Shown here: one piece after another, positions 1-64,000 of the stretch | Layout: every line of letters starts with the position of its first letter | How positions within the stretch are numbered: the stretch's first letter is position 1 | NCBI GenBank assembly: GCA_007693505.1 | Contig: REDL01000051.1 | Coordinates: 1 to 64,000 of the forward strand | DNA: 64,000 bases | DNA from: Desulfovibrionales bacterium | Lineage (GTDB): Bacteria; Desulfobacterota; Desulfovibrionia; Desulfovibrionales; Desulfonatronaceae | Direction of reading: 5' to 3' | Made by a program: the position numbers and the translations under genes | Notes under the pieces: model-generated | The model's input: only the letters and a program-made list of their open reading frames with translations | Databases searched by the model: none | Told to the model about the DNA's origin: nothing

Positions 1-329
1 GCCGCGGCGCATTTTTCGGGAAAGGATTGGTCCTCCGAGGCAAAACCCCATCCCGGATGGATAGCGATCACCCCCCGGGCCTTGGCCTTGCGGATAATCA
101 GATCAATATCCAGATACGCCCTGGGGTTCTCGCCCAAAAGCAACAACTCTTGGGCTCCGGCGGTAAACGGCGCGGTTTTGTCCACATCCGTGGCCGTCAT
201 GATCGGTATGGCGTGGAAAACCTCCTGAATCGAACGGACGATCCGCCGGGCCGGGATGCCCCGGTTTGCGACGAGAATCGGCTTACCTTCAATTTCTCTG
301 GCTACTTGTTCAAAAGTTTTTGTTGCCAT
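1..329 (-). CDS. pyc: Pyruvate carboxylase, N-terminal fragment (biotin carboxylase domain)
   Basis: This is the first ~109 residues of a biotin-dependent carboxylase; the gene runs off the left edge of the window. The N-terminus reads MATKTFEQVAREIEG, then the biotin-carboxylase opening KPILVANRGIPARRI, and later AIHPGWGFASED, the conserved segment of the ATP-grasp carboxylase domain. The ATG at 329 follows an AGGGA ribosome-binding site about 8 nt upstream. Pyruvate carboxylase makes oxaloacetate from pyruvate and bicarbonate. The biotin ligase gene lies just upstream on the same strand, which fits because this enzyme must be biotinylated. A stand-alone acetyl-CoA carboxylase biotin carboxylase subunit cannot be excluded from this fragment; the birA-pyc pairing known from Desulfovibrio favours pyruvate carboxylase. 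Confidence 0.8.
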   Translation of the reverse strand, partial: MATKTFEQVAREIEGKPILVANRGIPARRIVRSIQEVFHAIPIMTATDVDKTAPFTAGAQELLLLGENPRAYLDIDLIIRKAKARGVIAIHPGWGFASEDQSFPEKCAA

Positions 330-437
330 AAACTATCCCTAAGTCTTCGGTTTGGCGAAGATCCTTCCAGGAGCGTGATACGCACCGCCCGGAATACTTC
401 ACAATGGTGCTGGACAAATGCCCCCGTTTGCCCACCG

Positions 438-1466
438 CTACGAACATATCGCAGGGCGAACGTCTCCGAAGGTAATTCGCTGGATCGATCCTCCCACGGA
501 AAGCATCAGACTGCCGTCCTTGGCCACTCCAAGAACGATTCCCCGCAAACCATCCGTATCGGCGTCGTGCTCCGTGACGACCACCGGCTGCCCCTTCCAG
601 AGCAGATCCTGAGAAAACGCCTCGGCAAAATGCGCAGGTTGGAGTACGGGCAAGTGGTCCATGTACCAGGATACGCGGTCAAAAACAAGCTCCTCCCAGC
701 ACCTGGCCGGACAGATTCGACCGTCCATGGAGCCGGCCGTAACCACGGAGCCACCACGAAGCGCCCCGGACTCAGGCACAGCAGCAAGATTCAAGCCCAA
801 GCCAACCATGGTGACCGTTCCCCGCTGTTCAACAAGAATACCTCCAACTTTTCGACCATGCCACACTAGGTCGTTGGGCCATTTCAACCGAACGTCCCAC
901 CCCATCCGTCTCAGAGTTCGGGCCGTAAGCCAGGCCGGGAGCAGGGCGCTGAATCCGTCCCAAGCCTTGGAAAGCGCTGGTGTTCGCCAGACCACGTGCA
1001 GATTCCCGGGCAAGGACTGCCATGGTCGGCGCACCTGCCCTCGGCCGGTCCATTGGGTCACGGCCAACACCGCATCCCCTTCACCGAGCCATCCCCACTC
1101 CAGTAGCCTCCAGGCCACATCCAGTGCGGAGGAGCAGTCCTGGCAGAGATATACGTTCCCAGGCCCGCGCCATTGCGCCGTCCACCCCTGAACAGGCCTT
1201 TCCTGCACACCTCCCAAATCACCCAAATCACCCAGGTCACCCATACTTGGAATGCACTTTGGAATGTATTGCTGATGAGAATGCGCCCGCCAGGGAGCCC
1301 AAAGTGCCATCGACCGTTCCCAGAGAGGATGCGCCGCGGAGATGTGCTCGGGGTATGCGCCGCGCAACAGCTCCGGTATCTCCTCGGAAAAAAGAAAAAC
1401 CATCGGGTTCGCGCCAGCGCTTAATCGCTGTGGCACCGTTTTCCTGACCGAGTCGGCTTTGTCCAT
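438..1466 (-). CDS. birA: Biotin--[biotin carboxyl-carrier protein] ligase
   Basis: The protein (342 aa) activates biotin with ATP and attaches it to the lysine of biotin-carrier domains, probably those of the neighbouring carboxylase. The catalytic core is visible from about residue 135: TGRGQVRRPWQSLPGNLHV (a divergent form of the usual GRGRRGR-type loop) and LKWPNDLVWHGRKVGGILVE, the biotin-binding KWPNDL motif. There is no N-terminal helix-turn-helix, so it is probably not a biotin repressor. The first ~130 residues resemble no domain I know and contain a GDLGDLGDLG run from a 9-bp tandem repeat. The open frame continues upstream, but the ATG at 1466 has a GGAAGG site and clears the MATE gene by 22 nt. 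Confidence 0.88.
   Translation of the reverse strand: MDKADSVRKTVPQRLSAGANPMVFLFSEEIPELLRGAYPEHISAAHPLWERSMALWAPWRAHSHQQYIPKCIPSMGDLGDLGDLGGVQERPVQGWTAQWRGPGNVYLCQDCSSALDVAWRLLEWGWLGEGDAVLAVTQWTGRGQVRRPWQSLPGNLHVVWRTPALSKAWDGFSALLPAWLTARTLRRMGWDVRLKWPNDLVWHGRKVGGILVEQRGTVTMVGLGLNLAAVPESGALRGGSVVTAGSMDGRICPARCWEELVFDRVSWYMDHLPVLQPAHFAEAFSQDLLWKGQPVVVTEHDADTDGLRGIVLGVAKDGSLMLSVGGSIQRITFGDVRPAICS
1216..1242. repeat. Three 9-bp tandem units inside birA
   Basis: Plus strand reads aaatcaccc, aaatcaccc, aggtcaccc in direct succession. On the coding (minus) strand it gives three Gly-Asp-Leu units in the linker before the biotin ligase catalytic core. The unit is a multiple of three, so copy-number changes would lengthen or shorten the linker without breaking the frame. 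Confidence 0.8.
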
Positions 1467-1488
1467 GATGGCTGCCCTTCCGCCCATT

Positions 1489-2898
1489 TCAGCGCTGCTT
1501 GCGCATGGCAAAGCGTTGCCAATCCCAGAACTGGTAGACATAGGCCACGCAAAGGGCCTGGATGAACATGGAAACAAACATGGCCAGCCAGATCCCGGTG
1601 GCCACACCCATAACCAGGTGCCCCAGGACAAAGGCCAGGGGGATGCGTACCAGCCAGGCCGAGCCTCCCATGACCAGGGTCTGGTAGATGGTGGCTCCGG
1701 CCCCGGTAAACGCTCCCCCAAGGATCATGGAGATCAAAAGGAAAGGCATGGCCGCCAGATTGTACCGCAGGTAGTTCACCGCCTCCTCCTGAACCTCCGG
1801 GTCCGGGGCCACGAACGCGGCAATGGGTTCCAGAAACTGCCAGAGCACGATGGTCAGCAGACAGATGACCACCAATCCCTGGCCCATGATTTGGTAGCCC
1901 ATGCGCTTGGCCTGTTCCGGTTTTCTGGCACCCAGGTAGTGGCCGACCAGAATGCCGGCCGTGAAGTTGAAGGCAAAGCCGGGCAGAAACATCAGCGACT
2001 CCACGCGCATGCCCGCGCTCATCCCTGCCAGGGCCACCACGCTGCCGGTGGGCAGGCTGGCCGTGATGGAAAACAGGGCGATATATGCCGAATGCCAGAC
2101 CAGCTGCATCAGCCCGGCCGGCCAGGCGACACGAAACAGATAGGGAAACGCGCAACGGATCCATTTCCAGGGAGCGAAACTGCGCCGGACCAGCAACCGC
2201 CTGCGCCGCAGAATCCAGACGTTAAAAAGTCCTCCGGCCAGAACCGAACCAAACGTGCTCCAAGCCAATCCCTTGTACCCCAGCTCGGGGAAACCGAACA
2301 TCCCGAGACCCAGGGCAAAATCACCGAAGGTGTTCAACCCGGCCACAAGAATCATGCCGTACAGGGGGTAGAGAACCAGTTGCTGGGCCCGCAAAATGGC
2401 GTTGCCGATAATGAACAGGTAGTATGCCGGGAGGACGAGCAAATAAACGCTGAGCAGGTAGGTGGTGATGGGCAGCAGACTTTCCGGTACTTGCAGGACA
2501 CGGATCAGTGCGCCCAGCAACAAAAATCCGCATATGAGCAAAAGGAGGCCGAAAACCCCGGCGCTTTGCAGGCTCAACCCTACATAGCGCTGCACCCGAT
2601 GGATCAATCCCGCGCCATATGACTGGCTGATGGCGGCCACGCTCCCATTGCTCACTGCGATGGCCACCACCAGAAAAATAAAAAAGGATTGGCTGACCAT
2701 GCCCATGCTGGCCTGGACATCCCTGCTGATCCGTCCGGCAACCCAAACGTCCACGAACCCGATCAGGAAGTGGAAGAGCATCATCAGCACCTGGGGCCAG
2801 GCCAACCGCCAGATGGTTTTGGTGGGAGAGGCCTCGGGATCGAAGACCACCGGTTTTTGCGGCATGGCCGCGGGCACCTTCTTCGCCCGGCTCAGCAC
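1489..2898 (-). CDS. MATE family efflux transporter
   Basis: The protein (469 aa) is a multidrug and toxic-compound exporter of the NorM/DinF type, normally using Na+ or H+ antiport. It begins with IWRLAWPQVLMMLFHFLIGFVDVWVAGRIS, the typical first helix of the family, and shows about twelve hydrophobic segments arranged as two similar halves, the second starting near FRVAWPAGLMQLVWHSAYIALF. The GTG at 2898 overlaps the stop of the upstream thioesterase gene, implying translational coupling; an ATG eleven codons in (MPQKP) is an alternative start. Substrate cannot be read from sequence. Confidence 0.9.
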   Translation of the reverse strand: MLSRAKKVPAAMPQKPVVFDPEASPTKTIWRLAWPQVLMMLFHFLIGFVDVWVAGRISRDVQASMGMVSQSFFIFLVVAIAVSNGSVAAISQSYGAGLIHRVQRYVGLSLQSAGVFGLLLLICGFLLLGALIRVLQVPESLLPITTYLLSVYLLVLPAYYLFIIGNAILRAQQLVLYPLYGMILVAGLNTFGDFALGLGMFGFPELGYKGLAWSTFGSVLAGGLFNVWILRRRRLLVRRSFAPWKWIRCAFPYLFRVAWPAGLMQLVWHSAYIALFSITASLPTGSVVALAGMSAGMRVESLMFLPGFAFNFTAGILVGHYLGARKPEQAKRMGYQIMGQGLVVICLLTIVLWQFLEPIAAFVAPDPEVQEEAVNYLRYNLAAMPFLLISMILGGAFTGAGATIYQTLVMGGSAWLVRIPLAFVLGHLVMGVATGIWLAMFVSMFIQALCVAYVYQFWDWQRFAMRKQR

Positions 2899-3293
2899 TC
2901 CAGGAGATCCTTTTTGCGATACGCCAGTCCCTGGAATGAGGCCACGAGATTGGCGGACTCATCCCGGACTTCCACCAGATAGCTGGCCATCCGCCCCCCT
3001 TGCGACAGTTCCCTGGCTTCGGCAGTCAGAAGGCCCGTGGCAACGGGGCGGTGAAAATGGATGCTGGCCTGCACCCCCAGAGCGACCCTGCCGTAGGAGT
3101 TGCAAGCCGCGGCAAAGGCCAGATCCGCCAAGGCAAAGAGCGTCCCGCCGTGGGCCATGCCCAGACTATTGGTGTGCTCATCGGCCAGAGTCATCCTGGC
3201 CGTGGCCCTCCCCGGCCCGATATCCACAATCTCGATCCCCAAAAACCGAGCCAGTCGGTCATTGGCATTAATGTACCCCTTGACCTTCTCCAC
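2892..3293 (-). CDS. PaaI-family hotdog-fold thioesterase
   Basis: This is a single hotdog-fold domain (133 aa). It contains MTLADEHTNSLGMAHGGTLFALADLAFAAACNS, where the HGG(T/V)LFALAD segment is the substrate/catalytic signature of PaaI-type acyl-CoA thioesterases, followed by the second strand ASIHFHRPVATGLLTAEAREL. Such enzymes hydrolyse acyl- or hydroxyphenylacetyl-CoA. A PaaK-type CoA ligase is in the window but 50 kb away. I chose the GTG at 3293 because AGGGAGG lies just upstream. The frame extends 20 codons further to a TTG at 3353, but that reads MVQRVFEGKHGIGSHNQGG, which does not look like the family. Confidence 0.82.
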   Translation of the reverse strand: MEKVKGYINANDRLARFLGIEIVDIGPGRATARMTLADEHTNSLGMAHGGTLFALADLAFAAACNSYGRVALGVQASIHFHRPVATGLLTAEARELSQGGRMASYLVEVRDESANLVASFQGLAYRKKDLLEC

Positions 3294-3355
3294 GCCCCCT
3301 CCCTGATTGTGTGAACCTATTCCGTGCTTGCCTTCAAACACCCTTTGGACCAATT

Positions 3356-3450
3356 CAAGATCGAAATCGCAATCGCAATCGTAAAGTGCATATCATCACG
3401 GTACGATTGCAATACCGACTCCGATACCGATTTCGATTTCGACTCCGAAC
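3356..3450. repeat. Degenerate hexamer repeat, two arms in inverted orientation
   Basis: The stretch carries gatcgaaatcgcaatcgcaatcg on the left and cgataccgatttcgatttcg on the right, about 30 nt apart. Both arms are built from 6-nt units of the type cgattt/cgatac, and the left arm reads as the reverse complement of such units, so the RNA could fold imperfectly back on itself. It lies between the starts/ends of two minus-strand genes and codes for nothing believable; translation gives only alternating Arg-X or Asp-Phe strings. Confidence 0.7.
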
Positions 3451-3493
3451 ACCAGGCCCTGAGCATTCTTGCCATCGTGAAACCAAGCAACAA

Positions 3494-4105
3494 TCACACC
3501 ATCCGCAACACCACGAACCCTCCAACCAGCAACACCGTGAACAATACCGCCAGCAAGTTGAAATACTTATCAATAAATGTGGTGATCTGTGCACCGAAGC
3601 GCCAAATCAACCAGGCCACCAGGAAGAATCGGGCCGACCGACCGACCAGTGAGGCCAGAATGAAGGGGATCAGGGAAATGTCAAAGGCCCCGCCGGCAAC
3701 GGTAAAGACCTTGTAGGGCAAGGGTGTGAAGCCGGCGGTGAAGATGATCCAGAAGTTCCATGTTTCGAACAACTCCTGGACCAGAAAAAATTTCTCCACC
3801 GTGAACCCTGGTACGGTGTTGAAAAAGAACTGGGCCAAAGCGGTGAACTCCCCACCAAGAGTCCACCAGGAATAGTGACCGATGGCGTATCCCAGCAACG
3901 CTCCGGAGACCGAAGCGATGGAACAAACCGCGGCGAACCGGAAGGCCTTGGCCCGGGCCCCGAGAATCAATGCGATCAACAGCGGATCCGGCGGGATGGG
4001 GAAGAAGGAGGATTCAAAAAACGCCAGCACGAAAAGAGCCGCTGCCCCATAGGGAGTCGCGGCCCAGCTCAGTACCCAGTCATACAATCTGCGGACAATG
4101 TTCAC
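3494..4105 (-). CDS. YqaA/DedA-family (SNARE-associated) membrane protein
   Basis: This is a small polytopic inner-membrane protein (203 aa) with about five hydrophobic segments. Family features include FFESSFFPIPPDPLLIALILGA near residue 30 (the re-entrant FxPxPxE/D-like loop), YAIGHYSWW, and FTAGFTPLPYKVFTVAGGAF near residue 120. The wider DedA superfamily is implicated in phospholipid flipping, membrane homeostasis and proton-motive-force maintenance. The exact role of the YqaA branch is unsettled. The start is GTG at 4105 preceded by GGGGGAT. It stands alone between the hexamer repeat and a divergent prenyl synthase gene. Confidence 0.85.
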   Translation of the reverse strand: MNIVRRLYDWVLSWAATPYGAAALFVLAFFESSFFPIPPDPLLIALILGARAKAFRFAAVCSIASVSGALLGYAIGHYSWWTLGGEFTALAQFFFNTVPGFTVEKFFLVQELFETWNFWIIFTAGFTPLPYKVFTVAGGAFDISLIPFILASLVGRSARFFLVAWLIWRFGAQITTFIDKYFNLLAVLFTVLLVGGFVVLRMV

Positions 4106-4395
4106 GGTGATCTATCCCCCAAGCCCATGCCTGCCAGCATGGCGCGTACGGTTTTGGTTGAAATTGAAAAACAGCCACTTCAAAGCCAAAAACAGCTCCC
4201 CGTCAAGCAAAATGAATGCACATCACCCATCATTTCGGGTTGGCAACCAACTGGAGAAGTGCAAGGAACTGCTGACCTGATCGAGAATCAAGCCGGCATT
4301 TATGAGCGCAAAGGGTTCAGATTCTCTCGAAGCCGTCATCCTGCTCTGTCGCAAAATCCTTGCCTTGGGCAAGGGAAGCGGATAACAAGCCGCTG

Positions 4396-5427
4396 ATGCG
4401 CGTTCTTCAAGGCCTTCTGCAGCAAGAGTTGCCGATCATCAACGACCGCTTGGCGCGAGAAACCCGGCAGTTGCCGGACCTGGTCCGGGCCGTGGCGGAG
4501 CATGTGCTGTTGGCTGGGGGCAAACGGTTACGGCCGATGCTGACCATCCTCTTTTCCCGGTGCATGGCCAACCACGTTCCCAGTGGTTCAGCACCTTCTC
4601 GCCCAGAGACACTGGATATTTACCCTATGGCCTGCGCCATGGAATTTCTGCATTCAGCCACCTTGCTGCACGACGATATACTGGACGGCAGTGATCTGCG
4701 CCGCGGCCGGACCACGGCACACCTCATTTTTGGCCGGACGGAAACGATTCTGGCCGGGGACGTTCTCCTGGCGCTGGGCAACCGATTGGTGGCCGAATAT
4801 GCTGACGCCCGGCTGAGTTGGCGCGTGGCCGAGGCGATTATGCGCACGGCATCCGGGGAAATTCAGGAGCTGGAATGGATCAAGCACCCCACCTTGTCCC
4901 AGGAGCAATACCTGGAAATCATCACCGGGAAGACAGCCTACCTCATCCAGGCGGCCTGCCATTGCGGGGCAATTCTTTCCGGAAAGGATGACGCCATTCA
5001 CCAGGCCGCCCTGAATTTCGGGATCAATCTCGGTATTGCTTTCCAGCTTACGGACGATGCCCTGGACTATTCCTCACAGGCCGAGGTCGCCGGCAAACCC
5101 ATTGGCAATGACCTGCGTGAAGGAAAACTGACCCTGCCCCTGATCCTCTACATCCAGACCTTGCCGGCGGATGAGCGCAGTGCCGTCATGTCCTGGGTCA
5201 ACACCCTTGGCGCGACCGCTGATCCCACCGCGCTTTCCCAGGAGGACAATGAACGCCACGCGCAGGTTGTTCAGGCGGTGCGCGCGGGCGGCTGCGTGGA
5301 ACAAACCCGTGCTCGTGCGGCCCAGTACGTTGCCTTGGCCGAAAAAGCCCTCACATCCCTCCCGGTGGGCCTGGAACGTACCGCGCTTCAAGAAGCACTC
5401 CAACATACCCTGCACCGCGAAAAATAG
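4396..5427 (+). CDS. Long-chain polyprenyl diphosphate synthase
   Basis: The protein (343 aa) is a trans-isoprenyl diphosphate synthase that elongates farnesyl or geranylgeranyl diphosphate with isopentenyl diphosphate, most likely making the menaquinone side chain. It has GGKRLRPMLTILFSR, the first aspartate-rich motif LLHDDILDGSDLRRG (about residue 90) and the second QLTDDALDYS (about residue 215); small residues before the first motif fit a long product. Chain length cannot be fixed from sequence. The frame extends upstream to a TTG at 4360, but the ATG at 4396 gives the usual short N-terminus. It runs alone on the plus strand before purL. Confidence 0.9.
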   Translation: MRVLQGLLQQELPIINDRLARETRQLPDLVRAVAEHVLLAGGKRLRPMLTILFSRCMANHVPSGSAPSRPETLDIYPMACAMEFLHSATLLHDDILDGSDLRRGRTTAHLIFGRTETILAGDVLLALGNRLVAEYADARLSWRVAEAIMRTASGEIQELEWIKHPTLSQEQYLEIITGKTAYLIQAACHCGAILSGKDDAIHQAALNFGINLGIAFQLTDDALDYSSQAEVAGKPIGNDLREGKLTLPLILYIQTLPADERSAVMSWVNTLGATADPTALSQEDNERHAQVVQAVRAGGCVEQTRARAAQYVALAEKALTSLPVGLERTALQEALQHTLHREK

Positions 5428-5705
5428 CCCCGGCCTGCTTGCGGGGCGCCAATCCACAATGGTAGCCGCCCTCCCTGAAGACGCTTTTCCCTCGAGTCCG
5501 ACCGAAAACCGCCCCCTGGCGGATTCCCAAGCATGCCCCCACCATTGGCACCCAGGGCAGGTTCCGATTTTTCAGTCACCTTCCATTGCCATAACCAGTC
5601 GGCTGCCGCAAAGATCCGCTGAGAATCCTGGCCTCGTCGGCGGGCCATGCAACGCAACAAGGAACTCTGATCCCAATGAACCATGATGACGACAGGAGGA
5701 TATCT

Positions 5706-8700
5706 ATGCTGTGGCGCGTGGAGGTGGGCCTGCGGCCCCAGGTGACCGACACTCTCGGAAACCGGGTCAGCAGCAAGATATCCCAGGAGCTGGGCATTGC
5801 CGTAGACCGCGTGGACGCTATCAAGGTGTTTACCGTGGCCGGCCTGGATGAAGCGCAGATCCGACTGGTTTTGGAGCGCCATGTGCTTCACGACCCCATC
5901 CTGCACCAGGCGTCCTTGCAACCGCTGCCCGCTCCGGCCGGGGAATTTGCCTGGGTACTGGAAGTGAGCTTTCGCCCCGGGGTGACGGACAACGAAGGCC
6001 GCACCGCGGCTCAAACCGTGGCCATGGTTCTGGGCCTGCCGACCCCCTGGCCCAGAGATTTCGCCGTGTATACGTCCACCCGGTATCTGCTCTCCGGAGA
6101 CATCGACGAAACCGCTGCACGACACATAGCCAAGGATCTGCTGGCCAACGAATTGATCCAGCGCATCGACCTGAAAAATTCCTCCCAGTGGAAGACAGAG
6201 CCGGGTTTTCCGGCTCGGACCGCTCAAGTTGTGGGACGACCCAGTGACACAACCCAGACCATCAACCTTTCCGGCCTCAGCCACGCGGAACTGATGGAAA
6301 TCAGCCGCAAGGGCGTCCTGGCCCTCAGCTTGGAGGAGATGCTGGCGATTCGCGACTACTACGAACGGCCGGAAATTATCACGGCCCGCATGGCTCAGGG
6401 CTTGCCCGAAGCGCCCACGGACGTGGAGCTGGAAGCCTTGGCCCAAACCTGGTCGGAACACTGCAAGCACAAGATCTTCAACGCCCAAATCACCTACCGG
6501 ATCAGCAGCCAAGCCGACTCCCCAGTACCCAGCCCCTCCGCCTTGGACATCAACAGCCTGTACAAAACCTTCATCCAGAGGCCCACGGCCCAGATTCGGC
6601 AACGTATGGGTGCGGACGACTTCTGCCTTTCCGTATTCAAGGACAATGCCGGGGTGATTCGTTTCGACCAGGGCCACAACATCTGCGTCAAGGTGGAGAC
6701 TCACAACAGTCCTTCGGCCCTGGACCCATATGGCGGGGCCTTGACCGGAATCGTTGGTGTGAACCGTGACCCGATGGGCACCGGCATGGGTGCCGAACTG
6801 CTTTGCAATACTGATGTTTTCTGCCTGGGGTCGCCGTTTCACGACCAGCCCTTGCCGCCGCGTCTGCTCCATCCGCGTCGCGTTCTGGAAGGCGTACGCG
6901 AGGGCGTGGAGCACGGGGGGAACAAATCCGGCATCCCCACGGTGAACGGCTCTCTGGTCTTTCATGACCGCTTCCTGGGCAAGCCGCTGATCTTCTGCGG
7001 AACCGTGGGGATCATGCCCGCGCGGGTGGCTGGTCGGCCCAGCCATGTCAAACAGGCCCGGCCCGGAGACATCATCGTGATGGTCGGTGGTCGGATTGGC
7101 AAAGACGGCATCCATGGAGCCACCTTTTCCTCCGAGGAACTGCACGCGGACTCTCCGGCCACGGCGGTTCAAATTGGCGATCCTATCACCCAGCGCAAGA
7201 TGTACGATTTTTTGATGACTGCCCGGGATCGCGGTCTTTATCAGGCCATTACGGACAACGGCGCCGGGGGATTGAGCTCCTCCGTGGGGGAAATGGCCCA
7301 GGACAGCGGCGGCTGTGATCTGGATCTGAGCCTGGCTCCCTTGAAGTACGATGGCCTGAATCCGTGGGAAATTCTCCTCTCCGAAGCCCAGGAGCGGATG
7401 ACCGCTGCCGTGGCCCCGGAGAACCTGAACGCTTTCCTGGCTCTGGCCCGGCGCATGGACGTTGAAGCCACGGCTCTTGGCACCTTCACGGACACTGGCC
7501 TGTTTCACATCCGCTTCGGCGAGCGCGTGGTGGGCAGCCTGGACATGGACTTCTTGCACCACGGTACGCCGCAAATGCATCTGGAGGCGGTCTGGTCCCC
7601 GCCGGCACAAAAGGAAGTCGCCGTTGAAGCCCTGGGAGGGCCTGACGGGATCGGCAACATGGATCAAGACAACCTTTTGGAACGCATTCTGGGCCGGCTG
7701 AACGTCTGCAGCAAAGAGTACGTTATCCGTCAATACGACCATGAGGTCCAGGGCGGCAGCGTGATCAAGCCCTTGATGGGCGTTCTTGCCGACGGCCCCA
7801 CGGACGCGGCGGTGATCCGTCCGCTGCTCGACGCACATAGGGGATTGGTCATTTCCCATGGCATTTGTCCCAAATTCAGCGACCTGGACACCTACTGGAT
7901 GACCGCCAATGCCGTGGACGAAGCCGTGCGCAACGCCGTGGCCGTGGGTGCTGACCCGGCGCGGATGGCCGGAGTGGACAACTTCTGCTGGTGCGACCCG
8001 GTCCAGTCCGAGAAAACCCCGGACGGTCGCTACAAGCTGGCCCAACTGGTGCGGTCCAACCAGGCCCTGGCCCACTATTGTCTGGCCTACGGCGTTCCCT
8101 GCATCTCGGGCAAGGACTCCATGAAGAACGACTACTCCGTGGCCGGGATCAAGATTTCCGTGCCGCCCACCGTGCTTTTCAGTCTGGTAGGTGTTGTGGA
8201 GGATGTCCGAGACTGTGTGTCCTCGGACTTCAAGCAGCCAGAAGATCTGGTCTACCTGCTGGGCACGACCCGTTCCGAACTGGGCGGTTCCGAACTGGTC
8301 GATGAATTGGGGCTGTCCGGCGGGTTGGTGCCCCAGGTGGATGCCCTGGCCAACCATCAACGCTACCATGCCCTGCACGCGGCCATCCGCTCCGGCCTGG
8401 TCCGGGCGGCCCACGACCTTTCCGACGGCGGACTGGCAACAGCTTTGGCGGAAATGGCCATTGGCGGCCGTCTGGGAGCACGAATCGACCTGGCTCACAT
8501 TCCATCCATCCCCAAGAAACTGCCGGTGACAACCCTGTTGTACAGTGAATCCGCAGGCCGTTTGCTGGTCTGCGTGGCCCCGGACCAGGCGGGAGAATTC
8601 GAAGCCCTGTTTGCGGGACAAGCCCTGTCCCGCATCGGGCATGTGCAGCAGGAACCGACACTCTTGATCAAAAACGCCGACGTCCCGATACTGAGCGCAC

Positions 8701-8747
8701 CCGTAGAACGATTGGCCACTGCTTGGCAGGCGACCATGAACTGGTGA
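5706..8747 (+). CDS. purL: Phosphoribosylformylglycinamidine synthase, PurL subunit fused to PurS-like domains
   Basis: This enzyme (1013 aa) makes FGAM from FGAR, ATP and glutamine-derived ammonia in purine synthesis. The C-terminal ~800 residues are PurL: TWSEHCKHKIFNA near residue 255, the glycine-rich KVETHNSPSALDPYGGALTGI near 330, and the second AIRS-like half ending before residue 1013. The first ~160 residues contain two related PurS-like halves, WRVEVGLRPQVTDTLGNRV and WVLEVSFRPGVTDNEGRTA. No glutaminase (PurQ) domain follows, so a separate PurQ must supply ammonia. The start is decided by GGAGGA 6 nt before the ATG at 5706; ten extra upstream codons are possible but lack a site. Confidence 0.95.
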   Translation: MLWRVEVGLRPQVTDTLGNRVSSKISQELGIAVDRVDAIKVFTVAGLDEAQIRLVLERHVLHDPILHQASLQPLPAPAGEFAWVLEVSFRPGVTDNEGRTAAQTVAMVLGLPTPWPRDFAVYTSTRYLLSGDIDETAARHIAKDLLANELIQRIDLKNSSQWKTEPGFPARTAQVVGRPSDTTQTINLSGLSHAELMEISRKGVLALSLEEMLAIRDYYERPEIITARMAQGLPEAPTDVELEALAQTWSEHCKHKIFNAQITYRISSQADSPVPSPSALDINSLYKTFIQRPTAQIRQRMGADDFCLSVFKDNAGVIRFDQGHNICVKVETHNSPSALDPYGGALTGIVGVNRDPMGTGMGAELLCNTDVFCLGSPFHDQPLPPRLLHPRRVLEGVREGVEHGGNKSGIPTVNGSLVFHDRFLGKPLIFCGTVGIMPARVAGRPSHVKQARPGDIIVMVGGRIGKDGIHGATFSSEELHADSPATAVQIGDPITQRKMYDFLMTARDRGLYQAITDNGAGGLSSSVGEMAQDSGGCDLDLSLAPLKYDGLNPWEILLSEAQERMTAAVAPENLNAFLALARRMDVEATALGTFTDTGLFHIRFGERVVGSLDMDFLHHGTPQMHLEAVWSPPAQKEVAVEALGGPDGIGNMDQDNLLERILGRLNVCSKEYVIRQYDHEVQGGSVIKPLMGVLADGPTDAAVIRPLLDAHRGLVISHGICPKFSDLDTYWMTANAVDEAVRNAVAVGADPARMAGVDNFCWCDPVQSEKTPDGRYKLAQLVRSNQALAHYCLAYGVPCISGKDSMKNDYSVAGIKISVPPTVLFSLVGVVEDVRDCVSSDFKQPEDLVYLLGTTRSELGGSELVDELGLSGGLVPQVDALANHQRYHALHAAIRSGLVRAAHDLSDGGLATALAEMAIGGRLGARIDLAHIPSIPKKLPVTTLLYSESAGRLLVCVAPDQAGEFEALFAGQALSRIGHVQQEPTLLIKNADVPILSAPVERLATAWQATMNW

Positions 8748-8789
8748 TTTTGGAGAGAATCTCCCGTGACGATACTTGAGGAGCAACCC

Positions 8790-10337
8790 GTGAATGAAGA
8801 AAAAAACCGTCAACAATCCCAGTTAGCTGGGCCGAACCCTGAATTGCCCGATGCCGAATGGGCCGCCTTGCCTGCTGCGTTGCAAGAGGGTTGTGCCCGG
8901 GCCGGATGGTCCGAGCTGACGCTGGTCCAGAAAAAAGCAATCCCCTATGTCCTGTCTGGCCGGAACATCATGGTCCAGGCCCGGACCGGAAGCGGCAAGA
9001 CCGGGGCGTTCATCCTGCCTCTGCTGGAACGAATAGATGCCACCCGACCGGATTGCCAGGCTCTGGTGCTCACCCCTACCCGGGAACTGGCCCGACAAGT
9101 CGCCCAGGAGGCCACTGTGCTGGCCGGAGAGTCCGGTTTGAACGTGGTGCCGGTATATGGCGGCGTTGGCTATCAGGCGCAACGAGACGCTTTTCGTCAG
9201 GGCGCGCATCTTGTGGTGGGCACCCCGGGCCGTATCCTGGATCACCTCCTGGGGCGCAACCTCGGCCTGGACCACCTGCGCACCCTGATTTTCGATGAAG
9301 CGGACCGGATGCTTTCCGTGGGCTTCTACCCGGACATGCGCGAGTTGCAACGCTATTTGCCGGCCAAGGGCGTGGATGCCTTCATGTTTTCGGCCACCTA
9401 CCCGGAAAGCGTCATCCAGCTGGGCCGGGAGTTTCTGACAGACCCGGCCTTTCTCGGCCTGTCAGGGGACCAGGTGCACATCGCGGAGATCGAACATTCC
9501 TTTTGTGTTGTTCCGCCCATGCTCCGGGACAAAACCCTGATCCGCCTGCTGGAAATGGAGAACCCCACCTCGGCGATCATCTTTTGCAATACCAAGAACA
9601 ACGTGGAATTCGTCACCGCCATTCTCAAGCAGTACGGATTCGACGCCGAGGACATTTCCTCCAATCTGTCCCAAAACAAGCGAGAAGAGGTTCTGGCCCG
9701 GATTCGCTCCGGGAACCTGCGCCTTCTGGTCGCCACGGACGTGGCTGGCCGTGGCATCGACATCCCTGGTCTGTCCCATGTCTTCCTTTACGAATCCCCC
9801 GAAGACCCGGAGTCCTACATCCACCGGGCCGGACGCACCGGTCGGGCCGGGGCATCCGGTACGGTGATCACCCTGGTGGATATCATGGAAAAGATCGAGC
9901 TGGATCGTATCGCCACCCGGTTCGGGATCAAGATGCTGGAACGGAATTCACCGGAGGAAACGGACGTCCTGCCCATACTGGAGGACCGGATTACGATACT
10001 CCTGGAAAACAAACAGCGCCGCTTGAACCTGGCCCAGAAGGAGCGGGCCGCCCGCTTCCTACCGACCATTCCCAAGTTCGCGCAAAGCGAGGACACTGCG
10101 GCATTGCTCGCCCTGCTCCTGGACGAACTCTACCAGCGCTCCATGAATGTCTCCCCGCCGGAGCCGGATACCCTGACGGAGCGAACCCGCCGCCCAAAAT
10201 CCCCCCACCAGTCAGGCCCACCGGCTGAAGGAACCAAGAAAAAGCGCCGACGCCGCAAACCCAAGACGTCTCCTTCCGGCAAAAATAACGGAGAAGCCGG
10301 AGCGAACCGCTCTGAATCCCACTCCACTGAAGAATGA
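8790..10337 (+). CDS. DEAD/DEAH-box ATP-dependent RNA helicase
   Basis: This is a superfamily-2 RNA helicase (515 aa) with all core motifs: ARTGSGKTGAF (Walker A), TPTRELARQ (Ia), GTPGRILDHL (Ib), DEADRM (II), FSATYP (III), FCNTKNNVEF (IV), ATDVAGRGIDIPG (V) and HRAGRTGRAGASG (VI). A linker of ~100 residues leads to a highly basic tail (KKKRRRRKPK) and an acidic end, suiting RNA or ribosome binding. Members act in cold adaptation, ribosome assembly or mRNA decay; the paralog cannot be assigned. I prefer the GTG at 8790 because GAGGAG lies 6 nt upstream; a GTG at 8766 would add eight residues. It follows purL by 42 nt. Confidence 0.92.
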   Translation: MNEEKNRQQSQLAGPNPELPDAEWAALPAALQEGCARAGWSELTLVQKKAIPYVLSGRNIMVQARTGSGKTGAFILPLLERIDATRPDCQALVLTPTRELARQVAQEATVLAGESGLNVVPVYGGVGYQAQRDAFRQGAHLVVGTPGRILDHLLGRNLGLDHLRTLIFDEADRMLSVGFYPDMRELQRYLPAKGVDAFMFSATYPESVIQLGREFLTDPAFLGLSGDQVHIAEIEHSFCVVPPMLRDKTLIRLLEMENPTSAIIFCNTKNNVEFVTAILKQYGFDAEDISSNLSQNKREEVLARIRSGNLRLLVATDVAGRGIDIPGLSHVFLYESPEDPESYIHRAGRTGRAGASGTVITLVDIMEKIELDRIATRFGIKMLERNSPEETDVLPILEDRITILLENKQRRLNLAQKERAARFLPTIPKFAQSEDTAALLALLLDELYQRSMNVSPPEPDTLTERTRRPKSPHQSGPPAEGTKKKRRRRKPKTSPSGKNNGEAGANRSESHSTEE

Positions 10338-10475
10338 GCCGCGGGGGGCGGATGGGGATAACGAGCCTTCTGGCACTGGAAATATGAACCAATATTCGTC
10401 AATATCCGCCCAGGGATCATCTTGCACCACCTCGTCCAAAGACCCCTTTTCTCCTTCAAAACACCAGAGGTCTTC

Positions 10476-11624
10476 ATGCAGATTCATTTTCTCGACGCAC
10501 CGGATTCCAACACACTGGGAAAATTGATCCAACAGGTCGCCGACCAGCAGGAGGTCAAGTCCTTGCTGATATTGGCCTGTGACGCTGACCCGCTGCATGC
10601 GGCAACTCTTGACCCGGTATTGCGGGCATGCCCCAAGCCGGTCTTTGGAGGCATTTTCCCGCAAATCCTGCATGGCCCCAATGCCATGGCGTCCGGGGCC
10701 CTGGTGGTTGGATTGCCCTGGCCGGCAGAGTCCAGAGTGATCCAGGGACTCAGCGACCCCAGTGCCGACTATTTCGAGTCCATCCTGAGCCAATTCGGGA
10801 CCACGGACACCGCGGAGCAAACCATGTTCGTCTTTGTTGATGGTTTGAGTACCCGGATCACCGGCCTGATCGACGCCCTGTTCAACTGCCTGGGGCTGCA
10901 GCCCAACTATATCGGCGGCGGAGCCGGCTCCCTGAGTTTCCAGCAACGTCCATGCCTGTTCACCAACCAGGGACTCCTCCAGGACGCCGCCGTGCTGGGA
11001 CTGGTCAATACGCACAGTTCCATTGGCGTGGCCCACGGCTGGACCCCGGTCAGTGATGCCTTCAAGGTTACTGAGGCCGACCGCAACACAGTGATCAGTC
11101 TGAACTGGCAACCGGCCTTTGAGGTGTACAAGAAGATCGTGGAAGACCACTCCGGGCGTACTTTCTCCACGGAACCATTTTTCGAATTGGCCAAGTCCTA
11201 TCCTTTGGGGTTTGCCAAACTGGACGCGGAAATGATTGTTCGCGACCCAATCATCCTGGACGGGACAAAGATGGTCTGTGTCGGTGAAGTCGCCGAGGGC
11301 AGCCACATGCACATCCTCAACGGCAACTTGGATTCCCTGGTGGCCGGTGCTGTCCATGCCCGAGAACTGGCCGAGGCCGGGATGCTCCACGATCCCATGA
11401 AGAACAACGAAGCGGCCACGGCCAGATTGATGTTTTTCGTGGATTGCATTTCCCGAGTTCTCTACCTGGATGCTGAATTCCAACAGGAGCTGAAAGCGGT
11501 GGAAATGGGCCTGCCCATGATCGGAGCCCTGACCCTGGGTGAAATCGCCAATACCGGAGACGCCTACCTGGAATTCTACAACAAGACATCCGTGGTCGGT
11601 ATCCTCCATGACCACAATAGATGA
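10476..11624 (+). CDS. FIST-domain sensor protein
   Basis: This protein (382 aa) has a FIST_N domain (ligand-binding, often proposed to sense small molecules such as amino acids) followed by FIST_C. Characteristic stretches are GGIFPQILHGPNAMASGALVVGL near residue 65, YIGGGAGSLSFQQRPCLFTNQGLLQDAAVLGLV near 150, and LMFFVDCISRVLYLDAEFQQEL followed by ALTLGEIANTGDAYLEFYNKTSVVGIL at the end. There is no signal peptide or membrane helix, so it should be cytoplasmic. The ATG at 10476 follows AGAGGT. The stop overlaps the start of the hybrid kinase by 17 nt, so the two are probably translated together and act as sensor and kinase. Confidence 0.9.
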   Translation: MQIHFLDAPDSNTLGKLIQQVADQQEVKSLLILACDADPLHAATLDPVLRACPKPVFGGIFPQILHGPNAMASGALVVGLPWPAESRVIQGLSDPSADYFESILSQFGTTDTAEQTMFVFVDGLSTRITGLIDALFNCLGLQPNYIGGGAGSLSFQQRPCLFTNQGLLQDAAVLGLVNTHSSIGVAHGWTPVSDAFKVTEADRNTVISLNWQPAFEVYKKIVEDHSGRTFSTEPFFELAKSYPLGFAKLDAEMIVRDPIILDGTKMVCVGEVAEGSHMHILNGNLDSLVAGAVHARELAEAGMLHDPMKNNEAATARLMFFVDCISRVLYLDAEFQQELKAVEMGLPMIGALTLGEIANTGDAYLEFYNKTSVVGILHDHNR

Positions 11625-14600
11625 CGATGTTCGTCGGCAGATTCTCCTAGAAATCGCCCTGTCCATCAGTGGCGAATTGGAACTGCGCGCACTGCTGGGC
11701 AAAAGTCTGCCCCTGTTTTTGCGCAAGCTGAACTGCACCGCCGCCGCGGTGGTCCAGCTTGCGGATCCGGAACCCGTCACCTCCCAGGCTGTCCCGCTGT
11801 CCATTCCCCGCCACCCTGAGTGGCCAAACATGGTCCGGCGGATCCGCCGCAACCTCATCGAAGATCCGGAACAATTTTTCGCGGAAGACCAGGGTCCTGG
11901 TGGGCTCTGGTTCGGATTTCGACTGCGCGGTTTCGGCATGCTGCTCCTGGCCCGACAGGCGCTCTTTGACCCACTCTTCCTGCGCGAATTCCAGCCCTTG
12001 ACCGACATGCTGGCCCGAGCCTGCCTGGCCTGCCTGGAGTCGGAGCGCCGCAAACAGGTGGAGCAAAAGCTGTCCTTGACCCAGGCCAGCCAGCGGGCCT
12101 TGCTGGACAACCTCCCGTTCATGGCCTGGATGAAAGACGCAACGGGCCGGTACACGGCGGTGAACAAGAGCTTTGCGGGCCACACCGGCCTGCAGTTTGG
12201 CGACATTATCGGCAAAACCACCTATGAGGTCTGGCCTCAGGAAAAAGCCGCACTGTTTGCCGCGGATGACGAGTCCATTCTGCGGACCGGCCACCCCATC
12301 GAGGGACGGGACCAGGAAACCTCTCCCAACGGGGATATCCGTTGGTTCGAGTACGCCAAGCGCCCCATCATTCAGCCGGCGTCCGGGGAGATCACCGGGA
12401 CCACCGGCTTTCGCTGGGATGTCTCCAGCCGTGTTCTCGCCGAACAAAACCTGAAATATCGCACGGCCTTCCAGCGCGTGGTCATGGACCTGGCCATCGG
12501 ATTCGTGAATACCCCTCTGGAGCGTCTGGACCAAGGCATCAACAACGCCCTGGCCATGACCGGACAGTTTGCCGGGGTGGATCGGGCCTACCTGTTCCGC
12601 TACGATTTTGTGCGCAATGTCATGGACAATACCCATGAGTGGTGTGCCGCGGGCATTGCTCCGCAAATCACCAACCTGCGTAACATATCCAATACCCAGT
12701 TTCCGGACTGGGTCCAGGCCCATCGCCAGGGGAAGATCGTGCACATTCCCAGCGTAGCCAAGCTTGCACGGGAGAACCCGATTCGAGGCGTTCTGGAGTC
12801 CCAGGGCATTCGCACCCTGATCACGTTGCCCTTGATCCAGGACCAACACTGTTTTGGTTTTGTTGGTTTCGACGTGGTACAGGAAGAAAAAGTCTGGAGT
12901 GACGAGGAAATCGACCTGCTGCGGATTCTGGCCGAGCTGTTCACCAATGCGGAGGTCCGGCGCACGCACGAACGGCATTTGGTGCAAGCCAGGACCGGGG
13001 CCGAGGCGGCCAGCCGGGCCAAAAGTGAATTTCTGGCCAATATGAGCCATGAAATCCGCACCCCGCTCCACGGCGTGGTGAGCATGATCGGCCTGCTCAA
13101 GGAAACCAGGACCTCCTCGGAACAGCGTGAATTTCTGCACATGGCGGAAACGTCGGCGGAATCCCTCTTGTCGGTCATCAACGACATCTTGGATTTTTCC
13201 AAGATCGAGGCCGGAAAACTGGAACTCTCCCTCCAGTTTTTTGACCTGGAAGATGAAATTCACCGCATGAGCGGGCTGATCGCGACCAAGGCCCGGGAGA
13301 AAAACCTGGAACTCATGGTCCGATACGACCCCAGAACCCCACGAATCGTGGAAGGGGACAATCTGCGCCTGCGTCAAATCCTCTCCAATCTTTTGGCCAA
13401 CGCCATCAAGTTCACGGAGCGCGGCCACATCCTGCTCAACATCGAACCCCTCTATCAGGAAGAAAACCTGGCCATGATTCGCTTTTTGGTGGAGGACACC
13501 GGTATCGGCATCCCCGAAAACCGTTTGCAACACATTTTCGAACAGTTCACCCAGGTGGATGGTTCCACCAGTCGCCGCTACGGAGGCACCGGCCTGGGCT
13601 TGGCCATCTGCCAGCAGTTGGTGACCATGATGGGCGGGACCATCACGGTGGGCAGCACCATCAACCGGGGATCGCGCTTCTTTTTCGATCTGCCACTGCC
13701 ATACCGGAAAATCACTCCGGATAAACCAACGGATACGTTACCGGATGCACCACCAGATGCATCATTGGGCACGCCTCATGCATTACCAGGCAATCTCCGC
13801 GGCTATCGGGCCCTGATTGTCGACGACCAGGCCATCAACCGCCGGATTCTGGCCGAACATCTGTCCGCCTGGGGCATGGAACATGAAACGGCGGAAAATG
13901 CCTGGGAGGCGATGCACAAACTGGAAGCCGCCATGGAACGCTTCACCCCCTTCGACATTATGCTCCTGGATTATTCCATGCCGGAGATGAACGGAGTGGA
14001 GTTGGCCCAGACGCTGCATAAATCCACGAAGTGGCGGGCTCTGCGCCTGATCCTGCTGACTTCCAAGTGGACCCAAATGAGTTTGCAGCAGTGCAACGAA
14101 GTGGGTCTGAACGCGGTACTCTCCAAACCGGTAGCCACTGGAGATCTTCTTGACGCATTGCACACCACGTTGTCGCTTGGTCATGGCCCAGGCTGCATGG
14201 AGAAATCCGCGGCCAATACCGATCCAGACGTGAAATCGTCTTCTTTGGAATCGTCTGATTTTTGGTCTTCTCAGGAAAGGGCGATTCGCGTCCTGCTGGT
14301 GGATGACCACCCCGTGAATCGCAAGTCCGTCACCATGAGCCTGCGAAAATTGCAGTGCGAGATAACCACGGCGGAAAACGGTCTGGAAGCTCTGAAACTG
14401 GTGCAGGAACTCGATGTGGATATCGTGCTCATGGACGTACAGATGCCAGTGATGGACGGGTACGAGGCCACCCGGGCCATCCGAAATCTGGGAGGGCGAT
14501 ACGCCGTGCTGCCGATTATCGCCTTGACCGCCAATGCCATGGAGGGAGACCGGCAGCGCTGTCTGGATGCCGGCATGAGCGACTATCTGCCGAAACCACT

Positions 14601-15045
14601 GCCCAAAGAGGGGTTGGCCACTCTTCTGGCCGCACACCGTCCAAAACCGACACCGCGGGCCGAGAATCAACACCAGTCACCATCCATTCGGCCGGATCTG
14701 GATTACGCCGCTTTGTTGCAACAATACGAGGGCGACCTGGACATGGCCCGAGAAATGCTCCAGGATTTTCTGGCGGACACCGCGATTGAGATCGCCGCCA
14801 TCGGCCAAGCCCTGGCCCGTCGTGATCCGAAAACCGAGCAGCTGGCCCATCGGCTCAAAGGGCCCAGTTCGTATGTCGGTGCGGTGCGTATGCAAACACA
14901 GTGCTCCCGAATCGTCGAGACCGCGCGTCGTGGACAATGGGATGCAGCCGACCAGGAGTTTCAGGCCTTGCAGCGGGCTTGGACCGGATTTACCGCGGAA
15001 AGCACGGCCTGGTTGTGTAAGAGAGAGACGGATGCGCAGGGTTGA
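11608..15045 (+). CDS. Hybrid sensor histidine kinase: PAS-GAF-HisKA-HATPase-REC-REC-HPt
   Basis: This is a cytoplasmic phosphorelay kinase (1145 aa) with no transmembrane helix. Domains in order: a ~150-residue N-terminal region, PAS (~165-275, LLDNLPFMAWMKDATGRYTAVN), GAF (~285-450), HisKA with MSHEIRTPLHG (His ~481), HATPase with NAIKF and [17 protein letters not shown] (~590-690), REC1 (~735-850, acceptor in LLDYSMPEMNG), REC2 (~894-1010, [11 protein letters not shown]) and an HPt domain with LAHRLKG (His ~1081). The start is ATG 11608, inside the end of the FIST gene. The HPt domain can pass phosphate to a separate regulator, plausibly the REC-HD-GYP protein encoded 92 nt downstream. The input signal may come through the FIST protein. 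Confidence 0.93.
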   Translation: MTTIDDDVRRQILLEIALSISGELELRALLGKSLPLFLRKLNCTAAAVVQLADPEPVTSQAVPLSIPRHPEWPNMVRRIRRNLIEDPEQFFAEDQGPGGLWFGFRLRGFGMLLLARQALFDPLFLREFQPLTDMLARACLACLESERRKQVEQKLSLTQASQRALLDNLPFMAWMKDATGRYTAVNKSFAGHTGLQFGDIIGKTTYEVWPQEKAALFAADDESILRTGHPIEGRDQETSPNGDIRWFEYAKRPIIQPASGEITGTTGFRWDVSSRVLAEQNLKYRTAFQRVVMDLAIGFVNTPLERLDQGINNALAMTGQFAGVDRAYLFRYDFVRNVMDNTHEWCAAGIAPQITNLRNISNTQFPDWVQAHRQGKIVHIPSVAKLARENPIRGVLESQGIRTLITLPLIQDQHCFGFVGFDVVQEEKVWSDEEIDLLRILAELFTNAEVRRTHERHLVQARTGAEAASRAKSEFLANMSHEIRTPLHGVVSMIGLLKETRTSSEQREFLHMAETSAESLLSVINDILDFSKIEAGKLELSLQFFDLEDEIHRMSGLIATKAREKNLELMVRYDPRTPRIVEGDNLRLRQILSNLLANAIKFTERGHILLNIEPLYQEENLAMIRFLVEDTGIGIPENRLQHIFEQFTQVDGSTSRRYGGTGLGLAICQQLVTMMGGTITVGSTINRGSRFFFDLPLPYRKITPDKPTDTLPDAPPDASLGTPHALPGNLRGYRALIVDDQAINRRILAEHLSAWGMEHETAENAWEAMHKLEAAMERFTPFDIMLLDYSMPEMNGVELAQTLHKSTKWRALRLILLTSKWTQMSLQQCNEVGLNAVLSKPVATGDLLDALHTTLSLGHGPGCMEKSAANTDPDVKSSSLESSDFWSSQERAIRVLLVDDHPVNRKSVTMSLRKLQCEITTAENGLEALKLVQELDVDIVLMDVQMPVMDGYEATRAIRNLGGRYAVLPIIALTANAMEGDRQRCLDAGMSDYLPKPLPKEGLATLLAAHRPKPTPRAENQHQSPSIRPDLDYAALLQQYEGDLDMAREMLQDFLADTAIEIAAIGQALARRDPKTEQLAHRLKGPSSYVGAVRMQTQCSRIVETARRGQWDAADQEFQALQRAWTGFTAESTAWLCKRETDAQG

Positions 15046-15137
15046 CAACCCGTCACAGAGGTGCCTTTCTCGAGGTGACCGCGGACCAGGGCGGACATGA
15101 GCCACGCATCTGTATCCGGCAGTGAGGAGCAGCAGCC

Positions 15138-16130
15138 ATGAAGGTTTTAATTGTCGATGACGAGAAATTGAGTCGAAAGACTCTAGGATTCTTCCTTGAA
15201 AGGCTTGGTCACGAAGTGCTCCTTGCGGAAAACGGCGAGCAGGGCTTCCAGATCTGGCAGGAGATTTCGCCCCGGATCGTCCTCACGGACTGGAACATGC
15301 CGGTCATGGACGGCTCGGAACTCTGCCGACGGATCCGGGCCACCGAGGGCGATGATTACACCTATCTGATCATGATCACCTCCCGGACGGATTCCAACGA
15401 TCTGGTCGCCGGATTCGAAGCCGGGGTGGACGACTATCTGACCAAGCCGGTGCGCAAGGATGAACTCGCCGTCCGACTCAAGGCCGGAGAGCGGATTTTC
15501 AGCCTCCAGGACAAGGACATGGTCATCTTTGCCCTGGCCAAGCTGGCCGAGACAAGGGACTCGGAAACCGGCTTTCACCTGGAGCGCATCCAAGGCTACT
15601 CCCGCCTCCTGGCCGAAGCACTGGACCGGGAGGTATTTCCGGAGGTCAACCGTCAGTTCATCGACACCATTCACGCCACCAGCCCGCTTCACGACGTGGG
15701 CAAGGTGGGCATTCCGGACCGGATTCTGCTCAAACCGGATCGACTCAATGATGAGGAATTCGCAATCATCAAGACCCACACCACCATCGGTTTTGAAACC
15801 CTGCGGAGCGCAATCCAGAAAAATCCCAAGGCCGTCTATCTGCGCATGTCCGCGGATATCGCCCGCAGCCACCATGAGCGCTGGGACGGCAGCGGATATC
15901 CCGACGGTCTGCAAGGCGAGGCAATCCCTTTGGCTGCGCGCATCCTGGCCGTGGCCGATGTCTACGACGCTCTGATTTCCAAGCGGGTCTACAAGGAGGC
16001 CTTCACCCACGAAGCCACACGCAGCCTCATCCTGGAAGGCCGAGGCTCCCACTTTGATCCGCGGATCGTGGACACATTTCTCGAAGTGGAAGACCGCATT
16101 CTGGCCGTGGCCCGCAAATTCCAGGAATAG
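15138..16130 (+). CDS. Response regulator with HD-GYP phosphodiesterase domain
   Basis: This two-domain regulator (330 aa) combines an N-terminal receiver (VDDEKLSRKTLGFFLE, phospho-acceptor Asp in LTDWNMPVMDG near residue 52, conserved Lys in YLTKPV) with an HD-GYP domain. The latter keeps SPLHDVGKVGIPD, SHHERWDGSGYPDGLQGEAIPLAARILAVADVYDAL, that is the HD pair and the GYP signature, so it should hydrolyse cyclic-di-GMP. It follows the hybrid kinase, whose HPt domain is the likely phosphodonor. AGGAG sits 8 nt before the ATG. Closest known architecture is the RpfG/two-component HD-GYP group. Confidence 0.94.
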   Translation: MKVLIVDDEKLSRKTLGFFLERLGHEVLLAENGEQGFQIWQEISPRIVLTDWNMPVMDGSELCRRIRATEGDDYTYLIMITSRTDSNDLVAGFEAGVDDYLTKPVRKDELAVRLKAGERIFSLQDKDMVIFALAKLAETRDSETGFHLERIQGYSRLLAEALDREVFPEVNRQFIDTIHATSPLHDVGKVGIPDRILLKPDRLNDEEFAIIKTHTTIGFETLRSAIQKNPKAVYLRMSADIARSHHERWDGSGYPDGLQGEAIPLAARILAVADVYDALISKRVYKEAFTHEATRSLILEGRGSHFDPRIVDTFLEVEDRILAVARKFQE

Positions 16131-16146
16131 GCAATGGTCTCGTCCA

Positions 16147-16563
16147 ATGCCTGACCGTTTCCCACATCCATTGACCCTTGCCCTGCTCGTCGGACTTTTC
16201 GGCGCGGCCGGGGCCATCAGCCGCCATATTATGACCATGACGGCTTTCTGGCTTCTGGGACCGGAATTCCCTTGGGGGACCTTCCTGGTGAATGTATCGG
16301 GCTGCTTTCTCTTCGGGGTGCTCTGGGCGCTCTCTGAACATCGCTGCGTGATCCCATTTCCGGTCAGCATGGCCATGCTGACCGGGTTCGTGGGATCGTT
16401 CACCACTTTTTCCAGTCTGGTCTTTGAAACCGAACTCCTGCTTCAGACAAAACAGTGGGGATCTTTAGCCCTGTATCTCCTCGGCCAGAATATACTGGGC
16501 TTTGCCGCCCTGGCGTTGGGATTGTGGATCGCAGGCGGCCAACAATCTCCGGATAAAAGTTGA
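16147..16563 (+). CDS. crcB: Fluoride ion channel CrcB/Fluc
   Basis: This protein (138 aa) forms dimers that let fluoride leave the cell. It has four hydrophobic segments and the family signatures GTFLVNVSGCFLFGVLWAL (conserved Asn of the pore) and GFVGSFTTFSSLVFE (the phenylalanine/threonine track and Na+-binding region). Length matches the family. The ATG at 16147 lies 16 nt after the stop of the HD-GYP gene, so it may be co-transcribed. I see no fluoride riboswitch in the short gap. The frame continues upstream through the HD-GYP gene, but that part is not CrcB-like. Confidence 0.93.
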   Translation: MPDRFPHPLTLALLVGLFGAAGAISRHIMTMTAFWLLGPEFPWGTFLVNVSGCFLFGVLWALSEHRCVIPFPVSMAMLTGFVGSFTTFSSLVFETELLLQTKQWGSLALYLLGQNILGFAALALGLWIAGGQQSPDKS

Positions 16564-16639
16564 GTGCGGCCCAATGCATGCAGCCAATGAGACCACCCGT
16601 TCCGGACAGGCATCCGCCCCCCTCTGAAGAAAAGCCTGC

Positions 16640-18175
16640 TTAGTCCTTTTCCGGCCACTCCGTTACAAGTTCCACGAGCGTCCGCACCCCAAAGCCGGTG
16701 CCGCCGGAAATGCCGTGATCCCCCTTTTTTTTGGCAAAGGCCGGACCGGCGATATCCAGATGCACCCAAGGTATCTTTTCAGGTACGAAACGCTGCAGAA
16801 ACAGAGCGGCGTGGATGGCCCCGCCCTCACGGGCCCCAACGTTTTTCAGGTCCGCCACCTCGCTTTTCAATTCCTCCGTGTAGTCAGCCCAAAGCGGCAT
16901 GGGCCAGGCCGGTTCACCTACCTGCTCCCCAATGCGCCGGACCAGTTCGGACAACGACGCCGGTTCGGCAAAGACGCCGGCAATACGCGGCCCCAGGGAG
17001 ACGACCATCGCACCGGTCAAGGTCGCCACGTCGATGATACCCAACGGCTTGTACTGCTTGCTGTAGGCCAGGGCGTCGCATAGCAACAACCGCCCCTCGG
17101 CGTCGGTATTGATGATTTCCACGGTCTTACCGGAGTAACTCGTGACCACGTCGCCTGGTTTGATGGCCAGGGAACCGGGAGTGTTTTCCGTGCAGGGGAG
17201 GATCCCCACTACCCGGCGTTGCCCCTGACGATCTTTACCCAGCCGCCCATACGCCTCGAAAAAGCCCAGCACGGCCGCGGCTCCGCCCATGTCGCCCTTC
17301 ATCTCCTCCATGCCCTGGCTGGGCTTCAGGGAAATGCCTCCGGTATCAAAGCTAATTCCTTTGCCGATCAGAACCAGTGGCGCATGTCTGCCTTCAGCCG
17401 CCTGGCCCGGGGAAATGTCGGGATGTGTATCCAGAATGATCAGCCGAGCCTGTTCCGGATTGGACTGGAAGACAGCGGCGTAGGCACCCATGCCCAGTTC
17501 CCTGATCTGCTCTGCAGTCAGGATATCCGCCCGGAAACCATGCCGCATGGCCATTTCCCGAGCTGTTTCCGCCAGGTATTCCGGTGTAGCCAGGTTGGCG
17601 GGCATGTTCACCAGGTCACGGGCCAGGTGCAGGCCTTGGCCCACAGCCACGGCTTCATTCATTCTGCTCAGCAAGGCCATGTCCACAGGCTTGTCCTGCA
17701 ACAGAGACAAAAGGGGTGGAGTCTTTTTCTTCTCATCTTGCTCCGTTTTCAGTCGATCAAAGCGGTAGACGGCGGTCATGGCCGCGGAAACCGACTCTTC
17801 GGCGGCCACGGTGATATCCAATCCGGTGTCTTGCAACGTCGCCGTATTCAATCCAAGCTCGACCATCTCCAGATCCATGGCGCAGCCCACGGCAGCGGCC
17901 ACTGCCTGACGCAGTTCCCGCACTCCAAAGCCCGCTCGACGTCCCAAACCGGCCAAAATCAAAGCTGGAGAACTCACCCCGGCTGGTGGATAAAAATAGC
18001 GCACGGATTTCGTGCTTCCGGAAAATCTGGTCACCGCGGAGTTATCGGCCAGCCAGCCACCCTCACCAGCCAACCAGGCATGCAGCCCGGGCAACAGACC
18101 GTCCTCTTTCTCAAACCCAAAAAAAATCAGGGCATCCCCATTATATTCCTCTTGAACGCGCAATGCTGTTTCCAT
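16640..18175 (-). CDS. pepA: Leucyl aminopeptidase (M17 family)
   Basis: This is a cytosolic bimetallic aminopeptidase (511 aa) that removes N-terminal residues from peptides and forms hexamers. The N-terminal macro-like domain precedes a C-terminal catalytic domain with LVLIGKGISFDTGGISLKPS (metal ligands Lys/Asp), MKGDMGGAAAVLGF and the M17 signature NTDAEGRLLLCDALAY. The catalytic arginine lies in that signature. The ATG at 18175 is preceded by an AGGAGG site 5 nt away. It is a single-gene unit facing the crcB gene convergently. Confidence 0.95.
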   Translation of the reverse strand: METALRVQEEYNGDALIFFGFEKEDGLLPGLHAWLAGEGGWLADNSAVTRFSGSTKSVRYFYPPAGVSSPALILAGLGRRAGFGVRELRQAVAAAVGCAMDLEMVELGLNTATLQDTGLDITVAAEESVSAAMTAVYRFDRLKTEQDEKKKTPPLLSLLQDKPVDMALLSRMNEAVAVGQGLHLARDLVNMPANLATPEYLAETAREMAMRHGFRADILTAEQIRELGMGAYAAVFQSNPEQARLIILDTHPDISPGQAAEGRHAPLVLIGKGISFDTGGISLKPSQGMEEMKGDMGGAAAVLGFFEAYGRLGKDRQGQRRVVGILPCTENTPGSLAIKPGDVVTSYSGKTVEIINTDAEGRLLLCDALAYSKQYKPLGIIDVATLTGAMVVSLGPRIAGVFAEPASLSELVRRIGEQVGEPAWPMPLWADYTEELKSEVADLKNVGAREGGAIHAALFLQRFVPEKIPWVHLDIAGPAFAKKKGDHGISGGTGFGVRTLVELVTEWPEKD

Positions 18176-18695
18176 TGTTCCTCCTCAAGGTGCGATCGTA
18201 AAAAAACACCATCAAGTATCGTGATCCGTGCACTCCGTCCAGTTACGGGGATATCCCTGGCAGGGCAGATTTGTTCTCAAACCACAGGAGTTCTGGATCG
18301 CTATCAAGTTTTTTGCAAAGACCAAATTCACCCGGTATCCTTGCCGTCATGTATTTGCGATACCGGAAGAGCAGACTTGGACAACCACAAAAAACGTCGT
18401 TTCCGCGGATAAAAGAATGTGCTCTGTTGTCCTGTAAGCAAGAATACAGCCAGAATAACGCTGAACGTGCCCCGAAAAAGTCCGGTATATCCGCAAATAT
18501 CGTCATTGCGGTGTTGCCGTGGTCGAGCTACCAAGAGACTGGACTGCTTCTTAAGACTGCCTCTGTGAATTCTGTTGCTCGCCACCTGGCGGCTTGTCCG
18601 GATCGAGCATTAAAGCACGCTACCAAGACACGCCCCAAGACACACCTGCTGCTCTTGATGAGCACCTGTACTGAACGTTTTTCCTGGAGACACCC
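18176..18695. other. Non-coding gap with short inverted repeats
   Basis: No believable gene is present in these 520 bases between divergent pepA and the 3D-domain gene. Three inverted repeats are visible: CCGGTATC at 18332-18339 with GATACCGG at 18359-18366; CTGTA/TACAG near 18434-18453; and CCGCAA at 18491-18496 with TTGCGG at 18506-18511. They could be operators or a structured leader. No promoter of clear quality could be assigned by eye. Confidence 0.45.
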
Positions 18696-19397
18696 ATGCG
18701 CTACACCCTGCCCATCATTTTCATTCTGGCCTTGATGAACCTGTACCTGCTCCTTAATCCAAAAGAGCGCGTGGAGTCGCCCCCCACTCTGCTGACCAAG
18801 GAATACCGCTTCTGCATGAAGAAGGATCTCGAGTTGCTCAAGGCCCAGGATGAAATTCACATTTTGAAAATGATCCTTCTCGGTTACCGGGAATCCAGGG
18901 AAAATTTCCGTGAAGATGCCTCAAACAGAACAGCGGGGCTGGCCACCGAGCTTGCCGCGGTGCTGAATGAAAACCAAGCACTCAGGCAAATGGTCGATAC
19001 ATACCGCGACGCCAACACCCATCAACTCCGGCTCTCCGCGTATACGGCTCGCCCGGAGGAATGCAACGAAGACGTTGACAATACAGCGATCATGCAGCCC
19101 CCGGTGCCCGGCTGGACCGTAGCCGTTTCCCGAGACCTGAAGGGGTGGCTGGGAAAAAGGATTTACATTGAGGGCTTTGGCGTCCGGCTGGTCAACGATC
19201 TCATGAACGCCCGCTACGCCCATGCCATCGATATCCTGGTGCCGGACGTTCCGACCGCCAAACAGATTGGTGTCCGGAAAAATGTTCTGGTTACCCTTGT
19301 AGAGCCATTGGCTACGGACGAAACCAACCTCAACAACGAACTCGTCGTGATGCTCGCTGACCAAACACCAAAACACACTGCTGACGGGCAACGTTGA
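18696..19397 (+). CDS. 3D-domain protein with N-terminal membrane anchor
   Basis: This protein (233 aa) starts with a signal anchor (MRYTLPIIFILALMNLYLLL), followed by a probably helical middle (~residues 35-110) and a C-terminal 3D domain. The latter shows WTVAVSRDLKGWLGKRIYIEGFGVRLVNDLMNARYAHAIDILVPDVPTAKQIGVRKNVLVTLVE, the small double-psi-barrel module with conserved Asp residues found in MltA-type lytic transglycosylases and Rpf-like proteins. It is probably exported and acts on or near peptidoglycan, but no catalytic domain accompanies the 3D module. The gene lies upstream of tRNA-Val. The substrate is unknown. Confidence 0.75.
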   Translation: MRYTLPIIFILALMNLYLLLNPKERVESPPTLLTKEYRFCMKKDLELLKAQDEIHILKMILLGYRESRENFREDASNRTAGLATELAAVLNENQALRQMVDTYRDANTHQLRLSAYTARPEECNEDVDNTAIMQPPVPGWTVAVSRDLKGWLGKRIYIEGFGVRLVNDLMNARYAHAIDILVPDVPTAKQIGVRKNVLVTLVEPLATDETNLNNELVVMLADQTPKHTADGQR

Positions 19398-19494
19398 ACG
19401 TAAAACCACTCCATCCTTTTGAAGTTTTGTGAACAAAACACTTGACTTTTTCCCCGGGTACGAGCAAAGAACTCTCTTTGCCGTAGGCATCGAT

Positions 19495-19569
19495 AGGCGC
19501 GTAGCTCAGGGGGAGAGCACTTGCTTGACACGCAAGGGGTCAGGAGTTCAAATCTCCTCGTGCCTACCA
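19495..19569 (+). tRNA. tRNA-Val (anticodon GAC), CCA encoded
   Basis: A full cloverleaf is visible. The acceptor AGGCGCG pairs with CGTGCCT (one G-U). The D arm is GCTC/GAGC. The anticodon stem CTTGC/GCAAG closes the loop TTGACAC, giving anticodon GAC. The T arm is AGGAG-TTCAAAT-CTCCT, followed by discriminator A and an encoded CCA. A TTGACT hexamer at 19442-19447 could be its -35 element, but I see no good -10. Confidence 0.95.
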
Positions 19570-19580
19570 TCACGCATCCA

Positions 19581-19612
19581 AGCAGGGAGGCCTAGGCCTC
19601 CCTGCTTTATTT
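19581..19612 (+). terminator. Rho-independent terminator after tRNA-Val
   Basis: A perfect 12-bp stem, AGCAGGGAGGCC pairing with GGCCTCCCTGCT around a TA centre, is followed by TTATTT. It ends the tRNA transcript and separates it from the thrS leader. Confidence 0.85.
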
Positions 19613-19638
19613 GAAGACCATCCGAAAACAGCAAGACA

Positions 19639-19728
19639 CTTGCCCGGGCCTCCCCTGCCTGAGGCAAAATCATGCCACTGAAGAATTGAGGATGTTCGCG
19701 TTCCGGGAGAATCATACCGGGCAAGGAG
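19639..19728 (+). promoter_or_regulatory. thrS leader: inverted repeat overlapping the ribosome-binding site
   Basis: CTTGCCCGG at 19639-19647 is perfectly complementary to CCGGGCAAG at 19717-19725. The second arm overlaps the AAGGAG site (19723-19728) that serves the GTG at 19737. Pairing would hide part of the Shine-Dalgarno sequence. E. coli thrS is known to be autoregulated by ThrRS binding a leader structure at this place, so an analogous operator is plausible here. The inner ~70 nt also contain a small TGCCT-G-AGGCA hairpin. Confidence 0.55.
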
Positions 19729-19736
19729 TTTCGGGA

Positions 19737-21674
19737 GTGCATATCGAAATAGGCGACCAGCAACTGGAGGTCGGCGAAGGCGAAAACTGCGGGCAGATTT
19801 TATCGCGCGCTTTGAGCAAGAAAAAGCTGAAAACCGCTGTCGGGTGTCGGTGCGCCTCCGGACTACTCGACGTGCATACTCCCATCGACCTCGCCCAATG
19901 CACCCGCCTCGAAGCCGTGGACATGAGCAGCCCCGAGGGGCTGACCATGATCCGACACAGCGCTGCCCACATCATGGCCGAGGCGGTCCAACGCCTGTTT
20001 CCCACCGCCAAGGTGACCATCGGTCCGGACATTGAAAGCGGCTTCTACTACGATTTCGATTTTGAACGGCCTTTCACTCCCCAGGATCTGGAAGCCATTG
20101 AAGCCGAAATGGCCAAAAGCGTGGCCCAAAACCAGCCTTTTCACCGCCGGAACATTGCCAAAAAGGAAGCTCGCTCACTCTTCGAAGGCATGGGCGAGAC
20201 CTATAAGCTGGAAATCCTGGACGACCTGGAAGACGGCACCGTTTCTCTTTACGAGCACGGGGGGTTCACGGATCTTTGCCGTGGACCGCACGTTCCGTCC
20301 ACGGGATACATCAAGGCCTTCAAGCTGACGTCCGTGGCCGGAGCCTACTGGCGCGGCGACGAGTCCAGACCGATGCTCCAACGGATCTACGGCACGGCAT
20401 TTGCTTCGGAGAAGGATCTTCAGAAATATCTTCACCGCCTGGAAGAAGCCAAAAAGCGCGACCACCGCAAGTTGGGTGTCCAGCTGGACCTGTTCAGCTT
20501 CTGTGAAGAGGCAGGACCGGGCATGCCGATTTTTCATCCCAAAGGCGCCATGCTGCGTTTCCTTCTGGAACAATTTGAACGCCGGGAACACCTGCGCCGG
20601 GGATACCAGCTGGTCCAAGGACCGCAAATGCTGCGCCGCGAACTCTGGGAACGCTCAGGACACTATGACAACTACCGTGAAAACATGTATTTCACGGAGA
20701 TCGACGAACAGGCCTACGGCGTCAAACCCATGAACTGCCTGGCCCACATGCTGATCTACAAGTCCCAGGTCCGCAGTTACCGGGATCTTCCCTTACGTTT
20801 CTTCGAGCTGGGCACGGTCCAACGGCATGAAAAGTCCGGGGTTTTGCACGGTCTTTTGAGGGTCCGCCAGTTCACTCAGGACGACGCCCACATCCTGTGC
20901 CGCCCGGACCAGCTTCAGGATGAAATCATCGCCATTCTTCACCTGGTCCAGGACGTGATGGGGCTCTTTGGCTTCGAGTACGAAGTGGCCTTGAGCACCA
21001 GACCAGACAAGTCTATTGGCGCGGAAGACGACTGGGAACGGGCCACCACCGCGCTGACCAATGCTCTGGAAGCCCTGGGACTGGAATATGCCGTCAACCC
21101 TGGCGACGGAGCTTTTTACGGACCAAAGATTGACATCAAGCTCAAGGATGCCCTAGATCGCCGCTGGCAGTGTTCGACGATCCAGTGCGACTTCACCCTG
21201 CCGGAACGTTTTGACCTTTACTACACCGGCCAGGACGGCAATCGACACCGGCCGGTTATGCTCCACCGGGTGGTTCTGGGAGCCCTGGAGCGGTTCCTGG
21301 GGATTCTCATCGAGCACTATGCCGGGGCTTTTCCGGTTTGGCTGGCTCCGGTGCAAGCCCGGGTGCTCACCGTCACCGACGCGCAGAACCCATGGGCCGA
21401 AGACTGCATTCGGCATCTCCAGGCTGAAGGATTTCGGGTGGAAGCCGATCTGCGCAACGAAAAACTGGGGTACAAGGTGCGTGAAGCCCAGCTACAGAAA
21501 ATTCCGTTCATGCTCGTCATCGGCGAACGGGAAGCACAATCCCAGGCCGTGAACGTTCGCACCAGGACCGGCGAGAATCGCGGCGAACAGTCTCTGGACC
21601 AGGTCACTTCGATGATCCGGGACGAGTGTACCGAACCTTTCAAACGCGGAGGAATGCCCTATTACCTCGGTTAA
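19737..21674 (+). CDS. thrS: Threonyl-tRNA synthetase
   Basis: This is a class II synthetase (645 aa) that charges tRNA-Thr. Domain order: N-terminal TGS domain ([15 protein letters not shown]), editing domain with [12 protein letters not shown] and the [12 protein letters not shown] segment (zinc-like HxxxH/CxH site for deacylating Ser-tRNA), catalytic core with motif 2 [30 protein letters not shown] and motif 3 [29 protein letters not shown], and the anticodon-binding domain. Length matches the E. coli enzyme (642). I take the GTG at 19737 with AAGGAG 8 nt upstream; earlier in-frame starts (19611, 19692) give non-homologous extensions. It heads the thrS-infC-rpmI-rplT-pheST operon. Confidence 0.96.
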
Positions 21675-22185
21675 ACGGACCCGCTGCAACAAGCAGATCC
21701 GGGCTCAAGAAGTTCGCGTCATTGGCGACGACGGCAAGCAAGTGGGCATTTTACCCCTTGCCGAGGCGCTTGCGTATGCGGAAAATCTGGGAGTGGACTT
21801 GGTGGAAGTGTCTCCGGACGCCAACCCACCGGTCTGTCGGGTCATGGACTTTGGGAAGTACAAGTATGAACTGCAAAAGAAGCAGCAGGAAGGCCGCAAA
21901 AAGCAGACCCTGGTCCAACTTAAGGAAATCAAATTCCGCCCCAAAACCGACGATCACGATTTTGAAACCAAGCTGAAGCACATCCGTCGCTTCCTGGAAG
22001 CAGGGGATAAATGCAAGGTGACCGTAGCCTTTCGCGGGCGGGAAATGATGCACCGCGACCGGGGTGAAATGGTGCTGAAACGGGTTCTGGAAGAACTGGG
22101 CGACGACGCCAAGGTCGACCAGCATCCTTCCATGGAAGGGCGCACCATGAACATGGTGCTCAGTGCCGTGGAAAAGAAAAAATAG
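21661..22185 (+). CDS. infC: Translation initiation factor IF-3 (AUU start)
   Basis: IF-3 (174 aa) binds the 30S subunit and checks start-codon and initiator-tRNA pairing. The typical N-terminus [23 protein letters not shown] and [39 protein letters not shown] are present, so translation must begin upstream of the first in-frame ATG/GTG. The only fitting codon is ATT at 21661, with GGAGG 8 nt before it. The rare AUU start is the hallmark of infC, where it allows IF-3 to repress its own synthesis. The gene overlaps the end of thrS by 14 nt. Confidence 0.95.
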
Positions 22186-22210
22186 AGCGTAATGTGCTGC
22201 CGCCGCACCC

Positions 22211-22297
22211 CGGTAGCTCAGAGAATGGTATGTGATGGAACGCCCTGGCGGATGGTTCCTGCGACCAGAAGATCATCAGTTCGAATCAGGAGAATGC
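22211..22297 (+). promoter_or_regulatory. rpmI leader with tRNA-like motifs
   Basis: The gap between infC and rpmI contains CGGTAGCTCAG (22211-22221), followed by ATGGTA. This is the standard tRNA D-arm box. Downstream is CAGTTCGAATC (22277-22287), the standard T-loop box. Between them lies a hairpin GGAAC/GTTCC at 22237-22259. The acceptor stem and the 3' half of the T stem are missing; the AGGAG ribosome-binding site of rpmI occupies that place. It looks like a decayed tRNA or a tRNA mimic in the L35/L20 leader. It is not a functional tRNA. Confidence 0.5.
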
Positions 22298-22299
22298 TC

Positions 22300-22500
22300 A
22301 TGACCAAGATGAAGACACGAAAAAGCGCCGCCAAGCGGTTCAAGTTGACCGGCTCCGGCAAGATCAAGCGCCGCAAGGCGTTTATGCGTCATATTTTGAC
22401 AAAAAAAAGCCCAAAACGGAAACGCCAACTGGGCAAGGACACCATCCTCGCGCCGGCCAATGTCAAGACGGTGCGGAAGATGATCCCCTTTGCCAAATAA
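22300..22500 (+). CDS. rpmI: Large ribosomal subunit protein bL35
   Basis: This is a small basic ribosomal protein (66 aa) starting [46 protein letters not shown], the complete bL35 pattern. AGGAG lies 8 nt before the ATG at 22300. It sits between infC and rplT as in most bacteria, where L20 binding to the leader controls both ribosomal proteins. The spacing to rplT (275 nt) is unusually long. Confidence 0.96.
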
Positions 22501-22624
22501 CTGAGTGTTGAAAAAGTCCTGAACCTCAGTCCGTTCAAAAATCCCAAGCAAGGGCAATCCGGCACATACCGGGGAGTCTCGTACCGAAATACGAGAACGC
22601 GTCTTTGACAAAAGCAAGTGCCGG
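22501..22624. repeat. Intergenic repeat element inserted between rpmI and rplT
   Basis: Beginning directly after the rpmI stop, bases 22501-22541 read on the minus strand as TTTTTGAACGGACTG, a short variable part, AGGAC, then TTTTCAACACTCAG. A second copy of this end occurs at 50643-50687. The rest folds: CCGGCAC (22559-22565) pairs with GTGCCGG (22618-22624) around an inner hairpin CTCGTA/TACGAG (22578-22595). The remaining bases to 22775 show nothing coding; the rplT ribosome-binding site ends the gap. Confidence 0.6.
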
Positions 22625-22775
22625 AGCAGTGACGCAGCAATTGAGCGCTCTTCACTGGACAGGCAACACGAGGTTGAACCGCTCTGTTTGATCTGCTCCC
22701 CGATGCTTTGTCAGGTTTGAACCGGAAGGGCGCCTTCCCCCATCAACCAATGAATCTCCGAAGGAGGTTGAGTCC

Positions 22776-23129
22776 ATGCGTGTTAAACGCGGCCTGGCGG
22801 CCCACCGCCGGCACAAAAAATATCTGGATATGGCCAAAGGGTACCGTGGAGCCCGAAGCAGACTGTACCGCACCGCACGTGTCACCGTGGAACGCGCCCT
22901 GGCGTACGCCTACCGCGACCGCAAGGTTCGCAAGCGCGAGTTTCGCGCCCTGTGGATCATGCGCATCAATGCCGCGGCTCGGGTTCACGGGCTGTCCTAC
23001 AGCAAGTTCATGCACGGGCTGTCCCTGGCCGGTATCGGCTTGAACCGCAAGGTCCTGGCCGATTTGGCTGTTCGCGAAAAGGATCACTTCGCGCAACTTG
23101 CCGGAATGGCCAAAGCCAAGCTGGCCTGA
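22776..23129 (+). CDS. rplT: Large ribosomal subunit protein bL20
   Basis: This 117-residue protein binds 23S rRNA early in 50S assembly and represses its own operon in bacteria studied. The sequence [41 protein letters not shown] and [22 protein letters not shown] is standard bL20. AAGGAGG lies 9 nt before the ATG. The pheS gene begins 2 nt after the stop, suggesting coupling of ribosomal protein and synthetase translation. Confidence 0.97.
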
Positions 23130-23131
23130 TC

Positions 23132-24196
23132 ATGACCGTAGCGCATCCGGCGGGCTCCAGCACATTGGCCGAACAGTTGGACGAACTGGGCCAGGCCCTC
23201 GAGCAAGGCTTGGCCTCAGCCCATACCGCTGCGGAAGTCGAAGCCATTCGAGTGGCCTATCTTGGCCGCAAAGGTCTCTTGGCCGGGCTGATGAGCAGTT
23301 TGGCCAAGACGCCGCCGGAACAACGCCCCGCGCTGGGACAGAAAGCCAACCAGGTCAAGGCGCTGCTCCAAGAGCAGATGGAGACCCGCTTGCGGGAATT
23401 GGAACGGCGCAAGGAGCACGAACTCCTTGCGCGTTTTGATCCCTCCCTGCCTGGTCGTGCGCAATGGCTGGGCAGTCTGCACCCGGTCACCCTGGTCACT
23501 GAGGATATCTGCCAAGCGTTCGTCGCTCTGGGATTCGAGGTGGTGGAAGGCCCTGAGCTGGAGACGGATTTCTACAATTTCGAAGCCCTGAACCTGCCTC
23601 CGGACCATCCGGCGCGGGACATGCAAGACACGTTTTATATCGGAGAATCCACTCTACTGCGCACGCATACCTCACCGTTGCAGGTGCGCACCATGGAACG
23701 CAAGGCCCCGCCGTTGGCCGCTATTGCGCCAGGCAAGGTCTACCGCCGGGACTCGGACCTGACCCACACCCCGATGTTCCATCAGATCGAGGGCTTTCTC
23801 GTGGACAGGGACGTCAGTATGGCCGATTTGCGCGGCACCTTGACCGCTTTTGTCCACAAGATTTTCGGCCCGGACACCATCGTCCGCTTCCGTCCCAGCT
23901 TTTTCCCCTTCACTGAACCCAGCGCAGAAGTGGACATTTCCTGCATGCTCTGCGGCGGCCGGGGGACCTGTGCCGGAAAGAGCTGTCGGGTCTGCAAGCA
24001 GACCGGTTGGTTGGAAATTCTGGGGTGTGGAATGATCGACCCAGCGGTTTTCGCGGCTGTTGGGTATGATCCCGAAGTCTACACCGGCTTTGCCTTTGGC
24101 CTGGGAGTGGAGCGGGTGGCCATGCTCAAATACGGTATCGGCGATCTGCGCATGTTCTTCGAGAACGATATCCGGTTCGTCTCCCAATTCGGCTGA
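23132..24196 (+). CDS. pheS: Phenylalanyl-tRNA synthetase alpha subunit
   Basis: This is the catalytic subunit (354 aa) of the alpha2-beta2 PheRS. The N-terminal coiled coil (residues ~1-95) precedes the class II core with [42 protein letters not shown] (motif 2 region) and [21 protein letters not shown] (motif 3). A cysteine-rich insert ([23 protein letters not shown]) before the last motif carries two CxxC pairs and could bind metal; this type of insert is known in a subset of bacterial PheS. ATG 23132 follows the rplT stop by 2 nt with no strong ribosome-binding site of its own. Confidence 0.96.
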
Positions 24197-24337
24197 CCCA
24201 CGCCACTTTTTTTGGGCACAAGAAATGGACCGCTTTTTCTTTGCCCGGAAATCATCCTTGCGCAGCGTGAAAGTCCCCCACACGTCGCTCCAGCGTTCTT
24301 GTTTGCCGGCTCCTGAATTCTCTCCCGAGAGGTTTCC

Positions 24338-26761
24338 ATGCTTTTAAGTCTCAATTGGTTGCGCGCTTTTACGCCCTATGAAGGGACAGCCCAACAACTG
24401 GCCGACCGGCTGACCATGCTCGGCCTGGAAGTGGAAGAAATCAACCGCCCCTTTGCCCACCTGGCCAATGTCGTTGTCGGCCGTGTGCTGGATTGCGATC
24501 GTCATCCGCAGTCGGATCGACTCAGCCTCTGCAGGGTGGATATCGGCCAGGTCGGCACCCTGCCGATTGTTTGCGGCGCACCGAATGTGGCCAAGGGGCA
24601 GCTTGTGGCCGTGGCCAAAGTCGGAACAGTTCTTCCAGACGGCAAGGAAATCGCTGAAACCGTCATCCGCGGCCAGACTTCCCGGGGGATGATCTGCTCG
24701 GAGAGTGAACTGGGCCTGGGCGAAGACAGCGACGGAATCATGGTCCTGAAAGGCCATTTCAACTTGGGTCACAGTTTGGCACGCGTCCTCGACCTGAACG
24801 ATGAGGTCTTGGACATTTCCGTCACGCCCAACCGCGGAGATTGCCTCAGCGTTCTCGGACTGGCTCGAGAGGTCGCCGCAGAGTTTCGTCTGCCTCTCAC
24901 CCTGCCCCAGACAGAACTGCCGGAGGATGGTGCATATTGCGATCAAGCCGTTGCCATCGTGATCGACGAACCGGAACTCTGCCCACTCTATCAAGCCCGC
25001 ATCATCCGAGGCATCCGCATTGCTCCCAGTCCGGCATGGTTGCAACGCCGCCTGCTGGCCGTGGGCCAGCGGCCCATCAACAACGTGGTGGATGTGACCA
25101 ACTATATTCTCCAGGAATGGGGCCAGCCGTTGCATGCCTTTGACCTGGCCAAGCTGGTCGGCCCAACCATCCGGGTCCGCCGGGCCGAAGAAGGACAACG
25201 GTTCACCACGCTGGACAATCGTGAGCGCTCCCTGCTGGATTCCGACCTGCTGATCACCGACGCGGAAAAAGCCGTGGCCCTTGCCGGAGTCATGGGTGGC
25301 GCCAATTCCGAGGTTACGGAGGCAACCACGGACATTCTTCTGGAGTGTGCAGTCTTCAACCCCACCAGCATCCGGAAGACTTCCCGCCGCCTGGGACTGA
25401 GCAGCGAATCCTCCTATCGCTTCGAGCGCGGTGTGGACCAGCCCGGCTCAGCCCTGGCGCTGGAACGGGCCATGGCCTTGATCCGGGAATCCGCCGGAGG
25501 TACGGTTTTGCGCGGGGTCGCCAGAAGTGAGCCCCGTCCCTGGCAGGCTCCCCGCATTGCATTTCGGCCTCAACGAGCCGGAAAACTCCTTGGCCTGTCC
25601 CTGGACGAAACGTTCTGCCGAACCACACTGCAGGCCCTGGGCTGTGACGTGATCGAAGAGGATCAATCCGTCTGGCGGGTCACCCCGCCCGGATCCCGTC
25701 GGGACCTGGAACGGGAAGCGGATCTCATCGAAGAAGTCGGCCGTTGCTATGGTCTGGACCGGATTCCCTCGGTACTGCCTCGGGCGGCGAAATCCTTGGA
25801 CCAACTGGCCTCGCTGGCTCCGAAAACAGAATTTCGCCGCCGGATCAAACTCTGGGGCCAGGGGCTCGGCTTGACCGAAGTAGTCAATTACAGTTTTGTC
25901 TCCACCCAGGAATTGGCCCTGCTGGGTCTTGCCGACGCAGCAAAAACCATCACCCTGCGCAATCCGCTTTCCGAGGAGCAAAATGTCCTGCGACCGATGC
26001 TCGCCCCGGGATTGCTGCAAAGCGTTCGGCACAACCAGACCCAGGGCAACACCACCCTGCGCCTTTTTGAGACGGCCGTGGTCTTTCAGCCTGATGCCGG
26101 TTCCGAAACCGGGGCACGGGAGCCCGCACGCCTGGGCTTGGCACTCACCGGCCAGCGCCATCCCGAAGGCTGGCCCCATCCGACGGAATCCGATGCCGAG
26201 CCCACGAACTTCTTTGACCTTAAGGGCATGGTGGAGCATCTGCTGCGCCATCTGCGTCTGCCTGCGGCCACCTTCCGGACCCAACCCGACCACTCCATTT
26301 GTCTGCCCTGCGCGGAAATCATCCTGAACGGTGAGCCCTGTGGTTGGCTGGGCCAGGTCCGGGCAGACATCGCCGAATCCTGTCATGTCCGGCGGGAGCT
26401 TTTTCTGGCGGAGATCGACCTGGACCTGCTCCTACGACACTGGGCTGAGTCCGTACAGAGTTTCACGACACTGCCGACCTTTCCTCCGGTCCGTCGGGAC
26501 ATGACCGTCATCAGTGCCCAAAACCTGACCTACGCGGCAATCCAGGAGGCGATCCAATCCTCTGATATGGAATTGCTCCAGAACATCGTCTTGGTGGACC
26601 GCTTCCTGCCCGGAACCAAACCGGAAACCGAGGAGATTCGTCACACCGTGCGCCTGACCTACCGCCATCCGGAACGTAGCCTGACCAACGAAGAAGTTGA
26701 CCAGCTCCACCAAGGACTTTGCAACCGACTTCAAGAGCAACTGCCGATCCGGTTTTCCTAG
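24338..26761 (+). CDS. pheT: Phenylalanyl-tRNA synthetase beta subunit
   Basis: This is the beta subunit (807 aa), which edits Tyr-tRNA-Phe and binds tRNA. Order of modules: N-terminal strand MLLSLNWLRAFTPYEG, tRNA-binding OB fold (VVVGRVLDCDRHPQSDRLSLCRVDIG), B3/4 editing domain (RPINNVVDVTNYILQEWGQPLHAFD), B5 domain, synthetase-like core and the C-terminal FDX-ACB anticodon-binding domain (FTTLPTFPPVRRDMTVI). Length is normal. GAGAGG lies before the ATG at 24338. The 141-nt gap from pheS shows no hairpin I would call a terminator. Confidence 0.96.
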   Translation: MLLSLNWLRAFTPYEGTAQQLADRLTMLGLEVEEINRPFAHLANVVVGRVLDCDRHPQSDRLSLCRVDIGQVGTLPIVCGAPNVAKGQLVAVAKVGTVLPDGKEIAETVIRGQTSRGMICSESELGLGEDSDGIMVLKGHFNLGHSLARVLDLNDEVLDISVTPNRGDCLSVLGLAREVAAEFRLPLTLPQTELPEDGAYCDQAVAIVIDEPELCPLYQARIIRGIRIAPSPAWLQRRLLAVGQRPINNVVDVTNYILQEWGQPLHAFDLAKLVGPTIRVRRAEEGQRFTTLDNRERSLLDSDLLITDAEKAVALAGVMGGANSEVTEATTDILLECAVFNPTSIRKTSRRLGLSSESSYRFERGVDQPGSALALERAMALIRESAGGTVLRGVARSEPRPWQAPRIAFRPQRAGKLLGLSLDETFCRTTLQALGCDVIEEDQSVWRVTPPGSRRDLEREADLIEEVGRCYGLDRIPSVLPRAAKSLDQLASLAPKTEFRRRIKLWGQGLGLTEVVNYSFVSTQELALLGLADAAKTITLRNPLSEEQNVLRPMLAPGLLQSVRHNQTQGNTTLRLFETAVVFQPDAGSETGAREPARLGLALTGQRHPEGWPHPTESDAEPTNFFDLKGMVEHLLRHLRLPAATFRTQPDHSICLPCAEIILNGEPCGWLGQVRADIAESCHVRRELFLAEIDLDLLLRHWAESVQSFTTLPTFPPVRRDMTVISAQNLTYAAIQEAIQSSDMELLQNIVLVDRFLPGTKPETEEIRHTVRLTYRHPERSLTNEEVDQLHQGLCNRLQEQLPIRFS

Positions 26762-26776
26762 GTTTGGATGGGGAGC

Positions 26777-26807
26777 GGGGGGATGAAAAAGTTTCACTCC
26801 TCCCCCC
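26777..26807. terminator. Hairpin after pheT (possible terminator)
   Basis: GGGGGGA (26777-26783) pairs with TCCCCCC (26801-26807), with an inner TGAAA/TTTCA pair. There is no downstream T run, so it may be a weak terminator or an mRNA-stabilising structure between pheT and the MerR gene. Confidence 0.45.
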
Positions 26808-26892
26808 CTCCTGGCTCTTTCCTCAACTTTCTGCTATAGACAAATCCTGCATCCTGCGCTTGGTATCCTGCCATCTATAGTACCATCCAGTA

Positions 26893-26904
26893 CCTGTATA
26901 CAGG
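26893..26904. promoter_or_regulatory. Perfect 12-bp palindrome CCTGTATACAGG
   Basis: This fully self-complementary site lies 73 bp upstream of the merR-type gene, in an AT-richer part of the gap. It may be the operator bound by the MerR-like protein, as family members bind dyads in their own promoters. Assignment is inference from position and symmetry. Confidence 0.4.
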
Positions 26905-26977
26905 CTGCCAATCTTTAATCGTCAGGAACAGCCGTCACCGACAATATTACCAAGAACCCACATCCTGCGGACCAGCT

Positions 26978-27343
26978 ATGCCCAGCACGCAACGGATGGT
27001 TCCAGATTTCTCCCCAGCCCCAAGACGCCTGCGCATCGGCGAGGCAGCCCGGATACTCGGGTTGGAGCCATATGTCCTGCGTTATTGGGAAACGGAATTT
27101 CCGCAGTTGGCGCCGTTGCGCACCGAGAAAGGCCAGCGGCTCTACACCCAGGATGACATGAACGTGTTGCGCAGGATTCAAAAGCTGCTTCACGAAGAAG
27201 GTCTCACCATTGACGGTGCGCGTCGCCGGCTGGTCGAACGCGCCCAGGTTCATGAGCTGACCAGCGGAATCATCAAGGAGCTTCAAGATATCCGGGCTAT
27301 ACTCACTTCCCCGGCGAATACCGCACCACCCCGCCACCCATGA
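26978..27343 (+). CDS. MerR-family transcriptional regulator
   Basis: This short protein (121 aa) carries one MerR winged-helix domain: RRLRIGEAARILGLEPYVLRYWETEFPQLAPLRTEKGQRLYTQDDMNVLRRIQKLLHEEGLTIDGARRRL. The C-terminal ~35 residues form a short helix with no ligand-binding domain and no cysteines, so it is not a metal sensor. A small MerR gene after pheT is a recurring arrangement in deltaproteobacteria; in E. coli the corresponding place holds ihfA. Its targets are unknown. Confidence 0.9.
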   Translation: MPSTQRMVPDFSPAPRRLRIGEAARILGLEPYVLRYWETEFPQLAPLRTEKGQRLYTQDDMNVLRRIQKLLHEEGLTIDGARRRLVERAQVHELTSGIIKELQDIRAILTSPANTAPPRHP

Positions 27344-27362
27344 CACCATCAAGGATAAACCC

Positions 27363-27767
27363 ATGCCTGGCATATTGTTACGCTGGCTGATGCTGACCGT
27401 GGCGATTCTGGCCGCAGCCTACCTGGTTGACGGCATTCAGACCGCGGGATTTTTTTCCGCCCTGGTCACCGCCGCCGTGCTCGGCATCCTCAACGCCATC
27501 CTGCGCCCGATCCTGATCATCCTGACGCTCCCCGCGACCATCATGACCATGGGCCTTTTTCTCTTCGTGATCAATGCCCTGCTCTTGATGATGGTCTCCG
27601 GCGTGGTTGGATCCTTCCAGGTAGCCGGATTCGGTTCCGCCCTGCTGGGCTCGCTGATCATCAGCCTGGTGGGCTGGCTGCTGAACATGTTTATCAGTGA
27701 CCGTGGCCGGGTGGAGCGCGTTGACCATATTGAAATGCGTCGTCGCGGCGGTCGCTGGGAAACATGA
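27363..27767 (+). CDS. Phage holin family 4 (superfamily IV) membrane protein
   Basis: This 134-residue inner-membrane protein has four hydrophobic helices and the family pattern LVDGIQTAGFFSALVTAAVLGILNAILRPILIILTLPATIMTMGLFLFVINALLL, followed by a basic cytoplasmic tail. Despite the Pfam name these proteins (YvlD-like) are chromosomal membrane proteins of unknown role, and nothing phage-like surrounds it. It starts 19 nt after the MerR gene. Confidence 0.85.
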   Translation: MPGILLRWLMLTVAILAAAYLVDGIQTAGFFSALVTAAVLGILNAILRPILIILTLPATIMTMGLFLFVINALLLMMVSGVVGSFQVAGFGSALLGSLIISLVGWLLNMFISDRGRVERVDHIEMRRRGGRWET

Positions 27768-27813
27768 CCCGAACGCCCTTCATAACAGTGAACCAAACAA
27801 TCTGGAGCCGAAT

Positions 27814-28467
27814 ATGAGCGACTATTTGACGAAATTCTGGAGCAAACGACTACACAAGGCTCAAGAGGAGCTGGAGGGCAACAACTTTGAAACCTACCTG
27901 GTTGATACCCTGCCCCAGGCCAAAGAGGTCGCTCTGAATGTCATCTTGCCGGCCCTGAAACCCAGGCAGGTCGCCTGGGGCGGTTCGGGGACCATTGCCG
28001 CCTCCGGCATTCTTGAGACGCTACGGCAACAGGGCGAACTGGACCTCTTGGACACGTCCGTCTCATCCTTGAGCAAGGACCAGAAGCATGAGCTGCGTCG
28101 CCAGTCCCTGCTCAGCGACCTGTATTTCACCGGAACCAACGCTCTGACCGAAAGCGGACAGCTGGTCAACCTGGACATGCACGGCAACCGGGTCGGAGCC
28201 CTGGTCTTCGGCCCGCGACACGTGGTGGTGCTGGTCGGCCGCAACAAACTCTGCGTGGACGTTGAAGAGGCCATGCTCCGGGTCAAGGGCTTTGTGGCTC
28301 CGGCCAATGCCGCGCGGCTGAAAATGAAGACGCCCTGTGTCAAAACCGGCTTTTGCGAGGACTGTGCCAGCCCGGAGCGAATCTGCAACGTCTGGACCAT
28401 CACCGAGAAATCCTTGCCCAAGGGACGGATCAAGGTCGTTCTGGTCAACGAGGATCTCGGCTTGTAA
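27814..28467 (+). CDS. LUD-domain (LutC/YkgG-like) protein
   Basis: This single-domain protein (217 aa) belongs to the lactate utilisation (DUF162) family, with QVAWGGSGTIAASGILETL, LLSDLYFTGTNALTESGQLVNLDMHGNRVGALVFGPRHVVVLVGRNKLC and the C-terminal cysteine cluster CVKTGFCEDCASPERICN. LutC works with the iron-sulfur proteins LutA and LutB in L-lactate oxidation, but neither is present here. Solo LUD proteins are common in sulfate reducers and their role is not settled. The cysteine cluster may hold an iron-sulfur centre or zinc. ATG 27814 follows GGAG by 8 nt. Confidence 0.88.
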   Translation: MSDYLTKFWSKRLHKAQEELEGNNFETYLVDTLPQAKEVALNVILPALKPRQVAWGGSGTIAASGILETLRQQGELDLLDTSVSSLSKDQKHELRRQSLLSDLYFTGTNALTESGQLVNLDMHGNRVGALVFGPRHVVVLVGRNKLCVDVEEAMLRVKGFVAPANAARLKMKTPCVKTGFCEDCASPERICNVWTITEKSLPKGRIKVVLVNEDLGL

Positions 28468-28491
28468 CCGACATGGACCCTTGCTGTTCCG

Positions 28492-31400
28492 ATGAAGACA
28501 GACGAGCCAGGAAGGCTTTCCCGCCATCTCGCCCCCGCGCACTGTGACGACCATACCGGTTCACCATCCATGCATCCAGAGCCTCTCCAGCAGCTTCTGA
28601 ACTGTGACCTGTTCGGATACGTCCAGTACCGCATCCTTGCGGATGATGGAGGCTGTCCGGTGGATTTCTTCATCCAGGAAGTCAACGCCGGCTTCGAGCG
28701 CTTGACCGGATTGCGACCCCGGGATGTCCTGAATCGCACCATCTCCGAGGTTGTCCGGGATATTACCCATGATGATTTTGACTGGATCAACACATTCGCC
28801 CGCGTCGTCAAGGAGGGAGGCACCCAGGAATTCGAGGTGTATTCGAGAGGGCTGGATCGTTGGTTCAAGGTCACCGCAACCGCCACGAAACCCGAGTGTC
28901 TCACCACAATTTTCCTGGATATCACCCGGGAACGCCGCAAAAGTGAGCAGCTGGAGGAATTCTTCACCGTCAACCTGGACTTGCTTTGTATTGCCAACGT
29001 TGAAGGGCAATTCATCAAAGTCAACAGGGAATGGGAATCAACACTTGGCTACGCGCTCCACGAACTTGAAGGCCACAGCTTTCTGGATCTCGTTCATCCG
29101 GACGACCTGCGGAGTACCCTGGAAGCGGTCAACAAACTCAGCCAAGGCCGTCCTGTCCATCAGTTCGTGAACCGATATCGCCGCAAGGACGGCGACTACC
29201 GTTTCATCGAATGGCGTTCCCGTCCCCAAGGATCACTGATCTACGCCGCGGCCAGGGACGTGACCGAGCGGATTGAGACCGAGGAGCGACTCCGCCGTAG
29301 CGAAGCCCGGCTCCAGAGGAGTGAACAGCGGCTTTCCGGATATTTTGAGTGCGCTCCCCATGGTGTTTTCGTCGTGGACCCTCACCGCCGTTTCACCTTT
29401 GTCAACCGGCAAGCCTGCCTGCAAACCGGCTATACTCAGGACGAACTTCTGACTCTGGCCATCCCCGATCTGATCCACGCTGAAGACCAAGAGATTGCGT
29501 CAAACCATTTTCAGGCCGTCACGCAGCAGGGCTTGGCAGAAGCCACACTCAGGGTCGTGCGCAAGGACGGCTCTATACGCCAATGGATTGTCACGGCGGC
29601 ACGGGTCGGCGAGGGAGAAACACTGGCCTTTCAAAATGATGTCACCGAACGGATGGAGGCTCAGGATGCCCTGCGCCGGCAGAGTCTCCTGCTTTCCAAA
29701 CTGGCCGCGCAAATTCCCGGCGTCATTTATCAATACCAACTCTACCCGGATGGGCGGATCACGATCCCCTTCGCCTCGAACCAGACCCAGGACCTTTTGG
29801 AAATCACGCCTGAAGATGTCCAAGCAGATCCTGCCAAGGCGATGCAACGGCTGCATCCGGATGACCGGAACCAAGTCATGCAGTCCATTCAGGAATCATT
29901 CACCCAGCTTTCTCAATGGAACGACGATTTCCGGGTGAACCTGCCCGCCAGGGGACTGCGATGGTTGCGGGGTACTTCCAATCCCGAACTCCAGGCTGAC
30001 GGCAGCGTCCTCTGGCACGGCTACATTTGCGACATCTCCGACCGGAAGCAGACCGAACTGGAACTGCATCGACAGGCCGGCTTGATCACCTCGTTGCTGG
30101 ACTCCCTGCCGGATCTGGTCTTCTACAAGGATCTCAACGGGGTCTTCCTGGGGTGCAACCAGCCGTTTGCCGACCAGCTGGGCCTGTCTCGGGACACCAT
30201 CATCGGCAAGACCGCCAAGGAGCTGTTTCCACCGGAAACAGCCGCCCGATTTCAGAGTGAGGACCAGCACATCATCACTCTATGTCAGGAAATCCAGAGT
30301 GAGGACTGGATATATTTTCCCGATGGCCGGAAAATGCTGGTGGATAGGCGCAAGGTGCCCTATCTCGGGCCGGACGGGATCTTGATCGGCATCCTGGGCA
30401 TCAGCCGGGACATCACCCAGCGTCGCAGAACCGAACAGGAAATCCGGGATAATGAGAAAATTCTTCGCCAGCTGACCGAGAATATCGAGGACGTGGTCTG
30501 GCTGCTCTCCAGGGATCACTCTCGGGTGCTCCATGTCAGCCCTGCCTACGAGCGGGTCTGGGAGCGATCCTGTGCAAGCTTTATCGCCAATCCCCAGGAT
30601 TTCATCACCACGGTTCATCCAGACGACATCCGGGCGGTGACCGAAGCCTTCCAGCTGTATGCCGTGAGCGGCCTTTTCAACGAGGAGTACCGGATCATGA
30701 CCCCGCAGGGAGCTGTTCGCTGGGTCCACGTCAGGTTGCAACCTGTTCGCGATGAGACGAACAAGGATATCCGTCATGCCGGCGTGGCTACGGACATCAC
30801 CGAACGGAAACGGGCTGAGGCCAAATTGAGACAATATGCCATCCAGCTGGAACGCAAAACCCGCGAACTGGATACGGCCCTGATCCAGGCTGAGGAGGCG
30901 ACCCGGGCCAAAAGTGAATTCCTGGCCAACATGAGTCATGAGGTCCGCACGCCGATGAACGGCGTAATCGGCATGACCGGCCTGCTCCTGGAAACAGAAT
31001 TAGACCAAACCCAACGCCGCTACACCGAAACCATCCGCGTCAGCGGCGAGACCATGCTGCGTTTACTTAACGATATTCTGGACTTCTCCAAGATCGAATC
31101 CGGAAAATTCGAGATGGACTCGCTGGATTTCAGCCTGCGCGAAATGCTGGACAACCTTGCCGAAACCATGGCTTTCACTGCTGAAAAGAAAAAGCTGGAG
31201 CTGATCTGTGCGGCGGACCCCGGAGTGCCGGACCGGTTAAGGGGAGATCCCGGACGCCTGCGGCAAATCCTGACCAACCTGGTGGGCAATGCTCTGAAAT
31301 TCACCCAACACGGTGAAGTGGTCGTAAGGGTTGCGCGCTGTCCTTCCACCGCCTCGCATCAGGAAATAGCCCATGAGATAGCCCATGCCCGTGACGGTCA

Positions 31401-33297
31401 CTATTTTGCCATGAAAAAGGAGGTACCCGCATACCCACCCAAGCACCCTGATTCAGGCACCGAGGAACTCGCCAACGCGCTGTGGTCGGACTTGGCCCCT
31501 GAACCCGATTTTCCCATGGAACGTTTTGGGGTTATGCTGCAAGAATACCCCACAGACAGCAAATCTGCTCATAAAGAAACGATCTGCCTGTTGTTCACGG
31601 TCAGGGATACCGGTATCGGCATTACCAAAGACAACCAGGGTCTCTTGTTTCAAAACTTTTCCCAGGTGGATTCCTCCGTCACCCGCCAATTTGGCGGAAC
31701 CGGGCTGGGACTGGCCATCTCCCGGCAGCTCGTAGAGTTGATGGGCGGGACCATTGGCGTCCACAGCGAACCAGGACAGGGTTCACTGTTCTGGTTCACG
31801 GCACGGCTGCACATCGGGAAACAGCCTGCAATTGCCATCCCAACGGATCTGCAGGGACTGCGGGTGCTCATCGTGGACGACAACGAAACCAACAGGGAAA
31901 TTCTCCAGAAACGATTTCTGTCCTGGGGCATGTGCCCTGATGAGGCCGGTGACGGTCCAACAGCCCTTGGGTTGCTTTACGCGGCCCAGGAAGCTGGTGC
32001 CCCCTATCATCTTGTGGTCATGGACATGGATATGCCGGGCATGGACGGCGAGGCACTGGGCCGAGTTATTCAGGTCGACCCGCGGCTCACGGGGATCCGA
32101 ACCGTCATGATGAGTTCCATGGGACGGCCCGGTGACGCGAAACGACTCCGAGAAGCCGGTTTTTCAGCCTACCTGACCAAGCCGATCCTTCACCAGGAGC
32201 TGCAGGACAGCCTGACCATGGTCATGGCCGATGGCGGACGGGACGGAATCGTAACGCGGCATACGACACGGGAAAGGCGCCGGGACCACCGCGATTTTGC
32301 CGACAGTGGATGCCGCGTCCTCCTGGTCGAGGACAATCCCGTCAACCAGGACGTGGCCTTGACCATGCTCCGCCATCTCGGTCTGGAAGCGGATGTCGCG
32401 GAAAATGGCCAAAAAGCCCTGGAAGCTTTGGAAGCCACTCCCTTCGATCTGGTGCTGATGGACGTCCAGATGCCCGTGATGGACGGCTTGACCGCGACGC
32501 GGGAAATCAGGTCGCGGGAGACGCAAGGCACGGGCTGGAAACGCCGAGAGGTCGAGAAGAAAAAAACAGATACCAATCAAAATCCTGACAACTCGGAGAC
32601 CGACGCGCGGCGCATCCCGATCATCGCCATGACGGCCCACGCCCTGCAGAGTGACCGCCAGCGGTGCCTGGAAGCCGGAATGGACGATTACCTGGCAAAA
32701 CCCGTGGACAAGAAACGTCTGGCCGCAATCCTGGAAACATGGCTGCCGGTATCGCCCCGCACCCCGGCAAGCAGTTCCACTCCCAACCTGTCAGGCCGAA
32801 AAGCCGTATCGCCGTCACTTGCTGAGGAAAACGACACAAGAGGTCGGAATCCGCACCCCGAGACACACGACGCCGGCTCCTCGCCGATGCGGCAACACAA
32901 CCAGTGTCGCCCCGATCTGTTCCCGGACACCAAAGTCTTTTGTCTTGATGATTTACTGCGCCGGCTCAGCCATGACCGGACCATGGCCCGGTTCATTGTC
33001 GAGAAGTTTTCCCATGACACCCAAGAGCGGCTGGAGCGGCTGGTCGCTCTCGTGGAATCCGGCGACCAGATCGCGGTCGCCGAAAACGCCCATGCGCTGA
33101 AAGGATCGGCCGCCACCATCGGGGCCGAAAGCCTTGCTGCCGCGGCCCATGCCCTGGAACAGGCCGGCAGGATCAAAGATCAGGCTGCCGTGTTGCAACG
33201 CTTTCCCCTTGTCCACCATGAATTCCAGCGGTTTCTGGATGGCTTTGCCGCCAGCCCGTTGGCATCGGACCCTCCCGATGTTTTTCCCCAAGTATGA
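28492..33297 (+). CDS. Large hybrid sensor histidine kinase: about six PAS domains-HisKA-HATPase-REC-REC-HPt
   Basis: This cytoplasmic kinase (1601 aa) has no transmembrane segment. About six PAS-type sensor modules fill residues ~35-780, for example [25 protein letters not shown] and [25 protein letters not shown]. HisKA has [11 protein letters not shown] (His ~816). The HATPase domain has [19 protein letters not shown] and [16 protein letters not shown], split by an unusual ~79-residue insert (31342-31578). REC1 (acceptor in [11 protein letters not shown] ~1176), REC2 ([11 protein letters not shown] ~1323) and an HPt domain with [13 protein letters not shown] (~His 1532) follow. The start may be ATG 28492 or ATG 28570; neither has a clear ribosome-binding site. 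It heads a signalling cluster with an EAL/HDOD protein and a REC-kinase. Confidence 0.93.
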
Positions 33298-33340
33298 ACG
33301 TCGACACGACCCTGAACAACTCCATCAGCAATACAATCTC

Positions 33341-34588
33341 ATGCAGCCACCATCTCCAGCAACCTGCCTCCCGGTTCAGCCCTGCTATTTCGCCCGCCAT
33401 CCCGTTTTCGAGCGGGACATGACGCTGTGGGGGTATCACCTGCTCTACCGGGATGACGCCATGGCTGAATCGGCACATTTTTCGGATGAGGACAAGGCCA
33501 CGGTCCAGGTGGCCTTGGAGGCGACGCTCTTCTCCAGCGGAAGATCGACAGGAAAACAGAACCTGCTTTTGGAGTTTTCCTCCAGCGCCTTGGCCCATGG
33601 AATCCCCTACGCCATGCCTCCCCAGCAAACAGTCATCAAGCTGACCCCCAACTTGTGCCGGGATGGAGTCCTGGCGAAAAGCATCACCGAGCTGCGCACC
33701 GCCGGATATCGACTGGCCCTGGATGGTCCGCTGGAATCCTGTCGACACATTCTGCATCTGGCTTCCTATCTCATTGTGGATGCCCTGACCACCCCCGCGG
33801 ACATTTTTCTCCAGGAAATGGCCGCAGCGACCAAAACCGGAATCCCGGTCCTGGTCAAACGGATCGAATCACCGGAGATCTTTGAATCAGCCAAGGATTT
33901 GGGGGCGCAGCTTTTTCTGGGCTTTTTTTTCCAGAAACCGGAGATCATCGCCTCGCGAAAACTCTCCTCCATGCAGGTCGTCCGCCTGAAGCTGTTGAAA
34001 ATGCTTGATGCCCACACCGACAACTGGGAGGGAATCGCCAACATCCTGCAAAACGACGTTTCCCTGGCCTACCGCCTGCTGCAATTCATCAACTCCCCAT
34101 TTTTCGGCGTGGTCCAACCGATCACCACGGTGCAACGGGCCATTGGCTATCTTGGAAGCAAACGGGCCAGGCTTTGGTTGCGCATGGTCATTCTTACGGA
34201 CCTCTGTCCACCGGAGAAAACCTCTCAGCTGCCCCTGCTCTCGGCCCAGCGAGCCAGATTTCTGGAACTTGCCGGGGCAAATCGCCAGGATGTCGACAGG
34301 GATGAACTCTTTCTGCTGGGGCTGTTTTCACTGCTGGACGCCATTTTCGACATGCCCATGACCGACCTGGTGGACTACCTGCCCCTGACCGCTGACCTCA
34401 AGGCCACGTTGTGCCGCCGATCCGGCCGGTACACTCCCTGGTTGGACATGGCCATCCATTTTGAGCAAGGCCGATGGGATTGCGTGGACCTCTTGCTCGA
34501 GAAGCTGAATCTGGACCGAATTCATGTCGGAACCAGTTATGCTCAGGCCGTGATCTGGGCTGAAGATTTTTTTCACGCAGCCGGATAA
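33341..34588 (+). CDS. EAL-HDOD (YuxH/CdgJ-type) signalling protein
   Basis: This two-part protein (415 aa) opens with a shortened EAL-like domain (ARHPVFERDMTLWGYHLLYRDD, AGYRLALDGPL, LFLGFFFQKPEII) and ends with an HDOD domain (VRLKLLKMLDAHTDNWEGIANILQNDVSLAYRLLQFINSPFFG, IGYLGSKRARLWLRMVIL). The catalytic ExL residues of active phosphodiesterases are not kept, so it probably works as an effector or binding protein rather than an enzyme, as in YuxH-type proteins. I chose ATG 33341, 43 nt after the kinase stop; the frame extends upstream without a better start. The neighbours suggest it belongs to the same signal route. Confidence 0.85.
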   Translation: MQPPSPATCLPVQPCYFARHPVFERDMTLWGYHLLYRDDAMAESAHFSDEDKATVQVALEATLFSSGRSTGKQNLLLEFSSSALAHGIPYAMPPQQTVIKLTPNLCRDGVLAKSITELRTAGYRLALDGPLESCRHILHLASYLIVDALTTPADIFLQEMAAATKTGIPVLVKRIESPEIFESAKDLGAQLFLGFFFQKPEIIASRKLSSMQVVRLKLLKMLDAHTDNWEGIANILQNDVSLAYRLLQFINSPFFGVVQPITTVQRAIGYLGSKRARLWLRMVILTDLCPPEKTSQLPLLSAQRARFLELAGANRQDVDRDELFLLGLFSLLDAIFDMPMTDLVDYLPLTADLKATLCRRSGRYTPWLDMAIHFEQGRWDCVDLLLEKLNLDRIHVGTSYAQAVIWAEDFFHAAG

Positions 34589-34635
34589 TCCTCGGATACG
34601 GTCTCTTTACTGAAAAGGATTCCCAAGGCTTGCCC

Positions 34636-36066
34636 ATGACGGACCAACCTCTGGTATATTTTGACGTTTCCGTGCTTTGCGTCGAGGACGAGCCGCTGAC
34701 CTTGGAGTATCTGACCACGTTGTTGCGCCCCCACGTACGGGAGATATTCAGTGCCAAGGACGGTCAGGAAGGATTTTTTGAATTTGCCCGCAGCCGCCCG
34801 GATATCGTACTCACGGATATGGAAATGCCCCGTATGGACGGCTTGGAAATGGGGCAAGCCATTCGGTCCCTGTCTTCCACTTCCCAGATCATCCTGATCA
34901 CCGGGCTGGATGATCCGGCCGTTCTCAAGCGCGGCATCCAGCTCAAAGCTGATGGGTTTCTCTCCAAACCCATCTCCTTCCAGGACCTGTTGGGAAGTTT
35001 GGAACGGTGTACCGAAGCAATCCTCGTCCAGCGCGAAGTGCTGATGCAACGCCGGCTGCGCGAACTCATCCTGAACAGCATCCCCTTCCCCCTGACGTTG
35101 CTGAACACCGTCTCCCTTGAGACGCTTTTTGCCAATTCCGAAGCTCAACGCCAAGGCATTGCACCCCATGAGCCAGCCACCGGTCCTTTTTTTCCTGAGT
35201 CGGTCCTCCGGGAAATCCAGGAATCCATGACCATGGCCGAGAAACTGGACCGGATGATGACCCCGACGCAAATCCATGTCGCCGAGCAAACCTGGGAAGT
35301 GAGCGTCACGCCGGTGGCCCCGGAAACTTCGCTGTATGTGGCCGTGGATATCACGGCCCGGGAACAGTTGGAGTCCCTCAAGGCGGATGTGGAGCGGCTG
35401 ACAAGACACGACCTGAAAGGCCCGCTGGGGGGGATTATCGGTTTGACGGATATACTGCTGCATCAGTCGGGGATGGCCCAAGACACCCTGGACACGCTGC
35501 GCATGATCCGCGATTCCGGCCATGCCATGCTCCATCAGATCAATCTTTCTCTGGATCTGTTCAACATGGAACAGGGCACCTACACTTTGTCCCCGATACC
35601 CATAGATATCCCAACCCTGATCCGGGAAACACTGCCTCAAATTGAACAGCACATCCGGATGCGCCAGTTACAGGTGAATATCCACATTGACGGGCGGCCC
35701 CTGACGGGCGCGGAACGCTTTTTTGTCCTTGGAGAAAAGCTGCTCTGCCTTTCGATGCTCTCCAACCTGCTCAAGAACGCCGCCGAGGCCTCGCCGCAAG
35801 GTGGGACCATCACCTTCAACCTGCACGCACTGGCCAGGAGCGCGCAAATCTCCATACACAACAGCTTGGTGGTTCCCGCGGCCATCCGCAATCGCTTCTT
35901 CGAGAAGTACGTCACGGCGGGCAAACGCCATGGCACCGGCCTCGGCGCCTACTCCGCGGCTCTGATCGCCAGAACCCTGGGGGGAACCATTTCCATGGAC
36001 TCTTCCGAGGAACAGGGCACGACCATCTCCGTGGTCCTGCCCCGCCCGCCGGACCAGCCTTCCTGA
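34636..36066 (+). CDS. Response-regulator histidine kinase: REC-PAS-HisKA-HATPase
   Basis: This protein (476 aa) begins with a receiver (SVLCVEDEPLTLEYLTTLL, acceptor in LTDMEMPRMDG, Lys in FLSKPISF), then a PAS-like middle region (~residues 140-245), a dimerisation/phosphoacceptor helix with RLTRHDLKGPLGGIIGLTDILL (His ~257) and an ATPase domain with NLLKNAAEASPQGG and HGTGLGAYSAALIARTLGG. Having the receiver at the N-terminus suggests that it is itself controlled by phosphotransfer, perhaps from the large hybrid kinase upstream. ATG 34636 is preferred over a TTG two codons earlier. Confidence 0.88.
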   Translation: MTDQPLVYFDVSVLCVEDEPLTLEYLTTLLRPHVREIFSAKDGQEGFFEFARSRPDIVLTDMEMPRMDGLEMGQAIRSLSSTSQIILITGLDDPAVLKRGIQLKADGFLSKPISFQDLLGSLERCTEAILVQREVLMQRRLRELILNSIPFPLTLLNTVSLETLFANSEAQRQGIAPHEPATGPFFPESVLREIQESMTMAEKLDRMMTPTQIHVAEQTWEVSVTPVAPETSLYVAVDITAREQLESLKADVERLTRHDLKGPLGGIIGLTDILLHQSGMAQDTLDTLRMIRDSGHAMLHQINLSLDLFNMEQGTYTLSPIPIDIPTLIRETLPQIEQHIRMRQLQVNIHIDGRPLTGAERFFVLGEKLLCLSMLSNLLKNAAEASPQGGTITFNLHALARSAQISIHNSLVVPAAIRNRFFEKYVTAGKRHGTGLGAYSAALIARTLGGTISMDSSEEQGTTISVVLPRPPDQPS

Positions 36067-36091
36067 GCCCGGGGCTGACCCCACCTCACCC

Positions 36092-37306
36092 CTATCCACC
36101 GCCTGTGGCGGGTATGATTGACCGCTCGGGAAACAGGCCCAGCAGTTGGTTGTCGGGTCTCCGGTCCCGGTTGAGGGCGGCCAGGGCGACCCGGCTGCCC
36201 TGCTCGTCTCCGAGAAATACCCCGCCGAGAATCAACCCATTTTCATCCAGAACCAGCTTACGGTAGATCCCCTTATCCTGCTCCTGGTAGACCATGGCCG
36301 GATGCTGTTCCTCCGCATCAATCGTACCAAAGGCTGTCAGGGCGATGGACGCCACTTTCAGGGAGTTGCTCGGTGTCGTGCCCGTATACTCCGCCGACCC
36401 GCCGCCCATGTTCACACCGGCAACCCGGCCCTGCTCCATGGCAGCCGGCCAGATGCCGTAATAGCGCCCCCGGTGCTCGCAGACGTCTCCGGCAGCGTAC
36501 ACTTCCTCGCGCGACGTCCGCATCCGGTCATCCACCCGGACGGCCTTGTCCACCTCCAGTTGAAGGCGCTGGGCCAATGTGAGCTCCGGCCGGACACCGG
36601 CGGAGATCAACACCATGTCCGCTGCCAGGCTGTTTCCGTTGTCCAGAGCCACTTCCAGGCCATCGGTGGTTTCGCGGATCTCCAGTGTTTTGCGGCCCAA
36701 ATGAAAGACAAAACCCATGGCCTCCAAAAGTCCCTGAAGCTGCTTTGCGGCCTGTGGATCGGTTTGCCGGGGCAGCAGACGGGGGAACACTTCCACCACC
36801 TCCACCCGTGCTCCGTCTCGGCGCAGCCCGTTGCCGGCCTCCAGCCCCAGCAATCCACCGCCGATGAGCACCAGCCGTCGTCGTGATCCAGCCATGGCTC
36901 GAATTCGTTGGGCATCGGCCATGGTTCGCAGGGTGCACACCCCTGGGAGGTCCACCCCGGGAAGCGGTGGCATAAAGGCCGTGCCACCGGTGGCCAGGAG
37001 CAGAATGTCGTAAGGTTCTTCCCCGCCCTGGGCCGTGATCACCACTCGTCGGTCCGGATCAATGTCTTGAACCGGACAGTCCAGTCGCAGGTCGATCTCC
37101 CGGCGGGCATACCACCGTGAATCGTGGACAATGAGTTTTTCTGCAGCTTTTTCCCCGGACAGCAGTTCAGGCAAGGCGGGGGTGTAGATGAATCCGTGGG
37201 ATTCCCGGGAAAACATGACGATGGATGCAGCCTGGTCCTGTTTGCGCGTCGCCTCCGCGGCGCTGTTGGCCGCGACGCCGTTGCCGATGATCACAAAGCG
37301 CTTCAT
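36092..37306 (-). CDS. FAD-dependent pyridine nucleotide-disulfide oxidoreductase (NirB N-terminal-like)
   Basis: This flavoprotein (404 aa) has an N-terminal FAD-binding fold (RFVIIGNGVAANSAAEATRK), an NAD(P)-binding fold (RLVLIGGGLLGLEAGNGLRRDG) and the second FAD motif EVYAAGDVCEHRGRYYGIWPAAMEQGRVAG. It resembles the reductase part of assimilatory nitrite reductase and rubredoxin reductases, and lacks redox-active CxxxxC cysteines, so electrons likely pass to an external partner. The ATG overlaps the stop of the upstream DHS-like gene by 4 nt (ATGA). A direct functional link to the DHS-like protein is unknown. Confidence 0.87.
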   Translation of the reverse strand: MKRFVIIGNGVAANSAAEATRKQDQAASIVMFSRESHGFIYTPALPELLSGEKAAEKLIVHDSRWYARREIDLRLDCPVQDIDPDRRVVITAQGGEEPYDILLLATGGTAFMPPLPGVDLPGVCTLRTMADAQRIRAMAGSRRRLVLIGGGLLGLEAGNGLRRDGARVEVVEVFPRLLPRQTDPQAAKQLQGLLEAMGFVFHLGRKTLEIRETTDGLEVALDNGNSLAADMVLISAGVRPELTLAQRLQLEVDKAVRVDDRMRTSREEVYAAGDVCEHRGRYYGIWPAAMEQGRVAGVNMGGGSAEYTGTTPSNSLKVASIALTAFGTIDAEEQHPAMVYQEQDKGIYRKLVLDENGLILGGVFLGDEQGSRVALAALNRDRRPDNQLLGLFPERSIIPATGGG

Positions 37307-38436
37307 GACTGCTTCCCGTCAGCAGGATGCTCCGGATTCACGTTCCTCTGCTCGGATGCGTTCTTGGCCAGACGCTGTTCCAGCGCCTTGACCAGCAGGG
37401 GCCAGACCAGGGTCGCGTCACTGGGCACCTCCGCGTGCCGCCCGCCGTCCTGAGGAGCGACAAACTTGCCCCAGGAAATGCCCTCCTGATAGGTGCAGCC
37501 GCTCAAGCCCCCCCAGTGCACGGGTTCGGGACAAATGCGCACAGCATAGTGAAATCGCCGAGCTGTGGTTTTCATGTCTTCCACACGCTGACTGAGAATT
37601 TCCAGAAATGGCCCGACCTGCTGAGCCCAATTCCGCGGCACTCCACCGCCGATGGTGAATATCCCGATGCGCTTGGCCGCCAGGATGCGCTTGGTGTAAC
37701 TGAACAGATCCAGAAAGGGGTTGAACTGGAATGGAAGTCGGGCCGGGTCATCGATATCCAGGGACTGCCATTCAGGATGGTTGCGCAGCATATACGAGGC
37801 CACGTCCAACGCCAGTTCCGAGTCCGTAAAGGCCGGGATGTAGACCGGAACGTTTTGCGCAAATGCGCTCTTCAAGATCCCCGATCCCTCGTAGTGTTCG
37901 GTCAAATGCCGACCAATGGCCCGACAGAGCATTTCCGAGCTGAGATGGGTATCAGCGGCCACTTCCTCCATCACCCGGGCGATGACCCGCTCAGCCTGCA
38001 TGAAATTGGCTTCCGGCTCCAGGGTGTCATAGACTCGGTTATAGCCCTTTTCAAAGAGCACTGCATCGTTCATCCTGTGCGCTTCGTATTTGTAGTGACG
38101 CAGCCCGATGGACTCGATGAAGCCATGGGCCATCAACGCCCCGGTGGAGACGATAATGTCCAACCAGCCGTTATCGATCATTCGGCAGAGCACTTTGCCC
38201 ATCTTGGCCACGGTCATCGCTCCGGAAAAGGTGCCGACAACGATACAGTCCGGGTCAGCAACCATGGCTTCCAGGACATCCAGGGCTTCTCCCAGGCATC
38301 TGCCCCCGAACGCAGTACGGGACATGGCCGTCACCAGCTCGTCAAAGTCCTCCACAGCGTCCAAGTCCAGGGTCTTCAGGGGTGTCAGTCCGTCTTCCTC
38401 GCCATTGCGCAAGGTGTCGATGCGTCGAATGTTCAT
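37303..38436 (-). CDS. Deoxyhypusine synthase-like protein 1
   Basis: This 377-residue protein shows the deoxyhypusine synthase fold: VGTFSGAMTVAKMGKVLCRMIDNGWLDIIVSTGALMAHGFIE, IPAFTDSELALDVASYML, IFTIGGGVPRNWAQQ, CTYQEGISWGKF and SDATLVWPLLV. In true DHS a lysine after the GGG turn forms the enzyme intermediate; here that position appears to be arginine (GGGVPRNW). Bacteria have no eIF5A, so the substrate is probably a polyamine. It lies downstream of pyruvoyl arginine decarboxylase on the same strand, with a terminator-like hairpin between. ATG 38436 is preferred; an extended frame to 38529 covers the hairpin and is not DHS-like. Confidence 0.85.
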   Translation of the reverse strand: MNIRRIDTLRNGEEDGLTPLKTLDLDAVEDFDELVTAMSRTAFGGRCLGEALDVLEAMVADPDCIVVGTFSGAMTVAKMGKVLCRMIDNGWLDIIVSTGALMAHGFIESIGLRHYKYEAHRMNDAVLFEKGYNRVYDTLEPEANFMQAERVIARVMEEVAADTHLSSEMLCRAIGRHLTEHYEGSGILKSAFAQNVPVYIPAFTDSELALDVASYMLRNHPEWQSLDIDDPARLPFQFNPFLDLFSYTKRILAAKRIGIFTIGGGVPRNWAQQVGPFLEILSQRVEDMKTTARRFHYAVRICPEPVHWGGLSGCTYQEGISWGKFVAPQDGGRHAEVPSDATLVWPLLVKALEQRLAKNASEQRNVNPEHPADGKQS

Positions 38437-38469
38437 CTCGTCCAGCAGAGCTCCATGAAATGTTGCCGC

Positions 38470-38510
38470 CGCAATAAAAAAGGCCGAGGGGAAGCGGCTT
38501 CCCCTCGGCC
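38470..38510 (-). terminator. Strong hairpin with T run between the arginine decarboxylase and DHS-like genes
   Basis: Read on the minus strand, GGCCGAGGGGAAG pairs with CTTCCCCTCGGCC (13 bp, 3-nt loop, 38482-38510) and is followed by TTTTTT. An outer pair TTATTGCGG/CCGCAATAA flanks it. It can end transcription after the decarboxylase or act as an attenuator for the DHS-like gene 33 nt further. Confidence 0.88.
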
Positions 38511-38538
38511 TGGTTATTGCGGGTATCAAAAGGTTGTG

Positions 38539-39087
38539 TCAGGGAAGAAACACCGCTGCGGAAACCGTGGTGGTCCAAACTCCGGCTTGGCCGGTGGTCA
38601 CAACGGGCGCCGAGGCGGAATCGATGATTTTTCCACTCATCAGATAGATCTGTCTGCGCTCATCGTAGGCCGTTTCCGGGTTAAAGTCCACGCCCTGGGT
38701 CGTGGCCAGCATGGTGGATGCCAGGTCCTCGGCAAAGTCTCCCAGCTCTTGTTCGTCGGCTCCAAAGGCAGTGTGTTCGGAAATGTAGCCGTAATGCTCC
38801 TTGCTGGCCGGAAAGGCCATGCCCACGGCCGAGCCGACCAATCGGCCCTTCTCGTTGGTCGCGTTGCGAGCCATCACGCAAAAAGTGATCTGCCCCGGAC
38901 TGAGCTGCTTCACGCCTTCATCCACGCTGACCATTTTACAGTTTGGCGGGAAAATACTGGACACATAGACGAGATTCAGCTTCTCGATTCCGGCATCACG
39001 CAAGGCCAGCTCGAAAGACTGGAGCTTGTTTTTGTGCCGACCGATACCCCTGGTGAAAAACGCCTGCCGCGGTACGAAATTGATCAT
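38539..39087 (-). CDS. Pyruvoyl-dependent arginine decarboxylase
   Basis: This enzyme (182 aa) turns arginine into agmatine using a pyruvoyl group made by self-cleavage. The sequence MINFVPRQAFFTRGIGRHKNKLQSFELALRDAGIEKLNLVYVSSIFPPNCK places the Ser-Ser cleavage site (VYVSSIFPP) near residue 43-44, and GQITFCVMARNATNEKGRLVGSAVGMAF is the conserved core that follows. AGGAGG lies 8 nt before the ATG at 39087; the frame extends 19 codons further without support. It is the likely first step of polyamine synthesis here, next to a DHS-like gene. Confidence 0.92.
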   Translation of the reverse strand: MINFVPRQAFFTRGIGRHKNKLQSFELALRDAGIEKLNLVYVSSIFPPNCKMVSVDEGVKQLSPGQITFCVMARNATNEKGRLVGSAVGMAFPASKEHYGYISEHTAFGADEQELGDFAEDLASTMLATTQGVDFNPETAYDERRQIYLMSGKIIDSASAPVVTTGQAGVWTTTVSAAVFLP

Positions 39088-39140
39088 GATATGATCCTCC
39101 TGAACGATATATTTCCACTCCCTGGTGGAAGTGAACTGCC

Positions 39141-39812
39141 TCATAAGGATTTTTTGGCCCGAAGAAAAGGGTCGGCGACGCCTATCGCCTGGAGACGCGC
39201 CCTGGCCTGGTCCGCTTCACCCTGCCCCCCCCGGACTGTGACCAGTACACGATACCATTGCCGCCCATCCACCAAGCCGGCCTCAACGCTTGCCCGCAAC
39301 CCCACGGCGGCAATCTGCTGCTGCAAGGCCCGGGCCTGGGGTTCGGTCTGAAACGAAGCAACCTGGTAGACAAATTCAAAGCGCTCCTGCTGCGGTTCCG
39401 GGGTGGTGGCCGCCGGTGCAGGCGGCGGCGCGGGCGGTGACTCCTGAGATGGGGAAACCTGATGTGACGGAGGGGGCACACTGGGCGCTGGCGGTTCAGG
39501 TCGGCGCGGCGCAATGGGAGCTGGCTGGCTGCCCCGCTCCTGCAACGTATCGTGGAACCGCAATTCCTCAGGTTGCAGCACGGTTCGCGGGCTGGAGAGG
39601 AATGGTTCCTGGGGGCTGACAATCCGCCCGATATCCGGAATCACCGACTCCGGATGGTACCCTCGCCCGACCAGGATCCCCAGGATAAACGCCCAGACCA
39701 TGATCAGCACGCCGATAAATCCCACGCCCATGACTCCAGGCAACCCAAGTTCAAAGCTCCAGCGCCTGCCCTTTTTCCCGGCAGCGGATGATTTGCTTCG
39801 CTTTTGCGCCAT
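39141..39812 (-). CDS. SPOR-domain membrane protein
   Basis: This protein (223 aa) has a short basic cytoplasmic start, one transmembrane helix (GLPGVMGVGFIGVLIMVWAFILGILVG), a long proline-rich periplasmic linker (~residues 75-145) and a C-terminal SPOR domain (FVYQVASFQTEPQARALQQQIAAVGLRASVEAGLVDGRQWYRVLVTVRGGQGEADQARARLQAIGVADPFL). SPOR domains bind denuded peptidoglycan at the septum, so a role in cell division is likely. It begins 11 nt after argS on the same strand. A low-complexity Pro/Ala segment spans the linker. Confidence 0.9.
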   Translation of the reverse strand: MAQKRSKSSAAGKKGRRWSFELGLPGVMGVGFIGVLIMVWAFILGILVGRGYHPESVIPDIGRIVSPQEPFLSSPRTVLQPEELRFHDTLQERGSQPAPIAPRRPEPPAPSVPPPSHQVSPSQESPPAPPPAPAATTPEPQQERFEFVYQVASFQTEPQARALQQQIAAVGLRASVEAGLVDGRQWYRVLVTVRGGQGEADQARARLQAIGVADPFLRAKKSL

Positions 39813-39823
39813 GAGCAGGCCGA

Positions 39824-41482
39824 TTACATCTTCTGCGGGGCAGCAACACCCAGCAGATCCAGGCCATTGCGCAGCACCTGAGCCACGGCCCGGCACAAAG
39901 CCAGCCGAGCCTGAACCAGTTCCTGAGAGCCCGCGGCCAAAACCGGATGGGTTGCATAGTAACGATGCAGTTTCCCAGCCAGATCCAACAGATAATGGCT
40001 AAGATGGTGCGGACTCAGGGTAGCTGAAGCGGAAACCAGGACGTTCCCGAACTGATCCAGAGTCTTGAGCAGCTCCAGATCGGCTTCTCCGTCGAGCAGA
40101 GCCAGGATTTCCGGCTTCGGCTGCAGCAAATCCACCCCGGCTTCCGCGGCCTTGGCCAGCAAGGAATGGATCCGGGCATGGGCATACTGGACATAGTAGA
40201 CCGGGTTGTCCATGGTTTGACGCTTGACCAGTTCCAGGTCGAAATCAAGGTGGCTGTCGCTTTTGCGGCTGAGAAAGATGAACCGGGCCGCGTCCGTGCC
40301 TACCTCGGCGCAGACATCAGCCAGGGTTTCAAATTCCCCGGCCCGAGTGGACATGGCGATCTGCTCCCCGGCTCGAAGCAGGTTGACCAATTGGACCAAA
40401 ATAACCTGGAGATCTTCCGGAACCCGCCCCAGGGCTTGGGCCGCGGCCTTCATCCGGCCGACATAGCCATGATGATCAGCTCCCCAGATGTCCACCACCA
40501 GATCGAATCCACGAGCGAACTTGTCCGCATGGTAGGCGATGTCCGAGGCGAGGTAGGTCAGGGAGCCATCAGACTTGCGAAGCACCCGGTCCTTGTCGTC
40601 GCCGTACCGGGTACTGGCGAACCAAAGCGCCCCATCTTGCTCATAGGCCAATCCGTCCATCCGCAACTGCTCCAGGGTACGCTCCACGGCCCCATCCCGG
40701 ATCAAGCCGGATTCGGAAAACCAGACTTGGTGCTCAACCCGAAAATCCAGAAGATCCTGACGGATTCCGGCCAGGATGCGATCCATGGCGTGTTCACGTG
40801 CCCTGTCCAGGGCTTCCTGCTCCGGCAGGTCGGCCAATCGTTCCCCGTCTCGGTCCAGCAACTCTTGGGCAAGCTCCCGGATATAGTCTCCCTTGTATCC
40901 ATCCTCGGGAAAAACCACATCATGACCAAGCAGTTCCTGGTATCGGGCCAGGACCGATGCGCCCAGAAGCCGCATCTGCCGACCCGCATCGTTGAGGTAG
41001 TATTCCGTGGCCACGCGATGTCCCATGAACCGCAGAATCCGAGCCAGACTGTCCCCCAGGGCGGCCCCGCGTCCGTGACCGATGTGCAGTGGTCCTGTGG
41101 GGTTGGCGGAAACAAATTCCACCTGCACCCGCCGTCCACCGCCCAAGTCGGATTGACCGTACAGGTCCCCCTGCTCTAAAATCGCCAAAATGCCCTCCTG
41201 CCAGAAGGCCGGAGCCAATGTGAAGTTCAGGAATCCCGGTCCCGCCGTCTCCACCATGGCCAGCTGCGGATCACCAAGCAGCTTCAGGCGCTGCTCCATA
41301 TCCTGGCAGATCTGCCGGGGATTCTTCCCCGCGGTTTTGGCCAGGGTAAAGGCCATGTTCGTGGCCAGATCGCCAAAGCGCTTATCGCGCGGTGGCTCGA
41401 GAGTCGTTCCTGCTGTCCACTGCAGCCCGTGCTCGTCCAGAAAAGGCTTCAGCAATTCCCGTAAATAGGTTTGTGCGCGCAT
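39824..41482 (-). CDS. argS: Arginyl-tRNA synthetase
   Basis: This is a class I synthetase (552 aa). The N-terminal Add-1 domain is followed by the catalytic core with the HIGH motif in VSANPTGPLHIGHGRGAALGDSLAR, then KSDGSLTYLASDIAYHADKF and IWGADHHGYVGRMKAAAQALG. The KMSKS site is degenerate (IAMSTRAGEF), as is usual for ArgRS, and the DALR anticodon-binding domain with HARIHSLLAKAAEAGVDL closes the protein. ATG 41482 starts MRAQTYLREL; a TTG extension to 41515 is possible but not needed. It is followed by the SPOR gene. Confidence 0.96.
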   Translation of the reverse strand: MRAQTYLRELLKPFLDEHGLQWTAGTTLEPPRDKRFGDLATNMAFTLAKTAGKNPRQICQDMEQRLKLLGDPQLAMVETAGPGFLNFTLAPAFWQEGILAILEQGDLYGQSDLGGGRRVQVEFVSANPTGPLHIGHGRGAALGDSLARILRFMGHRVATEYYLNDAGRQMRLLGASVLARYQELLGHDVVFPEDGYKGDYIRELAQELLDRDGERLADLPEQEALDRAREHAMDRILAGIRQDLLDFRVEHQVWFSESGLIRDGAVERTLEQLRMDGLAYEQDGALWFASTRYGDDKDRVLRKSDGSLTYLASDIAYHADKFARGFDLVVDIWGADHHGYVGRMKAAAQALGRVPEDLQVILVQLVNLLRAGEQIAMSTRAGEFETLADVCAEVGTDAARFIFLSRKSDSHLDFDLELVKRQTMDNPVYYVQYAHARIHSLLAKAAEAGVDLLQPKPEILALLDGEADLELLKTLDQFGNVLVSASATLSPHHLSHYLLDLAGKLHRYYATHPVLAAGSQELVQARLALCRAVAQVLRNGLDLLGVAAPQKM

Positions 41483-41527
41483 TGGAATGGTATGATTCCC
41501 GTATGGTTTGGTCAAAAAATCTATTGA

Positions 41528-42469
41528 TCAGGCAGATGTCGAGAGCGCTTCCAGCTGATCCAGCCCCTGAACATTCTTTGCTTCCCAGGGCTCGTCCTTT
41601 TTGGCCAGAATTGCACTGACCAAACGGGTCAAGACACCTTTGGGACCGGGCTCAATCCAGGTTCGCGCCCCGTCATGCCATTGCGCCTGAACGCTTTGGG
41701 TCCAGAGCACGGAGGAGGTCATCTGTTCGGCCACCAGGGCTTCAATCCGGACCGGGTCCGACTCCACGGCAGCGGAGACGTTAAAATAGACCGGAACACG
41801 CGGTTCGCGCCAATCCAGTTTTCGCAGCACACGGGCGAATTCCCGGGCTGGTTCGCGCATCAATGAGCTGTGAAAGGCTCCGCTTACGGCCAGTGGAACG
41901 GCCCGCCCCTTGCGCTCCTTGACCAGCCCCGCGGCCTGGTCCACAAGTACCGCGTTCCCGCTGATCACAAACTGTGCCGGCGAGTTGTCGTTGGCAATGC
42001 GCAGTTCCCCATTGTTGCGCACCGTGTCCACGATTTCCTGGACCACTTCCCTGGGCAATTTGAGGATTGCGGCCATCTTCCCGCCAGAGGCCGCTCCGGC
42101 CTCGTCCATCAACCGACCTCGCAAGGCGGTCAGCTCAAGGACATCGGGAATCTCCAGGACGCGCGCCGCGGCCAAAGCGGCAAACTCACCCAGGCTGTGC
42201 CCTGCCAGGGCGTCCGGGGCAAGATGCTCACGCCCCACAATCCACAGGGCCAAGGTCGTCGCGGTCATGGCCGGCTGCAGATATCTGGTACAGGCCATAT
42301 CTGTTTCCGCACCGTCCCAGTAGATCTCCCGAAGTGGCGCCCCGGCGGCCTTTTCGGCACGTCTCCACAATTCCATGGCCTCAGGGAAACGTTCCGCCAC
42401 ATCACGCCCCATCCGCGGCTCCTGGGAACCCTGCCCCGGAAAGACCACGACGGTTTTTGCTTTGCTCAT
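41528..42469 (-). CDS. fabD: Malonyl-CoA:acyl-carrier-protein transacylase
   Basis: The enzyme (313 aa) loads malonyl groups onto ACP for fatty acid synthesis. It shows VVVFPGQGSQEPRMGRDV, the active serine in ALAGHSLGEFAALAAARVL, VSGAFHSSLMREPAREF (catalytic histidine) and IEPGPKGVLTRL. Length matches the family. ATG 42469 follows GAGGAAGAGAG. It stands apart from other fab genes and is followed by argS 45 nt downstream. Confidence 0.95.
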   Translation of the reverse strand: MSKAKTVVVFPGQGSQEPRMGRDVAERFPEAMELWRRAEKAAGAPLREIYWDGAETDMACTRYLQPAMTATTLALWIVGREHLAPDALAGHSLGEFAALAAARVLEIPDVLELTALRGRLMDEAGAASGGKMAAILKLPREVVQEIVDTVRNNGELRIANDNSPAQFVISGNAVLVDQAAGLVKERKGRAVPLAVSGAFHSSLMREPAREFARVLRKLDWREPRVPVYFNVSAAVESDPVRIEALVAEQMTSSVLWTQSVQAQWHDGARTWIEPGPKGVLTRLVSAILAKKDEPWEAKNVQGLDQLEALSTSA

Positions 42470-42547
42470 CTCTCTCTTCCTCGCTTTTACCGCCCATAAA
42501 CCCGGAACGGCTTGCATTTTTCCCCATGATCGGCCAAGGATCGCTCC

Positions 42548-43219
42548 ATGACGGCCAAACCAACGCCCTCGCCGGTTTTTCCAACATCAAACCAAATAAT
42601 TGAGCTGGCCTCCAAACTTGGACGCACCCTGACCATGGAGCAAGCCCAAGGGCTGAATCAGTACCTTGACTTGCTGCTCCAGTGGAATCAACGGATGAAT
42701 CTGGTTGGACCCGGCAACTGGAGAAAAATTCTTGGGGATCTGGTGGCGGATAGTTGGCTCCTGGCCGATTTCCTGAAAAACCTGCCCCTGCCCGATGCTC
42801 CACGGACCGTGGACCTGGGAGCCGGCGCCGGGCTGCCCGGACTCCCCTTGCGGCTCTTCTGGCCGCCGGGCAGTTACCACCTGGTGGAAATCCGCCGGAA
42901 ACGCACGGCGTTTCTGCTCCAGGCCGTCGCGGCCATGCGCTTGAATCGGACCGTGGTCCTGCCCGAGCATGCCGAAAAGGCCCTACCGACCCTGGCCCCA
43001 TTGGATCTGTGTCTAAGCCGGGCATTTTTGCCCTGGCCCCAACTGCTGGAGCTGGTCCGCCCCTGGCTGGGGCCAGGCGGCCTGGTCGTGATCATGGCCA
43101 ATGAGCCCCCACCAGGATCCTTTCCAGTTCCATGGCTGCTTCAGGCCATGTATTCGTACCCCTCGGGAAACAAAACCCGCTACTTCTGGTCCTTGGCCGC
43201 GGCTGTCATTTCCAGATAG
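42548..43219 (+). CDS. rsmG: 16S rRNA (guanine527-N7)-methyltransferase RsmG
   Basis: This SAM-dependent methyltransferase (223 aa) modifies G527 in 16S rRNA. It has LNQYLDLLLQWNQRMNLVGPG at the start, the SAM site TVDLGAGAGLPGLPLRLFWP, and LVEIRRKRTAFLLQAVAAMRLNRTVVLPEHAEK, all typical of GidB/RsmG. The ATG at 42548 follows AAGGA. It is divergent from fabD, and its last 40 nt overlap a small minus-strand gene convergently. Confidence 0.93.
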   Translation: MTAKPTPSPVFPTSNQIIELASKLGRTLTMEQAQGLNQYLDLLLQWNQRMNLVGPGNWRKILGDLVADSWLLADFLKNLPLPDAPRTVDLGAGAGLPGLPLRLFWPPGSYHLVEIRRKRTAFLLQAVAAMRLNRTVVLPEHAEKALPTLAPLDLCLSRAFLPWPQLLELVRPWLGPGGLVVIMANEPPPGSFPVPWLLQAMYSYPSGNKTRYFWSLAAAVISR

Positions 43220-43398
43220 GATCCCTTGAAGATGGCTTCGGTGGCCGCGGCGTCGGCAGCCTCGCCCAAGTCCATCAATTTCTCCAGAAAATCCAGGATC
43301 AGGAAACGGTCGTTCTCGCATCCGTCCTGGAAATCCTGGACGAGTTGGCCGCTGGCAAGCAGCTCCTCGATTTCCCGCAAACAGTCCATGGGAAGCAT
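43180..43398 (-). CDS. Small conserved-looking hypothetical protein
   Basis: I do not recognise this 72-residue, mostly helical acidic protein (MDCLREIEELLASGQLVQDFQDGCENDRFLILDFLEKLMDLGEAADAAATEAIF). It overlaps the end of rsmG by 40 nt on the opposite strand. AGGG lies 7 nt before the ATG at 43398; another ATG at 43404 is too close to it. Composition looks protein-like rather than random, but nothing shows its role. Confidence 0.5.
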   Translation of the reverse strand: MLPMDCLREIEELLASGQLVQDFQDGCENDRFLILDFLEKLMDLGEAADAAATEAIFKGSYLEMTAAAKDQK

Positions 43399-43714
43399 AG
43401 TCATGCCCTAATGCTAAAATGCTTAATCCTTGATACCAAGTCTTTCCGCAAAAACAACTATCATGGCAGGAAAGTTGATATTCGTAAAGACTGAAAAACA
43501 ACTGCATCCTGGTCACAAACACGCTGACAGGAACGTCCTCCTGCGCCCCCATCGGAATCAGGCCTTGCGCCAGTGCAGGACAGTTTGGTGTTTCATCAAT
43601 GTTATGGTAGCAAGTCTGAAAAAATGAGAGAAAACGTTGCGGTCACATGCGTGAGGTCACTGCAAAAAGTCCCTTTTCCTGCGAAAACGTGTGATGTGAT
43701 TTTGCTCAACACCT

Positions 43715-43765
43715 TGGAAAGACTGGATTCCGGCTTTCGCCGGAATGACGAATTTCAAGGTTTTG
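43715..43765. repeat. REP-like intergenic palindrome
   Basis: ATTCCGGC (43727-43734) and GCCGGAAT (43739-43746) form a perfect 8-bp stem with a 4-nt TTTC loop, flanked by CCTTGGAAA and TTTCAAGG that extend the pairing with one bulge. The core tggattccggctttcgccgg is a repeat type seen in many proteobacterial genomes. The 460-nt gap (43399-43858) holds nothing else I can name apart from the ribosome-binding site of the next gene. Confidence 0.75.
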
Positions 43766-43858
43766 CGACTTTCTACAGCAACATCATGCGTCATGAGAGA
43801 CAACAAAAAGCAGCCCCGCAACCGTGACCGTGAGTGGTCATAACCACCCGGAGAAACC

Positions 43859-44554
43859 ATGAGCGCGAATTTTCAATCCCATCTCAAAGAGGTCGGCCTT
43901 GCTGTCCTGCCCATCACCCTGGTGGTGGTCCTCCTGCAGATTTTTCTGGTCAACATGCCCTGGGTTGTTTTCGCCCGCTTCCTGATCGGCGTAGCCATGG
44001 TTCTCCTCGGGCTCTTGCTGTTTTTGCAGGGAGTGAAAATCGGTCTGCTGCCCATGGGCGAAGCCGTGGGTGCTGAACTGCCCAAACACGGGTCAATGGT
44101 CTTTCTGCTTTTTTTCGCCTTTCTGCTCGGCTTTGTCGTGACCGTGGCCGAGCCGGATGTCCGGGTTCTGGCGCACCAGGTGGACTTCGTCTCCGGAGGA
44201 TTGGTCGAAAGCAACGTTCTGATTCTCACCGTCGCCCTGGGAGTGGCTGTCTTCGTGGCCATGGCCATGCTGCGCATTGTGCTGAAAACGCCGATCACCT
44301 GGCTATTGGTCGGCGGGTATCTGATGATTCTCATTCTTTCGTTCATCACCCCCGCGGCCTTCGTACCCATTGCCTTTGATGCCGGTGGGGTAACCACCGG
44401 CCCGGTTACCGTGCCCTTTATTCTCGCCCTTGGCCTCGGCACGGCCGCGGTCATAGGTGGGCGCTCCTCCTTTGCCGACGGCTTCGGCTTGATCGGCTTG
44501 GCCTCCATCGGTCCGGTGATTGGCGTGATGATCCTGGGAATGCTTTACGGATGA
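43859..44554 (+). CDS. DUF1538 membrane transporter subunit (UmpA-like)
   Basis: This 231-residue membrane protein has about seven hydrophobic helices and the DUF1538 signature FLLGFVVTVAEPDVRVLAHQVDFVSGG, with FVPIAFDAGGVTTGPVTVPFILALGLG near the end. Paired DUF1538 proteins (UmpA/UmpB) have been reported from Halomonas as a Na+(Li+, K+)/H+ antiporter. GGAG lies 6-7 nt before the ATG. Its last four bases overlap the start of the second DUF1538 gene, so the two are coupled and probably form a heteromer. Confidence 0.85.
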   Translation: MSANFQSHLKEVGLAVLPITLVVVLLQIFLVNMPWVVFARFLIGVAMVLLGLLLFLQGVKIGLLPMGEAVGAELPKHGSMVFLLFFAFLLGFVVTVAEPDVRVLAHQVDFVSGGLVESNVLILTVALGVAVFVAMAMLRIVLKTPITWLLVGGYLMILILSFITPAAFVPIAFDAGGVTTGPVTVPFILALGLGTAAVIGGRSSFADGFGLIGLASIGPVIGVMILGMLYG

Positions 44555-45279
44555 GCGAACTTCTGGATTTCCTGCACTTCGGCCACGTTTCCTGGGAAGT
44601 CTTCCAGGCCCTGGTCCCGCTGATGGGCTTCTTTATCTTCTTCCAGGCCGTTTATCTGAAATTGCCCATTTCGTACGTGGTGAACATGGTTAAAGGCTTG
44701 GCCCTGACCATGGTCGGGCTGGCCCTGTTCCTGCAAGGCGTCAAGGTAGGATTTATGCCGGTAGGCACCCAGATGGGCGAAATCCTCGGCGCCATGGACA
44801 GCAAATGGCTGCTCATGCCCATCGGATTTCTCCTGGGACTGGTGGCCACCGTGGCCGAGCCGGCGGTGCGCATCTTGAGTTATGAAGTGGAAAAAGCCTC
44901 TGCCGGAAGCATCAGCGAACGATCGATCCTGATCACCCTCTCCCTGGGAGTGGCCCTGTTTGTGGCCCTGGGCATGGCCAAGATAATTTACGGCGTTCCC
45001 ATCCACTACATCATCGTTCCGGGCTATATATTGGCCCTGATACTGATGCGCTTTGCGGACCACACCTTCGTGGCCATCGCCTTTGACGCCGGCGCGGTGG
45101 CCACCGGTCCAATGACCGTAACCTTTGTTCTGGCCGTGGCCCTGGGTATTGCCTCGGCCATTGACGGCCGTGATCCAATCCTGGACGGCTTCGGCTTGAT
45201 TGCTCTGGTGGCCATGGCCCCGATTCTCTCGGTCATGATCCTGGGCCTTGTTGTGACCTTCATCCGGAAAAGGAGTTGA
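44551..45279 (+). CDS. DUF1538 membrane transporter subunit (UmpB-like)
   Basis: This 242-residue membrane protein is a paralog of its upstream neighbour, with the same landmarks: FLLGLVATVAEPAVRILSYEVEKASAG and FVAIAFDAGAVATGPMTVTFVLAVALGIASAIDGRDP. It begins at ATG 44551 within an ATGA overlap. Conserved Glu/Asp residues in the membrane motif could carry ions. The PII-like gene starts 2 nt after its stop, implying that the transporter is controlled by this protein. Confidence 0.85.
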   Translation: MSELLDFLHFGHVSWEVFQALVPLMGFFIFFQAVYLKLPISYVVNMVKGLALTMVGLALFLQGVKVGFMPVGTQMGEILGAMDSKWLLMPIGFLLGLVATVAEPAVRILSYEVEKASAGSISERSILITLSLGVALFVALGMAKIIYGVPIHYIIVPGYILALILMRFADHTFVAIAFDAGAVATGPMTVTFVLAVALGIASAIDGRDPILDGFGLIALVAMAPILSVMILGLVVTFIRKRS

Positions 45280-45281
45280 GC

Positions 45282-45620
45282 ATGGAAGTGGGTGTCCCGT
45301 TCGACCTGATCGTCACCATTGTCAACAAGGGGCATAGTGAAACGGTCATTACCGCGTCCAAGGAAGCCGGTGCCGAAGGGGGGACGATCATCCCAGGCCG
45401 AGGTACGGGCATTCGGGAAAATAAAAAGCTCTGGGGGATTCCCATTGAGCCGGAAAAAGACATTGTTTTGACCATCGTTCCCCAGGAAAATTCTGATGCT
45501 GTTCTCAAGGCCATTGTCAAGGCCAGCAAACTGGACAAGCCGGGTGCCGGGATATCATTCGTCCTGGAACTGACAAAGGTCGCCGGCATCTGCCACATGT
45601 GCATGTTGGACCAGGAGTGA
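45282..45620 (+). CDS. PII-like signal protein
   Basis: This 112-residue protein has the PII ferredoxin-like fold pattern: DLIVTIVNKGHSETVITASKEAGAEGGTIIPGRGTG, a short T-loop-like region, then DIVLTIVPQENSDAVLKAIVKASKLDKPGAGISFVLEL. It lacks the classical T-loop tyrosine and ends with CHMCM, a CxxC pair that canonical GlnB/GlnK do not have. AGGAG stands 6 nt before the ATG at 45282. As PII proteins normally gate transporters, it probably regulates the two DUF1538 subunits. Confidence 0.85.
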   Translation: MEVGVPFDLIVTIVNKGHSETVITASKEAGAEGGTIIPGRGTGIRENKKLWGIPIEPEKDIVLTIVPQENSDAVLKAIVKASKLDKPGAGISFVLELTKVAGICHMCMLDQE

Positions 45621-45660
45621 ACCGGTTTATTGCCGCCCTTCGCAGGGCGGCTCAACATGC
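45601..45660. terminator. Bidirectional hairpin between convergent genes
   Basis: GCCGCCCT (45632-45639) and AGGGCGGC (45644-45651) form an 8-bp stem with a TCGC loop. An outer perfect pair, GCATGTTG (45601-45608) and CAACATGC (45653-45660), encloses the PII-like stop codon. There is no long T run, but the position between convergent genes fits transcript ends on both strands. Confidence 0.6.
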
Positions 45661-45671
45661 TTGCAAGCGGC

Positions 45672-46694
45672 TTACCAGCCCAGCAAATAGGCGAACATCA
45701 ACGGCGCAACAATGGTCGCATCTGACTCGACAATAAACTTGGGCGTGTCCACTCCCAGCTTGCCCCAGGTAATTTTTTCATTCGGGATGGCTCCGGAATA
45801 TGAACCGTAACTGGTGGTGCTGTCGCTGATCTGGCAGAAGTAGCCCCAGAGAGGAACGTCGGTACGTTCCATATCCTGATGCAACATGGGCACAACACAG
45901 ATTGGAAAGTCTCCGGCGATCCCCCCCCCGATCTGGAACATGCCCAGGGGGGCTTGCTTGGTGCTCTGGCTGTAATAATCAGCCAGCCAGGTCATGTATT
46001 CGATCCCGGTGCGCACGGTGTGCACATTTTTCACCTCGCCCCGTAACACCGCGGCGGCGTACATGTTGCCCAGGGTGGAGTCTTCCCAACCCGGCACGAC
46101 CATGGGCACGTTCTTTTCCATGGCCGCCAGCATCCAGGAATTCTGGGGATCAATCTGGTAGGATGGGGCAAGATCTCCGCTGGCCAGAATCTGCCGGAAA
46201 AATTCATGGGGAAAGTAGCGCTCTCCCTTGGCATCCGCTTCTGTCCAGACCTGGAGCATGGCTTTCTCAATCCGCCGCATGGCCTCCATTTCCGGAATGC
46301 AGGTGTCCGTGACCCTGTTCATATGCCGAGCCAACAATGCTGCTTCGTCCTGCGGGGTGAGGTCCCGGTAATTGGGCACCCGTTCGTAATAATCGTGAGC
46401 CACGAGGTTGAAGACGTCCTCTTCCAGATTGGCTCCGGTGCAGACGATCAAGTGCACCTTGTCCCGACGAATCATCTCGGCCAGGGACAACCCCAGCTCC
46501 GCCGTACTCATGGCCCCGGCCAGGGTAACCATCATTTTCCCGCCTCCAACCAAAAATTCCCCATAAGCCTGCGCCGCGTCCACCAGGGCCGCGGCGTTGA
46601 AATGCCGATAATGATGCGTGATGAACGACCCTACGGGGCCGAGTTGCGTAACTTCTTGCGATTTGACACGTATTTTTCTCTCAGCCGAACACAT
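45672..46694 (-). CDS. Deoxyhypusine synthase-like protein 2
   Basis: This second member of the DHS family (340 aa) diverges strongly from the one at 37303-38436. It has MMVTLAGAMSTAELGLSLAEMIRRDKVHLIVCTGANLEEDVFNLVAHDYY, MVVPGWEDSTLGNMYAAAVL, MFQIGGGIAGDFPICVVP, PNEKITWGKLG and SDATIVAPLMF. The position that holds the catalytic lysine in eukaryotic DHS reads GGGIAGDF, with no lysine. Its product may be a polyamine or something else; the family is poorly characterised in bacteria. AAGGAG lies 8 nt before the ATG at 46694; a GTG two codons upstream is too close to it. Confidence 0.85.
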   Translation of the reverse strand: MCSAERKIRVKSQEVTQLGPVGSFITHHYRHFNAAALVDAAQAYGEFLVGGGKMMVTLAGAMSTAELGLSLAEMIRRDKVHLIVCTGANLEEDVFNLVAHDYYERVPNYRDLTPQDEAALLARHMNRVTDTCIPEMEAMRRIEKAMLQVWTEADAKGERYFPHEFFRQILASGDLAPSYQIDPQNSWMLAAMEKNVPMVVPGWEDSTLGNMYAAAVLRGEVKNVHTVRTGIEYMTWLADYYSQSTKQAPLGMFQIGGGIAGDFPICVVPMLHQDMERTDVPLWGYFCQISDSTTSYGSYSGAIPNEKITWGKLGVDTPKFIVESDATIVAPLMFAYLLGW

Positions 46695-46909
46695 GAACAC
46701 ATCTCCTTATGAATCATAAAAATGAAATGACGCGCCGATACCGGCACACTTCCGGCTTCGGATAATCGGAGCCACGACTTCCGTCAATTTGGGCCGCGGT
46801 CCAGCACCTGAGGCGGATTTGCTCAAAAGCCCGTCAAAAATGTGCTTGAATAGCGGGATTCAAGGCTTTGCTTCTGGACGCTGCGACCACGTTAGGATAC
46901 AAGTCCGCC

Positions 46910-48763
46910 ATGGGATACAACACGTTGCAGGCCTGCATTCACGATTTGGAGGCCGCCGGAAGACTGGTCCGTCTGGACATGGAAGTGGATCCGTACCTGG
47001 AAGCCGGGGTTATCCAGCGCCGGGCCTACCAGGCCGGGGGACCGGCCCTGCTTTTCACCAAGGTCAGGGGATGCCGCTTCCCCATGCTGGGCAATCTGTT
47101 CGGCACCCTGGACCGGGCACGGTATATTTTCCGAGACACCCTGCCGGCCCTGGAAAAGCTGGTCCGGCTGAAGGTCGATCCGGGGGATGCGCTACGCGCA
47201 CCCTGGAAACAACTGGGGCTGGTCCGCACTCTGTGGAACGCCCGGCCCAGGTTTGTATCCAACGGGCCGATCCTGGCCGCAAGCTGCGCCCTGTCCGACC
47301 TGCCCAACCAGGTATCCTGGCCCAGGGACGGAGGGGCCTTTGTCACCTTGCCCCAGGTCTACTCCGAAAGTGTAGAAAAACCGGGTTGGCGTCACTCAAA
47401 CCTGGGCATGTACCGGGTTCAATTCTCCGGAGGGCAGTACGCCTCCAATCGCGAGGCCGGGCTGCACTACCAGATCCACCGTGGCATCGGGGTACACCAT
47501 ACCCAGGCCCTGAAACGCGGCGAACCGCTTCGGGTCAACGTTTTCATCGGCGGACCGCCGGCCATGACCCTGGCCGCGGTGATGCCGTTGCCCGAAGGCA
47601 TGCCGGAAATCAGCTTCGCCGGAATGCTCGGCGGGCGACGCCTGGAGCTGGTCCACTCCGCCAACGGATTGCCCATGCCGGCCCAGGCCGACTTCTGCAT
47701 TTCCGGGACGATCGACCCAACCAAGACCTTGCCGGAGGGCCCCTTTGGGGACCACCTGGGCTATTACAGCCTGGCCCATGACTTCCCGGTCATTGCCGTG
47801 GACCGTGTCCATCATCGACCGGACGCGGTCTGGCCCTTTACCACAGTGGGCCGCCCGCCCCAGGAAGACACCACCTTTGGGGCGATGATCCACGAACTGA
47901 CCGGAGAGGCCATTCCCACGGTTCTGCCGGGAGTCCGCGCCGTACATGCCGTGGACGCCGCCGGTGTGCATCCACTTTTGCTGGCTCTGGGCAGCGAGCG
48001 CTATGTTCCTTATGAAACCGAACGAGCTCCCAGGGAACTCCTCACCCAGGCCAACGCCATCCTTGGCCAGGGCCAGCTCTCCCTGGCCAAATACCTGCTG
48101 ATTGCCGACCAGAATGATGATTCCCGCCTGGACATCCACGACATCGCCGCATTTTTCCGTCATGTGCTCTCGCGAGTGGATTGGACCCGGGATCTGCACT
48201 TTCAGACCCGCACCACCGTGGACACCCTGGACTATTCCGGCCTGGGCCTGAACGAAGGCTCCAAGGTGGTCGTCGCCGCTGCTGGCCCTGAGCGACGCGA
48301 ATTGCCCGCCGTGCTCCCCGCGGACCTGCGCCTGCCCGATGGCTTCCACTCCCCACATCCCTGCACCCCGGCCGGACTGCCTGGGGTCCTGGCCGTCCAG
48401 GGACCACCCTGTCGCCGCCCGCGTCATGCCCAGGATCCGGCCATGGCCGAATTCTGCATCGAGATGCATGCCGCCGGCCGCCTTACGGACTGGCCCCTGG
48501 TCGTCGTCGCCGACAACAGTGCCTTTGTCGCGCAAAATCTGAACAACTTTGTCTGGACCACCTTCACCCGATCCGACCCGGCATGCGATATATATGGGGC
48601 TGGGGTGGCCACGATCTGCAAGCACTGGGGCTGCACCGGCTCCCTGGTCATCGATGCCCGAACCAAGCCTCACCATGCCCCGGCCCTGGAACCGGACACG
48701 GACGTGGAAAAACGGGTGGATCAGTTGGCGGCCAAAGGCGGGCCGCTGGCGGGGCTGTGGTAA
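46910..48763 (+). CDS. UbiD-family decarboxylase
   Basis: This 617-residue protein belongs to the prenylated-FMN-dependent UbiD decarboxylases. It shows LVRLDMEVDPYLEAGVIQRR at the start, GMYRVQFSGGQYASNREAGLHYQIHRGIGVHH (cofactor and metal site), GPFGDHLGYYSLAHDFPVIAV (the conserved GPFGDHxGYY segment) and ADNSAFVAQNLNNFVWTTFTRSDPACDIYG. Members act in quinone synthesis or aromatic acid metabolism; the substrate cannot be named, and no UbiX partner is in the window. ATG 46910 gives the family start; a TTG at 46868 is an alternative. Confidence 0.87.
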   Translation: MGYNTLQACIHDLEAAGRLVRLDMEVDPYLEAGVIQRRAYQAGGPALLFTKVRGCRFPMLGNLFGTLDRARYIFRDTLPALEKLVRLKVDPGDALRAPWKQLGLVRTLWNARPRFVSNGPILAASCALSDLPNQVSWPRDGGAFVTLPQVYSESVEKPGWRHSNLGMYRVQFSGGQYASNREAGLHYQIHRGIGVHHTQALKRGEPLRVNVFIGGPPAMTLAAVMPLPEGMPEISFAGMLGGRRLELVHSANGLPMPAQADFCISGTIDPTKTLPEGPFGDHLGYYSLAHDFPVIAVDRVHHRPDAVWPFTTVGRPPQEDTTFGAMIHELTGEAIPTVLPGVRAVHAVDAAGVHPLLLALGSERYVPYETERAPRELLTQANAILGQGQLSLAKYLLIADQNDDSRLDIHDIAAFFRHVLSRVDWTRDLHFQTRTTVDTLDYSGLGLNEGSKVVVAAAGPERRELPAVLPADLRLPDGFHSPHPCTPAGLPGVLAVQGPPCRRPRHAQDPAMAEFCIEMHAAGRLTDWPLVVVADNSAFVAQNLNNFVWTTFTRSDPACDIYGAGVATICKHWGCTGSLVIDARTKPHHAPALEPDTDVEKRVDQLAAKGGPLAGLW

Positions 48764-48766
48764 ATT

Positions 48767-49501
48767 CTAGTCCAATCCAAGCTGAGCCAGCAGATCATCC
48801 ACGTCGTTCTGGTTGGTCGTTGTCTGCGGTCCCTTGAGTTCCGAGGCCTTTTGCCGGGTTTCCGTGTGCAGGGCACGCAGATCCCTGTCCGGGTCCTCAT
48901 TCAACCCCTTGATTTTCAACCCTGTTGTCACAAACAGTTCCTTGGTGATCTGTTCCACCTGCTTGATGGCGGTGACGATCTTCTTGATTCGCTGACCGGT
49001 CAGATCCTGAAAGGACAACGCGGTCATAATCCGCATAAAGTCCTCGTTCAGACGTTGATTGGTGGCGAGCAGGGCGTTCACGTCCGCGGCCCTGGCCCCC
49101 CCGCTACGAAAACGTTCCAGAATCGCTGTCATTTCCGCCTGGAGCTCCATCTGGTTCTCCACGATGTCCATCACCTGTTCCGCTGCCTGCTCCGTAGCCT
49201 TCAAAATCTCATCCAATTGATCCGAGGCCTCGGAAATCAGGGCCGACGCGTGCCCACCGTCCAGTGGCGAAGCTTCTCCATCCAGCTTTTTGGCCTGGGC
49301 GATCTCCCTGTAGATTTGTTTCAAGCCTTCCTGCAGTTCCTCGTTCAAGGTCCGATAGAATTCGCCCTGCATCAATGAACGGCTAATGTTTTTTTGCAGC
49401 TCCTTTTCCAGAGCCTGGGCCATGGAACGGCGCAACTCTCCGGAAAGGCGATCAGCGATTCGGTCCACAAAGCGATCTGTAAACTCAGTGTTGTTGAACA
49501 T
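48767..49501 (-). CDS. cheZ: CheZ-like protein phosphatase of CheY
   Basis: This protein (244 aa) is a long four-helix-bundle protein that dephosphorylates CheY-P. It has ILKATEQAAEQVMDIVENQMELQ, the catalytic segment ALSFQDLTGQRIKKIVTAIKQVE (the Asp and Gln of the FQDLTGQ motif act on CheY) and the C-terminal CheY-binding tail DVDDLLAQLGLD. No other chemotaxis genes are in the window. ATG 49501 is used; a longer frame runs upstream to 49549. Confidence 0.88.
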   Translation of the reverse strand: MFNNTEFTDRFVDRIADRLSGELRRSMAQALEKELQKNISRSLMQGEFYRTLNEELQEGLKQIYREIAQAKKLDGEASPLDGGHASALISEASDQLDEILKATEQAAEQVMDIVENQMELQAEMTAILERFRSGGARAADVNALLATNQRLNEDFMRIMTALSFQDLTGQRIKKIVTAIKQVEQITKELFVTTGLKIKGLNEDPDRDLRALHTETRQKASELKGPQTTTNQNDVDDLLAQLGLD

Positions 49502-49585
49502 GATATTGTCCCATGGTGTTGTTCTCCTCGACCGGACCTTTGGTTGCAATAGAAATTTTCGCAGGCGGTGTGCGCAGTAGGGATT

Positions 49586-50272
49586 TCAAAGAGAGTGTAA
49601 TGTATTACGCCGTTTGCCATGCCGCCGACCGGTGATCACGCCAACCAGCCAGGCCACGAAGAACAACGAGCCTCCAGCCAGAAACCACCTGAAACGGTCC
49701 TGGGATTGCAACATGCTGTTTTCTTCACGCAGCCGCCTTGTCTCCTGCAGCAGCACGTCCATGTCGGCCGTCAACTGAACATACCGCAACCGCAAATCCT
49801 CGACTTCTGCGGCGTCCGAACGAAATGCGGCGTATTCCCGGTCCAGGTCCAACAGCTTGTTGGAGGTTTCGGACAAGGTTTCCAGCAACTTTTGATTGAC
49901 TTCCTCCAGTTCGGCAAGCTGACCCAATGCGCCGCTGGAGGCTTCGTACAGCGCGTCATATTCCCGTCGAAGCTCTTGGTAGCGTAGCGTGAGCGGAACG
50001 TCACGTGTGGTGAAGCGTTGCAACACCCAGCCTTCGATACCATCGGGCCCCCGCACTTGCAGCCATCCGGCCTGTTCGGACAAGGCCTCCATTTCCGCGC
50101 CAGCGGGCAACATGCGCAAAATCCGGTGGTCCGTGGACGGCCCGGCCCTCTTGGATATTTCGCGAACGTCCGACACATAAACGGTTTCCGCAGCGGCACG
50201 GTCCGGCATGCCCACCAGGACGAACACCAGAAAAGTCCCGACTGTTATCAGGATGCTTTGACATGACTGCAT
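49586..50272 (-). CDS. SH3-domain/coiled-coil membrane protein (YgiM-like, TIGR04211)
   Basis: This 228-residue exported protein has a signal peptide (ILITVGTFLVFVLVGMPDRAAA), a bacterial SH3 domain (VYVSDVREISKRAGPSTDHRILRMLPAGAEMEALSEQAGWLQVRGPDGIEGWVLQRFTT), a long coiled coil (~residues 95-190) and a C-terminal transmembrane helix (WFLAGGSLFFVAWLVGVITG) ending in basic residues. The layout is that of E. coli YgiM. Its role is unknown, probably in the envelope. ATG 50272 follows GAGG. Confidence 0.85.
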   Translation of the reverse strand: MQSCQSILITVGTFLVFVLVGMPDRAAAETVYVSDVREISKRAGPSTDHRILRMLPAGAEMEALSEQAGWLQVRGPDGIEGWVLQRFTTRDVPLTLRYQELRREYDALYEASSGALGQLAELEEVNQKLLETLSETSNKLLDLDREYAAFRSDAAEVEDLRLRYVQLTADMDVLLQETRRLREENSMLQSQDRFRWFLAGGSLFFVAWLVGVITGRRHGKRRNTLHSL

Positions 50273-50707
50273 CGGCAAACCTCAATGAAGCATTGGCTGT
50301 ATCTCTTCTGTATATTTGAAGTATCTACGGCATGAATACCAGTCCTCGCGGGCATGACTGGATCGGAGATGGCTTGAAAACCAGGTTTTTCCAAGCAAAA
50401 GAGAGAATCCGGCGCTGGCATGAGCCACTATTTAAGGACGTGCGCAATAGTTGCTCCAGCATTGCGTTGAAAATCTCCCAGTTACTTCGTCGCTGCAAAA
50501 AGTTCAAACTCTCACGTATGAATAACGACCCTTCAACCTTGATTCGATTGCCAGGACGGCAATCGAAAATGTGGCAACGCCACAGCCCGCAGGGGCCGGA
50601 CACAGTACGCGTCCGGGGAGCTTTTCTTGCTCCGTGCACTTGTTTTTTTTGAACGGACTGCCGGATAAGGACGTTTTCAATACGCAGCTAGGGGCCCTGG
50701 CCCTCAT
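50273..50707. repeat. Intergenic region with second copy of the repeat end
   Basis: No believable gene is found here. The right end (50643-50687) reads TTTTTTTTGAACGGACTG, a 7-nt variable part, AGGAC, then GTTTTCAATACGCAG, matching the repeat at 22501-22541 in the opposite direction. A hairpin CCGGAC/GTCCGG (50597-50617) and a hairpin GGAGC/GCTCC precede the eight-T run. The repeat end is 20 nt from the dctM stop, just as the other copy abuts the rpmI stop. Confidence 0.6.
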
Positions 50708-52012
50708 TTAGATCAAGTTGGGCAAAAAGGTGGTCAGGCCTGGGAATGCCAACAAAATGGCTATGCAAATGATGAGTGCGGCCAGAAAAGGCCAAATCCC
50801 TCGAAAAATTGTTTCCAAAGGAACATCGGCGGCAATGCCTTTGACAATATAAACATTCATGCCCACCGGAGGGGTTATCACGCCCATGGCCACAACAAGA
50901 ACCATGATCACTCCAAACCAGATTGGATCATACCCCAGAACCGTGACCACCACCGGGTAGAAGATCGGAATGGTCAGCAGGACCAGGGCCAGGGCATCGA
51001 TAAAAAAACCTAAGACAAGATAAATCAGCAGGATGAGCGCCATGACCACGAATGCCGGCAGTTCCAACTGCCCGGCCCAGGAGGCCAGCTCAAAGGGAAT
51101 GCGGCTCACGGCCATGAATCGACCAAAAATAACCGCCCCGGCCACCAGGAGCATGATCATGGCCGTAGTCCGGGTGGAGTCGGCCAAAGCATGCTTCAGC
51201 CCCTCCCATCGCAACTTACCTTGGACCAGAGTCAGAAAGAACACCCCTGCAGCGCCAACTGCCCCGGCCTCGGTGGGTGTGAACCACCCGGCGAACAAAC
51301 CGCCAAGGGACAGGGAAAAGATCACGAACACTTCCCAAATCCCGCCTTTCAGAGCTGCCAGGCGATCTTTCCATGAAAACACCGGACCAGCAGGCCCAAG
51401 CTCAGGATTGCCGCGGGCCATGATGCAGATCACGGCCATATACAAAAAGAGCAATAAAAATCCTGGAATCACACCGGCAAGGAACAATTTCCCGATGGAC
51501 TGCTCCGTGGCCATGCCATAGACGATGAAAATAACGCTAGGCGGAAACAAAACGCCCAGAGCCCCACCTGCAGCCACGCTGGCCGTGGAAAGCGTGTCCG
51601 CGTAGCGATACTTCTTCATTTCCGGAATGGCGATGGCCCCAATGGTCGCCGCCGTGGCTGTATTCGAACCACAGACAGCCCCGAACAGCGCACAGGTGGC
51701 CTGGGTGGCGATAGCCAAGCCACCTGGAAAATGGCCCAGGGTTCGATAGGCGAAGGTGAACAGCCTGGCCCCGATTCCGGAATAGAAGGCCAGGAACCCC
51801 ATGAAGATGAACATGGGGATCACGCTCAGAGAATAGGAGGAAAACGTGGCGTAGAGGTCCTTGGATACGACCCGGAACGCGGCTTCCGGGGAGACCAGCC
51901 AGCTAAACCCCAGAAACCCGGACAGAGCCATGGCGTAGGCAATCGGCATGCGCAGAACCAAAAGCAGGAAGAACAAACCGATCCCGGCCAAGCCGATGAG
52001 TGTCGGACTCAT
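50708..52012 (-). CDS. dctM: TRAP transporter large permease subunit
   Basis: This large membrane subunit (434 aa, about 12 helices) of a tripartite ATP-independent periplasmic transporter drives Na+-coupled uptake. Landmarks are RMPIAYAMALSGFLGF, FLAFYSGIGARLFTFAYRTLGHFPGGLAIATQATCALFGAVCGSNTATAATIGAIAIPEM and GALGVLFPPSVIFIVYGMATEQSIGKLFLAGVIPGFLL. The ATG overlaps the dctQ stop (ATGA). The substrate depends on the binding protein and cannot be deduced here. Confidence 0.92.
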   Translation of the reverse strand: MSPTLIGLAGIGLFFLLLVLRMPIAYAMALSGFLGFSWLVSPEAAFRVVSKDLYATFSSYSLSVIPMFIFMGFLAFYSGIGARLFTFAYRTLGHFPGGLAIATQATCALFGAVCGSNTATAATIGAIAIPEMKKYRYADTLSTASVAAGGALGVLFPPSVIFIVYGMATEQSIGKLFLAGVIPGFLLLFLYMAVICIMARGNPELGPAGPVFSWKDRLAALKGGIWEVFVIFSLSLGGLFAGWFTPTEAGAVGAAGVFFLTLVQGKLRWEGLKHALADSTRTTAMIMLLVAGAVIFGRFMAVSRIPFELASWAGQLELPAFVVMALILLIYLVLGFFIDALALVLLTIPIFYPVVVTVLGYDPIWFGVIMVLVVAMGVITPPVGMNVYIVKGIAADVPLETIFRGIWPFLAALIICIAILLAFPGLTTFLPNLI

Positions 52013-52524
52013 TGACGCACCGCCGTTCCCAGCATCTCCAGAGCGCGCAGAAAAAGAACCAGACAAAGCAGGATCAAGGCCGCGGCGAGTCCGTAAACAA
52101 AGGGATAGAAAGGTATTCGAGTGGTCAGGGCCACCTCTCCGCTGGCCGCGAAACTCCGGGCATAGTCCAGCATGTGCCAGGAGCAGAACACGAAAAAAAC
52201 GCCGGCCGTGAGGTTGGTCAGCCCGTCGATACCCGCCCTGACCCGCTCTGGGAGTTTGGCCACCAGAAACCCAACGGCGATATGGCCGTTTTTCAGGGCA
52301 CAGTGGGCCAGAGCCAGGCCCACAACCAGGGAGGTCAAAAATCCAACAAATTCGTAGGTACCCAGGATCGGGCTTTTGAAGAACGCGCGCAGTATGATGT
52401 TCAGAACCACCAGGAACATCACGGCCAGAAGGCTGATTCCAGCTATGGCATCAAAGACTTTGCTGGCGGCCCATACGATTTTTTCACTGATCTGAAGATA
52501 ACGTTTCGAACGTGAGGACATCAT
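52009..52524 (-). CDS. dctQ: TRAP transporter small permease subunit
   Basis: This 171-residue protein has four hydrophobic helices. Features include LNIILRAFFKSPILGTYEFVGFLTSLVVGLALAHCALKNGHIAVGFLVAKLPERVRAG, typical of DctQ. It pairs with DctM, overlapping it by 4 nt. The start is one of two adjacent ATGs (52524 or 52521), without a strong ribosome-binding site. dctP lies upstream with a hairpin between them. Confidence 0.88.
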   Translation of the reverse strand: MMSSRSKRYLQISEKIVWAASKVFDAIAGISLLAVMFLVVLNIILRAFFKSPILGTYEFVGFLTSLVVGLALAHCALKNGHIAVGFLVAKLPERVRAGIDGLTNLTAGVFFVFCSWHMLDYARSFAASGEVALTTRIPFYPFVYGLAAALILLCLVLFLRALEMLGTAVRQ

Positions 52525-52561
52525 GGGAAAGAGGAGGAGCTCCGGAGTAAAGAAAAGCTGA

Positions 52562-52598
52562 CGCGTTCAGCCGCCATGCAAACCCGCAACTGAACGCG
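52562..52598. terminator. Stem-loop between dctP and dctQ
   Basis: CGCGTTCAG (52562-52570) and CTGAACGCG (52590-52598) form a perfect 9-bp stem with a 19-nt loop and no T run. It is more likely a stabiliser of the dctP mRNA or a partial terminator that keeps the binding protein more abundant than the permease. Confidence 0.6.
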
Positions 52599-52653
52599 CA
52601 CCATGCCGTAGGGCGGAAATACCTCGTGATTCAATAAAAAGGTTCTTGTCAAA

Positions 52654-53703
52654 TCAATCCACGGCGTTGTACTTTTCGGACAGTTCGATCACCAAGTCCA
52701 GGGCATCTTGTCCAGGCAATCCTCGCCTGGCCATGTCCGCAAGAAACTCGTCCTGGATTGGCAGGACCAGTTCCATCCATCGGTCCGTCTCCTGATCTGT
52801 CAGGGTAATCACCTCTTGTCCGGTGGATTCCACGGCATAGGTTAACGCCGCCTCGTTTTGGCGATCCCAAAGCCCTTTGGCCACGTCATGAAAGAAGGCT
52901 TCAGAGACCTCGGCGACCGTTGACTGGAGATCTTCCGGTAGCCGATCCCAAGTGCGTTGATTCATGGTCACGAAAAACAGGGTATTGTAAAGGAATGGCG
53001 TCAAGGTCAGATATTCGGTCACTTCGGCATGCCGCCAGCCTTGCAGTACCTCAATGGGCGCGAGATTGCCCTTGACAAGTCCTCGGGCCAGGGCCTCGTA
53101 AGCATCAGACTGGGGCATGGCCACGGGCACGGCACCGAGTGCGGACAGGGTTCTGGCACTGAGTCCGGTGGCCCTGATTTCCATACCCTGCAGGTCCTCA
53201 AGGGTTCGCACCGGCGCTCTGGTGAACAGATCTCCCGGACCGGTGGCCAAGACCATCAGCAGCTTGGTGTCCTGGATTTCCGCCGGATTCAATTCCTGAA
53301 TCACTTCCCAAGCCACCTGGCTGGCCACGGCGGAATTCTTGTAGGTCACTCCGGGCAGTTCAAAGACCTCCAAAAGAGGAAAGCGCCCCCTGGTGTAGGC
53401 GAAAACGGACAAACCAATGTCCGCGATCCCGGTCACCACGCCATCGTAGATTTCCGGAGCAGCCAGCAGGGTCTGGCCAGGGTAGCTGACCACGGCAATC
53501 CGGCCATCGGTCGCTTCAGCCAGTGCCGCGGCCCAGCCCTGGACCAGCTCTGTCTCTGCTGGATGGGTGGCTGGGAAAAAATGCGCCAAGCGCAACGAAA
53601 CCGGACGCTGCGCCATGGCGGCGGTGGCACTCAACACCAGCGCCAGCAGTGCCGCAAAAAGCAGCGCCATCATTCTCGCGTGCCCCAAACTCAGCCTGTT
53701 CAT
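52654..53703 (-). CDS. dctP: TRAP transporter substrate-binding protein
   Basis: This periplasmic binding protein (349 aa) has a signal peptide (MMALLFAALLALVLSATAAMAQ), then the DctP-family fold with LRLAHFFPATHPAETELVQGWAAALAEATDGRI, and the ligand-gripping segment ALARGLVKGNLAPIEVLQGWRHAEVTEYL. TRAP proteins usually bind carboxylates through a conserved arginine; RATGLSARTLSALGAVPVAMP holds a candidate. ATG 53703 follows GGGGG; the frame extends 10 codons further. Confidence 0.9.
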   Translation of the reverse strand: MNRLSLGHARMMALLFAALLALVLSATAAMAQRPVSLRLAHFFPATHPAETELVQGWAAALAEATDGRIAVVSYPGQTLLAAPEIYDGVVTGIADIGLSVFAYTRGRFPLLEVFELPGVTYKNSAVASQVAWEVIQELNPAEIQDTKLLMVLATGPGDLFTRAPVRTLEDLQGMEIRATGLSARTLSALGAVPVAMPQSDAYEALARGLVKGNLAPIEVLQGWRHAEVTEYLTLTPFLYNTLFFVTMNQRTWDRLPEDLQSTVAEVSEAFFHDVAKGLWDRQNEAALTYAVESTGQEVITLTDQETDRWMELVLPIQDEFLADMARRGLPGQDALDLVIELSEKYNAVD

Positions 53704-53878
53704 CTTTTGCCCCCAAGTGATTCGCAGTTGCATTCAACTAGAAAAGGAACATCCAGGACATTCGTTGATCGAAGTCGTGATCAAAGACGTCCGCACGCCG
53801 TAATGGCTTCATGATTCACTCATACTGATTGCAAGCCCCGGTTGTTCACATCATGGACTCGAAACCTTATCGCCGCCT

Positions 53879-54310
53879 CTACAGATTGTAGAGTTCGTCC
53901 CCGGGAATGATCCGAATAGTGTTCTTTTGCAGAATCTCAATAGCCTGGTCTGTTCTATCGAAACGAAAAATCATCACGGCGTCCTTGCCGGTCTGTTGGA
54001 CAAAGGCATACATGTACTCCACGTTGATCTGGTTGTTGCTGAGCAGCTCCAGGATGGCATGCAGCCCACCAGGCCGGTCGTCCACTTCCACGGCCACAAC
54101 AGAAGTCCGGCCCACGGTAAAACCATTTTCCTTGAGCACCTGCTTGGCCCGTTCATGATCCGTAACGATCAAGCGCAAAATGCCGAAATCAGAGGTATCG
54201 GCCAGAGACAGAGCCCGAATGTTGATTCCGGCCTGGGACAATACCCGGGTCACATCCGTCAACCGGCCGGCCCGGTTCTCCAAAAAAATCGAAATCTGTT
54301 CCACTTTCAT
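53879..54310 (-). CDS. Tandem ACT-domain protein
   Basis: This 143-residue protein consists of two ACT domains: [38 protein letters not shown] and [40 protein letters not shown] domains bind amino acids. It sits 61 nt after the PaaK-type ligase on the same strand, a pairing common in anaerobes that handle aryl acids or aromatic amino acids, so it may sense an aromatic amino acid for the ligase. The function is inferred from context. Confidence 0.88.
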
Positions 54311-54371
54311 TGTTCTGCCCTCCCTGTACGCGATTCAGGTTGTTGCCGGATACGATCTTCCCCTCGTTGTG

Positions 54372-55676
54372 TCAGACCTTGGGCCGCTGATCGATGATCC
54401 GTTGGGCCTTGCCTTCGGAGCGGGTCAGGCTGCGCGGCTCCACGAGCTTGACCTTGGCGGTCACGCCGAGAAACTCCTTGATATTTGCTTGGATCTTGCC
54501 CTCCAATCGCTGCAAATGGCGCACCTCGTCGGAAAAAAGCTTCTCATCCACTTCCACGCGCACCTCCAGGGTATCCATTGCGCCCTGACGGTTGAGAATC
54601 AACTGGTAATGAGGCGTCAGGCCTTCGGTTTCCAGCAACAGCGCCTCAATTTGTGATGGAAAAACATTCACTCCACGAATGATCAGCATGTCGTCGCTAC
54701 GCCCTTTGACCCGGCTCATCCGGACATGGGTCCGCCCGCAGCGACAAGGGACATAGTCCAGGGAAGTGATGTCCCGGGTTCGATAGCGGATCAAGGGCTG
54801 GGCTTCCTTGGTCAGGGTGGTCAGCACCAATTCGCCGGTGGCACCCGGAGGGAGTTGCTCGCAGGTAATCGGGTCTATGATTTCCGGCAGAAAATGGTCC
54901 TCGAAGATATGCAACCCCTTTTGAGCCACAGCGCACTCCATGGCGACACCGGGTCCCATGACCTCCGACAACCCGTAAATATCCAGGGCAATCAGGCCGA
55001 GCTTGGACTCTATATCCAGGCGCATCTCCTCGGACCAGGGCTCCGCGCCGAAAATCCCCACACGGATAGGCAGTTCACTGAACGGGATGCCCGCTTCCTG
55101 GGCTGCCTCGTGCAGGAAAAGACTGTAGGAAGGTGTGCTGCACAGCACCGTAGGCCCAAAATCCCGTAGCAGCATCACTTGGCGTTTTGTGCCGCCGCCG
55201 GATATGGGCACGATGGTTGCCCCCAACTCTTCCGCACCGTAATGGACGCCCAGCCCGCCGGTGAACAGACCATAGCCGTAAGCATTATGCACCACGTCCC
55301 CGCGATTTACCCCGGCAGCCATGAACGCCCTGGCCATCAGACCGGCCCAGTTGCGGACATCGCGGTGGGTATACCCGACCACAGTGGCCTTGCCGGTGGT
55401 TCCGGATGAGGCATGGATGCGCACAACGTTTTCCTTGGGAACAGCGAACAGTCCAAATGGGTAGTTGTTGCGCAGATCCTGCTTTTCCGTGAATGGAAGG
55501 TATTTCAGGTCATGCAGGGTTTTAATCTGCTCGGGCCGCAGTCCGGCTTCCTCGAATTTGCGCCGATAAAACGGTACGTTGGCATGCACCCGTTCCACAA
55601 GATGACGCAGCCGGCTGAGTTGCAACGGCTCCAGGTCCTCGCGCGGGGCAGTCTCTCGATCAATATCGAAAATCAC
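54372..55676 (-). CDS. paaK: Phenylacetate-CoA ligase family protein
   Basis: This AMP-forming acyl-CoA ligase (434 aa) has [22 protein letters not shown] (the P-loop), [55 protein letters not shown] and [21 protein letters not shown] (hinge and C-terminal domain). It activates phenylacetate or a related aryl acid, such as indoleacetate, with CoA. AAGGAGG precedes the GTG at 55676 by 7 nt; a TTG two codons upstream would be too close. The ACT protein gene follows. Confidence 0.9.
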
Positions 55677-55735
55677 GGACAATCCTCCTTAACGACAAAT
55701 AAAAAATCGGGGTTGTGTCTTCCCATCATCGGCGT

Positions 55736-56445
55736 TTATTCGCCATGAAAAAGCCAAAACCCACCACCGGCCAGGAATGCGAACGCCAATAACAGGGCAT
55801 AAACCCTACGAGAACGGAGAGAAAGCAGAACGCCGATGGTTCCAAGCATCCAGATGGCCGGCCATGTAATCGGGAGCATCAGGACACGTCCGCGCACATG
55901 TTGCAAGAGCCAGTCGGTGAACGGCACAAGCAAAACCATGACGACGGAGAAGGCCACGGTATTCATCAAAACGGCTTGAACAAGCGCAGGGGGCGCCGGG
56001 TTTCCGAGACTATTGCCAGTAAATCGTGCTCCCCGTGTGGATTGCAGCATTTTGGTGAATACCGCATTTTGTCGCTGACGCTGAACATGTTCCAGGCGAC
56101 TGCCCAGCAGCGCAGTGGGGGCGCACAGCAACATGGCCAGAAAAATCACCGGGGTCTGGATCAGTTCAAAGATATTCACCAGGGCCAGGGTCGTCAGCAG
56201 AGCAAAAGGGCCATGCGGGGGGATATAGGTTCCAATGGGGAACAGATCCAGAAAAAAGAGTTCGAAAAAAATCGCCACCGGCAAGGTGGTTTCCCACTGA
56301 CCGGTCACAGCGGCCCAAAGCATGCCGATGACCAGTGGACGATCCAAAAAACCGAGATTCAGTCCAAAGCGGCACAGGGAAAACAGAGCAAAAAAAAACA
56401 GGCCAATCCTGCCCAGCTCAGCGCGTCCATAGTCAACCCTACCAT
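55736..56445 (-). CDS. PTS mannose-family IIC component, frameshifted at a nine-T run
   Basis: The downstream frame (LDRPLVIGMLWAAVTGQW...) is a mannose/sorbose-type IIC membrane protein lacking its first helix and any good start codon. The missing N-terminus is in another frame: ATG at 56445 (MVGLTMDALSWAGLACFF) overlaps the IIB stop, then ends at a TGA soon after a run of nine T on the coding strand (A at 56390-56398). With ten or seven T the frames join as ...ACFFFALFSLCRFGLNLG and the family start is restored. This may be a mutation, a sequencing error or slippage. IIC normally makes the sugar channel together with IID, which is not present in this window. Confidence 0.8.
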
Positions 56446-56912
56446 GATGCCTTCACCTGTGTCGTATCATTGGGCACGCAGCGAAAATCCAGCTGGATTC
56501 CCCGTTTGGTAAAAGCCTTCAGACAACCGATATCCTCTTTGCTCAAGGCCACGTGCGGGCAAAGCTGCTGCTTGCCCGGCGAATAATGCAGATTGCCGAT
56601 GTTCACAGTGGACAGGGCAAACCCGATCTGCAAAGCCCGGTTCACGTCACAACAGGTGGCGAAAAGCAAAAGCGTATCTCCATGAGGATGGGCGACCCGA
56701 CCGCGGTCATCAAGGTACTCGACAATGTGCTCAATGGCGATAAAGGTCAGCTCAACTCCGCTGGGCACGGCCAAACGAATGATCTCCTGGCGCAGGTCGT
56801 CCGCGGCCAGGGCATCGTTGACCACCAGGATGTTCCTGGCACCCAGGTAAGGCACCCAGGCCTCTATGACCTGCCCGTGAACCAGACGATTGTCGATACG
56901 CACCCAGTTCAT
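56439..56912 (-). CDS. PTS mannose-family IIB component
   Basis: This 157-residue cytoplasmic phosphocarrier takes phosphate from IIA and passes it to the sugar. It has WVRIDNRLVHGQVIEAWVPYLGARNILVVND, where the histidine in RLVHGQV (residue ~13) is the phosphorylated one, and NIGNLHYSPGKQ near the end of the core. The ATG is at 56912, and the stop overlaps the IIC start (ATGGTAG). It belongs to the PTS set beside ptsN and rapZ. Confidence 0.9.
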   Translation of the reverse strand: MNWVRIDNRLVHGQVIEAWVPYLGARNILVVNDALAADDLRQEIIRLAVPSGVELTFIAIEHIVEYLDDRGRVAHPHGDTLLLFATCCDVNRALQIGFALSTVNIGNLHYSPGKQQLCPHVALSKEDIGCLKAFTKRGIQLDFRCVPNDTTQVKASW

Positions 56913-56924
56913 GACCGCTCCGGG

Positions 56925-57341
56925 TTACTCCTTGGCCACCTTGCTACGCAACAGGTCACCGGCAACCACGATTCCCTGAGCTCCGGCGGCCTTGGCTTCC
57001 TTGGCCAGATCGGCCAAGGACAGACTGCGCGATCCAAGCACGCGTAACAGCATGGGCAGGTTCACACCGGTGATCACTTCCAGTTGATGGTCACTTTTGT
57101 TCAAAAGAGACAGGCTCAGGTTGGTGGGCGTTCCGCCGAACATGTCCGTCAAAATGACCACCCCTGGACCACGGTCCGCGCATTTAACGCTTTTCTTGAT
57201 CTCTGCCAGGGACTTCTCCACTTCCTTAGTCACGTCGACGCTGACAAAATAACAATCCTGTTGGGGACCGAGAATCAACTCCGCGGCCTTCAGCAGATAC
57301 GCGCCATACTCCGTATGGGTGACCAACACGACTCCAATCAC
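56925..57341 (-). CDS. PTS mannose-family IIA component
   Basis: This 138-residue protein has MIGVVLVTHTEYGAYLLKAAELILG with the phospho-histidine (residue ~9, THTEYG) and VVILTDMFGGTPTNLSL. It accepts phosphate from HPr and passes it to IIB. GTG 57341 follows GGGAG by 7 nt. It lies 31 nt after rapZ in the same direction. HPr and enzyme I genes are not in the window. Confidence 0.9.
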   Translation of the reverse strand: MIGVVLVTHTEYGAYLLKAAELILGPQQDCYFVSVDVTKEVEKSLAEIKKSVKCADRGPGVVILTDMFGGTPTNLSLSLLNKSDHQLEVITGVNLPMLLRVLGSRSLSLADLAKEAKAAGAQGIVVAGDLLRSKVAKE

Positions 57342-57372
57342 CGTTGACTCCCTAACGACTCATGGTCCGGAC

Positions 57373-58272
57373 TCAACCCAGATCCAGGTGACGATGTTCA
57401 ATGGTTACCGAAAAACCTACGGTCGTCAGGGCGCCCAAAATCGCCTGAGATACGGCCACCGAACGATGCCGACCACCTGTGCACCCCAAGGCCAGGGTCA
57501 GACGGTAACGTCCTTCCACGGCATACAAGGGGAGCAGGTAGCGAAGAAACCCCTCAAACCGCGCAATGAACTCTTTGCCCGGGTCATCCGCCAGAACATA
57601 TTGGGCAATGGGCTCGTTCAATCCGGACAGAGGCCGTAATGCCGGTTCAAAATAGGGGTTGGGTAAAAACCGCAGGTCGAAAACCAAGTCCGCTTCCATG
57701 GGCACGCCGTACTTGAACCCAAAAGAAATCAGGTGAATGCGCATGCCCTCCCCGGATTTCTGGTCCAGGGGCCACTTTTCTTGAAACAACCGACGCAGGT
57801 CATGGATGGAAAAGTCCGATGTATCCACCACCACATCGGCGTGTTTGCGCAAGCCCTCCAGCATTACCCGTTCCCTGAAGATCGCCTGATCCAGTCCCAT
57901 GCCCTGAGCTTCCAAAGGATGGGGGCGGCGCGTTGTGGCGTAGCGCCGAATCAGAACGTGGTCGCGGGCTTCCAAAAAGATCAGATGGAGCCGCATGCCA
58001 GCCCGGTCCATCCGCTCCACGAACTGCTCCCATTGCTGGACGAAGTCCGGCTGACGGACATCCAGGCCCAAGGCCACCCCGGGATAGCGCTCCAGTTGCA
58101 TTTCCGGGGAAAGTGTCACCAGTTGCGCGGCCAGACTGGCAGGCAAACCGTCCACGCAGTAGAAGCCGAGATCCTCGAAAACGTTCAAGACCGTGCTCTT
58201 CCCGGCTCCGGACTGCCCGGCAACCATGACCAGGGTAAGTTCGTCAGGCTTTTGCGAATGTTTTTCTAGCAT
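57373..58272 (-). CDS. rapZ: RNase adapter RapZ (YvcJ family)
   Basis: This protein (299 aa) has the Walker A motif VAGQSGAGKSTVLNVFEDLGFYCVDGLP and the C-terminal signature LGCTGGRHRSVAVSQAI. In E. coli RapZ binds small RNAs and glucosamine-6-phosphate to control GlmS; YvcJ in Bacillus is a GTPase. ATG 58272. It comes after ptsN as in the E. coli rpoN operon, separated by a long palindrome. Confidence 0.93.
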   Translation of the reverse strand: MLEKHSQKPDELTLVMVAGQSGAGKSTVLNVFEDLGFYCVDGLPASLAAQLVTLSPEMQLERYPGVALGLDVRQPDFVQQWEQFVERMDRAGMRLHLIFLEARDHVLIRRYATTRRPHPLEAQGMGLDQAIFRERVMLEGLRKHADVVVDTSDFSIHDLRRLFQEKWPLDQKSGEGMRIHLISFGFKYGVPMEADLVFDLRFLPNPYFEPALRPLSGLNEPIAQYVLADDPGKEFIARFEGFLRYLLPLYAVEGRYRLTLALGCTGGRHRSVAVSQAILGALTTVGFSVTIEHRHLDLG

Positions 58273-58291
58273 TGCGACTGAGCAGTTTTAA

Positions 58292-58317
58292 CACGGGCAC
58301 GGTGCACCGTGCCCGTG
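58292..58317. terminator. 26-nt perfect palindrome between ptsN and rapZ
   Basis: CACGGGCACGGTG is followed directly by its reverse complement. The RNA would form a very stable hairpin on either strand. On the minus strand it is followed by TTAAAAC, without a full T run, so it may be a partial terminator or an mRNA processing/stability element. Confidence 0.6.
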
Positions 58318-58338
58318 AGATGGGGAGGAATCCGTGCA

Positions 58339-58788
58339 TCACGCCGAGTTGAGGGCATCCCAGAACAACTCCTTGTTTCCAGCGGAAAGAAAAGCGCCGC
58401 GAAAGGTCTCATCTTTCAACAGGCGGGTGATGGACGCCAGAATGCGCAAATGCATACCGGCAACCTGTTCCGGAGCCAAGACCATGAAAAAGATATGGCA
58501 TGGTTTCCGATCCAAAGCGTCAAAATCCACCCCATCCACGCTGCGCCCGACCACGAGGGCGATCCGCTCCAAGCCCTCAAGCTTGCCGTGAGGAATGGCC
58601 ACACCATCACCGATCCCGGTGCTTCCGAGACTTTCCCTGTCCTTGAGCACCTGGAAGGCGGCATCGGCGTCCATGCCAGGCATGTGCAGGGCCAGTACAG
58701 CGACCATTTCCGCCAGCACTTCCGCCTTGTTCCTGGCTTGCAGCTCGGGAAGCAGCAGATCCTTGCTCAAAAAATCCCGGAGGACCAT
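58339..58788 (-). CDS. ptsN: PTS IIA-like nitrogen regulatory protein PtsN
   Basis: This protein (149 aa) of the fructose-type IIA fold, usually called EIIA-Ntr, carries the phospho-histidine in SLGSTGIGDGVAIPHGKLEG (residue ~68). It regulates potassium and nitrogen-linked functions rather than sugar uptake in bacteria studied. It begins 3 nt after hpf on the same strand, as in the conserved rpoN-hpf-ptsN-rapZ order. Confidence 0.92.
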   Translation of the reverse strand: MVLRDFLSKDLLLPELQARNKAEVLAEMVAVLALHMPGMDADAAFQVLKDRESLGSTGIGDGVAIPHGKLEGLERIALVVGRSVDGVDFDALDRKPCHIFFMVLAPEQVAGMHLRILASITRLLKDETFRGAFLSAGNKELFWDALNSA

Positions 58789-58791
58789 CTG

Positions 58792-59337
58792 TCAGATTCC
58801 CGGGTCGATCAGACCGAAGTCGCCGCTTTTTCGACGATAAATAACATTCACGCGTTCGATGTCCGCGTTGAAAAAAACCAGGAACTCATTGCCCAGGGCC
58901 TCCAGTTGCATGGCCGCCTCATCCACGGACATGGGCTTGGGTTCAAAATTATCGGTCTCCGTGATGGTCTGGGCCCGCTTACCGGACTCATCCTGGGTAA
59001 AGGAGATCACATCCACCCGCGCGGATTGTCCCTTCTGACCGCGACGATGATCCTTGTTTTTTTCCTTTATTTTTCGAACCTGGGCCTCGAGCTTGTCCAG
59101 CACCAGATCGATGGTGGAATACATGTCCTCGCTTTCGGTGGTGGCGGAGAAGTGCATGTCCTTGCCCGTCAGGATCACCTCGGCCATATGCCGGTATTTT
59201 TCTACGGCCAGATTCACCGCCAGCTCGGCTTGGTCTTCCGGACGCAGGTACCTGTTGATCTTATTGAAGCGCTCGCGGGCATAGCCTTTGAGGTGGTTGG
59301 ACGGCTCGAAATTTTTAAAGGTAAACGTTATTTCCAT
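58792..59337 (-). CDS. hpf: Ribosome hibernation promoting factor, long form
   Basis: This 181-residue protein has an N-terminal HPF/YfiA domain (MEITFTFKNFEPSNHLKGYARERFNKINRYL, KDMHFSATTESEDMYSTIDLVLDKLEAQVRKIK) and the C-terminal dimerisation domain (SVDEAAMQLEALGNEFLVFFNADIERVNVIYRRKSGDFGLIDP). The long form joins two 70S ribosomes into inactive 100S. GGAGG lies 8 nt before the ATG at 59337; seven more codons are open upstream. Confidence 0.94.
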   Translation of the reverse strand: MEITFTFKNFEPSNHLKGYARERFNKINRYLRPEDQAELAVNLAVEKYRHMAEVILTGKDMHFSATTESEDMYSTIDLVLDKLEAQVRKIKEKNKDHRRGQKGQSARVDVISFTQDESGKRAQTITETDNFEPKPMSVDEAAMQLEALGNEFLVFFNADIERVNVIYRRKSGDFGLIDPGI

Positions 59338-59413
59338 GCGGACACCTCCGAAATACATCGGGTTCAGGGTTGGTTCCAGGGTGGGCGTCCCGCTTCCGGG
59401 AAAGCCGGCCTGT

Positions 59414-60847
59414 TCAAAAAAGGGCCTTGCGCTTGGAAGAAGACTCGATGTGCAACGCCATGCGATACTTGGCCACGGTCCTCCGGGCGATATTCACGCC
59501 CAGGGACTTTTTCAAAAGTTGGGAAATCAGCTCATCACTGAGCGGATGCCTGGCATCTTCCTCGGAAATCAGTTTCTTGATTTCCGCCTTGACGCTTTCC
59601 GACCCTGCTTCCGAGCCGTCATCCATGCCCAGGGCGCTGTTAAAGAAAAATTTCAACTCAAAGATGCCGTGGGGCGTACTCATGTACTTGTTCGTGGTGA
59701 TCCGACTGACCGTGGATTCATGCATATTGATGTCCAGAGCCACGTCCTTGAGGATCATCGGTTTCAGTTGCGTCACCCCGTGTCGAAAAAAATCAATCTG
59801 AAATCGCACGATGCTCTCGGCGACCTTGTGCAGCGTGCGTTGCCGCTGATAGAGACTTTTCATCAACCATTGCGCGGAACGAACCTTTTCCTGAATATAC
59901 TCACGGGCTTCCTTGTGGTGCACGGCCATTTCCTTGGCATAGGCCTCGTTGATCATCAACGCCGGGATTTCATCCTCGTTGAGAACAACGATAAAATCCT
60001 CTCCTTGCGGGACCAGATAGACATCCGGGCTGGTAAACTGGGGATCTTCGCTCCCGAAGCTCTTGCCCGGCATCGGATCCAGGCGTTGCAAGCAGTCCAG
60101 ATAGTGCTTGACTTCCTCCATGGAGAGTTTGAACTTTTTGGCCAGAGGCTTGTAGCGGCGTTTTTCCAGTTCTTCCAGATGGTCGTTGACCAGGGAGACG
60201 AGAATCGGGTCGTCCATGCCCAACTCCTCCATCTGGATCAACAGGCACTCGCGTAAATCCCTGGCGCATATGCCCACCGGGTCCAGACGCTGCATGACCC
60301 GCAGCACCTGCTCCGCCTCCTCTGGATCGCACCCGGCCATCTCGGCGACATCCTCGATGGATTCGCAGAGATACCCCACCCTGTCCAGGTTGCCAAGAAT
60401 CACCTCGCTGATGGCCAGTTCCCGCTCCGAGAGCGCGGAGAGTCGCAATTGCCAGGTGAGGTGACCCACCAGTGTGGATTTGCCGGCCAGCCGGGCCTCA
60501 TAGCTCATCGCCTCTTCGGGTACCTCCCAGTCCCGGCTCTGCATCTGTCGACTGAGACTGGAAAACTCCCCCAGGTAGTCCTGCCACTCCGAATCTTGAA
60601 GTTGCCGGGGTTCCTCCACATTCACGGACTGAAAGCGATCTTCGGCCGGATCCCTTTTCGCGGGTTCAGCGGATTCATCAACGGGATCCGGTAGCACCTC
60701 CAGCACGGGATTCTCCAGCAGTTCCTGCTGGATGCTCTCCGCAAGCTCCAGTCTGGAAAGCTGAAGCAGCTTGATTGCCTGTTGCAGCTGGGGGGTCATT
60801 ACCAGCTGTTGGGTCAGCTTCAGCTGTTGGCGCAGTTCAAGTGCCAT
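59414..60847 (-). CDS. rpoN: RNA polymerase sigma-54 factor
   Basis: This protein (477 aa) has region I at the start (ALELRQQLKLTQQLVMTPQLQQAIKLLQLSRLEL, glutamine-rich), an acidic region II, the core-binding region and the C-terminal DNA-binding domain with the RpoN box ARRTVAKYR recognising -24/-12 promoters. It depends on AAA+ activators. It lies after lptB and before hpf, the common arrangement in proteobacteria. Confidence 0.96.
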   Translation of the reverse strand: MALELRQQLKLTQQLVMTPQLQQAIKLLQLSRLELAESIQQELLENPVLEVLPDPVDESAEPAKRDPAEDRFQSVNVEEPRQLQDSEWQDYLGEFSSLSRQMQSRDWEVPEEAMSYEARLAGKSTLVGHLTWQLRLSALSERELAISEVILGNLDRVGYLCESIEDVAEMAGCDPEEAEQVLRVMQRLDPVGICARDLRECLLIQMEELGMDDPILVSLVNDHLEELEKRRYKPLAKKFKLSMEEVKHYLDCLQRLDPMPGKSFGSEDPQFTSPDVYLVPQGEDFIVVLNEDEIPALMINEAYAKEMAVHHKEAREYIQEKVRSAQWLMKSLYQRQRTLHKVAESIVRFQIDFFRHGVTQLKPMILKDVALDINMHESTVSRITTNKYMSTPHGIFELKFFFNSALGMDDGSEAGSESVKAEIKKLISEEDARHPLSDELISQLLKKSLGVNIARRTVAKYRMALHIESSSKRKALF

Positions 60848-60913
60848 ATTCCGCCCTCGGCTTTGGGGCCGCCTGAACCACCATCATCCAGTCCTCACCG
60901 CCCCCAAGAACGA

Positions 60914-61639
60914 TCATAAGCAAAAATCCTCTCCAAGATAGCATTTCCGGGCATTGGAGTCGGCCACAATCTCCTCCGGTGACCCCTCGAAAATGGCACG
61001 CCCCTCGAAGACAATGGAGGCCCTGTCACAAATTTTCAATGTTTCTCGAACGTTATGATCAGAAATCAAAACTCCGATACCGCGCTCCTTGAGTGACATG
61101 ACGATCCCTTGAATATCGTCCACCGCCAGGGGATCAATACCTGCGAATGGCTCATCCAACAACATAAATTTCGGATTGCGGATCAGGGCTCGAGCGATTT
61201 CCAACCTGCGGCGCTCTCCTCCGGAGAGAAACATGGCTTTTTGCCCAGCCAGTTTGGCGATGCCCAGTTCTTCCAGAAGCGCTTCGGCTTTCCTTCGCTG
61301 CATGGCCGGCGTAAAATCGGTGTACTCCAGAATGATCTGCAGATTTTGCTTCACGGTTAATTTTTTAAAGACGGAGCTTTCCTGGGGCAGATAGCTGAGT
61401 CCCAGACGAGCCCGTTCATGCAGAGGCAACATGGTGATCTTACGGCCGTCCAACTCCACCGCACCGCCAGTGGGTTTGATCACGCCAACGAGCATGTAAA
61501 ACGTTGTCGTCTTGCCGGCTCCATTGGGTCCCAGCAATCCGACGATCTCCCCCTGTTCAACCTGAATGGAAATATCGCGGACGACCTCTTTTTGCCCGAA
61601 GCTTTTGCGTAAATTCTTACCAGAGAGCAGTGCGTTCAC
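60914..61639 (-). CDS. lptB: Lipopolysaccharide export ABC ATPase
   Basis: This 241-residue ATPase powers LPS extraction with LptF/LptG. It has the Walker A GLLGPNGAGKTTTFYMLVG, the Q-loop region YLPQESSVFKKLTVKQNL, the signature FLSGGERRRLEIARALIRNPKFMLLDEPFAGIDPLAV and the switch histidine in VLISDHNVRETLKICDRA. The GTG at 61639 overlaps the lptA stop (GTGA), with AGGAGG upstream. Confidence 0.95.
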   Translation of the reverse strand: MNALLSGKNLRKSFGQKEVVRDISIQVEQGEIVGLLGPNGAGKTTTFYMLVGVIKPTGGAVELDGRKITMLPLHERARLGLSYLPQESSVFKKLTVKQNLQIILEYTDFTPAMQRRKAEALLEELGIAKLAGQKAMFLSGGERRRLEIARALIRNPKFMLLDEPFAGIDPLAVDDIQGIVMSLKERGIGVLISDHNVRETLKICDRASIVFEGRAIFEGSPEEIVADSNARKCYLGEDFCL

Positions 61640-62202
61640 CGTTCCTCCTGTTCCCGAGGCAAAAGAAACATGCCCTCCACCCGCCGATCGGTGCGCCCTT
61701 CCACATCAACCTCTCTTTCTTGAACATTGACCGTAATTACATTGCCTTCCAATCGGGTTCCCCCTTCCTCGAACCGAGCATTGCCTTCCAGGCGCAAGAC
61801 GCCCTGGTCCACCCAGTAGGTTGCCATGTCTCCATGGCCGACACGCTCTTCATGCTTGAGAAACACCTGACCCAGGGCGATCATTTTTTCGATGTCCACC
61901 TGGGCGTCCATGTCCTGATCCGAGCTGACCCCCACGGGGCGGTCGTCTCGAGGCAGGGTTCGCAGGAAAACCAGAAGGCGTTCGGAGCGAAGCTGAAAAT
62001 TCGGTCTATCAACCCGGACCTCGCCAATGAATTCAATCTGATGGTCGTGATGGGCGTATCGCAATCGCTCGGAGGTGATCCGTGTCGGAATGGCCTCCTC
62101 ATGTTGATCGGCAAGGCACCAATCCGATGGAACGAAAAGGACCAAAAGGGCCAAAAAAAACGGTATCCGCGAGATGCGAGACAATGGTGGTCGGGCTTTC
62201 AT
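61636..62202 (-). CDS. lptA: Lipopolysaccharide transport periplasmic protein LptA
   Basis: This protein (188 aa) has a signal peptide (IPFFLALLVLFVPSDWCLA) and an OstA/LptA beta-jellyroll domain with IPTRITSERLRYAHHDHQIEFIGEVRVDRPNFQLRSERLLVFL and GVLRLEGNARFEEGGTRLEGNVITV. It forms the periplasmic bridge for LPS between LptC and LptD. The start of lptB overlaps its stop by 4 nt; it begins right after the lptC stop. Confidence 0.9.
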   Translation of the reverse strand: MKARPPLSRISRIPFFLALLVLFVPSDWCLADQHEEAIPTRITSERLRYAHHDHQIEFIGEVRVDRPNFQLRSERLLVFLRTLPRDDRPVGVSSDQDMDAQVDIEKMIALGQVFLKHEERVGHGDMATYWVDQGVLRLEGNARFEEGGTRLEGNVITVNVQEREVDVEGRTDRRVEGMFLLPREQEER

Positions 62203-62772
62203 CTATAACCCTTGCGCCATCCCGCCATTGGCGATGAGGACTTCCACTCCGCCTTCGGCATTGACCACCCAGGTGTGCAGATCCACGTCTCCACGCTCGG
62301 AGCGCAACTGCAACCCCTGACGATCCAGAAAAATGTCTCCATGCAGAAAGATGGTCTCATCGACCTGAATGAAAATGGCTTCCCTGGAATTGAGGTATGT
62401 CGGGCCGTATTCCATGTGGACACCGGACCAGAGCCGAATGTCGTTCGTGGCCTGATCCACCTCGCCCAGCGGGGCATTGACGATGATCGGGATATCCCGT
62501 TCGCCCAGGTTCTTGATTATGGATGGGGCGTTCAACAGGACCATCTGCTGCCCCTGATCATAGGATGCGGAACGGGCGCGCAACGTCCATAGGGTCCGCC
62601 CCTCCTGGCCCAAGCGCATTTCCACGCCACTCATGCTCACGTCCACGTCCACGTCCGCATTCTCGGCAAGGTGGTCGAGAGTGCGCTGCTCTTGCCCGGA
62701 TTCACCGAGGAAAACAAAGATACCCAGCAAGAGCAGGAGTATTCCCCCACCCAGAATAATTTTTGGCCGCAT
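62203..62772 (-). CDS. lptC: Lipopolysaccharide export protein LptC
   Basis: This 189-residue bitopic protein has one N-terminal membrane helix (IILGGGILLLLLGIFVFLG) and a periplasmic LptC domain with DVSMSGVEMRLGQEGRTLWTLRARSASYDQGQQMVLLNAPSI and GDIFLDRQGLQLRSERGDVDLHTWVVNAEGGVEV. It receives LPS from LptBFG and hands it to LptA. The stop touches the lptA start. It is the first gene of the visible lptCAB-rpoN-hpf-ptsN-rapZ unit; no kdsC lies upstream in the window. Confidence 0.88.
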   Translation of the reverse strand: MRPKIILGGGILLLLLGIFVFLGESGQEQRTLDHLAENADVDVDVSMSGVEMRLGQEGRTLWTLRARSASYDQGQQMVLLNAPSIIKNLGERDIPIIVNAPLGEVDQATNDIRLWSGVHMEYGPTYLNSREAIFIQVDETIFLHGDIFLDRQGLQLRSERGDVDLHTWVVNAEGGVEVLIANGGMAQGL

Positions 62773-63227
62773 TTCGCCTCCCTATCTGGGCTCATAAAAA
62801 AAAGGCAACCAAACAAGCTTGCCGCAAAAGAATCTTGGAGTTTGAAGGTGACTGATCACCTGAAAAACACAGAGTACAATATTTGCAAGATAAAATCGAG
62901 TGCCCCTTGTACAACCTGTTCCTCGCCAGGAGAGAGGTGACCGCCGGACATTCTGGGCCGATCGTTTTCCAGTTCTCGGCTACAAATAGCGAGCCGAGGC
63001 CATGTCTCCGAAGCGATTAAAGGCTATAGACGGCAAGGGCTGCATGGTCAAACCATGCCCGCCACGAAACCCTGAAAAGAGACTCCTCGCCACCTTGACC
63101 CTGCCGCGTACATCATCCTATGCTTTCATGCTGGCTGTCGCCAAAACGGTCTGAAACACCACTGGCCCATGAATCACATTCCGGAGAGGTGTGTTGTGTT
63201 TTTTGCATCACGCCCGGAAGACGTCAC
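62773..63227. other. Non-coding gap holding divergent promoters, two inverted repeats
   Basis: No believable gene lies in these 455 bases between divergent lptC and the pseudouridine synthase gene. AGGTGA/TCACCT (62846-62861, 4-nt gap) and GCATGGT/ACCATGC (63042-63058, 3-nt gap) are candidates for operators or hairpins. I could not place convincing promoter boxes or a sigma-54 site by eye. Confidence 0.45.
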
Positions 63228-64000
63228 ATGACCATCAAGAAAACACCCGCCAAGCATCTCACCATCGGAACGAAAGACACCGGCGAAATGCACATCAATG
63301 GAGCAACCAATTCCCCGAAAAGCTTGACGGAAACACCGGCGAACGCGTCAACCGGATCGCACCTGGTTCGTCTGAACAAGGTCTTGGCTCAGGCAGGCCT
63401 CTGTTCCCGGCGGGCTGCCGACGATCTGATCCTGGCCGGAGTGGTGGTCGTGAATGGCAATGTGGTCGCATCTCCAGGGAGCCGAGTGGATCCCACCGCT
63501 GATCGCATCATGGTACATGGGCGAGCTGTGCAGTGGGCTTGGAACGATACACGAAGACAATTGTATCTGGCCATGCACAAGCCGCCCGGCGTGGTCACCA
63601 CGGCCCACGACCCCCAAAAGCGCCGCACCGTCCTTGACCTGCTCCCGGAGAACCTGCGACAACGACGACCATTCCCGGTCGGTCGGCTGGACCTGCCCTC
63701 CGAAGGGTTGCTTTTGCTAACCACGGACGGCGAACTGGCCTTGCGCATGACCCATCCTCGCTGGGAACATCCCAAGACCTACCATGTCCAGGTCCGGGGC
63801 CAGGTCACCGCGGGAAAACTGAACGTGATGCGCGCGGGGATGCGCCTGGCCGAGGGGGAATCCCTGGCTCCTGTGCATGTCCGAGTCATCAGTGACCGAT
63901 CGGCTTCCAGAGACGCCGCCGTCACCCTGGAAATGACGCTGCACCAGGGAGTCAACCGCCAGATTCGGCGCATGTGCCGAGACCTTCGTCTGCATGTGCT
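63228..64000 (+). CDS. Pseudouridine synthase RluB/RsuA family, N-terminal part
   Basis: At least 257 residues are present; the gene runs off the right edge. An S4 RNA-binding domain (VRLNKVLAQAGLCSRRAADDLILAGVVVVNGNV, ~residues 45-80) is followed by the catalytic domain with YLAMHKPPGVVTTAHDP, and the active-site aspartate in FPVGRLDLPSEGLLLLTTDGELA; QGVNRQIRRMC is the late conserved motif. It converts a uridine in 23S or 16S rRNA to pseudouridine; RluB is the closest guess. A ~40-residue polar N-terminal extension precedes S4. GGAAG lies 8 nt before the ATG at 63228. Confidence 0.9.
   Translation, partial: MTIKKTPAKHLTIGTKDTGEMHINGATNSPKSLTETPANASTGSHLVRLNKVLAQAGLCSRRAADDLILAGVVVVNGNVVASPGSRVDPTADRIMVHGRAVQWAWNDTRRQLYLAMHKPPGVVTTAHDPQKRRTVLDLLPENLRQRRPFPVGRLDLPSEGLLLLTTDGELALRMTHPRWEHPKTYHVQVRGQVTAGKLNVMRAGMRLAEGESLAPVHVRVISDRSASRDAAVTLEMTLHQGVNRQIRRMCRDLRLHV

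Follow-up and report, generated by a model that had tools for sequence, protein, structure and literature searches.

What does a deoxyhypusine synthase (DHS)-like protein make in a bacterium that encodes it beside an arginine decarboxylase, and does it lack, as a preliminary description of this locus proposed, the lysine that forms the reaction intermediate in DHS? The genes lie in a 64,000-nucleotide stretch (positions 1 to 64,000, here referred to as "the window") of contig REDL01000051.1 from a Desulfovibrionales bacterium (assembly GCA_007693505.1). The adjacency of the pair was reported correctly: both genes are on the minus strand, the decarboxylase gene matching PF01862 and the DHS-like gene PF01916. 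The features relevant to this analysis are as follows.

36092..37306, minus strand: pyridine-nucleotide-disulphide oxidoreductase, its start overlapping the DHSL1 stop by 4 nt
37303..38436, minus strand: DHSL1, deoxyhypusine-synthase-family protein of 377 aa, GGGVPRNW subfamily (PF01916, E=2.7e-73)
37465..37467, minus strand: codon of DHSL1 K324, equivalent to human DHS Lys329 (catalytic)
37471..37485, minus strand: codons of DHSL1 E318-G-I-S-W322, with the equivalents of human E323 and W327
37633..37635, minus strand: codon of DHSL1 R268 (GGGVPRNW), equivalent to human K287, not K329
38481..38511, minus strand: strong terminator-like hairpin with a T run after it, separating the decarboxylase gene from DHSL1
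38539..39144, minus strand: pyruvoyl-dependent arginine decarboxylase (PvlArgDC) proenzyme (PF01862, E=4.2e-57)
45672..46700, minus strand: DHSL2, second DHS-like paralogue, GGGIAGDF type (PF01916, E=1.8e-40)
45759..45761, minus strand: codon of DHSL2 catalytic lysine K314, in EKITWGK

The preliminary description held that the intermediate-forming lysine is replaced by the arginine of GGGVPRNW. The motif is indeed present, and its arginine is R268. In human DHS, however, the motif GGGVVK ends at K287 and is followed by H288, and it is not the Lys329 site; the intermediate-forming Lys329 lies in E323-A-V-S-W327-G-K329 (residues counted in the PDB alignment). Alignment with human DHS around Lys329 places K324 of DHSL1, in EGISWGK, at K329, where it would do the same job; this correspondence is based on the sequence alignment and the spacing, since the structure aligner gives ranges only. 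The apparent anomaly arose because the GGGVVK/GGGVPR motif was misread as the Lys329 site, and a missing catalytic lysine is ruled out by the alignment and the residue count. The equivalents of K329, E323, and W327 are invariant in 23/23 diverse aligned homologues, and E..SWGK, a stretch that was no part of the search patterns used for the genome scan, is kept in all 80 scan loci. Furthermore, a count over all retrieved loci found the catalytic lysine unchanged whether the upstream motif residue was R, K, G, or A. The K329A, W327A, and H288A substitutions inactivate human DHS (PMC10042821), a mutant series that lends support to this choice of catalytic lysine. With K324 present and invariant, the premise for a different mechanism is gone; a DHS-like protein working without this lysine has nothing in its favor after alignment, and we regard it as next to impossible. 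Four retrieved open reading frames of the GGGIAGDF type have TWEK in place of TWGK, with the lysine itself unchanged.

GGGVPRNW is instead the signature of a subfamily distinct from the GGGVPKN[YF] and GGGIAGDF types. Sequences with the arginine form one group in a quick tree (support 0.81), and the genome scan found the motif in Desulfobacterota, Nitrospirota, Acidobacteriota, Planctomycetota, Myxococcota, and DPANN archaea. Because the scan itself looked for this motif, as one of its two patterns, it cannot gauge how variable the arginine is; a motif-independent phylum search with an alignment profile found R in every high-scoring match with a readable motif. As judged from these sequences, the arginine is the mark of a widespread bacterial and archaeal subfamily and not a catalytic residue. 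A false anomaly is thus removed, its arginine being the marker of a large subfamily.

Membership of DHSL1 in the DHS family is clear: it scores 247 bits against PF01916 (cut-off, 27) and carries its catalytic lysine, K324, in SWGK. The AlphaFold model (mean pLDDT, 88) aligns with human DHS at a Z score of about 34 over >300 residues. DHSL1 resembles the human enzyme (1DHS, 6XXJ) in its whole fold and in the equivalents of D238, E323, W327, and K329; it differs in having only about 21% identity and in the changes H288 to N269, D243 to L210, and D316 to L311. Both H288 and D243 are needed for the activity of human DHS (PMC10042821). The other non-GDF bacterial homologues compared likewise have N at H288 and I, L, or F at D243. 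The score against the true-DHS equivalog, TIGR00321, is 172 bits, below the cut-off of 304. That the target of DHSL1 might be a protein, for instance EF-P, and not a small amine is suggested by its homology to true DHS; yet no eIF5A family match (PF01287), the substrate of a true DHS, was found in the host genome, the neighbors of DHSL1 are polyamine synthesis genes, and human D243 and D316 are changed in it, so that we consider protein modification very improbable.

The neighboring gene has the features of an archaeal-type PvlArgDC. Its product scores above the cut-offs of PF01862 (193 bits; cut-off, 22.7) and TIGR00286 (128.8 bits; cut-off, 106.95) and carries the self-cleavage motif SSIFPP, with S63 encoded at 38956-38958; it differs from that type in falling slightly below the cut-off of NF009064 (192 bits; cut-off, 207). 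It is the single copy of arginine decarboxylase in the host genome.

The start of DHSL1 is probably the ATG at 38436, not the TTG at 38529, because the TTG lies upstream of the terminator-like hairpin and because sequence conservation, in a comparison with five congeners, begins only at the ATG. All six congeners that have DHSL1 carry a hairpin and T run between the two genes, with differing stem sequences. No Rfam family matched anywhere in 34000-50000. Since the hairpin separates them, the two genes may be separate transcription units in this genus; a simple two-gene operon here is doubtful, and the functional link between decarboxylase and DHSL1 rests mostly on other genera. On the other side of DHSL1, the 4-nt overlap with the oxidoreductase gene suggests translational coupling. 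A 674-aa open frame on the plus strand (37327-39351) is antisense to both genes and was treated as a shadow ORF.

Relatives of DHSL1 adjoin genes for arginine decarboxylase, agmatinase, or agmatine deiminase, in clusters of the types decarboxylase-DHSL1-deiminase, decarboxylase-agmatinase-DHSL1, and agmatinase-DHSL1. Two loci (L084 and L085) have amidase, decarboxylase, DHSL1, and deiminase all together. At least one of these genes lies within about 4 kb of the DHSL1 homologue in 45 of the 80 scan loci, many of which are shortened by contig ends; a decarboxylase is found in 33, an agmatinase in 24, and a deiminase in 11. This is the company, arginine decarboxylase with agmatinase or deiminase/amidase, kept by SpeY, the DHS-like homospermidine synthase of Anabaena and others (PMC10407285, PMC9992855), which is clustered with these same genes and uses putrescine (PMC10407285). 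DHSL1 is like SpeY in belonging to the DHS family, in this company, and in having no eIF5A link; it is unlike SpeY in carrying R in place of K where human K287 aligns, and in scoring 157 bits against the homospermidine biosynthesis protein model NF001980 (NCBIfam; cut-off, 450).

A second known system is CdmS, the caldomycin synthase of Thermus thermophilus (TTHA1570), which uses agmatine, the guanidines of caldomycin being removed in Thermus by a ureohydrolase (PMC10981699). DHSL1 shares with CdmS the DHS fold, the catalytic lysine, the glutamate (E293 in CdmS, E318 in DHSL1), and leucine in place of D316. The host differs from the CdmS system in having a deiminase and no match to the agmatinase/arginase family (PF00491) in a family search of its genome. 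It encodes an agmatine deiminase and N-carbamoylputrescine amidase pair away from DHSL1, the amidase being named from its sequence and position. Family searches of the host genome also gave no match for AdoMet decarboxylase and only a sub-cut-off match for carboxynorspermidine decarboxylase; these searches went family by family and, for the spermidine routes, covered these two markers. The literature search turned up no useful account of homospermidine in sulfate reducers.

Taken with these systems, the evidence makes it likely that DHSL1 is an ordinary enzyme of the SpeY/CdmS kind that builds a homospermidine skeleton by the usual DHS chemistry through a lysine imine, its activity, substrate, and product all being inferred. 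Agmatine would be formed from arginine by the pyruvoyl decarboxylase. NAD-bound DHSL1 would oxidize a 4-carbon donor amine, and the aminobutyl (or guanidinobutyl) group, bound to K324 as an imine, would then pass to a second amine and be reduced, giving the homospermidine skeleton. Guanidine would be converted to amine by the deiminase/amidase pair here and by agmatinase in many relatives. Homospermidine or an agmatine derivative as the product, which the preliminary description suggested, agrees with the gene neighborhoods and the precedents of SpeY and CdmS; the different mechanism that it suggested does not hold, K324 being intact. We file DHSL1 as working like SpeY/CdmS, not as a proven member, because both equivalog cut-offs are unreached. 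Against the SpeY/CdmS assignment stand these equivalog scores, N269 and L210, the absence of DHSL1 from two of eight congeners, and the hairpin. As an aid to annotation, a gene labelled "deoxyhypusine synthase" in the bacteria that carry this subfamily probably codes for a polyamine synthase, whose substrate would be putrescine or agmatine.

Between these substrates, putrescine seems somewhat more likely than agmatine. As a substrate sub-case of the same explanation, DHSL1 could couple two agmatines to caldomycin, as CdmS does (PMC10981699), with the guanidines removed later by the deiminase and amidase. The neighboring decarboxylase would supply the agmatine, and L210 and L311 are nonpolar like F204 and L286 of CdmS (residues as published). 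The nonpolar replacements of D243 and D316 recur, however, in DHS-like proteins of cyanobacteria and alphaproteobacteria (loci L150 and L151), one of which adjoins a type III PLP-dependent enzyme and not an arginine decarboxylase; this recurrence rules them out as a marker of agmatine specificity. In addition, DHSL1 reaches only 177 bits against the CdmS model NF002699 (NCBIfam; cut-off, 500). Coupling of two agmatines is therefore a minority possibility, and the full route, in which deiminase and amidase strip caldomycin to homospermidine through carbamoyl intermediates, is less probable again; if true, it would be a variant without description in the cited literature.

DHSL2, the second DHS-like paralogue, is encoded in the same window and is about 28% identical to DHSL1. 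It keeps the catalytic lysine (K314), the glutamate, and the tryptophan. DHSL2 could be the working homospermidine synthase, with DHSL1 an accessory that might, for example, make a second product or serve as a subunit of a mixed tetramer, a precedent being the DHS heterotetramer of trypanosomatids (PMC3663545). DHSL2 relatives adjoin decarboxylase and agmatinase genes (loci L163 and L164), and DHSL2, the decarboxylase, and the deiminase are present in 8/8 congeners, while DHSL1 is present in 6/8; in the other two (L152 in G005 and L153 in G002), the decarboxylase is in place and DHSL2 is kept, with DHSL1 absent genome-wide. In contrast to a dead paralogue, DHSL1 retains the lysine, glutamate, and tryptophan, and in one genome (G047) DHSL1 occurs without any match to DHSL2; an accessory role for DHSL1 thus seems unlikely to us. 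With these three residues in both proteins, neither resembles a catalytically dead paralogue of the trypanosomatid DHSp type, and activation of a live paralogue by a dead one is not supported, the lysine being kept in both. Elsewhere in the window, 43859-45279 on the plus strand encodes tandem DUF1538 proteins related to the UmpA/UmpB Na,Li,K/H antiporter subunits.

Follow-up and report, generated by a model that had tools for sequence, protein, structure and literature searches.

A PII-like gene in near-obligate company with DUF1538 genes, and its probable role as the regulator of a cation/proton antiporter

Introduction

What does a PII-like protein do when its gene follows, at a distance of two nucleotides, a pair of genes for DUF1538 membrane proteins? 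The question is raised by an operon in the window, by which we mean the whole 64,000-nucleotide stretch of a Desulfovibrionales genome (contig REDL01000051.1) that was analysed here. A preliminary description had proposed that the PII-like protein may gate a cation transporter according to nucleotide and redox state, the latter through a CxxC motif at its C-terminus. To our knowledge, the protein-level switching of cation/proton antiporters is poorly known outside a few cases, and literature searches of open-licence articles returned, in the portions of text that they covered, no paper on the PII–DUF1538 pairing.

Results

Gene layout of the locus

The three genes form a compact operon on the plus strand, in the order umpA-like, umpB-like, PII-like, with a GidB/RsmG-type gene upstream. 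Its features are the following:

43859..44554, + strand: umpA-like gene, first DUF1538 membrane subunit, 231 aa (PF07556, E 1.7e-74)
44551..45279, + strand: umpB-like gene, second DUF1538 membrane subunit, 242 aa (PF07556, E 5.1e-74)
45270..45275, + strand: likely ribosome-binding site AAGGAG of the PII-like gene, within the 3' end of umpB (judged from the sequence)
45282..45620, + strand: PII-like gene, 112 aa and stop (PF00543, E 6.3e-9; AlphaFold2 model; PDB matches)
45396..45458, + strand: short T-loop region, residues 39-59 (GRGTGIRENKKLWGIPIEPEK), lacking tyrosine, with Arg40 and Lys59 conserved
45591..45602, + strand: Cys104-His105-Met106-Cys107 tail motif, in which His105 is family-wide and the Cys pair lineage-specific

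The two membrane genes overlap by 4 nt (ATGA), and the ATG of the PII-like gene at 45282 lies 2 nt past the umpB stop; an alternative TTG start at 45276 appears in the list of open reading frames, and the relatives agree with the ATG. The C-terminus of the PII-like protein reads AGICHMCMLDQE and ends in CHMCMLDQE, with Cys104 encoded at 45591-45593, Cys107 at 45600-45602 and His105 between them. The preliminary description was therefore right about the arrangement of the two DUF1538 subunits and the PII-like start 2 nt after umpB, about the T-loop, which has no tyrosine at positions 39-59, and about the C-terminal CHMCM. The same gene order recurs across phyla and is thus not a product of chance.

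The surroundings of the operon contain two features of separate interest. Upstream, at window positions 43725-43750, lies a palindromic dispersed repeat, GGATTCCGGCTTTCGCCGGAATGACG, which has 39 copies in the genome at no more than two mismatches, the reversed control having 0. Downstream, on the minus strand at 45672-46700, lies a deoxyhypusine-synthase-type gene (PF01916, E 1.8e-40), here in a bacterium. A promoter scan found 0, with 1.4 expected in shuffles.

The nearest named relatives of the window's PII-like protein include Desulfonatronum records, at 72-77% identity. In G313, a genome of the window's own genus, the PII sequence as listed is the same as in a record named Desulfonatronum (L041, L067). 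Desulfonatronum or a near relative is therefore the most likely source of the window. We take Desulfonatronum to be alkaliphilic sulfate reducers; cation/proton exchange would fit such a host, because an alkaliphile needs it.

Linkage between PII-like and DUF1538 genes

Counted from the DUF1538 side, the PII-like gene adjoins DUF1538 in 77 of the 81 examined genomes with a DUF1538 gene above the cut-off, which come from four phyla. Five of the 81, namely the window's own genome and G533-G536, had been found by way of the PII and are not independent; without them the linkage stands at 72/76. The draw from Desulfobacterota yielded DUF1538 above the cut-off in 18 of 297 genomes, 15 of them with an adjacent PII-like gene. 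Of the three misses, L022 is at the end of its contig, L024 contains an incomplete gene, and L025 barely passes the threshold, with 23.1 bits against 22.6. Bacillota carry DUF1538 in 101 of the 299 genomes drawn; we examined 50 of the 101 (the 28 top-scoring loci among the new ones, 20 from lower in the list and two carriers already known) and found the PII-like gene adjacent in 49, the single miss (L252) lying at a contig end. DUF1538 above the cut-off is rarer in the archaeal phylum (4 of 115 genomes) and in Bacteroidota (9 of 296), and is accompanied by PII in 4/4 and 9/9 of these genomes, respectively; hits below the cut-off, in four genomes of the archaeal phylum and two of Bacteroidota, had no PII adjacent. 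For DUF1538 on plasmids the count is nine of nine records with a P-II gene at most 500 nt downstream, eight detected by tblastn and the ninth through its annotation. In eight of the 20 further Bacillota loci (L243-L249, L258) a single DUF1538 gene is accompanied by one PII, which makes the PII a steadier companion of DUF1538 than the second membrane subunit is. Co-travel of the three genes had been suggested as a check on the proposed unit of transporter and regulator; the partnership proves real, widespread and near-obligate across four phyla and plasmids, and lends that unit strong support. One of the plasmid modules, in Methylocystis rosea (L240; NZ_CP034088.1 102747-110040), is situated between IS66 transposase genes.

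The linkage was also counted from the PII side. The draw at the level of the order contained a PII relative in 91 of 247 genomes, and DUF1538 lies directly upstream of PII in 28 of the 30 nearest relatives; the UmpA-UmpB-PII order is kept in 27 of these 30 best loci, L054 has a single DUF1538 upstream, L042 is truncated where its contig ends, and L066 has CitMHS_2 upstream and no DUF1538. A GTDB scan produced at least 494 stretches encoding a PII relative, with DUF1538 directly upstream in 78 of the best 80; the other two are L069, at the start of its contig, and L129, a genuine exception. Judging by the record titles, from which the taxonomy was read, these best 80 loci span Desulfovibrionales, other Desulfobacterota, Bacillota, Aminicenantes, Balneolaceae, Chloroflexi, archaea and others. 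A second PII domain accompanies the first in 27 of these loci: 25 have the two in tandem (within one ORF in seven of these), and the remaining two (L104, L142) have two consecutive whole modules.

A second, independent link comes from 60 further loci of the order draw, where PII is with DUF1538 in 41, directly behind an NhaB-type gene in six, behind CitMHS_2 in one and with neither partner in 12; eight of these 12 are weak matches of 18-30 bits, and four (L187, L194, L198, L220) have other neighbours. One neighbour of each type was checked against Pfam (NhaB, E 4.1e-168; CitMHS_2, E 1.7e-168), and the remaining NhaB genes were assigned from their resemblance to the Pfam-confirmed one. With NhaB and CitMHS_2 as further neighbours, antiporter-type genes recur beside the PII relatives.

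Several of these outlying loci deserve individual mention. The NhaB-type Na+/H+ antiporter gene stands directly before the PII relative in L186, L206, L207, L208, L218 and L225, and five of the six NhaB-linked relatives have two PII domains. At L184:1443-3284, which holds the same PII as L066, a CitMHS_2 transporter occupies the place of DUF1538, and at L187:2997-4773 a CNNM/CorC-type transporter gene comes after the PII-like gene. The window's genome itself encodes a second PII-like paralogue of the family (G000:C111:217184-217459; L006, L194), which adjoins a PAS histidine kinase and has no antiporter gene beside it. A congener that holds an intact DUF1538-PII module also holds a second, broken one (G309:C16; L195).

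Fold and conserved residues of the PII-like protein

The window's protein belongs to the P-II family by its score of 36.5 bits against PF00543 (cut-off 25; E 6.3e-9), a cut-off passed by five of six other members and failed, at 24.5, by the NhaB-linked one. The AlphaFold2 monomer model, calculated with 88 aligned rows, has a pLDDT of 85.4; its T-loop is short and of low confidence, and residues 104-108 form a short helix at the C-terminus. Its fold is the ferredoxin-like fold of PII, matched by PDB PII chains at E of about 1e-6 and Z of about 10, and its best PDB neighbours are GlnK, GlnZ, SbtB and CutA chains (Z 9.4-10.5). At the level of sequence SbtB was absent among the PDB hits of both the window protein and its profile.

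The residues typical of canonical PII are largely lost. Tyrosine occurs within the T-loop (39-59) in 6 of the 88 aligned family rows, and the profile alignment to solved PII proteins places Ile/Ala, Gly and Cys at the positions of K90, R101 and R103, which in this numbering we take to be the ATP-phosphate residues of canonical PII. The two PROSITE PII signatures, the YRGAEY-type T-loop pattern and the B-loop pattern, are both absent from all 88 family rows. The window's genome also has four canonical PII loci (L001-L004), of which three carry at least one of the signatures, L003 carries neither, and two have the YRGAEY-type signature. Since the T-loop tyrosine and K90/R101/R103 are lost, the PII-like protein is not a nitrogen sensor, and we rejected that reading on the absence of the signatures and of the canonical ATP-phosphate residues.

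Other positions are strongly conserved. G30, G33, T35, G41, G90, G102, K59 and H105 are kept in at least 97.7% of the family rows, and R40 in 91%, with Lys in the remaining rows. We read this pattern as that of a PII cleft which may have been re-tooled for another ligand. The window's genome encodes a diadenylate cyclase, so that c-di-AMP is possible as a candidate.

The DUF1538 pair as a putative transporter

Both membrane proteins match DUF1538 across the whole profile and are members of that family, scoring 250.1 and 248.6 bits with PF07556, whose cut-off is 22.6. Against the NCBIfam models, the umpA-like gene reaches 143.8 bits with the UmpA model (cut-off 490), the umpB-like gene 134.3 with the same model and 114.7 with the UmpB model (cut-off 500), and the best UmpB-model score of the pair is 128.6. 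With scores so far under the cut-offs, the UmpA/UmpB equivalogs (NF041627/NF041628) were rejected as a label for the window's pair, and its substrate could therefore differ.

The relevant precedent is UmpAB of Halomonas zhaodongensis, a DUF1538 pair described as a two-component Na+(Li+,K+)/H+ antiporter (PMC5484666). According to that paper, antiporter-deficient E. coli grows again only if both genes are expressed, the Na+(Li+,K+)/H+ antiport was measured in vesicles, and the DNA subcloned in E. coli carried no PII gene (PMC5484666); being active without it, the pair makes PII dispensable for transport. The window's pair resembles UmpAB in its paired DUF1538 subunits and overlapping genes, the Halomonas subunits having seven predicted TM segments each in the same account; it differs in lying far under the equivalog cut-offs, and the main text of PMC5484666 mentions no PII. 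Taking this family relationship together with the sub-cut-off scores, we infer that the window's pair is a monovalent cation antiporter.

In some relatives both UmpAB halves are fused in one protein. The model of one such fusion (L219:1450-2943, 498 aa; pLDDT 85.2, pTM 0.83) displays helix breaks at two conserved acidic motifs per half, AEP and FD(A/S)GG..(T/S)GP, a layout that may be of the kind associated with ion-coupled antiporters. The model had no PDB fold match at E <= 0.001, and a second structural comparison gave at best a Z of 5.8 over 114 residues; with no convincing match the transporter fold cannot be named, which does not imply that it is new. A divergent fused DUF1538 protein of 690-740 aa is found in L019, L020, L021 and L196; the next ORF, with a length of at least some 370 aa, contains repeated PII domains that match weakly.

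The C-terminal tail

The tail was surveyed in 174 distinct PII domains, after removal of identical sequences, of PII domains scoring below 100 bits and of those truncated at the end of a locus; this column-based count replaces an 88-row regex count that included mis-hits (L098, L118). The conserved residue of the tail is His105 (160/174), which had no part in the argument of the preliminary description, and Cys104 is found in 63/174. CxxC occurs in 19 of the 30 nearest relatives, with CxxxC in six more, and in 25/174 domains family-wide, a share too small for it to be retained as a family-defining feature. The CxxC to which the redox idea appeals is thus common among the close relatives and missing from most of the family; redox control is possible only in some lineages.

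The distribution of cysteines has a structure of its own. A second tail cysteine is present in 42 of the 63 domains with Cys104 vs 8 of the 111 without it, at spacings from Cys104 of i+3 (25), i+4 (7), i+5 (1), i+9 (6), i+10 (2) and i+14 (1), and cysteine after position 105 has a frequency of 6.6% with Cys104 and 0.8% without, compared to 0.5% in the protein core. These proportions suggest a paired function of the tail cysteines. We did not accept the co-occurrence as proven: the naive Fisher test (p 9e-17) takes no account of kinship, and the tree, with 13 changes of Cys104 and 15 of the tail Cys, holds only four to six well-supported independent contrasts between the two, for which the sign test is not significant (medians 1 and 0.5).

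Discussion

The explanation that we consider probable is that the three genes constitute a PII-gated monovalent cation/proton antiporter with a dedicated SbtB-like regulator, whose tail carries a lineage-specific thiol or metal function. Because the gene pairing is so consistent across bacteria and archaea, the PII-like protein is very probably the built-in regulator of the exchanger, with gating as its presumed mode of action. UmpA and UmpB would form an ion-exchanging heterodimer, as in the Halomonas relative, and the PII-like protein would serve as its dedicated cytoplasmic regulator, the linkage of the genes pointing to contact and gating. Its mode of action would most likely be that of SbtB on SbtA: a trimer would bind the transporter from the cytoplasm with its T-loop face, and a small ligand in the cleft between subunits would decide whether transport is locked or released. 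Because the canonical MgATP/2-oxoglutarate site is not kept, the likelier ligand would be AMP/ADP or an adenine second messenger (cAMP, c-di-AMP). In Desulfovibrionales the Cys-His-x-Cys tail, lying near the place of the SbtB R-loop, might bring the binding of the ligand or the docking under thiol-redox or metal control, which by analogy we propose with low confidence.

Which known PII systems does such a unit resemble? The closest parallel is the cyanobacterial bicarbonate transporter SbtA with its PII-like regulator SbtB, which shares the PII fold without canonical signatures, the partnership of the regulator gene with a secondary transporter, a C-terminal Cys pair that follows a His close to where the last strand ends, and alignment to our model at Z 9.4-10.1. 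The SbtB tail YGHTFCGPEGC was checked against the PDB sequence, and a Cys pair that may be its counterpart is located at about the place of the SbtB R-loop in 25 of the 30 nearest relatives. The differences are that the partner here is DUF1538 and not SbtA, that the protein has no detected sequence similarity to SbtB, and that the window's family has a shorter tail, with CxxC vs CGPEGC, and spans many phyla. In AmtB-GlnK, too, a PII of similar fold gates a transporter, whereas the window protein lacks the T-loop Tyr, K90/R101/R103 and any sign of nitrogen control. The c-di-AMP-binding PstA/DarA proteins, described as reading an adenine second messenger, match the model at Z 9.6 and form a separate sequence family; we know of no antiporter linkage for them. 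The best reading of these comparisons is that the PII-like protein would work like SbtB or GlnK while being a member of neither family.

The most serious competitor, which we regard as a substantial though lesser possibility, is that the PII-like protein is regulated by nucleotides only and the lineage cysteines are incidental. It draws on the fact that Cys104 is confined to 63/174 domains and CxxC to 25/174, and that even close relatives (L045, L046, L058) have no Cys pair. The cysteine frequencies of the tail speak against it (6.6% with Cys104 vs 0.8% without and 0.5% in the core), as does the recurrence of the partner Cys at i+3, i+4 and i+9/10. A further point against it is that the SbtB R-loop cysteine pair is likewise found in only about half of SbtBs. 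The redox state of SbtB alters its nucleotide binding and membrane association (PMC10991534).

It is also conceivable, if unlikely, that the disulfide reading is wrong and Cys-His-x-Cys is a metal site (Zn, Fe, Cu or Ni) through which the PII-like protein reports the metal state. It is the His flanked by the two cysteines that is conserved (160/174), and CutA folds match the model at Z 9.8. PII-NG, according to PMC7726332 (citing Sant'Anna 2009), clusters with the proton/metal antiporter CzcABC and is a proposed metal sensor; it resembles our case, by description only, as a PII-like gene linked to a proton/cation antiporter, and differs in that CzcABC is a heavy-metal pump and the partner here is of the Na+/K+ type. 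The kinship of that partner to a Na+/Li+/K+ antiporter weakens the metal site, and His105 is kept even where there is no cysteine, so it need not be a metal ligand.

A purely structural or assembly role of the PII-like protein in the antiporter, without sensing, appears more doubtful still. The near-obligate linkage extends even to single-gene DUF1538 transporters (L243-L249, L258) and the canonical ligand residues are lost, both of which would suit such a subunit. Halomonas UmpAB, however, is active without PII in E. coli (PMC5484666), and G30, G33, T35, R40, K59, G90 and H105 resemble a kept ligand cleft. Finally, it is highly improbable that the protein is a common nitrogen regulator whose only tie to the transporter is a shared transcript, the names P-II (Pfam) and P-II family nitrogen regulator (PGAP) notwithstanding, in view of the signatures (0/88 family rows vs 3/4 canonical loci), the other PII genes in the genome and the near-universal linkage.

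Returning to the PII-gated antiporter, a broader hypothesis can be formulated, which we offer tentatively and with its claims about homeostasis and the tail included: that this PII family is the standard gating subunit of Na+/K+-H+ antiporters (DUF1538, NhaB, CitMHS_2) in bacteria and archaea. Cation and pH homeostasis would then be coupled to adenylate energy charge or to an adenine second messenger, the near-invariant C-terminal histidine would mark the ligand cleft, and several lineages would have independently gained a tail Cys partner, giving rise to R-loop-like redox switches.

If an entire antiporter family has a PII protein as its near-obligate partner, the reach of PII gating would widen to the homeostasis of Na+/K+ and pH. 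If true, the partnership predicts an unexpected oligomeric state for DUF1538, and it would give a function to hundreds of proteins now named 'P-II family nitrogen regulator' and 'DUF1538'.
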